37,716 bases of DNA from a virus, in IMG/VR virus record IMGVR_UViG_3300032242_002443, positions 1 to 37,716 of that record. The stretch is one strand, 5' to 3'. The position numbers and the translations under genes are program-made. Shown here piece after piece: positions 1 through 37,716 of this stretch; position 1 is the first letter of the stretch; each line of letters starts with the position of its first letter. The notes beneath the pieces were generated by a model. That model was given only the letters and a program-made list of their open reading frames with translations, did no database searches and was not told where the DNA came from.

Positions 1-280
1 CGGGCGCAGGGCAGACAGATCGGCAGCGGGCGCAGGACCGCCCGCCAGCTGATCGGCAGCGCGGGCGCGGGGCAGACAGATCGGCAGCGGGCGCAGGATC
101 GCCCGCCAGCAGGGCAGCGCGGGCGCAGGGCAGGCAGATCGGCAGCGGGCGCAGGATCGCCCGCCAGCAGGGCAGCGCGGGCGCAGGGCAGACAGATCGG
201 CAGCGGGCGCAGGACCGCCCGCCAGCTGATCGGCAGCGCGGGCGCGGGGCAGACAGATCGGCAGCGGGCGCAGGATCGCC
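1..280. repeat. 58/61-bp tandem repeat array with internal hairpins
   Basis: Five head-to-tail units start at 1, 62, 120, 178 and 239, with lengths 61, 58, 58, 61 and 42 (truncated). Units 1 and 4 are identical, and units 2 and 5 share a variant base, so a 177-bp higher-order period is visible. Each unit carries GCGGGCG, then CAGGAT or CAGGAC, then CGCCCGC, a 7-bp inverted repeat with a 6-nt loop. Each unit also has two GATC-type words. The array begins at the window edge and probably continues to the left. No open frame with a start is supported. It lies just beyond the terminator of the minus-strand operon. Iterons, a packaging or recombination site, or expanded non-coding filler are all possible. 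Confidence 0.9.
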
Positions 281-288
281 AAAACGAA

Positions 289-320
289 AAACACCCGCGC
301 CTGTGAGGGCGCGGGTGTTT
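289..320 (-). terminator. Rho-independent terminator of the minus-strand operon
   Basis: A perfect 13-bp stem (AAACACCCGCGCC pairing with GGCGCGGGTGTTT) has a 6-nt loop at 302-307. Read on the minus strand, the stem is followed by TTCGTTTT, as expected for an intrinsic terminator. It lies directly after the last minus-strand open frame (stop at 327-329), so it closes the operon starting at 3038. On the plus strand the tail is not T-rich, so termination should be mainly of minus-strand transcripts. Confidence 0.85.
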
Positions 321-326
321 GGGTGT

Positions 327-488
327 TTAGCCGATCCTGTGCTTGATAAATGCGAGCGACAGGATCAGCGACAGGATCAGAAAACTACACAGCAGCAGCC
401 AACCAAAACAGGCCAGCAGCAGGGCCAGAAAACTAGGCTGGTTGCCCTCAGTCCTGATCCCTGTGCTGATACCAGTGCAGGGCAGCAC
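327..488 (-). CDS. Possible overlapping small membrane protein (53 aa)
   Basis: This open frame starts with GTG at 488 and ends just before the terminator. Its C-terminal half is very hydrophobic (FLALLLACFGWLLLC, then further Leu/Ile/Ser residues) and ends in a basic tail, as for a single- or hairpin-spanning membrane peptide. It overlaps the 35-aa gene at 448-555 out of frame. No good ribosome-binding site precedes the GTG, so translation may depend on coupling to the upstream gene or may not occur. Overlapping small membrane genes suggest a lysis or spanin-like arrangement, but no lipobox is visible. This is a tentative call. Confidence 0.3.
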   Translation of the reverse strand: MLPCTGISTGIRTEGNQPSFLALLLACFGWLLLCSFLILSLILSLAFIKHRIG

Positions 489-555
489 CTAGCAGGGCGC
501 AATAAACCAGCATGGGGCCGAAAATGATCACAGCAGCCAGAACATTGTCAGACAT
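448..555 (-). CDS. Small single-pass membrane protein (35 aa)
   Basis: The reading frame starts with ATG at 555, two nucleotides after the peptidase stop codon, and gives a 35-aa product. A Shine-Dalgarno-like AAGGGG sits inside the end of the peptidase gene at suitable spacing, indicating translational coupling. Residues 5-28 form one hydrophobic segment (VLAAVIIFGPMLVYCALLG and onward), followed by a short polar tail rich in His, Gln and Asp. The function is unknown. Position and size would fit a small accessory membrane protein or holin-like peptide, but nothing in the sequence proves this. Confidence 0.55.
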   Translation of the reverse strand: MSDNVLAAVIIFGPMLVYCALLGAALHWYQHRDQD

Positions 556-557
556 GA

Positions 558-1595
558 TTATGCCCCTTTCATCAAATAGCGCGGGCGATTTTCAACAGTG
601 TTTTGCAGATCGGTCAGATCAAAACCTTGATCAAGCAAAAATTGCGCGACCAGATCGGGGTGCATTTGCACAAATGCCTCAAGATCATCCTGATCAAAAT
701 CATCGTACCAGCTGCCGCGCCATGCGGGCGCAGCTGCCGCGCTGTAATACCCGCCAGAAAAATACCAGTCAGGATCAGGATCGCCCGCCTGCCTGTGCTT
801 GACTAGTTTTGTTTCATCAAAGCGCAGCAGGCTGTCACGCAGGGCGAGGGCATGGCTGATCGATTGCGTCTCGCCTGCTGTGTGTGCCCCTTCATACCCG
901 ACAGAAATATTCGTACACTCACCAACAAGATCGGTCAGATTTGCTGTATCTGTGAAGGTGCCGCCTGTGTCTGTCTGATACCCTGCGGGCAGCAGCGCAG
1001 CCAGACTGTCAGCAAACAGATCAGAACAGCACCGCTGCCCGCCCTGATGCGTGATAACGCTGGTCTTGCCCTTACGATCAAATGCAATGGCGTAATCAAT
1101 ACCCGCCAACTGATCGCCCGCATGTTTCGCAAAATCGCTGCTGCCTTGCCCGCCGATTTCCTCATCAGCAAAGAAACAATAAAGACCAGCAACACCCGCT
1201 GCGATCATTTCAGACATAAGCCAAACACCTGTGGTGCAATCAGCACCTAGGCAGCTGCTGGTTTCTGTTTTCGACACTTTCAACAGATCACCCGATATTG
1301 AAATTTTCTGATGCCCTGCTGTGCTGTGTACTGTGTCGGTATGGCTTGACCACAGCACCCGCGATCCTGTGCCGATCCGCACAAAATAGTTGCCCGCCTG
1401 ATCTTGCCACCCGCCAAAATCAGACAAGAAATCATCAATAAACCATTGAACGTATTGTGACCCTGCGGGCCGCTTCCATTGCAGCATGGTTGCCAGACGC
1501 AGCGCGGGCGATTTTGGGGCGAACAGACGGGACTGGTTGGTCTGTTTGCTGTTTTTTGCGGGTGTTGTTTTGTGGTGTTTCTTAAAAAAATTCAT
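558..1595 (-). CDS. Zinc-dependent peptidase of the M20/M28/M42 type
   Basis: The 345-aa product carries a full set of co-catalytic zinc peptidase residues: H85-x-D87 in SSHTDTVH, bridging D119 in LGADCTTG, catalytic/ligand E145-E146 in ADEEIGG, D173 in AFDRKG, and H238 near the end of the catalytic domain. Family knowledge predicts release of an N-terminal residue from a short peptide, or a related amide hydrolysis, in the cytoplasm. Residues 1-30 are basic and not part of the domain. An AGGA 9 nt upstream supports the start at 1595. It follows the 470-aa gene by 30 bp in one operon. Ala-Gly and Thr-Gly pairs are written GCG GGC, GCA GGG or ACA GGx, so CCGG never occurs. The substrate is unknown. 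Confidence 0.8.
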   Translation of the reverse strand: MNFFKKHHKTTPAKNSKQTNQSRLFAPKSPALRLATMLQWKRPAGSQYVQWFIDDFLSDFGGWQDQAGNYFVRIGTGSRVLWSSHTDTVHSTAGHQKISISGDLLKVSKTETSSCLGADCTTGVWLMSEMIAAGVAGLYCFFADEEIGGQGSSDFAKHAGDQLAGIDYAIAFDRKGKTSVITHQGGQRCCSDLFADSLAALLPAGYQTDTGGTFTDTANLTDLVGECTNISVGYEGAHTAGETQSISHALALRDSLLRFDETKLVKHRQAGDPDPDWYFSGGYYSAAAAPAWRGSWYDDFDQDDLEAFVQMHPDLVAQFLLDQGFDLTDLQNTVENRPRYLMKGA

Positions 1596-1625
1596 AACCG
1601 TTTTTCCTGTGTTGTGTTGTGGGTG

Positions 1626-3038
1626 TTATGCGGCAGCGCGGGCGAACAGGCCAAAATCGCGCTGATCCTGATGGATGTTGAAATAGCGCGGCTGCACACC
1701 GTCAGGCTCGAAATCAGACGGCATATCTGTCGGGAAAATATGCAGGGCGCGTGGCTCGTCAGACCAGCTGTCCTGTGCTTTCAGCATGTTTGCAAATCGC
1801 TCGCCTGTGATCCTGCAAACAAATGTTTCATCATCAATAACAGCAGCAGACCAGTTTTCAGATTGTACGAACAGGCTGTGAAAACCGCGCAGGGTCTGCA
1901 CCTCGACAGTATTTTCGAACGTGTACTCGTCATTAAAATCACAATGATTTGCATGGTCATCTGTATACCATTGACTATAGAGCGATCCCTCAATTTCCAC
2001 AGCGTAGTCGCTTGATACGGTTTCACTATCGCCTGCGCAGGTGAAGGCATGGTTTCTTACACAGCGGCAGCACCATACAGCTGTATAATTTCGATCTGTG
2101 TATACGGTTTCCAGATCATGCTCGTTTGCTGCATCCTCGCAACGGTCGCAGCAATAACGGTCGTAATTTTCCAGACCGTTTGTCTGGTCTGCTGTGATTT
2201 CACCATGCCTGTCGATCAGCAGAAAATTATCATCAAAGCGCGATAAGGTCTGCCAATAATCCATATAAGGCAGGACCAGTTGCCCTGTGTTTTGGCACTC
2301 TATCTTGCGCACCTTTGCGCCCCAAAAATCGCTTGTGTCTGTATAACCAGCAGACCGCAGGGCGTTAACTAAACGGCTTGCATCTCCATATACCCGCCCC
2401 ATGCGCAGCCTAGCAGGCCAGATCAGGGCGCGGGCTGATACCCTGTCAAATTCATCAGTCAGATAGGCTGCTGCCAGATCGCTGTCACCATACACAGCGG
2501 CAGGGTGAATATGGCTTTCATAATAATCTGCCGATTTTGACATGCAGGTGCGCGGGCCGCTGGTAAATACCCGCACAATTTCATCTGTGCTGGTTGCGAT
2601 TTTCAGCACCGCTGGACTGTAGGTGTTGCTGTGGCGCAGGACTATCTGCTGCACCCTATCCTGCGACATATCGGGGAAATATTTCACTAAATAAGCACCC
2701 ACCTTGATCGGGGTCTGTATGTCTGCCGCGCCTTTATCTGAATTTTGGGTGTATGCGATCAATTCGGGATTTTCTGCGAGATGGACAAAATGGTCTGCAA
2801 TAACCAGATCAATAGACAGCCAGCAGGGCGCGACATAGTGATCTGTTGCGTATCGCGCTGTCTCGCGCTGCCGCCAGTCTTCGCTGCCGATATGCCTGCG
2901 CACCTGATGTTTTTGCCCTGTTTCTGCTGTCAGGGTCGCTGCGTGTATTGCAGCCAGATCGCCCGATTTGATCAGCAGCAGATCACCTGTTTCTGTCAAA
3001 ATGTCTGCACCTGTTACTGTGTTAATTACGAAAAACAT
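1626..3038 (-). CDS. Cysteine-cluster protein of unknown function (470 aa)
   Basis: This is the first gene of the minus-strand operon. AAGGA 9 nt before the ATG at 3038 supports the start. I do not recognise a named domain. The middle (about 155-250) has a SGPRTCMS segment followed by HIHPAAVYG, ARALIWPAR and GRVYGDASRLVNALRSAGY. From memory, similar strings occur in uncharacterised phage proteins, but no family can be named. Residues 296-334 hold seven cysteines (C296, C297, C300, C323, C324, C326, C334), probably a zinc-ribbon-like knuckle. There are no signal peptide or membrane segments. Pairing with the peptidase suggests a shared job in peptide or protein modification, which is inference only. 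Confidence 0.6.
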   Translation of the reverse strand: MFFVINTVTGADILTETGDLLLIKSGDLAAIHAATLTAETGQKHQVRRHIGSEDWRQRETARYATDHYVAPCWLSIDLVIADHFVHLAENPELIAYTQNSDKGAADIQTPIKVGAYLVKYFPDMSQDRVQQIVLRHSNTYSPAVLKIATSTDEIVRVFTSGPRTCMSKSADYYESHIHPAAVYGDSDLAAAYLTDEFDRVSARALIWPARLRMGRVYGDASRLVNALRSAGYTDTSDFWGAKVRKIECQNTGQLVLPYMDYWQTLSRFDDNFLLIDRHGEITADQTNGLENYDRYCCDRCEDAANEHDLETVYTDRNYTAVWCCRCVRNHAFTCAGDSETVSSDYAVEIEGSLYSQWYTDDHANHCDFNDEYTFENTVEVQTLRGFHSLFVQSENWSAAVIDDETFVCRITGERFANMLKAQDSWSDEPRALHIFPTDMPSDFEPDGVQPRYFNIHQDQRDFGLFARAAA

Positions 3039-3092
3039 GTCCTGATTTCCTTATGTTTCTGCATGGTTGCGGGCGCGATTTTGCGCCACAAG

Positions 3093-3121
3093 TTGACAGT
3101 ATGTCTTAAAAACTGATTTTG
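3093..3121 (+). promoter_or_regulatory. Possible promoter in the divergent 3039-3161 gap
   Basis: A perfect TTGACA lies at 3093-3098. About 17 nt downstream, the ATTTTG hexamer is a poor match to a -10 box. The gap separates the minus-strand operon from the plus-strand DUF1376-like gene and must contain promoters for both. No convincing minus-strand promoter was found. Confidence 0.3.
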
Positions 3122-3161
3122 CAAGTTGCGTCATACGCTGCCGATTTTGCATTTTTGCCCT

Positions 3162-3635
3162 ATGACCAGACGCAAAATCCCCGCTTTTCCGTTGCATTTA
3201 TTGGCTGATCACCCTGCCGCGCTCGCCCTGCCTGCCGCTGGTTTCGGCATGTTATGCCGCCTGATCATCCATTTCTGGTTAACAGACTGTAAACCGATAC
3301 CCAAAAATAACGATGAATTGTCAGCAATCATGCGGGCGCACCGTCCTACTATGTCAGGGCATAAAGCGCAGATTTTGCAGATTTTTGGCGATCTGCGCCC
3401 GCAGATCGAACAGCACCTAAAAAATTATAAAACTAAGCAAAGCACCCTGTTAATTGTAGGGCAGCGCGGCAATGCGACACAGCAGGCACAGCGGGCAGCG
3501 CAGCGGGTGACTGATCTGCCTGCCGCTGCCGATCCTGCCGCCCTGCACCCGCTGCGCCCTGTCAGACAGCGCAACAGATCGCCTGCGGGTACAATGCCGC
3601 GCAGCGACAGCGGCAGCAGCAGCTGGTCAGACTGA
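3162..3635 (+). CDS. DUF1376-like small phage protein
   Basis: The 157-aa product begins MTRRKIPAFPLHLLADHPA and continues with a pattern typical of DUF1376 proteins: Pro-x-Phe-Pro-Leu, a Leu/Ala helix, a short His-Phe-Trp segment and a Asn-Asp-Glu-Leu turn. Such proteins usually sit in phage replication or regulation regions, and their function is unclear. The C-terminal third is Ala/Pro/Arg/Ser-rich and looks like expanded low-complexity sequence, matching the DNA that follows. The frame is also open to a TTG at 3126, but the ATG at 3162 fits the family start better. Neither has a good ribosome-binding site. It is transcribed divergently from the peptidase operon and probably ends at the hairpin at 4117. 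Confidence 0.5.
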   Translation: MTRRKIPAFPLHLLADHPAALALPAAGFGMLCRLIIHFWLTDCKPIPKNNDELSAIMRAHRPTMSGHKAQILQIFGDLRPQIEQHLKNYKTKQSTLLIVGQRGNATQQAQRAAQRVTDLPAAADPAALHPLRPVRQRNRSPAGTMPRSDSGSSSWSD

Positions 3636-4110
3636 TCTGCCTGCGCCCGCTGCCTGCGCGGGTCGCTGCTTGTGTCTAAAAAATTTTTCACAAAAATTTT
3701 TTAGACCGTTGCACCTGATCGCCTGATCGCCTGATCGCCTGATCGCCCGCCCGCAGGATCGCTGCCGCCCGCTGCCGATCCTGCCGCTGCCGATCCTGCC
3801 GCAGCTGCCGATCCTGCCGCAGCTGCCGATCCTGCCGATCCTGCCGCAGCTGCCGATCAGGGCGCAGCTGCCGCTGCCTGCCGCCAGCTGCCGCTGCCGC
3901 CCGCTGCCGATCTGCGCCCTGATCGCCCGCAGCTGCCGCCCGCTGCGCCCGATCCTGCCGCAGCTGCCGCTGCCGATCTGCCGCCCGCTGCCGCTGATTT
4001 TTATTTTCCGATCCTGCCCGCTGCGCCCGCTGTCGCTGCCGATTTTCGCCCGCCCTGCGCCCGATCCTGCCGCTGCGCCCGCCCTGCCTGCCCGCGCCCG
4101 CTGCCGCGCC
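3636..4110 (+). repeat. Non-coding low-complexity tract of CTGCC/GATCC/GCCCGC words
   Basis: No gene is supported here. The tract is assembled from a few words in changing order (CTGCCGATC, CTGCCGCAG, GCCCGC, GATCGCC). Early on, GATCGCCT is repeated four times near 3718-3745. The plus strand is C-rich. The same words, read on the minus strand, make up the array at 1-280, so both arms carry them in the sense direction of the adjacent transcription unit. A stop-free frame from 3735 reads Ala-Asp-Pro repeats, but it lacks a start codon and resembles the tail of the preceding gene. Confidence 0.75.
3674..3706. repeat. AT-rich perfect 15-bp hairpin
   Basis: The 15-nt arm GTCTAAAAAATTTTT at 3674-3688 is followed by the loop CAC and its exact reverse complement at 3692-3706. 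The arm is 13/15 A/T and is set inside DNA that is mostly G/C, so it stands out sharply. A DNA-unwinding or cruciform element, an origin component or a processing site are possible. The stem is too AT-rich for a typical terminator. Confidence 0.7.
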
Positions 4111-4116
4111 TAACCC

Positions 4117-4147
4117 ATTGAAAAATCAAGAGATTTTTCAATTTTTT
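4117..4147 (+). terminator. Probable Rho-independent terminator
   Basis: The stem ATTGAAAAATC pairs with GATTTTTCAAT around a 4-nt loop (4128-4131) and is followed by TTTTT. The stem is AT-rich, so it may be weak. It lies where transcription from the DUF1376-like gene and its low-complexity tail would need to stop before the next operon. Confidence 0.55.
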
Positions 4148-4222
4148 CAAAAATTTTTGGGACTTGGAAAAAAAATCCTCTGCGCCTCACTTCGCCCGCC
4201 CCCCAAAAAATGATTTTAACTT

Positions 4223-4279
4223 AGGACAGCTTGTCCTTTTTGGTTGCTTCAACCGTTAAAACGTGGGACAACCTGTCCC
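4223..4279 (+). promoter_or_regulatory. Operator-like cluster of three N3-spaced dyads
   Basis: Three inverted repeats, each with a 3-nt centre, precede the dioxygenase gene: AGGACA-GCT-TGTCCT at 4223-4237, GGTTG-CTT-CAACC at 4242-4254, and GGGACA-ACC-TGTCCC at 4265-4279. The outer two share the core GGACA-N3-TGTCC and are centred 42 bp apart, about four helical turns, so a dimeric repressor could bind both on one DNA face. A weak promoter (TTGTCC at 4232, GTTAAA near 4256) would lie between them. The first dyad is followed by TTTTT and could also act as a short terminator. Confidence 0.55.
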
Positions 4280-4298
4280 GTAACACTGGAGTGACCCC

Positions 4299-4874
4299 AT
4301 GAAACACACCGCCAATTTGTTAACAGGACTGGCCGTCCAGCCTATAATCGACAAACTGGAAGCTCTTCCCGAACTGTGGAACGACATTACAATCAGGCAG
4401 GATTATCCCGGCTCCGCCCACAAGGACACCGAGTGCATCTTCATTCGCGGGCCAGAAGCGTTCACCCCCGAAAAGTATTTCAACGACCTTGGGAGTTATA
4501 ACTATCCTGCCAGCATGAAGTTACGGGACGAGCTTGCGCCGCTCATCAACGCCGTAAGCGCCGTGGTCGACATGCAAGAACTTGGTCGCATCCTGATTGT
4601 TAAATTGAAGCCCGGCGGGCATGTGAAGGCGCATAGCGATGAGGGAAAATATGCGGATCACTACAGCCGGTTTCACATTGTGCTGACAACAAACCCCGAC
4701 TGCACAAACACCACAGGCGGTGAAAGCACGCATTGGCCTGCGGCGACTGCATGGTGGTTTGACCACAAACAAATGCACACTGCGGACAATGGCGGTGCCA
4801 CGGATCGTATCCATATCATTGTGGATGCTGTATCGACGCTGTTCCCCGTGGGCGGTGCTTTACCTGTTAACTAG
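4299..4874 (+). CDS. 2-oxoglutarate/Fe(II) dioxygenase, Asp/Asn-hydroxylase-like
   Basis: The 191-aa protein has the double-stranded beta-helix signature of aspartyl/asparaginyl beta-hydroxylase-like enzymes. H112-x-D114 (HSD) and H160 are the likely iron ligands, and R170 in DRIHIIVD is the likely 2-oxoglutarate-binding residue. The family couples oxidative decarboxylation of 2-oxoglutarate to hydroxylation. Many phages carry one, usually with unknown substrate (protein or nucleic acid). GGAG 8 nt before the ATG supports the start. It is the first gene after the operator-like dyads, so it is probably regulated by them. It marks the return to normal composition, with the first CCGG at 4408. 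Confidence 0.8.
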   Translation: MKHTANLLTGLAVQPIIDKLEALPELWNDITIRQDYPGSAHKDTECIFIRGPEAFTPEKYFNDLGSYNYPASMKLRDELAPLINAVSAVVDMQELGRILIVKLKPGGHVKAHSDEGKYADHYSRFHIVLTTNPDCTNTTGGESTHWPAATAWWFDHKQMHTADNGGATDRIHIIVDAVSTLFPVGGALPVN

Positions 4875-4908
4875 CATCTGATACGATGGTATGAAATTAG
4901 GAGGAACT

Positions 4909-5244
4909 ATGGCTAAAGATTTTGAAACCTACATCGAGCAGCTTGCAAAAGATTTGCACGATGCCGCCGCCATGAAGGCTTGGGACATCCCGATCCAGCA
5001 CCGCACAAAAGATTCTATCTCGGCTTACCGCGCCGCCGTTGGTGTGGTTGGTGCAGTGATGTTGAAGACTTTGGAAAAGCATCGCAACCCAAAAGCGGCA
5101 CCGGAACCTGTTGCGCCCGAACCCGTTGTGGAGGAAACTGCCGTTGTGGACGCGCCTCTTGCCGCACCGCAAAGTCTATTCTCTGACGAACCGTCGCCGG
5201 AACCCCGTCGTCGCCGTCGCAACTCAGGAGAGAACGATGCTTAA
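4909..5244 (+). CDS. Hypothetical protein (111 aa)
   Basis: AGGAGG 5 nt upstream fixes the start at 4909 rather than an in-frame ATG at 4891. Residues 1-60 are predicted helical with a hydrophobic stretch (YRAAVGVVGAVMLKTL). Residues 63-111 are a Pro/Glu/Val-rich linker ending in an Arg run (EPRRRRRN). I do not recognise a family. It overlaps the next gene by 8 nt, indicating coupled translation in the packaging-gene operon. Confidence 0.7.
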   Translation: MAKDFETYIEQLAKDLHDAAAMKAWDIPIQHRTKDSISAYRAAVGVVGAVMLKTLEKHRNPKAAPEPVAPEPVVEETAVVDAPLAAPQSLFSDEPSPEPRRRRRNSGENDA

Positions 5245-5365
5245 GAAGAAAGCCGTTACCGATAAAATGAAAGCTGCCTCCAAGGAAACCAAGCCCTCGA
5301 AGATGGCTGGTCTCAAAGCCTTGCAGGAAGCAAAGGCCATGAAAGACGCGAAGAAAAAGGGTTAA
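5237..5365 (+). CDS. Small lysine-rich protein (42 aa)
   Basis: The ATG at 5237 has CAGGAGAG at good spacing and overlaps the end of the previous gene. The product is about one-third Lys with many Ala and Met residues (KKKAVTDKMKAASKETK at the start, ending AKKKG), so it is probably an extended nucleic-acid-binding or head-packed peptide. Similar short basic proteins are common near phage terminase genes, with no assigned role. Confidence 0.6.
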   Translation: MLKKKAVTDKMKAASKETKPSKMAGLKALQEAKAMKDAKKKG

Positions 5366-5369
5366 GCAA

Positions 5370-5516
5370 ATGGCCAAAGCACCCAAGACACCAATGGCGG
5401 CAGCACCGAACACAATGAAGTCTGTTGTTCCTTCAACACCAATGGCGAAACCGAATTACAACCGGCTTTCAAACTTGGGTGCTTTTGCCCATCCTTCAAA
5501 GAAGAAAAAGAAATAG
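5370..5516 (+). CDS. Small basic protein (48 aa)
   Basis: It starts 4 nt after the previous stop, with AAGG a little upstream. The product begins MAKAPKTPMAAAPNTMK, repeats a TPMA motif (TPMAAAP, TPMAKPN) and ends in a HPSKKKKK tail. It is likely disordered and positively charged. The function is unknown. The tight spacing on both sides supports it as a real member of the operon. Confidence 0.55.
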   Translation: MAKAPKTPMAAAPNTMKSVVPSTPMAKPNYNRLSNLGAFAHPSKKKKK

Positions 5517-5519
5517 AAT

Positions 5520-5723
5520 ATGCCTAGAGTGTATTTGAAAAAACCGGATGCAAAAAAAGAAAAGGTGACAGTCCCGGTGTCACCTGAGTTTTTGGAACGC
5601 TTGAAGCGTTACGCATATACCATCAAGGTTTCCTACACTCAGGCGGCACGGGATTTGATTGCTAAGGGTTTGGATCAGGAGGCTGCAAATGACAAACATT
5701 CAAGAACTAATTCTCCGGTGTGA
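5520..5723 (+). CDS. Ribbon-helix-helix-like small DNA-binding protein (67 aa)
   Basis: The product has a short basic lead, a VTVPVSPEFLERLKRYA strand-helix segment and a second helix (YTQAARDLIAKGLDQ), the usual order of a ribbon-helix-helix (CopG/Arc-like) domain. Such proteins bind DNA as dimers. It could be a regulator, or it could help the terminase recognise DNA, since no separate small terminase is recognisable. It overlaps the next gene by 35 nt, and the last residues after the helix are probably unstructured. Confidence 0.6.
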   Translation: MPRVYLKKPDAKKEKVTVPVSPEFLERLKRYAYTIKVSYTQAARDLIAKGLDQEAANDKHSRTNSPV

Positions 5724-5961
5724 AGCTGTAATCGGTGAGTGGGCTGAACGGGCCATTACGATTGAGACAGTGCAGGACTTTGCGGCGGTGTTTGATCTGG
5801 CACTTAATTTGCAGCTGGTTCCAGTGAACGAAATGGACGTTCCGCAACAGGCTCCTGCGAAGGAAGCTCCGGTGACTTACGTCGATCTTGATCTGACGGA
5901 AGGCGACCAGCAGATGCTCGGCAGCTGGCGTGAACGCAACGGACTGAATAATGGCCGATGA
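5689..5961 (+). CDS. Hypothetical acidic protein (90 aa)
   Basis: AGGAGG seven nucleotides before the ATG at 5689 favours this start over 5659. The product is acidic and mostly helical in its first half (IQELILRCEAVIGEWAERA), with a Pro/Ala linker and a conserved-looking C-terminal DLDLTEGDQQMLGSWRERNG. It overlaps the J-domain gene by 11 nt. I do not recognise a family. The location directly before the J-domain and terminase genes makes a packaging-accessory role possible. Confidence 0.6.
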   Translation: MTNIQELILRCEAVIGEWAERAITIETVQDFAAVFDLALNLQLVPVNEMDVPQQAPAKEAPVTYVDLDLTEGDQQMLGSWRERNGLNNGR

Positions 5962-6595
5962 ACTGTATGATGTGCTGGGCGTTGGCAAAGAGGCAACGGC
6001 AGCAGACATCAAGAAAGCCTATCGCCGCAAGGCGAAGTCAGAGCATCCCGATGCGGGGGGTAGTTCCGAAAAGTTTACGGAGCTGACCCTCGCATACGAG
6101 TGCCTGTCCGATGACGACAAGCGGGATCGGTATGACCGCACCGGCGAAATTGGCGGTTCGTCCCTTGACCAAGAGCTGAACCAAGCACTGTCGATTGCGA
6201 CAGGTGCAATCAATGCTGTCATGCAAGAGATTGCCCGCCGGGGTTTGAAGCTGGAAAACTTTGATGTGCTGGGCGATGCCGTGCGGACAATCGAAGCGCA
6301 GATCGAGGCAACCAAGGATGCAATCAAACAGCACCAGCTTGAAGGCGCAAAGCTCGAACGTCTGTCGCTGAAGTTTAAAGCAAAAAAAGGCAAGACCAAT
6401 CGCTTTGGACCCATCTTGCTGGCACAAGCGAAAGACCGGTTTCGTCAGGCAGAAGTCAACATGCAAACCAATGTGAGGTTGCAAAAAGCCGTAACTATAT
6501 TGGATGACCATAACTTTGAATGGACACCACTTGAAGATGTTATGGTGGAACCGATGACCCCGTTTGGTAACTCTGGATTTATGCAATGGCGTTGA
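5951..6595 (+). CDS. J-domain (DnaJ-like) protein
   Basis: Residues 4-65 form a clear J domain: LYDVLGVGKEATAADIKKAY, the HPD motif at 32-34, and the fourth helix (DDDKRDRYDRTGE). The HPD motif is what stimulates the ATPase of Hsp70/DnaK. No Gly/Phe region or zinc-binding repeats follow, so it is a minimal J protein. Residues 75-214 are mainly helical, with a long charged segment (IEAQIEATKDAIKQHQLEG) that may bind a phage client. It overlaps the terminase gene by 10 nt, so the two are co-translated. A role in recruiting host DnaK to packaging or head assembly is inferred. Confidence 0.85.
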   Translation: MADELYDVLGVGKEATAADIKKAYRRKAKSEHPDAGGSSEKFTELTLAYECLSDDDKRDRYDRTGEIGGSSLDQELNQALSIATGAINAVMQEIARRGLKLENFDVLGDAVRTIEAQIEATKDAIKQHQLEGAKLERLSLKFKAKKGKTNRFGPILLAQAKDRFRQAEVNMQTNVRLQKAVTILDDHNFEWTPLEDVMVEPMTPFGNSGFMQWR

Positions 6596-8475
6596 AATCG
6601 GCAAAATGGGTGAAGCTGTTTGATGCGTTTGTCAGCGACATTCGCATCACCTCAAAAGAAGCCGTGTCACAGGATGAACGCGGCACACCTTTGGAGATGT
6701 GGGAGTCGCAGCGCCGCTTTATCAAAGAGGTCGGCACGGGTCTCGATAACGGCATCCACAAGTTTTATTGTTTGAAGTCGCGTCAGCTTGGCGTGACTAC
6801 GGTGTCTCTGGCCATTGATGTGTTCTGGTTGGCACTGCATCCAAATCTGATCGGTTGCTTGGTGACGGACACGGAAAAGAACCGCGAAGCCAATAGACAA
6901 TTGTTGCAGAAATATGTGGAGTCTTTTCCAGACGGCTACTTCGGCGACACGTTCAAGATTGTAAAGAACAACCGGCAAATGCTGTTGTTCTCGAATGGCT
7001 CTCGTTTGGATTTGCTTGTGGCCGGCGTGAAAGACAAAGGCACATCGTGGGGTGAAGGCGTCGGCTATGCGTTTGGCCATCTGACCGAAGTCGCGTCTTA
7101 CGGCTCTGCGGAAGGTCTGAAATCTTTGGAAGAAGGTTTTGCACAGACCAACCCAAACCGGCTGTTCATTTATGAAAGCACGGCAAAAGGTTTTAACCAC
7201 TGGCGGTCACGCTACATCGACGGGTTGAATGATCCGCTATCGGCACGGGCATTTTTTGTTGGTTGGTGGGCTGGTGATACCAATGTGATCCCCCGTAAAG
7301 ACCCGCGCTTCTTGCAACACGGTTTGCATCCGCCTGACTCTGAAGAGCAGGAGATCATTGATTACGTCCGACAAAATTATCACCACAAAATCACGGCTGA
7401 ACAGTTGGCGTGGATCAGGTGGAAGACGGAATCGGCTGGTGCGGAAGCGGCGTTGCTTGACCAGAACCAGCCGTGGACTGCCGAGCAGGCTTTTGTTCAG
7501 ACTGGTTACTCGTTCTTTCAGACCCGCGTCATTACGCAGGACTTGAAGAAGCTGGAAGAAGAAAGCATCCGGTATCGGGCGTATCGCTATGAGGTCGATG
7601 GCGACTTCTTCAATTTCAAAATGTATGAGCTAAAACCCGGCGTTGATAGCGCGGACGACATCGAGTTGAAGGTTTGGGAAGAACCAGTTGACGGTGCTAA
7701 ATACGTTATCGGTATGGACCCTGCTTACGGGCGTAACGACCACAAAGACCATCATGTGATTTCGGTGTGGCGGTGCTTTGCTGACAAGGTTGTGCAAGTT
7801 GCGGAATACTGCACGGCGGATGTCGAAGCCAAGCACGCTGCGTGGGTGCTGTTCCATTTGTCATCGGCTTACAAGGATTGCTTGGTCAATCCTGAAGTCG
7901 GTGGCCCCGGCGCAATTGTGCTGGGTGAGTTTGACCATCTGCGGCAGTTGTTAAACACCGAGGCAAACGCCAGCAAAACACAAGCGCGTGGTTGGGAAGA
8001 TGCAGGCGCACATGCCCGCATGTATCTTTACAAGCGGCCTGACTCGATGGGGGCCGGCTATGTCATCGGCTTTGCAACCACATGGTCAACACAGTCTGTG
8101 TTGATGCACCAGCTGCGCGGTTCCTATGTGTCGAACGAACTCGACATCAAATCGCGGTCGTTGTTGCAAGAGATGGCACTTGTGGTTGTCGAGGACGGCC
8201 ACATTGGTGCGCCGGAGTCACGCGACGAGAACTGCAAAGATGACCGTGTGTTTGCGATGGCCTTTGCCGTCCGTGCGTGGCGGGATTGGACGCGCAAGGA
8301 AATGATGGCGCAGGGTCAGACCTATGAAGCCGTCATGCGCATCGAGAGTGGCACCGAAAAGCCGATTGTTACTTCTGTTAACCGCATCGTTTACAACTAT
8401 CTTCGGACGATGGACGAACAGTCTCAGGAAGAACCTGAGACTATTGAACCTTGGAGAGAGGAATACGGGTTATGA
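6586..8475 (+). CDS. Terminase large subunit
   Basis: The 629-aa protein is the DNA-packaging motor, with ATPase and nuclease halves. The Walker A-like segment is KSRQLGVTT (64-72), the variant common in terminases that lacks GKT. The Walker B/catalytic Glu region is YAFGHLTE (161-168), and a coupling-type YESTAKG follows. The RNase H-like nuclease part shows D378 in GMDPAYG, E437 in NPEVGG and D552-D553 near the C-terminus. The start at 6586 overlaps the J-domain gene. The end overlaps the next gene by 4 nt (ATGA). Confidence 0.95.
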   Translation: MALKSAKWVKLFDAFVSDIRITSKEAVSQDERGTPLEMWESQRRFIKEVGTGLDNGIHKFYCLKSRQLGVTTVSLAIDVFWLALHPNLIGCLVTDTEKNREANRQLLQKYVESFPDGYFGDTFKIVKNNRQMLLFSNGSRLDLLVAGVKDKGTSWGEGVGYAFGHLTEVASYGSAEGLKSLEEGFAQTNPNRLFIYESTAKGFNHWRSRYIDGLNDPLSARAFFVGWWAGDTNVIPRKDPRFLQHGLHPPDSEEQEIIDYVRQNYHHKITAEQLAWIRWKTESAGAEAALLDQNQPWTAEQAFVQTGYSFFQTRVITQDLKKLEEESIRYRAYRYEVDGDFFNFKMYELKPGVDSADDIELKVWEEPVDGAKYVIGMDPAYGRNDHKDHHVISVWRCFADKVVQVAEYCTADVEAKHAAWVLFHLSSAYKDCLVNPEVGGPGAIVLGEFDHLRQLLNTEANASKTQARGWEDAGAHARMYLYKRPDSMGAGYVIGFATTWSTQSVLMHQLRGSYVSNELDIKSRSLLQEMALVVVEDGHIGAPESRDENCKDDRVFAMAFAVRAWRDWTRKEMMAQGQTYEAVMRIESGTEKPIVTSVNRIVYNYLRTMDEQSQEEPETIEPWREEYGL

Positions 8476-8723
8476 AAAACGCCATTGAAGTTGAAAGCAA
8501 GTGGATCGACATTCCGGCCCCGTCAGATGATTATCCCTATGATGGTCAGGGCGTGTGGGTCACAGACAATTACGAAAACGCATATGCCGCAGTGTGGCGC
8601 AAGACCCGTTCCTATGACGCGCCTAACAGCAAGTGGGTGGTAGATGCTTACTGGGCACGGCACAATGCCGGGGGGCAGCGCCTTGAAATTACCCCCGTTG
8701 CGTTCAAAGATATGGAAAACTGA
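8472..8723 (+). CDS. Hypothetical protein (83 aa)
   Basis: It starts within the terminase stop codon (ATGA overlap), with GAGAGG upstream. The product is rich in aromatic residues (Trp, Tyr) and Asp and has no membrane segment. It looks like a small beta-rich domain (KWIDIPAPSDDYPYDGQG, ending ITPVAFKDMEN). The family is not recognised. It is tightly coupled to terminase, and small conserved proteins often occupy this slot. Confidence 0.65.
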   Translation: MKNAIEVESKWIDIPAPSDDYPYDGQGVWVTDNYENAYAAVWRKTRSYDAPNSKWVVDAYWARHNAGGQRLEITPVAFKDMEN

Positions 8724-8724
8724 A

Positions 8725-9306
8725 ATGACCTTAACCACAACCATGTTAGGACACACCGTGATCCCGTCCGACACTTTCTTAGAACCGACAAAATATAAAA
8801 TCCGGTATCAGTGCGATCTGTGTGGCCACAACTACACCCGCACTTACAAAGCGATCCCAAAGAATGACCCCGCGTGCCCCAACAAATCATGCCAGACCAA
8901 GCAACAGCTTGTTGCAATGCAAAAAGAAATGGCAAATCTCAAGCGCATGATTGAAGCGGGGGCTGCTCCCGCCCAGACGGGCGGTAATGTGCGTGTGCAG
9001 GCGGTGGATGAGACGGCAAAGATTGTGATGGAAGACTACCAGATGTCCGATTTGCGCGACGGCATCCGTCCCGGCGAGTCTGTAGCTCCAAAATTGCCTC
9101 CGCAACAACAAGCGGCGGCTGATAATTACTTTGGCAACAAGGGCTTGCAGAGGGCTGGAATTAGCCCGAAACAGGCCGAATTGTTGGGTCGTCGTGCTAT
9201 GTCTGGGGCGTTCAGAAACTCGGCGGTTGCGCCTAACCAAGTGCTTCCCGCTTCACGCAGCGGGGAAAGCCCGCTGCGCATTATTGGCCAAGAAAAACTG
9301 AAGTAA
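8725..9306 (+). CDS. Zinc-ribbon-containing phage protein (193 aa)
   Basis: Residues 32-60 hold two cysteine pairs (CDLCGHNY and CPNKSC), a treble-clef or zinc-ribbon pattern resembling small regulatory zinc ribbons. A helical segment (QQLVAMQKEMANLKRMIEAG) follows, and then a disordered, Gln/Ala-rich tail. The ATG at 8725 lies 1 nt after the previous stop. An upstream in-frame ATG at 8644 would place it inside the previous gene. It is the last gene of the terminase operon, and its TAA forms half of the palindrome shared with the portal gene stop. Confidence 0.6.
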   Translation: MTLTTTMLGHTVIPSDTFLEPTKYKIRYQCDLCGHNYTRTYKAIPKNDPACPNKSCQTKQQLVAMQKEMANLKRMIEAGAAPAQTGGNVRVQAVDETAKIVMEDYQMSDLRDGIRPGESVAPKLPPQQQAAADNYFGNKGLQRAGISPKQAELLGRRAMSGAFRNSAVAPNQVLPASRSGESPLRIIGQEKLK

Positions 9307-9320
9307 ATTACTTCTTTTTT
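9300..9320. terminator. Convergent palindromic terminator embracing both stop codons
   Basis: GAAGTAAATTACTTC (9300-9314) is a perfect palindrome around A9307, with AAAAACT upstream and TTTTTT downstream. Both strands could therefore form a short hairpin followed by a T run. The plus-strand stop TAA (9304-9306) and the minus-strand portal stop (9308-9310) are separated by one base and both lie in the stem. The stem is short and AT-rich, so strength is uncertain. Confidence 0.6.
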
Positions 9321-11098
9321 CCGCCGCCTGAGTGAGTTTGCATTTTGATTGCTTGTTCTTGGGCGGCGGCTTCGGCTTTTGCCACGTCGCGTCGCATAAT
9401 GCTTGCGCGTAGCTCGTCCGGGTCTGGCGCGTCCACATGATCGACGAGCTGCGATGGAGTCATCGCACCAATCTTGACCAAGTTGAACGCCAGCTCTTTT
9501 GCATCCATTGCGAAAGCGGGCGACGACGAATGAGAGTCAATCATCAACGTCACATCTTCCGGCAAGTCGGCAAAAGTAAACGTGACCGGCACCGTGCCTT
9601 TGGCTGGTGGAATGATGAACTGGTCTTCACCCGGAAGTGATGTGTCCTCAAGACCCGCCTGTTCTTTTGGAACCCACGCGATAAGGTTCTGGTCAAGGTG
9701 TGCGCGTGCCAGATCAAGCAGACATGCGCCAAACTTTTCCACATCACGTTCAACAAGCAGTGCGCGATCTTTGAAGCGCGGTGAGAACATACGCACCAAT
9801 GTTTCTGCGTGTTGCGCAGAACGCACACCGGCTTCGCCTTGGCCTTTGGCGATAGGAGGCAAACCCATCATCTCGTCGAACATGCGCTCATATTCATGCA
9901 ACGAGTGCCATAGGGCTTCGGGAATTTGCACGTTGTCGCGTTCGATCTTTGCGTTGGGGTTTTGGTCAGTCCAGTAGCCGCCCGGGCGGTTGAAGCGCGA
10001 CAGCGCGGTCTGGTTTACACCGGTCGAGCCGACAAATTTTGTGGGCGGGTCTTCTGACTTGCGCAGCAACCGGTTGATACCCGTGATGCGAGAGTTGATT
10101 GCTTCTTGTAGCAGAATGAGGCGGGAAACTTCCGAGCCACCCCAGAAATAGCCCGGCACAGGGTTCGCGCAGAACGTGTTGAATGGGTGGTTGCCCTTCA
10201 AACAAGGTTCGGTCTGCTGTGTGCCCGGGTTATAGGAGAACGCATTGATCGACATATATTTACCGGCAATCAGAATGTCATCGCCGATGATTTGGAACGT
10301 GGCCCAGTCGCCGCGCTTGCTATCCCACACCCAGACTTCATCCATTTCCAGCATCGAGGCTTCAACAGCTGGGTCAATGTTGGGGCGTGGCTGTGACATC
10401 CAATCCACAAGGCCGCGACTGGGGTTGGGGTTCGACGAACCGGCAGCTTGGAATGGGTAGAGGCCGCCGGTGACAATGTTCATAGCCGAAGCGGAGGCTT
10501 CTTTCATGCCGCCTGTTGTGCTGCGCATGTAGGCTTTTGCGCGGTCAAGCAGCTCACGCTCGTCTGGGCGACCTTTCACAAGATTGCGGAACTGTGTCGG
10601 GTTGATCAACATGCGGTGCGTAAACGCTTCCATGTCGGGATCGAGCTTGGTGTGATTTTCGTGCAACACACCAAAATTTTCCGGCTGGACCAACTCGCAC
10701 TTGAACTCGCGGTTAACCGCACCCGCTTTGATGATACCAATACCTTTACGAAGACTGATACCGACAGCTTGAGAAATCAAACTGTCCGCGTCAATCTGCC
10801 GACAGATACTCCTGATCTTCGATGCGGCAGACCTACCCTTGGCTTGGTTGACCACATTAGGGATTTCCGAGTCGGTGATGGCAAATCGCAAGGACACAGG
10901 GGAGAACAGCAGTGATTCGAGATCATCGAGCGCCGCGTATGTTTTATTAAACATGGCGGGCGCGGATGCGTCGGACGACCCAGCAGTCGCGTAGGACTCA
11001 TAAAAGGCTCCTCTATTTTGCCTCGCTTGGCGCGAAGACATACAAACATCGGCGATGTTTCGGGCGAAACCTTCGATGTCGCGGCTTGGTATTAGCAT
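9308..11098 (-). CDS. Portal protein (inverted relative to neighbours)
   Basis: The 596-aa protein has the order expected of a podoviral portal: a helical N-terminus, a wing/stem region, the segment SRITGINRLLRKSEDPPTK before the channel helix, and a long helical C-terminal crown ending in GGGKKK. The dodecameric portal would be the DNA channel and terminase dock. AGGAT about 9 nt upstream supports the ATG at 11098. It is transcribed against both the terminase operon and the capsid operon, which is unusual because terminase and portal are normally co-directional. No sign of frameshift or decay is seen. Confidence 0.85.
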   Translation of the reverse strand: MLIPSRDIEGFARNIADVCMSSRQARQNRGAFYESYATAGSSDASAPAMFNKTYAALDDLESLLFSPVSLRFAITDSEIPNVVNQAKGRSAASKIRSICRQIDADSLISQAVGISLRKGIGIIKAGAVNREFKCELVQPENFGVLHENHTKLDPDMEAFTHRMLINPTQFRNLVKGRPDERELLDRAKAYMRSTTGGMKEASASAMNIVTGGLYPFQAAGSSNPNPSRGLVDWMSQPRPNIDPAVEASMLEMDEVWVWDSKRGDWATFQIIGDDILIAGKYMSINAFSYNPGTQQTEPCLKGNHPFNTFCANPVPGYFWGGSEVSRLILLQEAINSRITGINRLLRKSEDPPTKFVGSTGVNQTALSRFNRPGGYWTDQNPNAKIERDNVQIPEALWHSLHEYERMFDEMMGLPPIAKGQGEAGVRSAQHAETLVRMFSPRFKDRALLVERDVEKFGACLLDLARAHLDQNLIAWVPKEQAGLEDTSLPGEDQFIIPPAKGTVPVTFTFADLPEDVTLMIDSHSSSPAFAMDAKELAFNLVKIGAMTPSQLVDHVDAPDPDELRASIMRRDVAKAEAAAQEQAIKMQTHSGGGKKK

Positions 11099-11148
11099 GT
11101 CATCCCATCCTATCGTTTTGAAAAGAAACGACTTTTTACACTTGCGTG

Positions 11149-11208
11149 TTGACTTTCGTTTCCTAATCAGCGTAACTTTGCAATGTCAGAATGGTAAGCT
11201 CTTCTGAC
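11149..11208 (+). promoter_or_regulatory. Candidate capsid-operon promoter with 5' leader hairpin
   Basis: TTGACT (11149-11154) and TAACTT (11173-11178) are separated by 18 bp, giving a plausible but weak sigma70-like promoter. A start site about 7 bp downstream would fall on the inverted repeat GTCAGAA (11185-11191) with TTCTGAC (11202-11208), so the mRNA could begin with a 7-bp stem and 10-nt loop. Such a 5' hairpin could protect the late transcript from decay. The whole 11099-11234 gap also has to contain the portal-gene promoter, which I could not identify. Confidence 0.4.
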
Positions 11209-11234
11209 TTCCCTAGCAACTAAGGAGTTTAACT

Positions 11235-11300
11235 ATGTTTAACATCGAAACCGCTATCGACAAGCGTGGCCGTAAAATGTCCCGCAAGGGCCGCAAGTAA
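11235..11300 (+). CDS. Tiny basic peptide (21 aa)
   Basis: A strong AAGGAG with good spacing precedes an ATG. The product is MFNIETAIDKRGRKM followed by SRKGRK. It is too short for a domain and strongly basic at the C-terminus. It is the first open frame after the leader hairpin and is followed directly by a stem-loop at 11310. It may be a real virion or regulatory peptide, or a leader whose translation affects downstream expression. Confidence 0.5.
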   Translation: MFNIETAIDKRGRKMSRKGRK

Positions 11301-11309
11301 TTGTGGTTT

Positions 11310-11343
11310 TGAAGGGTAGGGGTTTATTGGTCCCTACCCTTCA
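11310..11343 (+). terminator. Stem-loop between tiny genes (attenuator or weak terminator)
   Basis: TGAAGGGTAGGG pairs with CCCTACCCTTCA, a perfect 12-bp stem with a 10-nt loop. It is followed by TTTCAAATTT, a broken T-tract rather than a clean T run. Placed after the 21-aa peptide and before the capsid genes, it could act as a partial terminator, an attenuator or an mRNA-stability element. Confidence 0.6.
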
Positions 11344-11370
11344 TTTCAAATTTAACAAAGGAACTATGTC

Positions 11371-11403
11371 ATGCGTAAGTCAAAACGTAAAACCTGCCGC
11401 TAA
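11371..11403 (+). CDS. Possible 10-aa Arg/Lys peptide
   Basis: AAAGGA is spaced 8 nt from the ATG at 11371, giving MRKSKRKTCR. A different-frame ATG at 11366 (21 aa) has poor spacing. The peptide is the second tiny basic open frame in a row before the capsid genes. The ribosome-binding site is the main evidence. Such a short product needs direct detection. Confidence 0.35.
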   Translation: MRKSKRKTCR

Positions 11404-11434
11404 AATCCGGTTTAGTTTTTTGAAGGAATAGAAC

Positions 11435-11860
11435 GTGGCTTTACCTCCCATGCCAATGCCCGGCGGCGCTCCCGGCGGAATGCCCGGTGCAGGTGGACCT
11501 CCCCCGATGGGTGGAGCCGGTCCCGCAACTATGCCTACCCCAATGCAAGGTTCTCAGCGTCAAGGTTTGTCCTCGCTGAAAGTGGGTCTTGAGGCTTTAC
11601 AGAAAGCACTCCCCCAATTACCGATGGGTTCGGCTCTCCATCAATCAGTTCTGAAAGCGGTTGCCGACATCGGCAAGCATTTGGAAAAAGAAGGCGGCGC
11701 AGGCGCTGATCAATCGGGCGCTATTCAGCAATTGATGGAAATGGCACGCGCAGCCAAGACACAACCGAATATGGCTGCTATGATGCCCGGCGCTCCGCCA
11801 GCAGGCGGTCCTCCCGGTGCAGGCGCACCAACCCCACCAATGCCCCCTATGGGCGCTTAG
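11435..11860 (+). CDS. Pro/Gly/Met-rich virion-associated protein (141 aa)
   Basis: This gene uses a GTG start after AAGGA. Residues 1-45 and 110-141 are low-complexity Pro/Gly/Ala/Met. Residues 46-105 form a helical core (SLKVGLEALQKALPQLPMGS onward). The layout of helical core between disordered arms, just before scaffold and capsid, recurs in podovirus-like genomes. Role unknown; perhaps a minor head or scaffold-associated protein. Confidence 0.65.
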   Translation: MALPPMPMPGGAPGGMPGAGGPPPMGGAGPATMPTPMQGSQRQGLSSLKVGLEALQKALPQLPMGSALHQSVLKAVADIGKHLEKEGGAGADQSGAIQQLMEMARAAKTQPNMAAMMPGAPPAGGPPGAGAPTPPMPPMGA

Positions 11861-11871
11861 GAGTCTGAATT

Positions 11872-12090
11872 ATGGCACAAGGTAAAGTTCCTACCCCTTA
11901 CGTCAACGACGTAAAAGAAGATAACAGCGTCATGGTCTATATGCCTTTTGACACGATGGGCATTGGCTCGCGCAAGTCCGGTATTCCTTCGGGCAATACC
12001 AACGGCATCCGCAGCCTCGATCACGTTGGTACCGATGCTTCGCACGGCGCCGGTAAAAACGGTTCAACTGCCGCCGCAGGACGTAAGTAA
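11872..12090 (+). CDS. Hypothetical protein (72 aa)
   Basis: AGGAG precedes the ATG. The product is MAQGKVPTPYVNDVKEDNS and onward, Gly/Ser/Asn-rich with a basic C-terminal end (AAAGRK). It is probably a small flexible virion protein. It lies 11 nt after the previous gene and 3 nt before the scaffold gene, so it is in the same operon. No family is recognised. Confidence 0.6.
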   Translation: MAQGKVPTPYVNDVKEDNSVMVYMPFDTMGIGSRKSGIPSGNTNGIRSLDHVGTDASHGAGKNGSTAAAGRK

Positions 12091-12093
12091 GCC

Positions 12094-12684
12094 ATGACCC
12101 AGATGACCCCAGATCAAATTGCTTCGGTTCGCGCCAGAGAGTTGATTGATGCTCTGTGGAACGATGGTGAAGTTGGTAAAAAAATTCAAGCCACGGCAAA
12201 AGCCAAGTGGAGTGATGTAAAAACCACGGAAGATGTGCTTTCTCCTATCGTTGAGCCACATTTGATAAAAATGCGTGCAATGGAAGAGAAGTACGAAGCT
12301 CTTCTTAAAGAACGCGAAGAAGAAAAGCGTTCCAACGAAGACGAAAAGGCACGGCTGAAGCTCGAAGATCAGCTTGAGGACGCACGCCGCAAATACAATC
12401 TGACTGAAGAAGGTTTCAATCAGATGGTAGATCGGATGAAATCCACAGGTAACTATTCGGATGCGGAAGCAGCTGCGGCATATGTCGCCAGCAAAGCACC
12501 GCCAGCTAAAGTTGCGGGTCCAACTTGGGCACCCCAAGACCTTGATCTCTTTGGGTCTAAGAACCGCAATGAAGAACTCGTGCAACTCCACCGTGACCCA
12601 CAAGGTTATATGGACTCGCAGCTCTCCGAATTTGTAGCCGATCCTGATCGTTACGTTCGGGACACGCTCGGTTTTGCGGCTTAA
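12094..12684 (+). CDS. Scaffolding protein
   Basis: The 196-aa protein is highly charged and helical. A coiled-coil-like stretch of Glu, Lys and Arg (MEEKYEALLKEREEEKRSNE, then DEKARLKLEDQLEDARRKY) spans about residues 65-110. The C-terminal part (HRDPQGYMDSQLSEFVADPD) is compact. Position immediately before the major capsid gene, size and composition match phage scaffolding proteins, which template procapsid assembly and then leave the head. The call is from context and composition, not from a distinctive motif. Confidence 0.7.
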   Translation: MTQMTPDQIASVRARELIDALWNDGEVGKKIQATAKAKWSDVKTTEDVLSPIVEPHLIKMRAMEEKYEALLKEREEEKRSNEDEKARLKLEDQLEDARRKYNLTEEGFNQMVDRMKSTGNYSDAEAAAAYVASKAPPAKVAGPTWAPQDLDLFGSKNRNEELVQLHRDPQGYMDSQLSEFVADPDRYVRDTLGFAA

Positions 12685-12700
12685 TCAAAGGACGTAACTA

Positions 12701-13771
12701 ATGGCATATCCCTCTTCACCTACAGCAACACTGACCGGGAGTGGTATTACCCCATCCGGTCAGCTTGGCGCTCAGCTCGCCGCTCTAACTCGGCGCGCTT
12801 TTATTCCTTCTGTCTATGTGCAGATTTACCAGTCGCATCCGCTGCTTTCGTTGTTCATGTCGAACGCTAAAGCCGCACGCGGCGGTGTCAGCCAGATTAC
12901 AGTTCCAGTGCAGGGTTCGTCTTTCGTATCCTTCAACTGGGGTTCGTTCGCTGGCGATTTCCCGATGCCAACCGATCAGGCAGCTATCCAGAACGCTCAG
13001 TTCTCACTGAAGCTCGGGATGGTTCCAATCGGCTTCTTCGGGATGGAGTCCATCATCCAGTCTTCGGAAGTTGTTATTCCAAAGCTCCGCGCAGTTATGT
13101 CTGATGCGGCAGTGGTGATCAAGCAGGCTTACGCTCAGGCTTTGTATTCCAACAACTATGCAAACTCGCAGGTTTGGGATTCGCTGACGCAGGCATTTGA
13201 TGACGGCACAAACGTACCTTCCTACGGCGGTATCAGCCGTACCCCCGGTTCGTTCTGGTCCGGCCAGCTTATCACTAATACCGGCGCAGCCGCCACGACC
13301 CGCACGGGTATGGCGCAGTTGCTCACCCGCATCCAGTCGGGTGCAGGTGGTGAAGCACCTGACTACGCCGTTATGAACCCCGCCAACTGGGCCGAACTCA
13401 TGGCCGATTTTATGTCGCTGGAAATGTACACCACGCGGCCTAAGTCGATCTATGACAAGGACGATGTGGTGAACGCAGGTTTCCGTGCAATTCGGGTGCT
13501 TGATACACCGATCTTCCCTGATCCTTTCTGCCCACTTGGCACCTGCATCGTGGTCAACTCGCGCTATACGGGCCTGTATATGTCCGAATACGCTCCAATG
13601 ACCTTCTCTGGTTTTGAGAGCCAGATTCCCGTCGGTCAGATTTCTGACATCGGTGTTCTGATCTCTTGCGCCGATCTTGTCTGCGCCAAGCCTTCGTCCG
13701 GTGCCCAGATCACGGGTATTACCGGCACGGCATGGCCAAATGTTCCGGGCACATCGCCCGCAGTACTGTAA
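12701..13771 (+). CDS. Major capsid protein (HK97-fold type)
   Basis: The 356-aa protein follows the scaffold gene and has the pattern of HK97-fold capsid proteins: an N-terminal arm with LTRRAFIPSVYVQIYQSHPL, a spine-helix region (AVVIKQAYAQALYSN), NPANWAELM in the middle, and a C-terminal beta-rich A-domain (VLDTPIFPDPFCPLG). No delta-domain is evident, so scaffolding is probably separate. Length and position fit. A 14-nt gap separates it from the following capsid-associated repeat protein. Confidence 0.85.
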   Translation: MAYPSSPTATLTGSGITPSGQLGAQLAALTRRAFIPSVYVQIYQSHPLLSLFMSNAKAARGGVSQITVPVQGSSFVSFNWGSFAGDFPMPTDQAAIQNAQFSLKLGMVPIGFFGMESIIQSSEVVIPKLRAVMSDAAVVIKQAYAQALYSNNYANSQVWDSLTQAFDDGTNVPSYGGISRTPGSFWSGQLITNTGAAATTRTGMAQLLTRIQSGAGGEAPDYAVMNPANWAELMADFMSLEMYTTRPKSIYDKDDVVNAGFRAIRVLDTPIFPDPFCPLGTCIVVNSRYTGLYMSEYAPMTFSGFESQIPVGQISDIGVLISCADLVCAKPSSGAQITGITGTAWPNVPGTSPAVL

Positions 13772-13784
13772 GGAGTGAGGACTC

Positions 13785-14870
13785 ATGGCTCTTTTTTCTG
13801 GTTCAGGTGTAACACCCTCACTTAAAGGTGTTACCACCAACGTAGTGACCCTTCAATCCGGTCAGGTGCAGCTGCTGTACCCCGCTGGTTGGTATTGGGT
13901 TAAGACTGGTCTTTACACCAGTATTCAACAGTATGACCCTATTACGGGCATTTGGCGTGCTATCGGTGCGGGTGATTCCAACGCTGTTGATCACTTCATC
14001 TACTCGGACGGTGTCAACTATCGTCTTGCCAACCAGACCGGCGCACTCGTCGGCGCTCTGTTGACCAACGCTGGTTCGGGCTACACTTCGGCCCCAACGG
14101 TTACGGCTTCGGCAGGTAATTCGATTTGGCGTGCGATTGTTGGCGGTGCGGTCTCCACGACTGTTACCGTTACCAACGGCGGCACCAACTATTCTTACCC
14201 CCCGATTGTGCAGTTCTCTGCGCCTCCTTCGGGCGGTGTGCAGGCAACCGGCTACTGCACCCTGACTTCAGGTGTTGTGAGTTCGGTGACTGTGACCAAC
14301 CAAGGCGCAGGTTACGCTTCGGCTCCGACCGTTGTGTTTGTCAATGACCCCCGCGAAGGTGTCAACAATGTCACCACCGGTTACAACGCCGCAGCAACTT
14401 CAACTCTGACCGGTGCAGGCACCGTCACCGCAGTTCTCTGCGTTGATCACGGTCTCGGCGGCCAGACTTCGCTCCCCACTCTGGCTTTCGCAGGCGGCGG
14501 CGGTTCGAGCGCAGCAGCGACCGGCATCATGTGCTGGACCATTACGGCATACGCTGCCGGCACTGCCGGTACGGGTCTTTCTGGCTCAATTGCGCGTATT
14601 TCGGCAGAAGACGCGTTTCCAACCACGGCGGCTGCTTACACCAACCCATATGTTCAATCTGGTTTGGTTAAGACCCGCAACGCAGACATCAAGGCACCAA
14701 TTTCTAGTGGTGGTATTACCGCTACGGGGCAGGTCGTTTATGATGGTGGTATCTACACTTCGTCACCAACTCCAGTGGTTATCGCAACGGCTTCGGTGGT
14801 AACGGCTGCCCCTGTTGTGACCTTTACTTTGGGTGGTACGACCGACACCAGCTACATCACTCAGACCTAA
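13785..14870 (+). CDS. Capsid-associated beta-repeat protein, probable decoration protein
   Basis: The 361-aa protein follows the capsid gene. It contains three copies of a short beta repeat with the core Gly-x-Gly-Tyr or similar, followed by Ser-Ala-Pro-Thr (TNAGSGYTSAPTVTA, TNGGTNYSYPPIVQF, TNQGAGYASAPTVVF). It is rich in Thr, Ser, Gly and Val with few charges, as expected for an exposed beta structure. The same repeat family recurs in the tail nozzle gene and at 30514. A head decoration role is inferred from position. A terminator follows. Confidence 0.6.
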   Translation: MALFSGSGVTPSLKGVTTNVVTLQSGQVQLLYPAGWYWVKTGLYTSIQQYDPITGIWRAIGAGDSNAVDHFIYSDGVNYRLANQTGALVGALLTNAGSGYTSAPTVTASAGNSIWRAIVGGAVSTTVTVTNGGTNYSYPPIVQFSAPPSGGVQATGYCTLTSGVVSSVTVTNQGAGYASAPTVVFVNDPREGVNNVTTGYNAAATSTLTGAGTVTAVLCVDHGLGGQTSLPTLAFAGGGGSSAAATGIMCWTITAYAAGTAGTGLSGSIARISAEDAFPTTAAAYTNPYVQSGLVKTRNADIKAPISSGGITATGQVVYDGGIYTSSPTPVVIATASVVTAAPVVTFTLGGTTDTSYITQT

Positions 14871-14892
14871 TCTGAGCGGCTGATACAAAACA

Positions 14893-14936
14893 AAAGCCCG
14901 TGCTTGCGATCTCGCGGGCGCGGGCTTTAATTTTGG
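14893..14936 (+). terminator. Rho-independent terminator after the capsid operon
   Basis: AAAGCCCG (14893-14900) pairs with CGGGCTTT (14921-14928), followed by AATTTT. The inner sequence adds partial pairing. It ends the capsid operon and separates it from the connector gene, which begins 10 nt further on. Confidence 0.7.
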
Positions 14937-14945
14937 ATATATGGC

Positions 14946-15863
14946 ATGTCACTCAGTCAGCTTCTTAACGATACCTCTGCACTTCTGAATGATATGAACT
15001 ATTCGTTCATATCGCAAAACCAATTGACCCGTTGGATCAATACATCGCGGCGCAACGCGGCAAAACGAACAGGTTGCGTACGTCGTTTGATTACCGGTCA
15101 GTCGGCATTTGGTGCTTCCGCTGTCGCATATAGCGCTATCCCATCAGCGGCGCAGCCCGGCGCGTTGCCAAATCCGTTTCCCGGCTCTAACACAAAAAAC
15201 GGGCAACCCGGCAACAACGGCGATTTTAACACCGACTATAACAACGATTATAATGTTTTACAGTACAACGCTAACTACCCAATTAACTACACGCCAAATG
15301 GCCCGTTTCCGTCAGCTTATGGCGCAGTAACCAATTCTTGCATGACAATTCCGGGTGTTGAGCGTTACCCCTACATCGGGTTTTTTAACAACTTCTTGAA
15401 GGCTCAATATGCGGGTGTGGATAAAGTCCTCGACACCATTGCCTGCGCGGTCAATTGGGGTGGCACAACCCGTCCAAATTTGGATTGGATGCCTTGGGAC
15501 GAGTTTCAAGCGTATTGCCGCGCTTACGCCGTTTTGAATATGTCATATCCGGCAGTTTGGTCGGTGTTCAATGACGGCCCGCAAGGTGAAATCTGGATGT
15601 TTCCTGTTCCGTCTCAGTACAATGAGATTGAACTTGACGTAACTTGCCAACCACTTGACTTGGTTGATGACGCCACGTTTGACGCAATTCCCGATGGTTT
15701 TCAAGAAGCGTTGAAGTATGGCGCGGCTGCGGTAGCGTTTGAGTCTTCTGGGCGTTTCATGCAGGCGCAAGCAATGGAAGATCGGTTTGCAGATAGTTTG
15801 GGAATTGCCCGCGTGGCGGTTGATCGCGGCAAGTCTAGAACGTATTATCCGTCATACCCATAA
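14946..15863 (+). CDS. Head-tail adaptor (connector) protein
   Basis: The N-terminus (LNDTSALLNDMNYSFISQNQ, followed by LTRWINTSRRNAAKRTG) matches adaptor proteins of podoviruses that attach below the portal: a helical bundle with an inserted loop. The middle is Asn/Pro/Gly-rich and likely an extended loop (about 65-120). The C-terminal helices (FQEALKYGAAAVAFESSGRF) complete the ring-forming core. At 305 aa it is longer than P22 gp4-like adaptors because of the loop. It starts right after the terminator and has no obvious own promoter. Confidence 0.65.
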   Translation: MSLSQLLNDTSALLNDMNYSFISQNQLTRWINTSRRNAAKRTGCVRRLITGQSAFGASAVAYSAIPSAAQPGALPNPFPGSNTKNGQPGNNGDFNTDYNNDYNVLQYNANYPINYTPNGPFPSAYGAVTNSCMTIPGVERYPYIGFFNNFLKAQYAGVDKVLDTIACAVNWGGTTRPNLDWMPWDEFQAYCRAYAVLNMSYPAVWSVFNDGPQGEIWMFPVPSQYNEIELDVTCQPLDLVDDATFDAIPDGFQEALKYGAAAVAFESSGRFMQAQAMEDRFADSLGIARVAVDRGKSRTYYPSYP

Positions 15864-15874
15864 GAAGGTGATGT

Positions 15875-16111
15875 ATGAGCGTTCACGATCAAACTGCGTC
15901 TATCCTTTCGCTTGCGCGTGTCACACTTTCCGGCATTGATGCTCGGCAAGAAAACACGGTCGTAAAAAGCGCCGCCTTGATCTTGCTGCTTGAAAAACTA
16001 ATTGAACTTGGTGCGCCCGAACAATCAGTGCGCGTGTCCGAAACAAACAATCATGTTCATTCATTGATGGCGACCTTCAACTCGATACAGGAGCGTGGCA
16101 GCAATGGTTGA
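15875..16111 (+). CDS. Hypothetical helical protein (78 aa)
   Basis: GAAGGTG precedes the ATG. The product is one small helical protein (VVKSAALILLLEKLIELGA) ending NSIQERGSNG. It sits between adaptor and the next virion gene, with an 8-nt overlap downstream. Family unknown. Confidence 0.6.
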   Translation: MSVHDQTASILSLARVTLSGIDARQENTVVKSAALILLLEKLIELGAPEQSVRVSETNNHVHSLMATFNSIQERGSNG

Positions 16112-16811
16112 TTACCTAGCGCCCGAGCAACCATCTGCTTTGCTTGCGCCGACGGTGCCGGTAACAACGCCTGTTGCAACGCCGCCTGTTGCAGCATTGC
16201 CTGTGCAAACACCTATTGCCGAACCAGCACCGGTGGTTACACCGGAATCAACTGTTGCACCGCCCCCACAAGCTGAAATGCTTGACCGTATACGCGGCGA
16301 AAATCTTTGGAATGTGGCGCAAGAAAAATATCCAATTTTGAAAAATTTTGACGTTCAATACGCGTACCGTCCGCCGGATTATGACCCGTCGGTACACGGC
16401 GGAATTGAATTTTTGTCTCCCGATGAAACAGATCGTTTTGAAGGGATGCCAGCGGGTAAAATTGGAATTGCGGTGTATGACCCAAACACAACCCCCCTTG
16501 ATATTTTGGGGGATATGGTGTCACACCACATGGTTAACGAAGACCCCACAGTAAAAAAAGTGTACGATGATTTTGTTAAAACACTTACGCCTGAGCAGTG
16601 GGCCGAGTTGCGTGCGGAATATGCTTTTGAAAACCCCAGCGCAAAAGAAACTGGCGAAACTATTCCTCAAGATTGGTTGGATCGTGTGGGCTACCCTTCA
16701 GCGTTTAGAGGGTATTTGTTCAACCAATGGCCTGTTGATCAATATACGGGCGAACAAAAAGAATTGCTCGACACACTCAAACCTTATTTGGGGCTGACCA
16801 ATGGCAATTAA
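16104..16811 (+). CDS. Probable virion protein with Pro/Val-rich N-terminus (235 aa)
   Basis: An AGGAG is spaced 10 nt from ATG 16104, so this start is preferred over the GTG at 16095. Residues 6-55 are a Pro/Ala/Val/Thr linker. From about 60 a folded domain follows, with the segment ILGDMVSHHMVNEDPTVKKV and DRVGYPSAFRGYLFNQWPVD. Similar segments occur in phage-encoded internal or polyvalent proteins in my recollection, but no function can be named. It overlaps its neighbours on both sides. Confidence 0.5.
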   Translation: MVDYLAPEQPSALLAPTVPVTTPVATPPVAALPVQTPIAEPAPVVTPESTVAPPPQAEMLDRIRGENLWNVAQEKYPILKNFDVQYAYRPPDYDPSVHGGIEFLSPDETDRFEGMPAGKIGIAVYDPNTTPLDILGDMVSHHMVNEDPTVKKVYDDFVKTLTPEQWAELRAEYAFENPSAKETGETIPQDWLDRVGYPSAFRGYLFNQWPVDQYTGEQKELLDTLKPYLGLTNGN

Positions 16812-19578
16812 TCCAGAAATTTCAGCCAAAGCAGGACAAGCTCTCGGGCTTCCGCCCGGTTTCAAAGTCTACAGCCCGTTTCCGTTCAAAGGAATGAATT
16901 GGCAAGACGCACCGCACGCGATAGACGACCACGAGTTTTATTGGATTGAAAATTTTGTGCGTCTGGGTAACGGCAATCTGCGCACGCTTGGCGATAAAGG
17001 CACCGCTGTTTACACATCACCCACCGGTAAGACCATTGTATATTTTGAATTTTATACGCTTGGAACGTCATACTATTGCGCAATATTTTTGTCGGATGGC
17101 TCCGCCATTCAGTTAAACATGAAGACGTTGGCGCAAACCACAATTGGCCCAGCGGGAACATTTTACAGCGCAAGCACCGGCTACAAACCCTTTGCCAAAC
17201 AGTGGGGGTCAATCTACCTGCTGATCTCTAACCGCAACACCTCAAACGACTATTGGGCATGGGACGGAACGCTGCTTTACGGTGCAGGCACTGCGGCTCC
17301 TCAAAGTGTCAACATTGCATCAGCCGGTTTTTCTTATTCCAGCACCCCAACCGTAACCGCTTACGGTGGTTCTGGTTCCGGTATGACGTTTGATACGTTT
17401 GTCAACAATGGCGGTATTGCGGAAATCAACATTACCAACCCCGGAACTGGCTACCAGCCGGGCGACATTGTGCAACTTGCGTTTTCTGGCGGTGGTTCTG
17501 ACACATCGGCCATTTTGACCGCAGTACTTTCAGCGGGTTCTGTCGGCGGCGTTTCAATTACAGCGCAAGGGTCGGGCTACACATCCGCCACCATTGCATT
17601 TACCGGTGGCGGCGGTGGTTCTGGCGCGGCAGGAACCGTCATTATTAGTACCGGCAGTGTTACAAGTTACACCAGTCTTGTCGGAGGTTCTGGCTATACA
17701 ACCGCACCAACTATTTCATTTTCTGGCGGCGGTGGCGGGAGCGGTGCAGCAGCAACTGCCACCGTATTAGCGGGCGTAGTAACCGGCATCACCATCACCA
17801 ATGCCGGAACAGGCTACACTTCGCCTCCAGCCATTGCTTTTTCTGGCCCCGGCACCGGCGCATCCGCAACAGCGGTTATCACAGGTGCGGGAAAAGTTAT
17901 TGGGGTCAACATAACATCCCCCGGTTCTGGTTATACTTCCGCACCAATAGCTACAATTTCCGGCACAGGTTCGAGCGCTACCGCTCGCGCAACACTTGCC
18001 CCCGTAGGTGTGGCTTCCGTAACGGTGACAGACGGTGGCACTGGTTTTACCTCTGTTCCACTCATCACTTTTAAAGGTGGTGGGGGTTCGGGCGCAACCG
18101 GTCTCGCGGTTTTAACCGGCACAACGGTGGCGGCAGTCAATTTGACCGCAAGCGGCAGTAAATATACGTCCGCACCAACAATTACATTTACAGGCGGTGG
18201 GAGCGGGGCGACGTTACCTACAGCCACTGTCAATATGAACGGAGATAAAGTTGGGTCAATCTCTATCACTGACGCAGGTTTAGGAATCACAGACAACATA
18301 TCTGTGTCATTTTCCGGTGGCGGAGGTTCTGGCGCAGGCGCTGTCGTTGTGTTGACACCAACCTCTATTGCCTCGGTTGTAGTGTCGTCAACCGGTCAAT
18401 ATTATACCAGTGTGCCAGCGGTTGAGGTTAGCGCGGGCGCGAACAATTCAGCCTACGCAACTGTTGAGCTTATGCCTTACGGCATTTCCGGCTCGGCGAT
18501 GGAAACATTTTTGTCACGGGTTTGGATTGTTAATCCAGCCACACAACCCTTTTCTACAATCCCGCCCGGCAACTTGTGGTTTTACAGTGCGCCCGGATCA
18601 ATCTGGGATTTTGCAACTTCCGATGGTGGCGGTAGTTCAGTTAACACTGATGCGTTTTTGCAAACGCAGTATGTCAACGTGCGCCAATCGTCCGGCTACC
18701 TCTATTTCTTTGGAAATGGCTCGGTGTCGGTGCTATCAAACGTCAATACATCAGGTAGCCCTGCAACAACAACTTTCAACTATCAGAATGTCGATCCGCA
18801 GGCCGGTCTTGATTTCCGTGATTCCATCCAAGATTTTGGCAAATCAATCATCACTTCAAACAATCTCGGTATTTTTGGTTTGTATGGGGGTTCACTCGCC
18901 AACATTTCCAGAAAAATCGAACAACTTTTTGAACTGGCAGCACATCCAGACGTAGGCGGTATCGAACCTTCTGCGGCCATCATGACAATTTATGATGTCA
19001 AACACTACATCAACTATCTGACTTTGGTTGATCCAGACACCAAAATTGCGCGTAATGTAATGTTGCTTTGGAACGAAAAAGACTGGACGGTTGCAAGTCA
19101 GTCAGGAAACCTGACCTTTATCGGCACGCAAAAAGTTGCAAGCAAATACCAAGCGTGGGGCACAGACGGAACGGGGCTATACCCTCTGTTTACCACGCCA
19201 TCATCTACGTTGGTGAAGCGCGTAGAAACCAAATTTTATGGCGCACAGACGGCGTTTCTTCAGAAGCAAGCTCTTGCGGCGTATGTTCAAGCTACTGACA
19301 ATTCAAGCACAAACGCTGGGGTGTCAGGGGCTATTTCTCTGTCCATTTCGGGGTTGGCGCAACAAAACAATTTCAATCCCATGCTGCAAAGTGGTAATTA
19401 TGTCACATCGCTTCAACAGCCCAATTTTCAATCGCCCAACCCATTTTACGGATTTTGGGGAACTTCGCTTGAAGGTATTGGCTTTGTTTTGTTGGGGGCG
19501 CGGTTTACAACGACAAGTCCAGATTTCACATTGGGCAATTTAGTGATAGGGTATGCGGACGTTGTAGCGTCTTATTAA
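16801..19578 (+). CDS. Tail nozzle/stabilisation-type protein with ten-copy beta-repeat insertion
   Basis: The 925-aa protein starts with a conserved-looking platform (PFKGMNWQDAPHAIDDHEFY; then YWIENFVRLGNGNLRTLGD). It returns to that fold near 600 onward (STIPPGNLWFYSAPGSIWDF, MLLWNEKDWTVASQSGN). Between about 165 and 560 it carries about ten copies of a Gly-x-Gly-Tyr-Thr-Ser-x-Pro repeat, each 35-40 aa, with Gly/Ser-rich linkers. The flanking parts resemble podoviral tail nozzle or tubular proteins, and the insertion would protrude from the tail. The same repeat is in the genes at 13785 and 30514. Confidence 0.6.
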   Translation: MAINPEISAKAGQALGLPPGFKVYSPFPFKGMNWQDAPHAIDDHEFYWIENFVRLGNGNLRTLGDKGTAVYTSPTGKTIVYFEFYTLGTSYYCAIFLSDGSAIQLNMKTLAQTTIGPAGTFYSASTGYKPFAKQWGSIYLLISNRNTSNDYWAWDGTLLYGAGTAAPQSVNIASAGFSYSSTPTVTAYGGSGSGMTFDTFVNNGGIAEINITNPGTGYQPGDIVQLAFSGGGSDTSAILTAVLSAGSVGGVSITAQGSGYTSATIAFTGGGGGSGAAGTVIISTGSVTSYTSLVGGSGYTTAPTISFSGGGGGSGAAATATVLAGVVTGITITNAGTGYTSPPAIAFSGPGTGASATAVITGAGKVIGVNITSPGSGYTSAPIATISGTGSSATARATLAPVGVASVTVTDGGTGFTSVPLITFKGGGGSGATGLAVLTGTTVAAVNLTASGSKYTSAPTITFTGGGSGATLPTATVNMNGDKVGSISITDAGLGITDNISVSFSGGGGSGAGAVVVLTPTSIASVVVSSTGQYYTSVPAVEVSAGANNSAYATVELMPYGISGSAMETFLSRVWIVNPATQPFSTIPPGNLWFYSAPGSIWDFATSDGGGSSVNTDAFLQTQYVNVRQSSGYLYFFGNGSVSVLSNVNTSGSPATTTFNYQNVDPQAGLDFRDSIQDFGKSIITSNNLGIFGLYGGSLANISRKIEQLFELAAHPDVGGIEPSAAIMTIYDVKHYINYLTLVDPDTKIARNVMLLWNEKDWTVASQSGNLTFIGTQKVASKYQAWGTDGTGLYPLFTTPSSTLVKRVETKFYGAQTAFLQKQALAAYVQATDNSSTNAGVSGAISLSISGLAQQNNFNPMLQSGNYVTSLQQPNFQSPNPFYGFWGTSLEGIGFVLLGARFTTTSPDFTLGNLVIGYADVVASY

Positions 19579-19590
19579 CGGGAGTTTCAC

Positions 19591-19806
19591 ATGGTAAAGA
19601 CCCTTCAAAAACAAGAAAAACTTCACTTTGAAAATTTGATCCAAAAGGGCGAAAATCCTTTGGGTTTTACGTCGCAGACCCCCAACGGCACCGCTCATTG
19701 GGAAGGAACTGGCTGGAACAAAGAGTTTTTTGCTGATTTTGAGCGGCCACAGGTAGTTCCCGATGCCACGCGCCCAGCAGGTCGGTCAAACCGCACTGGT
19801 GAATAA
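19591..19806 (+). CDS. Hypothetical protein (71 aa)
   Basis: GGGAG 8 nt upstream supports the start. The product (MVKTLQKQEKLHFENLIQKG onward) has a helical N-terminus and a Pro/Arg/Gly tail. It is the first of three small genes before the ejection proteins. No family is recognised. Confidence 0.6.
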   Translation: MVKTLQKQEKLHFENLIQKGENPLGFTSQTPNGTAHWEGTGWNKEFFADFERPQVVPDATRPAGRSNRTGE

Positions 19807-19808
19807 CC

Positions 19809-20147
19809 ATGCTTGCCAACCTTCTTAACCCGCCAAAAACGAGTGAAGAGTGGTTGCAATTTTCGTTCGATCATCGTGACAGCCATGATCGTATTCGTGC
19901 GGCTATCTTAAAAAAATACGGTGTAAATCTTACCGATTACATCGTAGACCCTTTGAATAGGGAAGACCCGCGCACTTTTTTACAAAATAATTCAAGTTTG
20001 CACTCAGAAATGAACTCAATCTTGAAAGCCCAATCGTCTGATATACTTGATGTAGATTTCAAAAACGCGGAACAAATTGCCTCATGGCTTAATCTACACT
20101 ATCAAGAACATCAAAACGCTGAACAACTGCTAGGGATAGGCGGATAA
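19809..20147 (+). CDS. Hypothetical protein (112 aa)
   Basis: The product is an all-helical small protein (LANLLNPPKTSEEWLQFSFD, with conserved-looking HDRIRAAILKKYGVNL). It lies 2 nt after the preceding stop. Proteins of this shape are found next to GNAT genes in podovirus-like genomes in my recollection. No reaction is predicted. Confidence 0.6.
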   Translation: MLANLLNPPKTSEEWLQFSFDHRDSHDRIRAAILKKYGVNLTDYIVDPLNREDPRTFLQNNSSLHSEMNSILKAQSSDILDVDFKNAEQIASWLNLHYQEHQNAEQLLGIGG

Positions 20148-20148
20148 A

Positions 20149-20610
20149 ATGTTAAACATTAGCACAGAAACTATCAACGACGTTCGATCTGAAATTGAAG
20201 AACTGCTCGCGCTGCATTGGAAAGAGATTGCCGTTTGGCAGGACATTCCTCTCGCTCCCATTTGGGAGAGCTATTACGCTATGGAAAAAACCGGAAATAT
20301 GGTCGTTTACACCGTCCGTGACGATCAAAATGCCAATAAATTGGTTGGCTACGCGGTTTTTTTTATGCGGCACCATATGCACTACAAAGATCATAAGTGG
20401 GCCTTAAACGACATCATTTGGGTTCACCCTGATTGCCGTGACGGAAAAATCGGAAGAAACCTTGTTAACTACTGGGAAAAAGACCTACAATCACGCGGCG
20501 TGCATGTTGCGCATGTCAATGTTAAGGTAGCCCATCCGGCGCTTGGTCTGGTTTTGAAGTGGTCAAAATACCAGATCGTCGAAAGTGGGTATGAAAAAAG
20601 GTTAAACTAA
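20149..20610 (+). CDS. GNAT-family acetyltransferase-like protein
   Basis: The 153-aa protein has the GNAT fold order: two helices, KLVGYAVFFM (beta 3-4), ALNDIIWVHPDCRDGKIG with a CRDGKIG acetyl-CoA-binding loop (96-102), then a helix and NVKVAHPALGLVLKWSKY. The last part is typical of phage-virion GNATs. The acceptor is unknown, and such proteins may be packaged. It overlaps the next gene by 1 nt (taATG). The Lys/Ala-rich downstream ejection proteins could be targets, which is speculative. Confidence 0.75.
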   Translation: MLNISTETINDVRSEIEELLALHWKEIAVWQDIPLAPIWESYYAMEKTGNMVVYTVRDDQNANKLVGYAVFFMRHHMHYKDHKWALNDIIWVHPDCRDGKIGRNLVNYWEKDLQSRGVHVAHVNVKVAHPALGLVLKWSKYQIVESGYEKRLN

Positions 20611-22154
20611 TGGCTATTGATGCAGCAGTTGCGTTTGGAGTTGGTGAAGCAGCAGCAGGAGCAGCGGAAGCGGCTGTTGCAACAGAAGCAATCGCAGGCG
20701 CGGCAGATTTTGCCGCTATGGGAGCTTTGGGTGACTTCTCAGCAATGACGCTTGCTGATGTTGCCCTTCCTTCTGCTGTAGGTGAAGCTGCCGCAGGCAC
20801 TTTGGCTTACGCACCTCTTGCTGCAACCGCTGAAGAAGTTGCTGCTGGTCTTGTTCCCGGCATGTCTTCCGTTGCTGAAGCTGGTGTTGGGGCGGGAGTT
20901 CCTAGTGCAACTGGCGCACTTGCGCCAACCGAAGCGCTTGCAGGCAGTGCTGCGCCTTCGGCAAGCCTCGCAGGTTCTGGCGCACCTGTTGCTGGCGTGA
21001 CTTCCGGTGTCGGCAGTGCTGCAAGCTCCGCGCTTCCTGCCGGGCTTTTGCCCGAAGAATATTTGGGAACAAGTCCGCTCACAACCGGTTTGACTTCTGA
21101 AACCGCCGGTTTAGCCCCACAATCCACTGTTGGCTCCGCTTTGGGTGAAGGTTCGCAAGGATTGACCGCATCGGAAATTACGGCTGGTCAGTCGGTCGCG
21201 CAGCCCGCGCAAGCCGTTGCGCAAGTCACTCCAGAGTCGCTTGGTGTTACCCCCGCAGGCGCTACACCTCCGCCTACCGGACAGTTGGCAGGGCTTACTT
21301 CTCCGACCACAATGTCGGACGCAATCACGCCTGAAATGGAAGCTGCTGCGCGTGGCGGTGGTCAAGTAGCTACTGCGCCAACCACCACTTCATTGTCCGC
21401 CCCCGCAACCACTTCAACCGCGGTTGAGCAAGCACCGGCGGCATATAATGCTGGGGGTAATTTGCCTTCAATGGCAACACAGCCCGGCGTAACCGCCCCA
21501 GCAGTTCCCGCCGCACCAGCTCCAGCACCCGTACCCCCAGCGGTGGTGGGTTCAAATTTGGGCGAAGGCTCGTTGGGTTTGAACGCAGGAGAGATTGCGG
21601 CAGGCAAAGGCGCGGGGGCAACAGCTATCGGCAATGCGGGTGCCGAAGGGTTTGGCACTCAAGCCATGAACTATCTTACTAAAAACCCCAGCTTGTTGTT
21701 GTCGGGCGCAGGTTTGCTCGGCAACATGCTTATGGGTCAGCAACAGCCTAAATTCCAAAAACAGTTGAGTGCAGAAGCACAAGCTATGCAGGCGCAAGGT
21801 CAACAGCTTGCCAGCTATCTTGCGGGCGGCAATTTGCCTCCGGGCGTGCAGGCGCAGTTGAACTCGGCGCACGAAGCAGCGATTGCTTCGGTTCGGTCCC
21901 AGCACGCAAATCGCGGCACTTCCGGTTCGTCTATGGAAGCCCAAGACCTTCAGCGCATCAACGAGGCCATTGTTTCGCAAGGCGCAAGCATTGCCACTCA
22001 GTTGTTGCAGGCAGGGATCAGCGAGCAGCAGATGGCCGCAGGCATCTACAACAACCTGATGAACTCTTCGCTTGCGCAAGATCAGCGAATGTCGCAAGCA
22101 GTTTCGGGGTTCACCAACGCGCTTGCTTACGGCGCAGCACGTCCAGTGGGGTAA
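20610..22154 (+). CDS. Ala/Gly-rich internal virion (ejection) protein (514 aa)
   Basis: Residues 1-150 are Ala-rich with repeated small-residue helices (AVAFGVGEAAAGAAEAAVAT), as in membrane-inserting ejection proteins. A middle Thr/Pro-rich part follows. The C-terminal 150 residues are a charged helical region (QKQLSAEAQAMQAQGQQLAS). An internal duplication is visible: LGEGSQGLTASEITAG and LGEGSLGLNAGEIAAG. It lies in the position of podoviral internal core proteins after the GNAT gene. Confidence 0.65.
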   Translation: MAIDAAVAFGVGEAAAGAAEAAVATEAIAGAADFAAMGALGDFSAMTLADVALPSAVGEAAAGTLAYAPLAATAEEVAAGLVPGMSSVAEAGVGAGVPSATGALAPTEALAGSAAPSASLAGSGAPVAGVTSGVGSAASSALPAGLLPEEYLGTSPLTTGLTSETAGLAPQSTVGSALGEGSQGLTASEITAGQSVAQPAQAVAQVTPESLGVTPAGATPPPTGQLAGLTSPTTMSDAITPEMEAAARGGGQVATAPTTTSLSAPATTSTAVEQAPAAYNAGGNLPSMATQPGVTAPAVPAAPAPAPVPPAVVGSNLGEGSLGLNAGEIAAGKGAGATAIGNAGAEGFGTQAMNYLTKNPSLLLSGAGLLGNMLMGQQQPKFQKQLSAEAQAMQAQGQQLASYLAGGNLPPGVQAQLNSAHEAAIASVRSQHANRGTSGSSMEAQDLQRINEAIVSQGASIATQLLQAGISEQQMAAGIYNNLMNSSLAQDQRMSQAVSGFTNALAYGAARPVG

Positions 22155-22160
22155 TAAATC

Positions 22161-24287
22161 ATGGTTGAACCGGCAGAAAAGAAGCCCGACGCGCAAACAG
22201 ACGTTAAAGACCGCGACGAAGGCGCACCTACGGGCAGCCTGACCTCTAAACTGGCTCTCGGGCCAACCCCTACGCTCGCGCCTGCGACAAGCCCGCTCGC
22301 CCCACCTCCTGCAAACGTGGCTCCGCCCGCAGTTGCCACTTCTGTAGCCCCGCCGCCCGCTAAAACAGCCGCGCCGGAGTTTACCGTCGCGGATGCTTAT
22401 AAAGCCTACGAAGACAAAAAGCAGAAAGACGAAGCGGAGCGTATCGAGCGGCAGATAAAAGACGACGCGCAACGCGAAAAACTTCGTAAAGAGCAAGAGG
22501 GCGTCACCCGAAGCGTGTTGACGGCATCTGAAATTGCCGAGCTTAAGCGCGGTAAGCTGCCTATGCCGAAGACGAAAGAAATTCCTTATAAAGAGCCAGA
22601 AAAAACAAGCCTCGCCCAGCAATGGGGTTCTGGGGCAATGATCATTGCCATGCTCGCTTCTGGTCTTACGCGCAACCGCGCAATGACGGCGCTGGATGCG
22701 GCCACGGCGGCCATGAAGGGTTTTCAAGAAGGCGACAAGGCTAAGGCAGAAGATGCCTACAAGCAGTGGAAAGTCGCTAATGAAAACATGCTTAAAACTT
22801 TCAACAGTGAGCTTAATGTCTACAAAGAAATCATGCGCGAAATCGACTCAGAAGAAAAACTGAAGACGATGCGCGGCACCGCACGCGAAAAAGAAATTGA
22901 TGCTCAGTTAAAAGCGATTGACGCGGCCTACAACAATTTTGTGGGTAAACAGATTTCAGAAGAAAAAGGTCTGGAAGGCCGCTGGTATCATTTGATGACC
23001 ATGCAGAAGACAGCGGCGCAAACTGAATCAAAAGCAGCGGAACTTGAAGCTGACACAAAATACAACCGTTTGATCCAGTCTCCTGAGTATGCTGCACTCA
23101 AAACAACAGAAGAAAAATTGTTTGCTGGCGCACAAACTGGCTCGCCAAAGGCCGTACGCCAATACGAAGCGTATATAGCGAGCAGGCAAGCCTATGAAGC
23201 TCAGCAAAATGAAAAATTGGACGAAGTGGTCAAGTCGGCCCTATACAAAAACGCCACGCCCGAAGAAAAACTCGATATGCGTGCGGCTGCGGGCGATAAA
23301 AAAGCGAGGGAAGAAGTCGATAAGATGCTCGCAAAAGAAGTGCAGCTTCACAAAACACTTAATCCTAAAGACGAAGAAGCGGAAGCGCAACGCGACAGCG
23401 ATCTTGCTATTGCCAACTACATGCAGGCGCCACCTAAAGAACCTCGTTCTGGAAATCCTACGGCTTTGGCGGTGTATGAAGCGCGCATGAAGCGTATTCG
23501 TGCTTTGAACCCTACATACAACCCCGCTGATTACGATACTGCCAACATAGCCAAGCGACATTGGGTTGATTCAAACGGACAAGGCGCAAAGAACATTCTG
23601 TCTATGAACACTTCGGCGCAACATTTGGCGGAGTTCAAAACCCTGCTTGAGGCGCTTGAAACCGGCGACATAGGTCTGTTCAACCGCGTCAGAAAAGGCA
23701 TTTCTGCGGCAGTGGGCTTCCCTCAGATAGAAATTACCAGCATTGCCGCGGCGCAACGTCTCGTGGCTGACGAAATCGTTCGGTCGGTCATGAACTCTGC
23801 GGGCGCACTCGCCGACCGTGATGAAATGGCAAAACTGTTGGACGGCACGCAACCTATCAGCGTCCTAAAAGATAACGTCAACGTCTTGCAGACATTGCAG
23901 GGCGGGCGTCTTTCGGCAATGCAAAAATTGTACGAACGAGGAGTCATCAATAAAAAAGGACAGGCGGCTAAGGATGAGTTTAACTCAAACTTTACCGAAC
24001 AAGTTTTGGCCGCTTATGGCCCTTATCTTGGGTTGAGTGACGAACAAATTGCTGAAGCTCGGGAAAAAGCAAAAGCTGAACAAGCCAGAACACTTCGGCA
24101 AATGGGCGTTGGTCAGGCTGCTCCCGGCACAACCACCGCTGCACCGCCGCCAAACACACAATTTAGAACGCCTACGCCAGAACAAATTGACGAGTTTAAG
24201 AAAAACAGAGCTAATCCTGTCCATCGTCAGTCGTTTGAAAAACATTTTGGCAAAGCAAAAATGGACGAAGTTTTAGGAGCGCCGTAA
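22161..24287 (+). CDS. Coiled-coil internal virion (ejection) protein (708 aa)
   Basis: A Pro/Ala linker (about 30-80) is followed by long Lys/Glu/Gln-rich helices (EDKKQKDEAERIERQIKDDA). A hydrophobic segment near 155-175 (SGAMIIAMLASGLTRNRAMT) could cross a membrane. The C-terminal part from about 480 (LNPTYNPADYDTANIAKRHW) has a folded helical domain. The layout fits an ejection protein forming part of the trans-envelope conduit. No lytic transglycosylase motif is seen. Confidence 0.65.
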   Translation: MVEPAEKKPDAQTDVKDRDEGAPTGSLTSKLALGPTPTLAPATSPLAPPPANVAPPAVATSVAPPPAKTAAPEFTVADAYKAYEDKKQKDEAERIERQIKDDAQREKLRKEQEGVTRSVLTASEIAELKRGKLPMPKTKEIPYKEPEKTSLAQQWGSGAMIIAMLASGLTRNRAMTALDAATAAMKGFQEGDKAKAEDAYKQWKVANENMLKTFNSELNVYKEIMREIDSEEKLKTMRGTAREKEIDAQLKAIDAAYNNFVGKQISEEKGLEGRWYHLMTMQKTAAQTESKAAELEADTKYNRLIQSPEYAALKTTEEKLFAGAQTGSPKAVRQYEAYIASRQAYEAQQNEKLDEVVKSALYKNATPEEKLDMRAAAGDKKAREEVDKMLAKEVQLHKTLNPKDEEAEAQRDSDLAIANYMQAPPKEPRSGNPTALAVYEARMKRIRALNPTYNPADYDTANIAKRHWVDSNGQGAKNILSMNTSAQHLAEFKTLLEALETGDIGLFNRVRKGISAAVGFPQIEITSIAAAQRLVADEIVRSVMNSAGALADRDEMAKLLDGTQPISVLKDNVNVLQTLQGGRLSAMQKLYERGVINKKGQAAKDEFNSNFTEQVLAAYGPYLGLSDEQIAEAREKAKAEQARTLRQMGVGQAAPGTTTAAPPPNTQFRTPTPEQIDEFKKNRANPVHRQSFEKHFGKAKMDEVLGAP

Positions 24288-26731
24288 TGGTTGATAAACC
24301 AAATCTTGACCCATACGCCCCCAAAGACAACGCAGCTGATCCTTACGCACCAAAAGACGGGGCGGCTGATCCTTATGCGTCAAAGCCCACCAAGTCTCGG
24401 TCTGTCTACGGCGACATAGACCCCGAGGTCACGAAGGCGCAGACAGAAGTCCAAAAGGGCGTTCTGTCCGGCGTTGCACAAGTGCCAGTTGGTATTGGTC
24501 AAGCGATCAGCGATTCGGGCGCGTCCACCCCTCGCGGTAAAGCCGCAGCCGCGTATAGAGCAAGAAGGGGCGAACAAAGTCCCGATGTCTGGACCGAGTG
24601 GGCAAAGACATTGAAAGACTTTGGCGACCCTACCGCGCAACAAGTAGGACGCGGCATCGGCGAGACCGGCGTGTTTATGTTAGGCGGCGAAGCTCTGACC
24701 GGTTCAAAACTTGCGGGCGAAGTGGGCACAAAATTGGCTCCCTATGTTGAGCGCTATGTATCCCCGCTTGTTCCTGATTATGCGCGTAAAGCCTATCAGT
24801 TTTTCAAAGGAGCTGCGCCGGAAGCAGAAGCTGCTGTTGGCACAACGGCCACAGAATTGACTGCGGCGGAAAAACAACTTGATGGGGTCCAACGTAGTCT
24901 TGAAATGCTGAAGCAAGGCGCAACCCGCACGGTGCAACAACTCCCCGGCGGAGCTATAACCGGCGCTGCGACCGGCGGCATCATAGGGGCAGAAGCTGGG
25001 GCTATTGACCCGCGCACAGAGGACACTGTTGAAAAACGCCAAGCCGCTCGTTGGGAAGAAATCAAACATGGTGTGGAAACCGGAACTTTGTTTGGTGGCG
25101 CGATTGGGGCGGGCGCATCTTCACTTCAATTGCTCGGTGAATTTGGTGCGCTTGGTTGGGAGCAGATGACGCTCTCGCAGCGCAACAAAGCCATTGAAAA
25201 AATTGAAAAATACATTGCTGAGAACAAAGACAAAATTATTTCGCAAACTGAAGAGTTCAGCACAATAGCAAAAGCTGAAAAAGAAGCTGCGCGACAGGCA
25301 AAAGAAGCCGGTTTAACACCGCAACAATTCCGCGATTCCAAACAGAAAGAAATTGAAAAGGTTAAGCTGGCGTCTGAAGAAGCTCAAAAAATAATTGACG
25401 GTTTCAAACAGCAAGCTACCGAAAGCAAAGTCGGGTTTGGTGAGTACGTCAAACAAAAATTGACGGATTTCAAATCTGTGTTGGAAAAAAACCGCGAAGA
25501 CGCCGCAGGCTTTACCGCCGCGCTCAAAAGTGCGCCGGAAGGAAAGGTTGTCGATGTTCAGCCGATAGTTGATTACATCGACAAACTGATTGCGCAAGAA
25601 AGTTTTTTGCCAAAGTCGCCCACGCTGACCATGCTGAAAAACATTCGCTCCAACTTTGTGCAAGAAGGAGGGGAAGTGGCGGGCGTGACTTCGCGGGAAG
25701 CCGCAGAAGAAATGTTCCAGCAACTGACCAAAGGCGGAGGAAAACCCATACCCGAAAGCGGAATTACGGTTGAAGCGGCAAACGAGGCCCGTAAAGAGTG
25801 GAACCAGATGCTTTCCCAGCGCGAAATGAGCGCGTTGGGGGTCAATGCTGTGTCTCAGTCCCAGATTTTCCACTTGCAGAAGATACTGGACATGCTGAAC
25901 AAGCAGGCAGGTAAGGCGCATCCACCCTATATGGAAGCGGTTAACACCTTCCGTGCGGAGTCCCGCAATCTCGATCCTTTCCGCACCGGCGGCTTCAAAG
26001 GGCTTGGTAGCGAAGAAATGCTGACCGGTGAAAACGCCAAAATGGGCGCGGAAATTTTAAGTGCGGTTCTTAAACAGGCTCGCGCCGGTGATAAAGAACT
26101 TGCTGCCATGATCAAAGGCGACCCAGAATTTACCGACATGGCCAAAAAGTATTTTCTTGGAGAGCTGTTGTCTTCCGGTGGCATTAAGAAAAACACGTTC
26201 CAACAATTCTACAACAAGAACGCCGAAGTGCTGGATGAAGCCGGTTTGATGGGCTATTTCAAATCGCTCGAAGGTCAATACATGAAAGGTCAGCTGGACG
26301 TTCAAGCCGCTAAAAATGCGCTTGATGCCAAAACAATTGAATCGCAAAAGTTGCGGACGCAGAACATGGAAGGCACTAAAGCCGAAGCCGCTGCGGAAAA
26401 AATTGAAAAAGCGACTGCAACCCTTGTTGATAAACTAGCGCCTATCACCGACCCCGCAGAGCAGGCGACGCAAATTCGGACCGCCGCAAACGAACTGTTT
26501 GCCAAAAACCTGATTACGCGTGAGCAACGGCAACAATTTGTCAACGATATGACCAAGGCTGCTGAAGAACTTGACCAAGAGAAAAAATTGAAAAAAATGC
26601 ATCAAGTTGTTCGTAATTGGGTCATTGGGGTTGTTGGCGCTCTAGCTATGACTGGTTACGCGGCTACCCCCACCGGTGTTGGGCGTTTTCTTGGCGGCTA
26701 TTCGCCGGGCGGGCATAGAAGGGCTGAATAA
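24287..26731 (+). CDS. Large coiled-coil internal virion protein (814 aa)
   Basis: AGGAG precedes the ATG, which overlaps the previous stop. The N-terminus has three near-copies of DPYAPKDxAA. Gly/Ala-rich stretches (AITGAATGGIIGAEAG, FGGAIGAGASSLQLLG) may be membrane-active. Residues 300-770 are long Lys/Glu/Ala helices. A C-terminal membrane segment (WVIGVVGALAMTGYA) is followed by a basic end. This is the third large protein of the ejection set. No enzyme motif is recognised. Confidence 0.65.
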   Translation: MVDKPNLDPYAPKDNAADPYAPKDGAADPYASKPTKSRSVYGDIDPEVTKAQTEVQKGVLSGVAQVPVGIGQAISDSGASTPRGKAAAAYRARRGEQSPDVWTEWAKTLKDFGDPTAQQVGRGIGETGVFMLGGEALTGSKLAGEVGTKLAPYVERYVSPLVPDYARKAYQFFKGAAPEAEAAVGTTATELTAAEKQLDGVQRSLEMLKQGATRTVQQLPGGAITGAATGGIIGAEAGAIDPRTEDTVEKRQAARWEEIKHGVETGTLFGGAIGAGASSLQLLGEFGALGWEQMTLSQRNKAIEKIEKYIAENKDKIISQTEEFSTIAKAEKEAARQAKEAGLTPQQFRDSKQKEIEKVKLASEEAQKIIDGFKQQATESKVGFGEYVKQKLTDFKSVLEKNREDAAGFTAALKSAPEGKVVDVQPIVDYIDKLIAQESFLPKSPTLTMLKNIRSNFVQEGGEVAGVTSREAAEEMFQQLTKGGGKPIPESGITVEAANEARKEWNQMLSQREMSALGVNAVSQSQIFHLQKILDMLNKQAGKAHPPYMEAVNTFRAESRNLDPFRTGGFKGLGSEEMLTGENAKMGAEILSAVLKQARAGDKELAAMIKGDPEFTDMAKKYFLGELLSSGGIKKNTFQQFYNKNAEVLDEAGLMGYFKSLEGQYMKGQLDVQAAKNALDAKTIESQKLRTQNMEGTKAEAAAEKIEKATATLVDKLAPITDPAEQATQIRTAANELFAKNLITREQRQQFVNDMTKAAEELDQEKKLKKMHQVVRNWVIGVVGALAMTGYAATPTGVGRFLGGYSPGGHRRAE

Positions 26732-27753
26732 TGGTTGACTCACCGCTTGATCCTACCACCAACCCATCTCCGCTCGCACCGGCTTCCTCGCTTGTTTTGC
26801 CAAAGGCAGCGATACAGCCAACCATGCCTGCGTATATGACGGCTAAACCGCCAGCTCCTGCGCCAGTGCAAGTGGCTACGGTTCAGCCAAGCGCGACCCC
26901 CAATCTTGCTCCGCCGCCCGCACCAACTGCGGCGGCACCGCAGGGTGGTGCGCCCGATCCGATGGCCAACCTTGCCCGTTTGGCAGGGGTGAACATGAAG
27001 ACCGGCGAAGCCTACATCAAAAAGTATTTGCAAGATGGCGGCGTCGGCTTGAACCCCAAAGAGCTGGCATGGTGCGCCGCAGCAATGAACGCATCTTTGG
27101 CTCAGGTCGGTTTGCCCGGCACAGGGTCGCAAAAAGCGCGTAGTTTTCTCAATTACGGGCAGCCGGTAACAGAGCCGCAACACGGCGATATTGTTGTGTT
27201 CCAGCGCGGCGGGCCAAACAGTAATCTTGGGCATGTTGGCTATGTAGACCGGATCAATCCTGACGGGTCCGTCCGTGTTCTTGGTGGCAATCAATCCCAA
27301 GGGGTTGGGTTCACCAATTTTCCGGCAGCTGATGTTGTCGGCTATCGGCGCATCCCCGGCGCAGTTGCCGTGACAGACCCGTCGCTGGTTAAAGACGTAG
27401 CCTCCACGCAGGTGCAAGCGCAGGCTCAGACTGAAGCAGCTCCAGCACAAGAAACTCCTAAAACCCCCGTAGAGACGGCGGGGGATGCGGTGCAAAAAGG
27501 TGTGGAAGGGGCTAATAAAGCCGAAGAAAAGCAAAAGCCGTTCCAAATGTCACCTTTGGAGCCTACTGTTGCAATGCCGCAAATGGTTGCCCCTACAACA
27601 AGAACCGCGTATGAAGCATTGATGGAAAAAGTTCCTTCCATGCAAGGCGGTGCGGCTCGGACACAGGCTACGGCGGCGTCTCCTCCGGTCTCCACGCCGC
27701 CGAAAGCATACATGCAACCCCAACGGGAGCAGCAGAATGAGCAACAAGCCTGA
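26731..27753 (+). CDS. Virion-associated NlpC/P60-like hydrolase (TIGR02594-like)
   Basis: A Pro/Ala-rich N-terminus (1-75) precedes a compact papain-like domain at about 110-210. Likely active-site residues are C115 (ELAWCAAAMNA) and H168 (LGHVGYVD), with N187 (VLGGNQSQ) as candidate third residue. GDIVVFQRG and DVVGYRRIPG match the TIGR02594 pattern of cell-wall hydrolases. A Gln/Ala/Pro-rich C-terminal tail follows. It ends the ejection-protein cluster, so local peptidoglycan opening during DNA injection is the likely role. Lysis activity is possible too. Confidence 0.75.
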   Translation: MVDSPLDPTTNPSPLAPASSLVLPKAAIQPTMPAYMTAKPPAPAPVQVATVQPSATPNLAPPPAPTAAAPQGGAPDPMANLARLAGVNMKTGEAYIKKYLQDGGVGLNPKELAWCAAAMNASLAQVGLPGTGSQKARSFLNYGQPVTEPQHGDIVVFQRGGPNSNLGHVGYVDRINPDGSVRVLGGNQSQGVGFTNFPAADVVGYRRIPGAVAVTDPSLVKDVASTQVQAQAQTEAAPAQETPKTPVETAGDAVQKGVEGANKAEEKQKPFQMSPLEPTVAMPQMVAPTTRTAYEALMEKVPSMQGGAARTQATAASPPVSTPPKAYMQPQREQQNEQQA

Positions 27754-28084
27754 TTTACTCGATACGCTTGACCGTGCAGCCGCATTACTCTTGGAAAAAG
27801 CCGAGATAGGTGATAACTTATCGGGCGAGAAAGCAACCGTCGCAACGACTTTGACCGAACAGGTGAAAGCGTTTGAGGCGGTCGTTGATTGGGCAAAGAC
27901 CCGTAAAGACTTACGGCCACCGCAGAAAGAGGAGTCACGGTTCGATGGAATCAAGCGAGAGTTCAACGGTACGGCGGCTTCAAATCGAGGAAGTAAGTCA
28001 AAAAAGAAAGCCACAAATGGAAGTTATGCCGCAGCCCTTGGCTCCGCAGACGACCCCGACACCCCCGCAGTCTTCGACGCTTGA
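27737..28084 (+). CDS. Hypothetical helical protein (115 aa)
   Basis: GGGAG lies upstream of the ATG at 27737, and the gene overlaps the hydrolase end by 17 nt. The product begins MSNKPDLLDTLDRAAALLLE and is helical, with a basic patch (NRGSKSKKKAT) and a Pro/Asp-rich end. The family is not recognised. It overlaps the next membrane gene by up to 140 nt in a different frame. Confidence 0.6.
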   Translation: MSNKPDLLDTLDRAAALLLEKAEIGDNLSGEKATVATTLTEQVKAFEAVVDWAKTRKDLRPPQKEESRFDGIKREFNGTAASNRGSKSKKKATNGSYAAALGSADDPDTPAVFDA

Positions 28085-28286
28085 TGTTGTTGTCGCGGCT
28101 TTCGCTGGCCTCGGCTACGCACTTTCGGCACGTTCTTTGCTTCTTTTGTCCTTAATCGGGGCTTTTGTTTTGTCGGTCATGGCCACAACGTCGCAGACCC
28201 CTGCGGCGTTATATGTTTTGATCGCTTATTGCCTTTTTACAGTAATTCCCGTAGCCTACCTTGAAATCCGCCGGAGGCAACAGTGA
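27945..28286 (+). CDS. Two-helix membrane protein, holin candidate
   Basis: Residues 45-110 hold two hydrophobic segments (VVVAAFAGLGYALSA with RSLLLLSLIGAFVLSVMA, and ALYVLIAYCLFTVIPVAYL), ending in EIRRRQQ. The basic C-terminus is typical of small holins. AGGAG precedes ATG 27945, but the spacing is long. In-frame ATGs at 28017 and 28026 would shorten the overlap with the previous gene from 140 to about 60-70 nt. The end overlaps the tailspike GTG by 4 nt. Holin is a context guess. Confidence 0.55.
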   Translation: MESSESSTVRRLQIEEVSQKRKPQMEVMPQPLAPQTTPTPPQSSTLDVVVAAFAGLGYALSARSLLLLSLIGAFVLSVMATTSQTPAALYVLIAYCLFTVIPVAYLEIRRRQQ

Positions 28287-30097
28287 GCGTCATCCCAACA
28301 GTATCGGCAGACGGCGTAGGTGTCATTTCGGCTGGTCAGCTGAACGCGTACGAGATCAGCTGCTACAATGTAGGGGTGTTACGCACGGTTGTCGGTCAAA
28401 CCGGTATGTCGGTGTTCTTGCAAGGCACCAACACACCGAATGATGGTGGGCAAGGCAATTTTTATTGGGATTACGCATCGACGGCAACGGACAATAACTA
28501 CAGCGTGATCCGGCCATACGGCGTAATTTACGGGGCGTGGTTACGGACGACCGTTTCTTCCACCATTGGTGGCGATGTCAGCAACACTACGGCCACCGCC
28601 ACCGGAACAACCACAGCCAGAACAATAGCAAATCTGTTTGGTGATTACATTAGCGTAAAAGATTTTGGTGCAGATAGTACTGGAACTTCAGATAGTACTG
28701 CTGCTTTTCAAAATGCCGTAAATGCAAGCAACGTAGTAACGGTTCCACCGGGAACATATCTTATTGCTGGTTCGGTAACAATGCCATATGGCGTTAAAAT
28801 AATTGGCTATTCCGATAATGCAACAATTAGGCCAAGTGTTTCTGTAGGCGGCGGTCAAGTAACTCTTGGCGGCGGTTCTATAATTAATGTTACCAGCACA
28901 ACTGGCTCGCCATTTCTTTATTATAGCGGTAATTCCTTTGAAGGGTTAACTTTTTATTACCCAAATCAATTAAGAACATTAAGTACTCCGATTGTTTACC
29001 CGCCAACATTTTCCCCAAATCCTGCTGGGGGAACGACCGAAGTTTATGTAAACGTAGTATGGTCCAACTGTCAGTTTGTAAACAGCTACCGCATTATTAA
29101 TGCGCTTGTAGGGCATTTAGACTTTCAATTTTATGATTTAGTTGGTTTCCCTATTTATCGGGGTATTGAAACGGACGGTTGTGGTGGTACCGACATATTT
29201 AAAAACATTAGCTTTAGCTACTATTATTTCTGCTATTATCTAGATCCGTTAGCACTTTATGCTCAGGCAAACTCTCAAGGTTTTGCAATAGGTCGTTCTG
29301 ATGCCGTTCATATGGAACGTATCTATTGCGGTAATTTAAACGTAGGTATTAGGTTTTTTCAAGGAACTATTAATTCCACAATCGGTGCTTATGGTTCTAT
29401 TGTTGGGTTAAGTTTTGACGGTAATAATTATGGTATTTATTCAGAAGCAACCGATCCTATTGGCATGAATATCGTTGATTGGTTATCTAACTCTAAGATA
29501 TACGATATGATTATTCCCACCGCATCTCAAACCACAAGTAATATTCAAATTACTGGTTTTTTAATATGGGGGTCTAAAACAAAATGTATTGTTATAGATT
29601 ATGCAGGTTCTATTGTTAAATTAGATAACGGTCAATTTTTCACTTACACAACTTCAGCAATTTCATGCAGTGTTACCGGCGTGCAGTTAACAGTGATTAA
29701 CGTTGCATTTGAAGATAGCACAGCAACAACTATTGATACGTCTGCTGCTCAAGTATCTAGTTTAGTTATTACTAATAACATATTGCCTTACCCTTTATCT
29801 TTGCATCAACCTCCAGCAACATTTACCGTTATAAATAATAACGCCGGTGATACATCTTCAACCGTCGCTTCTGCAACAACAATTAACGTATTAAATATTG
29901 GTGATTATGTTTATTTAACAGGAACTACAAACGTGCAAACTATTAATGGTGGGTGGACAGGAAGAACTATTATCATCGTAAGCCAAGGTGGAATGTCTTT
30001 TGTTACCGGCGGCAACATAGCAACAACTAAAGCATTGGCGGCGGGAGTCGGTACTTCTTTGGTGTTTGACGGTGGTGTATGGCACGTTTTAAGTTAG
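28283..30097 (+). CDS. Tailspike with beta-helix domain, adaptor type A
   Basis: A GTG start follows GGAGG. Residues 1-90 form an adaptor module, nearly repeated as the separate gene at 30234. A linker at about 105-130 (TTTARTIANLFGDYISVKDF) leads into a right-handed beta-helix (pectate-lyase-like) region to about 540, ending in a small capping domain (TGRTIIIVSQGG). The beta-helix DNA is AT-rich (for example 20 G/C of 60 at 29401), unlike the flanks. Likely binds or degrades a surface polysaccharide. The catalytic residues are not identifiable. Confidence 0.75.
   Translation: MSVIPTVSADGVGVISAGQLNAYEISCYNVGVLRTVVGQTGMSVFLQGTNTPNDGGQGNFYWDYASTATDNNYSVIRPYGVIYGAWLRTTVSSTIGGDVSNTTATATGTTTARTIANLFGDYISVKDFGADSTGTSDSTAAFQNAVNASNVVTVPPGTYLIAGSVTMPYGVKIIGYSDNATIRPSVSVGGGQVTLGGGSIINVTSTTGSPFLYYSGNSFEGLTFYYPNQLRTLSTPIVYPPTFSPNPAGGTTEVYVNVVWSNCQFVNSYRIINALVGHLDFQFYDLVGFPIYRGIETDGCGGTDIFKNISFSYYYFCYYLDPLALYAQANSQGFAIGRSDAVHMERIYCGNLNVGIRFFQGTINSTIGAYGSIVGLSFDGNNYGIYSEATDPIGMNIVDWLSNSKIYDMIIPTASQTTSNIQITGFLIWGSKTKCIVIDYAGSIVKLDNGQFFTYTTSAISCSVTGVQLTVINVAFEDSTATTIDTSAAQVSSLVITNNILPYPLSLHQPPATFTVINNNAGDTSSTVASATTINVLNIGDYVYLTGTTNVQTINGGWTGRTIIIVSQGGMSFVTGGNIATTKALAAGVGTSLVFDGGVWHVLS
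28599..28671 (+). repeat. 73-bp direct repeat, copy 1 (tailspike joint)
   Basis: This copy matches 35767-35839 with two differences. It encodes TGTTTARTIANLFGDYISV and onward, the joint between adaptor and beta-helix. G/C content changes sharply around it. Confidence 0.9.
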
Positions 30098-30106
30098 AGG
30101 AAAATT

Positions 30107-30160
30107 ATGTGTGATGTTGAAGCAAAATTAAATTCTTCTGAATTGAAAGTGGGTGCATAA
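30107..30160 (+). CDS. Tiny peptide (17 aa), uncertain
   Basis: GAGGA precedes the ATG. The product is MCDVEAKLNSSELKVGA and overlaps the next ATG by 1 nt. Too short to assign. It may be a remnant or a coupled leader of the following small frames. Confidence 0.3.
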   Translation: MCDVEAKLNSSELKVGA

Positions 30161-30237
30161 TGAACATTCAAGCGTTTACACCAATAGACAATACGGTGAC
30201 GTTTACAGCGGCTACTGATGCTAAGGTAAGAACATGA
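30160..30237 (+). CDS. Truncated structural-protein N-terminus (25 aa)
   Basis: The product, MNIQAFTPIDNTVTFTAATD and five more residues, resembles, from memory, the start of a longer phage structural protein and then stops. It overlaps the 30234 gene by 4 nt. It looks like a leftover of a module exchange, though expression as a peptide is possible. Confidence 0.35.
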   Translation: MNIQAFTPIDNTVTFTAATDAKVRT

Positions 30238-30512
30238 GCGTTATACCAACCATTTCCGCAGACGGTGTAGGCGTCATAGCCGCAGGGCAGCTGAATGCCT
30301 ATGTGATCTCTGCTTACAATGTTGGTGTATTGCGCAGCATCACCGGACAAACCGGTATGACGGCTATTCTACAGGGAATAAATGTCCCAGCGGATGGGGG
30401 TCAAGGCGTTTTCTATTGGAATTATGCTTCGGTTGCCCCTGACAACAATTCGACTATTATCGTACCCTATGGGGCCACAACTGGCGCTTGGTTGAAATTA
30501 ACGGGAGTTTGA
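30234..30512 (+). CDS. Stand-alone tailspike adaptor module, type A (92 aa)
   Basis: The protein aligns along its whole length with residues 1-90 of the 28283 tailspike (both start MSVIPT, share SADGVGVI and AGQLNAY, and continue to the GQGxFYWxYAS region). It lacks any beta-helix. AAGG precedes the ATG. It may be a second adaptor binding the tail alone, a decoy, or a spike whose receptor domain was lost. The frame is intact. Confidence 0.6.
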   Translation: MSVIPTISADGVGVIAAGQLNAYVISAYNVGVLRSITGQTGMTAILQGINVPADGGQGVFYWNYASVAPDNNSTIIVPYGATTGAWLKLTGV

Positions 30513-30513
30513 G

Positions 30514-31128
30514 ATGGCACGCATTGTAGGTTTTACGGAACAGCAGGTTCTTACCCCGGTCTATCGGGCGGACGGAAAGATAGCTTCTGGCGGAACGGCG
30601 CAGCTAATCCTTCCCCGTGCGGCACCGCGTTCTTCATTGCTGATTCAAAATACGTCAGCTACCAACACACTGTATTTTGAATTTGGTGGCGCTCGCGCAA
30701 CCGCAACTCTTAGCAACGGCGCTGTTTCCAGCTTCACCATCACAAATGCCGGTTTTGGGTACACCTACCCACCTAGCGTGCATTTCTTGGGTGGAGGCAA
30801 TCCGTTGAACGGTCGTGATCTCGGCCTTGGTTATCCAAACCAATTGGCACCATCGAACTATGCGACGGCACATTGCGTTCTAACTAGCGGCGCTGTCTCA
30901 TCTATCGTAATCGACAATCCCGGCTCCGGCTATGACATTGCCCCGTATATTTTGCTACTGAACGATCCAAACGATAATTTTGGCGCTGCCGTTCCATCAG
31001 CTTCCAGTGGGTTCAAACTAGCGCCCGGTCAATGGTTGCAACAAGACAGCAGTGTGGTCAACACCGATCAAGTTTCAGTTTACGGCGCTTCAACAAACGA
31101 CTCCTATTTCTGCCAATATACAACGTAA
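30514..31128 (+). CDS. Small virion protein with Gly-Tyr beta repeats (204 aa)
   Basis: GGGAG precedes the ATG. The N-terminus (MARIVGFTEQQVLTPVYRAD) is followed by a beta domain with two repeat units of the Gly-x-Gly-Tyr-x-x-x-Pro family (TNAGFGYTYPPSVHF and DNPGSGYDIAPYILL), as in the 13785 and 16801 genes. It probably sits on the virion surface. The exact site is unknown. Confidence 0.55.
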   Translation: MARIVGFTEQQVLTPVYRADGKIASGGTAQLILPRAAPRSSLLIQNTSATNTLYFEFGGARATATLSNGAVSSFTITNAGFGYTYPPSVHFLGGGNPLNGRDLGLGYPNQLAPSNYATAHCVLTSGAVSSIVIDNPGSGYDIAPYILLLNDPNDNFGAAVPSASSGFKLAPGQWLQQDSSVVNTDQVSVYGASTNDSYFCQYTT

Positions 31129-31155
31129 TTTTCTCCGACGCATAAGGCTCCTACA

Positions 31156-34100
31156 ATGTCGGCTTCAGAAACACGCGACCAATTACTTGCCCAAATTAAC
31201 ACGCAAATCATTGCAAATGGGCAAGGCGCTATTACCGGACCTGTCTTGAATAACATTCTTGACAGCATGGTTTTGTCGTCTTTGTTTAATGCTGGTACGT
31301 GGTCGGCAGCTGTTACCTATTCGCCACTCGATGTCGTGCAATATGCTGGTTCGACCTACTACGCCCTTACAACCAACACCAACCAAGTGCCGCCTAATGC
31401 TACCTATTGGCAAATCTTTGCGTCTATTGGCGCGACAGGTCCGCAAGGCCCAGCCGGTCCGTCGGGTGGCGCACTCGTTACCGTAGGCACAACGGCGGTC
31501 AATTCCGGCACAACCGGCTATCTGCTTTATAACAACGCTGGCACTCTTGGTAATCTTGCCGCCAGCACGTTAAGTGTCGGCACGGCGACCAACATTGCAG
31601 CTGGTGCGGCAAATCGAATTGTCTACCAGACCGGCTCCGGTGCAACCTCGTTTCTAACGGCACCAACTGTCACCAGCACTTATTTGCAATGGAACGGCTC
31701 TGCCTTTGTATGGACAACCTTCCCCGGCGTTTCGTCTTTCAGTGCTGGGACGACTGGCCTCACACCAAATACCGCAACGACTGGCGCAGTAACACTCAGT
31801 GGAACGCTTGCGGTTGCAAATGGCGGAACGGGCGTAACATCCTCGACCGGATCTGGTTCTGTTGTTCTTTCCAGCTTCCCAACGCTTGTGTCACCAGCTC
31901 TTGGCATACCTGTTTCCGGTGTCATGTCGAATGTGACGGGATTGCCAATCTCAACCGGTTTGACCGGAGCGGGCACCGGCGTTCTTACAGCTCTCGGTAA
32001 TGCAATTAACGCGACTGGCGGCTTTGTTACATATAGCGGTTCGCTTGGAACACCGACGCAGGGCGTGTTGACCAACGCCACCGGTCTGCCGCTCTCGACC
32101 GGCGTGACCGGCAATCTCTCCGTCAACAATTTGAATAGTGGTACAAACGCCAACAGCGCTACTTATTGGCGCGGCGATGGAACATGGGCCTCGGTATCCG
32201 CGACTGCGGCCTCCATTACCGTTGGCAGCACCGCTATCATTAGCGGGACATCTGGGTACATTCTCTACAACAACAGCGGCTCGCTCGGTAATCTTGCCAC
32301 CACCGGAACGGGTAATGTTGTGTTGGCGACATCGCCGACGCTTGTTACCCCCATCCTTGGAACACCGACTTCAGTAACACTTACAAACGCTACTGGGCTT
32401 CCAATCTCGACTGGCGTGTCCGGTTTGGGTACAGGGGTTGCAACGGCGCTTGGTATTGCTGTCGGTTCTGGCGGAGCTGTTGTTGTAAACGGCGGCGCTC
32501 TTGGAACGCCGTCGTCCGGTACGCTTACGAACGTCACCGGTCTGCCACTCTCGACCGGCGTAACCGGCACGCTCCCCGTCGCAAATGGCGGCACCGGGCA
32601 AGCGTCTGCACTGACGCAATATGGTGTTGTCTATGGTGCGTCTACAACAGCAATGGGCATCACCGGTGCCGGAACCACGGGGCAAGTGCTTGTTGCTACG
32701 ACGAGCGGCGCACCTTCGTGGTCTTCCACCATACCATCCTCGGCGGGCGTCTCGTCCATTACGTTTGGAACCACAGGACTAACACCGTCTTCACCAACAA
32801 CCGGCGCTATAACAGTGGCGGGTACGTTGGCGGTCGCCAATGGTGGAACGGGCGTCACGGCATCGACTGGTGCCAGCAGCGTTGTCTTGCGTGACTCAAA
32901 TTCCAACGTGACGGCAAACTCGCTCTTTGAAGGTTTTACTAGTGTTGCAGCGGCGGGCGGAACGACAACATTAACTGCTGCGTCTACGCCGACATATGTT
33001 GTCACTGGTTCCGGTGGACAAACTTACAGACTCCCGGACGCAACGACGTTGCCCGCAGGAGCGATTTTCTCGTTTAACAACAACCAGACAAGCGGCACCA
33101 TTGTTGTGCAAGGCAGCACCGGAACAACCCTTGCAACATTGCAATCCGGGAGCTTCGTAGATTTCACGTTGCTGGTCAATTCGCCAGCGGCGGGAACTTG
33201 GGATACGCACGCACAAGCGCCTTCAAATGTCAGTTGGTCAACCAACACGCTGGATTGGACGGGATCAATCACCAGCGCGACATGGAACGGCGTGGCGGTC
33301 GCACCTAACCGTGGGGGCACCGGCATAGCGAACAATGTCGCCAGCACACTGACGATTAGCGGCGCGTTTGCAACGACGTTGACCGTCACTGGCACAACAG
33401 GTGTGACGCTACCAACGTCCGGCACATTGGCGACAACTGCTAATATTAACACGGCTATTCCGTCTGCAACGTCATCGCAAATTTACGTTGGCACAGGCGC
33501 AGCCGGTACAGCCGCCGCTGCGTCAACCTTGCCTACTGGCGCTTTCCCAGCGCTGACAGGCGACGTGACGAACACGGCGGGTTCTTTGGCAACGACAGTA
33601 GGTAAGATCGGCGGCAATGCGGTTTCGCTGGCGGGCGCATTTACCACGTCCGGCGCATTTGGACTGACGTTAACGACAACGGCGCTGACCAACGTCACTT
33701 TACCAACGTCCGGCACGTTGGCGACGACCGCCAATACAGTTGCATCGTTCTCCGCCGGTACGACCGGGTTGACGCCAAGCACCGCAACCACGGGCGCGGT
33801 GACGTTGGCTGGTACGCTTGTTGCCGCAAATGGTGGTACAGGACAATCATCTTATGCAGTAGGTGACATCCTTTATGCTTCAACCACCACTGCGCTTTCT
33901 AAGTTGGCCGACGTTGCCACAGGGTCTGTTCTTGTATCCGGTGGTGTCGGCGTCGCCCCTGCGTATTCGGCAACACCAACTGTAACAAGCCTTACTGCTT
34001 CCACGAGCTTAACGTCACCTATCCATAACAGCGGCACTACTTTGTCCTTGCAAACGGGCGGGACAACTGGGTTGTATATCGACGCATCGCAGAATGTGGG

Positions 34101-34812
34101 GATTGGAACAAGCAGCCCCGGATCAAAGTTGGCAGTCACAAGCGGTAACAACGAAGGAATTATTACTACAAATGGGACTCAGACAACTAAGCTGTTCAAT
34201 TCAACATCCATCACCGCTGGCGCGTTGTGGGTTACAAGTAACCATGCGCTAAGTCTTGGAACTAATAACGCAGAACAAATGCGTATCGACACCAGCGGCA
34301 ATTTGCTGGTGGGGACGACATCTTTGCCGATAGCTACAACAAAGGTTGGCATCAGCGGGTCTTCTGGCGTTGCTGTTGGCGTTGTATCACTTGTAAACAC
34401 AGGTCAATCAACCAGAAAATGGTCAACTGGACCAGATGCAAATGGAAGTTTTGTTGTATTTAACGATGCTTCCCTTGGTTTGTATGTAAGTTACGGCAAT
34501 AATGCGTGGACTGCTTCATCGGATGAACGGGTAAAAACCGACCTTGTTCCTATTGAAAATGCCGCAGCAAAAGTGTCATTGCTTCGCGCTGTCACTGGGC
34601 GGTTCAAGACCGATGAAGTTGGCAAAAGCCGCGCATTTTTAATCGCACAGGATGTTCAATCTGTACTGCCAGAAGCAGTTGACGCAAGCGACCCAGACAA
34701 ACTTGGCGTTCAATATACGGATGTCATCCCGCTTCTCGTTGCCGCTATCAAAGAACTATCCGCCAAGAATGACGCATTTGAAACTCGTCTTGCCACACTG
34801 GAGTCAAAATAG
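31156..34812 (+). CDS. Long tail fiber with S74 intramolecular chaperone
   Basis: The 1218-aa protein begins with a type B adaptor (about 1-95, [20 protein letters not shown]) shared with the 35382 spike. A short collagen-like [11 protein letters not shown] follows, and then a long shaft with five VANGGTG-type repeats and many Gly/Thr/Ser strands. The C-terminal ~97 residues form a peptidase S74 domain. S1122 and K1127 in SSDERVK are the likely Ser-Lys dyad, so cleavage before S1122 would free the chaperone after trimerisation. Likely a receptor-binding fiber. Confidence 0.85.
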
Positions 34813-34948
34813 TGTCAAACACATACACTTGGTTCAAATGAAAAATACGGTTTTAAATCGCTTCTTTGGTGACAAAACCGCTTCAAAATAAACTGCTGTT
34901 AGGATATGTTTTTTATGCCGTACCAAACGGTGGTTTAAGGAGCTTACA

Positions 34949-35131
34949 ATGGAAATCCTACTCAAACACACTGTCGAAGAAGTGAACTACATTCTTCAAG
35001 CCTTGGCATTACGTCCGTTTGCAGAAGTGGCGGAATTGATTGCTAAAATTAAAAACAATGCACAAAGTCAGCTTCCCGTAGCGCCAGCTGCACCTGCTGA
35101 AGTTCCCGCAGAATCAGAAATGGCGGCTTAA
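34949..35131 (+). CDS. Hypothetical small protein (60 aa)
   Basis: AAGGAG precedes the ATG. The product begins MEILLKHTVEEVNYILQALA, with a helical N-terminal half and an Ala/Pro-rich tail. It is 2 nt before the membrane protein gene. No family is assigned. The 136-nt gap before it (34813-34948) holds no clear feature apart from its ribosome-binding site. Confidence 0.6.
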   Translation: MEILLKHTVEEVNYILQALALRPFAEVAELIAKIKNNAQSQLPVAPAAPAEVPAESEMAA

Positions 35132-35133
35132 TA

Positions 35134-35385
35134 ATGTTAGGCGTGCAAGAACTAATTAATATAGGAGGGGGCGCTTTTTTAGCCACTCTCGGTTGGTTTG
35201 CACGTCAACTTTATGAAAGCGTCAGAGAATTACGTGAAGACGTTCATCAAATTGAAATCGACCTTCCGACGAGCTACATTCGCCGGGAGGAATACGCCGA
35301 AACGATGAAACGCATTGAAACTATTGTTGAGCGAATTTTTGATAAGCTGGATGCCAAAGCAGACAAACAGGGGCGTAACCAATGA
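35134..35385 (+). CDS. Membrane-anchored coiled-coil protein (83 aa)
   Basis: Residues 6-24 (ELINIGGGAFLATLGWFAR) are the only hydrophobic segment, followed by charged helices (VRELREDVHQIEIDLPTSYI, ending KLDAKADKQGRNQ). The layout of one N-terminal anchor and a helical tail matches small phage membrane proteins of the lysis or holin/spanin region. The spanin function is unproven. Confidence 0.55.
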   Translation: MLGVQELINIGGGAFLATLGWFARQLYESVRELREDVHQIEIDLPTSYIRREEYAETMKRIETIVERIFDKLDAKADKQGRNQ

Positions 35386-37130
35386 CCATTGACACCCGTC
35401 AACAGCTTCTCGGAACGATCAATTCACAGATCAAATTGAATGGAACCGGGGCCATCACCGGGCCAATCTTGAATAATGTTCTGGACACGATGGTCAATTC
35501 GGCTTTGTTTCAAACGGGCGCATGGTCGCAATACACCAGCTACGCGCCGCTCGATATTGCCGAATATGCCGGTAACGCTTACATCGCCAATGTCGCTAAC
35601 GTCAATATAATACCTTCTACTGATCCAAACACATGGACGCCATTTTCATCTGCGTCGACGGTTGCGGGGCTTTCTGGCTACATCCAATACAACAATGGTT
35701 CAGGTGGTTTAGCCGCTTCTTCAAATTTAACTTTTGATGGAACAAACCTAAACGCGCCGGTTACCCCCACCGGAACAACCACAGCCAGAACAATAGCAAA
35801 TTTGTTTGGTGACTACATTAGCGTAAAAGATTTTGGTGCTGTTGGAGACGGTACTACAAACGATACTGCTGCCATGCAAGCTGCCCATAATACTGGTAAA
35901 ACTGTTTACTATCCTGCTGGGTCGTATAAATTTACATCCATTACAATGGCAACAGGAGGTATTATAGGAGACGGTCCTCAACAAACAATTTTGTACCCTT
36001 CACAAACAACAGGTGACGTTATTGTTTGCAGCAGCCCGGCGAATTACGTTGGCCCAGTGTTTCAAAATTTCCAAATGCAACCTCTAAATGTTATGACATC
36101 TGGCACATTGTTAACTATTAAATGTAGCAACACTGCCAATGTCACTACTTACGCTTACGTCAATAATGTTCTTTTTTACCAAAATTATTTTGCTGGTCTT
36201 CTTATGCAAAATTCTATTCAATATAGTGTTTCAAATTGTCATTTTATAAATTACTCAGACGCAGGTTTTACAAGTGAAGACCTTGCAAATCCTGATGCTG
36301 GCGATGCAACTATTTACGGGTGTGTATTTAACACTGCGCGCACATCTGGAAATAGAAACGGGCTTGTGTGGAAATCGGGCGGAGGTCTCCGTATTAACAA
36401 TAATAAATTCCTTGGTGGTCAAAGCGGTATTCTTGGCCTCATTAGTTATAACACAGCGGCAGCAGATTTATATATTGTAGCAAATTCTATTGAAAACATG
36501 GCGTATGCTGGCATTTATTTAGCAAGGGCTGGAGGGTATACAGGAACATTCGGAGGAGTGTTCATCCATAGCAATAATATAGGTAATGATACATATAATG
36601 TTTATTCATCTAATGCTGGTTATACAACTTTTAACATATCAGGAAATACTTTTTACACGGTTAAAAATAATTGCGTTCATATAGCTTTAGATGGAGCTGA
36701 TAACGCACTTATTACGTCAAATGTTTTTGATGCTTCATCTGGTCTTACAGGTGTAAATGGAATTGCTATAGGTTCTAGCAACACGTATGGCCGAATAACC
36801 GGCAATTTATACCGCAGGTTGAACAACCCCTACACAAATGCCAGCGCCACAACCATCGTAGACGAACATCGTCAATTTGGTTCTAGTTCTGCTGCAACAT
36901 CGACTGGGTATGGGTCTTTATATACAGGGTCAGTTGGCGTAACTTTTCCCGTGCCTTTTGTCGCCGCTCCAGTTGTAACAGCAACTTTAAAAGATGTTTC
37001 TGGCCTTGGTGGTGTTAGTGTAGTGGTTTCAGGAGTGTCCACAACGGGATTTACCGCGCAAGTTATTGGGGTAACTAACAGCGTAACCTTGCCATTTAAT
37101 TGGAACGCTAGTGGGGTCGTCTGTGTTTAA
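35382..37130 (+). CDS. Tailspike with beta-helix domain, adaptor type B
   Basis: AGGGG precedes the ATG. Residues 1-90 match the fiber adaptor (TRQQLLGTINSQIKLNGTGA), followed by the shared joint (TARTIANLFGDYISVKDFGA). A right-handed beta-helix spans about 155-500 (for example YYPAGSYKFTSITMATGGII). The C-terminal ~75 residues (GSVGVTFPVPFVAAPVVTAT) look like a small carbohydrate-binding H-type-lectin-like module. The beta-helix DNA is strongly AT-rich (15 G/C of 60 at 36181). Confidence 0.75.
   Translation: MTIDTRQQLLGTINSQIKLNGTGAITGPILNNVLDTMVNSALFQTGAWSQYTSYAPLDIAEYAGNAYIANVANVNIIPSTDPNTWTPFSSASTVAGLSGYIQYNNGSGGLAASSNLTFDGTNLNAPVTPTGTTTARTIANLFGDYISVKDFGAVGDGTTNDTAAMQAAHNTGKTVYYPAGSYKFTSITMATGGIIGDGPQQTILYPSQTTGDVIVCSSPANYVGPVFQNFQMQPLNVMTSGTLLTIKCSNTANVTTYAYVNNVLFYQNYFAGLLMQNSIQYSVSNCHFINYSDAGFTSEDLANPDAGDATIYGCVFNTARTSGNRNGLVWKSGGGLRINNNKFLGGQSGILGLISYNTAAADLYIVANSIENMAYAGIYLARAGGYTGTFGGVFIHSNNIGNDTYNVYSSNAGYTTFNISGNTFYTVKNNCVHIALDGADNALITSNVFDASSGLTGVNGIAIGSSNTYGRITGNLYRRLNNPYTNASATTIVDEHRQFGSSSAATSTGYGSLYTGSVGVTFPVPFVAAPVVTATLKDVSGLGGVSVVVSGVSTTGFTAQVIGVTNSVTLPFNWNASGVVCV
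35767..35839 (+). repeat. 73-bp direct repeat, copy 2 (tailspike joint)
   Basis: Matches 28599-28671 at 71 of 73 positions and encodes the same linker, between a type B adaptor and a different beta-helix. Confidence 0.9.
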
Positions 37131-37193
37131 TTTTACAAATGTTAAAAACGGATTTAATACGCCGTAAAGTCAAAAAATCTGTAAAGGTGAAGC

Positions 37194-37361
37194 ATGGCAA
37201 AACCCGGTCTTTACGCTAACATCAATGCCAAACGTGACCGCATCCGCAAAGGATCGGGCGAAAAGATGCGTTCGCCGGGATCATCCGGCGCACCCACAAA
37301 CGATGCTTTCCGCAAATCTGCACGCACTGCAAAACGAAACAAGCGTCGTGGGAGAAAGTAA
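37194..37361 (+). CDS. Small basic phage protein (55 aa)
   Basis: AAAGGTG precedes the ATG. The product begins MAKPGLYANINAKRDRIRKG and ends in NKRRGRK, about one-third basic. From recollection, similar MAKPGLYANI proteins are common in podovirus-like genomes, without a known function. It overlaps the next gene by 1 nt. Confidence 0.7.
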   Translation: MAKPGLYANINAKRDRIRKGSGEKMRSPGSSGAPTNDAFRKSARTAKRNKRRGRK

Positions 37362-37588
37362 TGAGTGGCCCCAATCTTTCCGTTGGTCGTGGTGAAAAGC
37401 AGTCCGTAAAACGCGGCGGCGGTTTGACCGCAAAAGGCCGCAAGAAATACAATAACGCTACCGGCAGCAAGCTGAAAGCGCCAACCAAAGACCGCAACAA
37501 CCCACGACATAAATCATTTTGCGCCCGCTCTAAAAAATGGAGCAGTGCGCGTGGCAAAGCAGCGCGTAGGCGTTGGGGTTGCCGGTGA
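37361..37588 (+). CDS. Small basic protein, DUF6321-like
   Basis: The product begins MSGPNLSVGRGEKQSVKRGG and continues GGLTAKGRKKYNNATGSKLK, with a C-terminal RHKSFCARSKKW segment. This order, GGLTAKGRKKYN then SFCAR, matches the small DUF6321-type family in my recollection. The function is unknown, probably nucleic-acid- or head-associated. Coupled to its neighbours. Confidence 0.65.
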   Translation: MSGPNLSVGRGEKQSVKRGGGLTAKGRKKYNNATGSKLKAPTKDRNNPRHKSFCARSKKWSSARGKAARRRWGCR

Positions 37589-37597
37589 GGTTAATTG

Positions 37598-37716
37598 ATG
37601 GACCCCTTAACACTCTTGGCGGCAGCGCAAGCAGCGTATGCAGGCATACAAGCAGGCATCGCCGCGGGAAAAGAAATACAAGGTATGGCAGCGGACCTGT
37701 CAGAGCTTTGGGGCAA
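37598..37716 (+). CDS. Partial small phage protein, runs off the window
   Basis: GAGG lies upstream of the ATG at 37598. The visible 39 residues (MDPLTLLAAAQAAYAGIQAG and so on) form an Ala-rich amphipathic helix, as in small phage virion proteins. The frame is open to the window end. Confidence 0.55.
   Translation, partial: MDPLTLLAAAQAAYAGIQAGIAAGKEIQGMAADLSELWG

Follow-up and report, generated by a model that had tools for sequence, protein, structure and literature searches.

A CAG/CTG-saturated block at the left end of a tailed-phage contig may be an exchangeable cassette with a lineage-specific short word

We analysed a 37,716-bp IMG/VR virus record (hereafter the window) and found that its leftmost part is saturated with CAG/CTG, which occurs at 86/kb within the block compared to 30/kb after it. 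GATC is also abundant in the block, with 73 sites against approximately 16 expected from base composition. Neither enrichment had been mentioned in the initial annotation, which had described the block by the sites it lacks. The explanation we favour, although with confidence just short of even, is that positions 1-4110 form a lineage-specific 'word island', a cassette native to a tailed phage and exchangeable between phages, and that the word of this island is read by a DNA-acting factor. The hosts of the phage are probably Alphaproteobacteria. The contig begins within the left array, so that the left end of the island is truncated and the replication module is missing. The features of the window are as follows (coordinates, strand, description).

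1-4110, no strand: word island, CAG/CTG- and GATC-saturated, with CCGG, CCNGG and GANTC all zero (counts, change point, homology break, Markov tests)
1-290, no strand: left GC-rich short-word array of 58-bp units (Tandem Repeats Finder), plus-strand CAG 114/kb vs CTG 7/kb
291-325, minus: terminator-like inverted repeat ACACCCGCGCC..GGCGCGGGTGT, adjoining the left array on the 3' side of the minus-strand genes (read directly from the sequence)
558-1595, minus: M28-like zinc peptidase, 345 aa (phrog_4191, E 2.7e-72)
1626-3038, minus: 470-aa protein with Cys pairs, whose relatives in phages adjoin the same peptidase
3162-3635, plus: DUF1376-like protein (weak PF07120 match, E 0.032; alignment; predicted model, pLDDT 78)
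3672-3710, plus: terminator-like inverted repeat 3' of the DUF1376-like gene, also in L042 (self-match)
3714-4110, no strand: right GC-rich short-word array, plus-strand CTG 103/kb vs CAG 23/kb
4118-4141, plus: inverted repeat TTGAAAAATC..GATTTTTCAA at the cassette exchange junction, common to the window and its relatives L011 and L042
4223-4281, no strand: two GACANNNTGTC palindromes, at 4225 and 4267, kept at cassette flanks in relatives
4299-37716, plus: structural part with ordinary word use (Asp/Arg hydroxylase-like, DnaJ-domain, TerL, minus-strand portal-like, capsid and tail genes)

Peptidase orthologues share 54% identity in L028, 56% in L030 and 41% in Rhizobium phage Pasto. The 470-aa protein had no match in Pfam and PHROG searches, and a fold search with its model returned no significant match. 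Among the structural genes of the window are an Asp/Arg beta-hydroxylase-like gene (4299-4874), a DnaJ-domain gene (5951-6595) and a GNAT acetyltransferase (20149-20610). The gene at 9308-11098, which weakly matches the portal of phage SU10, is on the minus strand amid the plus-strand structural region, and the same portal-like inversion occurs in L026, L020, L036 and L071.

The edge of the block had been placed at 4281 or 4407, which proved too far to the right. The maximum-likelihood change point for CAG/CTG is 4101 (support 4073-4134), and it coincides with the homology break at 4110, where the DNA similarity of the window to L011 and L042 stops. To the left of this edge the word reaches into the coding sequence itself. 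When synonymous codons were shuffled in the window cassette genes, CAG/CTG was observed 228 times compared to 177 expected (z 9.0) and GAG/CTC 19 times compared to 55 (z -7.6). The same procedure revealed no CAG enrichment in seven structural genes, and in 12 control genes outside islands the maximum z for CAG, GAG or GANTC was 2.1. Leucine is encoded by CTG in 62% of cases in the window cassette versus 22% in the window structural genes. The amino acids follow the island word as well: Gln makes up 5.1% of the cassette proteins compared to 2.4-2.7% in the L028, L030 and Pasto orthologues, while Glu makes up 3.9% compared to 5.5-7.3%.

One could imagine that slippage, template switching or biased gene conversion spread the array words into the genes as a mutational process free of selection. 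Arrays do flank the genes, arrays and genes of the window share the CAG word, L042 has an in-frame (GGCTCC)n expansion, and lineage-specific C-terminal insertions occur. However, when the shuffle was restricted to codons of residues conserved in the window, L028 and L030, enrichment persisted at the aligned positions, with z 6.3 for CAG in the window and z 4.2 and z 2.9 for GANTC in L028 and L030, respectively, which slippage does not produce. Moreover, GANTC, the island word of L028 and L030, differs from the array words of these two loci (CTCGACCGC; CCGATCCGGCAGCG). We therefore regard a purely mutational origin as unlikely.

The missing sites reported in the initial annotation were largely borne out. 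CCGG is absent from 1-4407, first occurs at 4408 and is found 206 times in the rest of the window; GANTC, said to be missing before about 5009, is likewise absent from 1-4407, first occurs at 5011 and is found 44 times in the rest. In 300 order-2 Markov simulations of 1-4110, 18.3 CCGG and 8.4 GANTC sites were expected and none of the simulations was as low as zero, although allowing for trinucleotides leaves a modest GANTC expectation within the block. The avoidance also extends to codon choice, as had been proposed: under synonymous shuffling of the three block genes CCGG was 0 versus 13.0 (z -4.9), GANTC 0 versus 6.0 (z -3.0) and CCNGG 0 versus 9.5. Two claims held only in part. CCWGG is indeed absent from the block, but it is absent from the entire 37.7 kb, including the structural part, where 52.7 sites (about 53-69) were expected, and is thus not a property of the block. 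GANTC does occur after the block, yet its 44 sites fall well below the approximately 130 expected from base composition.

These absences had been attributed to restriction or CcrM-like methylation in another host. As stated, this does not account for the main signal, CAG/CTG enrichment, which site avoidance does not predict. In the version of the idea known from T7, phage DNA that enters first loses restriction sites, whereas later-entering DNA is protected or less exposed; applied here, the cassette would enter the cell first, would have lost the sites cut by the host, and would show word enrichment as a leftover. CCNGG is also zero in the L026 and L030 blocks and in the L042 fragment, and at the left end of Pasto the homologous pair of genes follows an ArdA-like gene, both as this explanation would have it. 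Against it, the stronger signal is the synonymous enrichment of CAG, which does not constitute a restriction site; seven relatives have an excess of GANTC, rather than a deficit, in the same cassette; and L011, which shares 98.7% of the window flank, has 11 CCGG sites in a cassette fragment of 270 bp compared to zero in the window cassette. In addition, 6-base palindromes are avoided equally in the block (44 vs 107 expected) and the structural part (228 vs 560). We consider restriction-site avoidance a rather improbable account, and a restriction enzyme of a host shared with L011 an unlikely cause. Avoidance of CRISPR PAMs was also rejected: although the window has little AAG and GAG, L042 favours GAG.

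We infer instead that CCGG, CCNGG and GANTC are missing mostly as a side effect of rewriting toward the island word. Site-specific avoidance of CCGG, which falls beyond the trinucleotide expectation at 0 versus 18.3, may act as a second force, and methylation may be a positive rather than a negative force on the block. Across the whole phage, 6-bp palindromes are 2.4-fold depleted.

A large-terminase search of viral contigs yielded 50 related loci. L042, L026/L028, L030/L041, L035, L020, L022, L025, L045, L039 and L048 carry a DUF1376-like gene upstream of their structural genes, and in L026/L028 and L030 the peptidase and 470-aa genes are arranged as in the window in both order and strand. 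Since these genes are in place across relatives, the block is the phage's own cassette. It had also been suggested that the block be mapped to other genomes; the orthologous cassettes come from contigs of several metagenomes and occupy the same place in many relatives, which speaks against foreign DNA acquired from elsewhere. Host DNA beside a prophage was ruled out because the cassette is conserved in phages, and a Mu-like end because the 629-aa gene is the large terminase. Terminase relatives were absent from plasmids, and only two were found in genomes, one of them from a Beijerinckiaceae MAG.

The location and provenance of these cassettes also bear on whether the cassette was misjoined to the phage during assembly. 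Low-complexity arrays are natural points of misassembly, and searches that may leave out records nearly identical to the window turned up no second contig with a CAG cassette; nor was the exact array pattern of the window found in other viral contigs. Set against this, the orthologous cassettes lie in the same place in contigs from several metagenomes, and conservation extends to the junction hairpin and to the GACANNNTGTC sites, which makes a chimera very improbable.

Every island that could be recognised has a single short word at saturating density, namely CAG/CTG, GAG/CTC, CCAGC/GCTGG or GANTC. Synonymous-codon enrichment was demonstrated in the window, L042, L084, L028, L030 and L089. The GAG/CTC dialect is found in L042 and the L011 fragment, with 62 occurrences versus 42 expected in the L042 gene (z 6.7, synonymous shuffle); in L042, Leu is encoded by CTC in 70% of cases and by CTG in 0%, Glu is always GAG, and the L042 and L011 cassettes are rich in CCGG. 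The CCAGC/GCTGG dialect is found in L084 (44 vs 16 expected, z 9.4), where the island includes the terminase small subunit gene, and in L085 (8 vs 1.4, z 6.0). GANTC islands occur in seven relatives (L026/L028, L030, L035, L020, L022, L025 and L089). Synonymous shuffling gave observed/expected values of 45/26 (z 6.7) in L028, 49/27 (z 7.9) in L030 and 39/21.5 (z 7.1) in L089, and Markov counts revealed enrichment in the L026, L035, L020, L022 and L025 blocks (for example 44/11 in L035 and 38/12 in L020). In L089 a (CCAA)n tandem run (1-90) opens the contig beside the GANTC cassette. A strong island was absent from the distant relatives of the 470-aa gene (L090-L098 and Pasto). We rejected a description of the dialects as C/G-A-C/G trinucleotides, of the kind subject to Mom-type modification, which fits the window and L042 but not CCAGC or GANTC.

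L028 and L030 have 9 GANTC positions in common in the peptidase gene (22 versus 18 sites); their 470-aa genes, with 19 and 27 sites, have 4 in common. The density of the word is therefore kept while many of its positions turn over.

The most direct view of cassette exchange comes from L011. This contig is 98.7% identical to the window over 4110-6586 and nevertheless carries a different cassette to the left of 4110, where its GAG/CTC sequence closely resembles the cassette end of L042. The structural part of L042 itself is only 84% identical to the window. Because L011 combines the window flank with an L042-like cassette, the cassette moves independently of the structural genes, as a unit; to this extent the separate history ascribed to the block was supported. 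As L011 is a contig of 5.4 kb, that it shares its host with the window phage is no more than likely. The exchange break falls on the conserved inverted repeat at 4118-4141, and in relatives the cassettes are bordered by GACANNNTGTC palindromes.

The palindrome GACANNNTGTC, often as GGACANNNTGTCC, recurs at cassette flanks and promoters. The window has three copies (3095, 4225, 4267) against 0.55 expected, and further copies lie in L026 (2955, 7370), L028 (107, 4522) and L020 (138, 3768, 4839). These sites, including the pair at 4225 and 4267, are probably operators of a conserved phage regulator. As read by eye from the sequence, a resolvase-like serine recombinase gene separates the cassette from the structural genes in L016 (191-745) and L028 (4587-5141), and the window lacks this gene.

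The relatives also allowed us to consider a replication or packaging code, in which the words would be recognised by a phage primase/PrimPol, an origin protein or the terminase small subunit, and the cassette would be an origin or pac region. In G001, which joins L074 and L026, the cassette lies between the replication module and the structural genes and adjoins a PrimPol-helicase gene. The DUF1376-like gene occupies the position of the terminase small subunit gene of L084 and L102 (1748-2338 in L102), which in L084 is inside the island, and by this analogy the DUF1376-like protein may act in packaging. The arrays of the window also have a mirror-like strand bias, with CAG on the left and CTG on the right. 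In contrast, the coding parts have no strand bias, lagging-strand priming would be needed genome-wide, and the apparent terminase small subunit gene of L089 lies outside its island. The likeness of the DUF1376-like protein to known terminase small subunits is one of position (L102): it had no PHROG match, and its model, a helical N-terminal domain followed by a single long helix (pLDDT 78), had no significant fold match. A query with the PrimPol found no match beyond its own contig. We judge a code of this kind to be improbable. A narrower proposal, that the words are DnaG priming sites (CTG), was discarded, as it fits the array strand bias of the window but not L042 or the coding parts. None of restriction, a mutational process or a replication/packaging code fits all the data.

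In the explanation we favour, word density would be maintained because a DNA-acting factor reads the word, and the word would switch when the reader switches, in line with a proposal made for the HIP sites of cyanobacteria and their alternate HIPs. Our best guess, by analogy with these systems, is that a DNA methyltransferase acts as the reader, or else some other DNA-acting protein specific for the word. The reader would most likely be a methyltransferase or its partner protein, of the CcrM/GcrA type in the GANTC lineages, and some other enzyme or binding protein in the CAG, GAG and CCAGC lineages. GcrA homologues are present in G001, G020, G009, G010 and G007, and together with GANTC they hint at a methylation-linked reader. 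The replication module of G001 encodes a GcrA homologue, a methyltransferase-like protein, a DNA polymerase A and the PrimPol-helicase, and GANTC in G001 reaches 20, 11, 16 and 5 per kb in the cassette versus 0-6 elsewhere. The methyltransferase-like protein is at most a candidate for recognising the island word. Some observations run counter to reading by methylation: CAG, GAG and CCAGC are non-palindromic sites, G005 has a PF01555 methyltransferase while a GANTC island is absent, and neither G020 (34.7 kb, with a CCAGC island) nor the partial window contig had a match to the PF01555, PF05869 or phrog_799 methyltransferases.

Several known systems resemble parts of this picture. In cyanobacteria, HIP1 (GCGATCGC) is a massively over-represented word that in some lineages is replaced by another, the alternate HIPs, with matching methyltransferases (PMC4390886). 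As with HIPs, one short word is strongly over-represented in the window cassette, synonymous sites included. Unlike the cassette words, HIPs are GC-rich palindromes distributed genome-wide across bacterial genomes, whereas here words of 3-5 bp occupy one phage cassette of approximately 4 kb and switch when it is swapped, and the CAG/CTG enrichment of the window is restricted to 1-4110. GANTC is the site of CcrM in the CcrM/GcrA system of Alphaproteobacteria (PMC3667746, PMC7987155), and phiCbK phages encode GcrA (PMC3556154). The seven relatives with a GANTC island and the GcrA homologues in G001 and others recall this system, but descriptions of it concern gene regulation, not whole genes saturated with sites, and GANTC is missing altogether from the window cassette. 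Rhizobium phage Pasto (MT708545) and Bradyrhizobium phage BDU-MI-1 have the same adjacent pair of 470-aa-like and zinc peptidase genes near the left end, but unlike in the window the pair in Pasto shows no word island. Finally, the lack of CCGG, CCNGG and CCWGG and the general deficit of 6-bp palindromes resemble the avoidance of restriction sites and palindromes in phages, which, however, yields neither the enrichment of one word nor the enrichment of GANTC in orthologous cassettes.

A bolder reading, which we hold more tentatively than the favoured explanation and consider less likely than not, is that phages carry an exchangeable cassette in which the entire sequence, down to the genes, uses a short word of its own as an address for a word-reading DNA protein, and that lineages have switched between GANTC, CAG, GAG and CCAGC, rewriting codon choice and even amino acids. 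Such a sequence code on viral DNA would not have been described before; a search of open-access papers found no description of islands of this kind in phages, which is weak evidence of novelty. When a word saturates a region to the point of overriding the choice of codons and amino acids, this implies that strong selection or a directed process is at work on that region, here a single 4-kb stretch of a phage. Since the word differs between relatives and there are natural hybrids such as L011, the word reader should be findable by genetics and modification sequencing. Word islands are thus a small, testable system for the puzzle of iterated words in genomes, HIP1 and others among them.

What the first reader, a model, noticed from the sequence alone, without database searches (positions are those of the whole stretch)
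28599..35839. 73-bp near-identical joint between adaptors and AT-rich beta-helix domains
Copies at 28599 and 35767 (71/73 identical) fall exactly between the N-terminal adaptor and the receptor-binding beta-helix in two different spikes. Upstream DNA has the phage average composition, while downstream DNA falls to about 25-33% G/C in sampled lines. This is a clear recombination seam for swapping host-range domains.
Basis: partly seen in the sequence, partly recalled or inferred. Interest (0 to 1): 0.75.

Follow-up and report, generated by a model that had tools for sequence, protein, structure and literature searches.

The report
Shared hinge DNA in two tailspikes
Two different host-attachment spikes of one uncultured freshwater-type phage share an almost identical 73-letter DNA stretch where the tail adaptor meets the receptor-binding part; it marks a place where such parts have been exchanged, a kind of domain swapping already known in other phages.

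Summary
Positions 28599-28671 and 35767-35839 match 71/73, in the same reading frame, with two synonymous differences. Upstream identity is 29/72 and downstream identity falls to 37/72 and then 28/72. The encoded peptide is the start ("cap 1") of a PF12708 right-handed beta-helix in two tailspikes with unrelated adaptors.

Peptide conservation alone does not explain the DNA identity. 22 of 25 shared amino acids use the same codon (9.3 expected, P about 5e-8). Joint pairs in other multi-spike phages with the same motif mostly sit at chance.

Third-position G/C shows that the joint belongs to the AT-rich beta-helix module, not to the adaptor. In spike 1 the compositional break falls on the joint's 5' edge. 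In spike 2 it lies 65-215 bp earlier.

Syntenic relatives carry the same adaptors with other C-termini and no joint. A different phage group shows a clean beta-helix swap whose 5' edge lies 46 bp past the same motif. The 23-mer core of the 73 bp was not found elsewhere in IMG/VR.

Best reading: a conserved cap segment used as a domain-exchange seam, with DNA recently shared between the two spikes. Comparable motifs and experimental tailspike recombination are published, so this is a new member of a known kind. Active swapping in this phage, and host range, are untested.

The parts
28599..28671 (+). Joint copy 1, encoding (A)TGTTTARTIANLFGDYISVKDFGA, the cap of the beta-helix of spike 1
   Evidence: 71/73 to copy 2, same frame; codon test P=5e-8; third-position G/C change point 28604, range 28598-28625
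35767..35839 (+). Joint copy 2, same peptide, in spike 2
   Evidence: 71/73 to copy 1; compositional shift lies upstream, 35553-35703
28283..30097 (+). Spike 1 (604 aa): adaptor A, short linker, joint, AT-rich beta-helix
   Evidence: PF12708 46.1 bits (cut-off 27), phrog_2234 tail spike
35382..37130 (+). Spike 2 (582 aa): adaptor B, linker, joint, AT-rich beta-helix, possible C-terminal H-type lectin (below cut-off)
   Evidence: PF12708 36.7 bits, PF09458 20.3 bits below its cut-off of 24
28283..28573 (+). Adaptor A of spike 1, third-position G/C 0.62
   Evidence: 63-64% identical to adaptors in L064 and L078, 59% to L077, 68% to ORF 30234-30512; G/C3
30234..30512 (+). Stand-alone second copy of adaptor A (92 aa), without receptor module
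   Evidence: Direct repeat family D6, 73% over 129 nt; 73% identical to L078
35382..35663 (+). Adaptor B of spike 2, third-position G/C 0.55
   Evidence: 45-50% identical to adaptor B in the fibre and in L064, L077 and L078; G/C3
31156..34812 (+). Tail fibre (1218 aa): adaptor B fused to repeats and a C-terminal S74 chaperone
   Evidence: PF13884 above cut-off, PHROG tail fibre hits; adaptor 82% identical to L078
28673..30094 (+). AT-rich receptor-side module of spike 1, third-position G/C 0.26
35841..37127 (+). AT-rich receptor-side module of spike 2, third-position G/C 0.28

Best explanation
The 73 bp encode the conserved N-terminal cap (the last helix and first strand before the rungs) of a trimeric tailspike beta-helix. 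The cap peptide is kept in many phages because it ends the adaptor and starts the beta-helix (shown by sequence; the structural role is inferred). Because every such module begins with it, it is the natural 5' boundary at which receptor modules are joined to, or exchanged on, tail adaptors (shown in other phages). In this phage two AT-rich modules sit behind two unrelated adaptors, and the cap DNA was recently shared between them, most likely by short-patch homologous recombination or gene conversion through the cap (inferred). The result is a 71/73 identity island with unrelated upstream and strongly diverged downstream sequence.
For: Codon identity far above expectation: 22/25 vs 9.3, P=5e-8. 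Controls with near-identical joint peptides within one genome (L084, L085, L092) are at chance. Pooled codon identity across unrelated joints is 39% vs 37% expected. The joint's third-position G/C (0.26/0.30) matches the beta-helix (0.26/0.28), not the adaptors (0.63/0.51); the spike 1 change point falls on the joint's 5' edge, permutation p<=0.001. Same adaptors with other C-termini and no joint in syntenic relatives G025, G012, G014 and in G013. Natural swap: L096 vs L093 are 90.6% identical through adaptor and joint to +46 bp, then 1.56 kb without a match, then 97.2% from just after the spike stop codon. L084/L085/L088/L092 show further changes of similarity within -16 to +63 bp of the joint end. 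An exact 35-nt run is in the range generally held sufficient for homologous recombination (own knowledge).
Against: The 23-mer core of the 73 bp, and the peptide in any codons, was not found in other viral contigs, so no recombinant of these two spikes was seen. Only one such high-identity pair is known, so one event explains it. In spike 2 the compositional break lies before the joint. In L096/L093 the adaptors themselves are about 90% identical, so the crossover need not have been in the joint. No recombinase was recognised among the ORFs tested.
Confidence: 0.6

Rival explanations
1. Both modules, each already starting with the same cap DNA, were imported from one AT-rich donor pool in which modules had been shuffled behind a common cap. 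No recombination through the joint happened in this phage.
For: Both modules and both joints share low third-position G/C. Close relatives lack joint and beta-helix, so import is needed at some point. In spike 2 the foreign composition includes the linker before the joint.
Against: No donor with this cap DNA was found in IMG/VR or phage records. It still requires exchange behind the cap, only elsewhere.
Confidence: 0.27
2. Pure functional constraint: the peptide is conserved and the DNA similarity is incidental.
For: The peptide motif is widespread: 411 of 50,697 phage records match the joint region at E<=0.01, and R136, D144, D150, F151, G152 and A153 are invariant in 18 spikes.
Against: Codon identity 22/25 vs 9.3 expected, P=5e-8, while controls sit at chance.
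Confidence: 0.05
3. A dedicated DNA element: recombinase site, diversity-generating retroelement, or structured RNA under nucleotide-level selection.
For: High identity of both copies at the nucleotide level.
Against: RNA folding no better than shuffles, z -0.16 and -0.53. Direct, not inverted, repeats; the only inverted-repeat pair overlapping a joint is 24 nt at 75%. Differences are C/T, not adenine-directed. No recombinase or reverse transcriptase hit in the ORFs tested.
Confidence: 0.03
4. Assembly artefact or chimeric join at a repeated segment.
For: Repeats are places where metagenome assemblies break or misjoin; contigs L012 and L009 end and start at a joint with an exact 127-bp overlap.
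Against: Both ORFs are intact across the joint, flanking gene order agrees with relatives, and there are two synonymous differences between copies. The repeat is shorter than a typical sequencing read.
Confidence: 0.05

Closest known systems
Conserved DNA motifs before and after the receptor-binding domain in lytic coliphage tailspikes (PMC10408124)
   Different: Their motifs (44 and 95 nt) average 63-69% identity across genera; here 97% between two spikes of one genome and no DNA copy found elsewhere. Motif letters are in figures only, so sequence equivalence was not tested. No terminator-like site was found directly after either spike here.
Kuttervirus GTTAVSL motif and module exchange among TSP1, TSP3 and TSP4 (PMC8432352)
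   Same: Conserved motif at the adaptor/beta-helix boundary in different spikes of one phage family; same receptor modules on different adaptors.
   Different: In the two CBA120 copies found the motif is followed by another sequence, not ARTxAxxFxDxxxVKDFGA.
Experimental tsp4-tsp5 recombination in Ackermannviridae phage S117 (PMC11414711)
   Same: Recombination between two spike genes replaced one receptor module by another.
   Different: Laboratory phage with an engineered extra spike gene and CRISPR counter-selection; here a natural 73-bp segment and no observed event.
Natural beta-helix swap between L096 and L093
   Same: The same cap motif stands at the 5' edge of a swapped beta-helix, with adaptor and downstream gene shared.
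   Different: Different phages, typical TARTLANRFADVVNVKDFGA cap, homologous adaptors, so homology is not confined to the cap.
Domain mosaicism of receptor-binding proteins (PMC10684548) and 'cap 1' in Klebsiella depolymerases (PMC13385381)
   Same: Tailspike mosaics with pectin-lyase-like domains; cap 1, the last helix before the beta-helix, is used as the domain boundary.
   Different: Survey and structural classification, not a near-identical DNA joint inside one genome.

Membership tests
Phage tailspike with right-handed beta-helix (PF12708) | PF12708 match above the curated cut-off | tested here: met
   46.1 and 36.7 bits against a cut-off of 27
Phage tailspike with right-handed beta-helix (PF12708) | Conserved N-terminal tail adaptor shared with relatives | tested here: met
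   Adaptor A 59-64% and adaptor B 46-50% identical to adaptors at syntenic loci
Phage tailspike with right-handed beta-helix (PF12708) | Cap motif before the beta-helix | tested here: met
   Invariant R136, D144, D150, F151, G152, A153 over 18 spikes; a solved tailspike (28lx, 8ck1) aligns over the motif; local helix-strand prediction with pLDDT 74-90 at residues 141-190 in an otherwise poor model
Phage tailspike with right-handed beta-helix (PF12708) | Trimer and polysaccharide binding or cleavage | not testable with these tools
   No experiment; whole-chain model mean pLDDT 39
Receptor-domain swap hotspot (as in PMC10408124) | DNA at the boundary more conserved than its flanks, beyond peptide constraint | tested here: met
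   71/73 vs 29/72 and 37/72; codon test P=5e-8
Receptor-domain swap hotspot (as in PMC10408124) | Same DNA motif shared by different phages | tested here: not met
   No DNA copy in IMG/VR or phage records; the motif is shared only as peptide
Receptor-domain swap hotspot (as in PMC10408124) | Natural recombinants with the breakpoint at the motif | tested here: inconclusive
   Clear for L096/L093 and the L084 group with the same peptide motif; none for this phage
Receptor-domain swap hotspot (as in PMC10408124) | Conserved terminator motif after the receptor module | tested here: not met
   No terminator-like site within 30098-30233 or 37131-37210
Diversity-generating retroelement or invertible tail-fibre locus | Reverse transcriptase or recombinase gene, adenine-directed differences or inverted repeats | tested here: not met
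   No such hit in the ORFs tested, not every ORF; direct repeats with C/T differences; inverted repeats weak

The most novel reading that the evidence does not exclude
The two near-identical caps are a standing arrangement inside one genome: recombination between them, 7.17 kb apart, continually produces adaptor-module reassortment or loss of the fibre between them, giving a population of phages with mixed receptor sets without outside donors.
Probability: 0.08. Interest if true: 0.6.

Novelty: new member of a known kind. Interest (0 to 1): 0.32.

Why it matters
It gives a measured case in which DNA identity at a tailspike domain boundary exceeds what the conserved peptide explains. It also shows that in most other multi-spike phages examined the same motif does not need such an explanation. 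Codon-level testing thus separates real exchange seams from mere functional conservation, a point left open in the published motif reports. The L096/L093 pair is a clean natural receptor-module swap that could be used to study how such exchanges occur.

Tried and rejected
Exact and degenerate scans for the joint in viral contigs found nothing; the scan itself works (13 matches with the common cap pattern). The same pattern found nothing in genome contigs. An ungapped comparison suggested joint-only islands between L084, L085 and L088; blastn showed their adaptors are related with indels, so that claim was dropped. Joint-only islands between two spikes of one genome in L084 and L092 have codons at chance, so they are not counted as recent exchange. 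RNA structure, inverted repeats and a terminator after the spikes: nothing. The AlphaFold2 model of spike 2 is poor overall (mean pLDDT 39), so no fold search was made. A terminase search for a host gave only a 7-kb contig in a Beijerinckiaceae bin (64%) and a Saccharibacteria bin contig (35%): host unknown.

Full report
Observation. Bases 28599-28671 and 35767-35839 agree at 71 of 73 positions, with exact runs of 35, 10 and 26 nt. Both lie in the same frame of two spike genes and encode the same peptide, TGTTTARTIANLFGDYISVKDFGA; the two differences are synonymous. Upstream the genes are unrelated (29/72). Downstream identity falls to 37/72, as expected of distantly related beta-helix starts, and then to chance. 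The window is a virus record of 37.7 kb with no further copy.

Not just a conserved peptide. With each spike's own codon usage, 9.3 of 25 shared degenerate residues should use the same codon; 22 do (P=5e-8). Among joints of other phages the pooled figure is 39% against 37% expected. Within-genome pairs with near-identical joint peptides in L084, L085 and L092 are at chance (9/23, 7/22, 13/25); one L083 pair is weakly raised (12/20, P=0.024). The cap peptide is thus conserved by function across phages, while the window's DNA identity needs recent shared descent.

Where the seam is. PF12708 begins inside the joint in both spikes. Third-position G/C is 0.63 and 0.51 in the adaptors, 0.26 and 0.30 in the joints, and 0.26 and 0.28 in the modules. 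A change-point test puts the break in spike 1 at 28604 (28598-28625), on the joint's 5' edge. In spike 2 it is at 35604 (35553-35703), about 65-215 bp before the joint. The joint therefore belongs to the receptor module; in spike 2 a linker belongs to the AT-rich part too.

Neighbourhood. Adaptor A occurs twice (spike 1 and a stand-alone 92-aa ORF at 30234-30512), and adaptor B twice (the S74 fibre 31156-34812 and spike 2). Relatives found through the terminase or CHAP protein (L064/G025, L077/G012, L078/G014, and the more distant L079/G013) keep adaptor A. The first three also keep the order: holin-like ORF, adaptor A protein, 204-aa protein, adaptor B fibre. Their adaptors carry other C-termini: a domain that looks C1q-like to me but has no Pfam match, collagen repeats, and others. 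No cap was found in the records searched for it or seen in the listed ORFs of the rest. The cap came with the beta-helix modules.

Exchange elsewhere. A search for the common cap pattern found 13 viral contigs. L096 and L093 are 90.6% identical through adaptor and cap up to 46 bp beyond the cap. They then lack any match for about 1.56 kb (P22-tailspike-like versus another beta-helix), and are 97.2% identical again from 15-31 bp after the spike stop. L084, L085, L088 and L092 show repeated losses of similarity within -16 to +63 bp of the cap end. Contigs L012 and L009, from one sample, end and start at a cap with an exact 127-bp overlap, which looks like an assembly-graph fork; this is suggestive only.

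Mechanism. I hold that the cap is the functional start of the module and hence the usual 5' boundary in exchanges, and that the two window copies were recently made alike by recombination or conversion through this short stretch, or arrived already alike from one donor pool. The first is preferred because no donor was found, but the evidence does not separate them firmly. Active swapping and effect on host range are untested.

Known work. Conserved DNA motifs at the end of tailspike anchors are proposed as recombination hotspots (PMC10408124). A GTTAVSL motif was proposed for Kutterviruses (PMC8432352); the CBA120 copies are a different sequence. Recombination between spike genes was seen in the laboratory (PMC11414711). 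Receptor-protein mosaicism is surveyed in PMC10684548, and 'cap 1' as a boundary is used in PMC13385381. The finding is a new member of this known kind, with unusually high identity inside one genome.

Noticed in passing
window 1-280 and 3510-4105: Two G/C-rich (about 69%) repeat arrays in opposite orientation (GATCGGCAG seven times at 18-256; CTGCCGATC nine times at 3526-3970) flank about 3.2 kb with two minus-strand ORFs, one a PHROG peptidase; none of the terminase relatives L014-L063 shows them.
   Followed up: partly
window 30234-30512: A stand-alone copy of tail adaptor A without receptor module, next to the spike that carries the fused copy; in L078 the adaptor A protein is also short (136 aa).
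   Followed up: partly
L096 4168-5729 and L093 2416-3981: Clean natural swap of a tailspike receptor module between two otherwise 90-98% identical phage contigs.
   Followed up: yes
L012 9995-10121 and L009 1-127: Two contigs of one metagenome end and start with an exact 127-bp overlap lying on a cap motif, as at an assembly-graph fork.
   Followed up: no
window 20149-20610: A GNAT acetyltransferase gene (PF00583) sits among the structural genes.
   Followed up: no
window 13785-14870, 16801-19578, 30514-31128: Three proteins match the same PHROG families of large virion structural and baseplate proteins; the first two also share a direct repeat of the 'GSGYTSAP' type.
   Followed up: no
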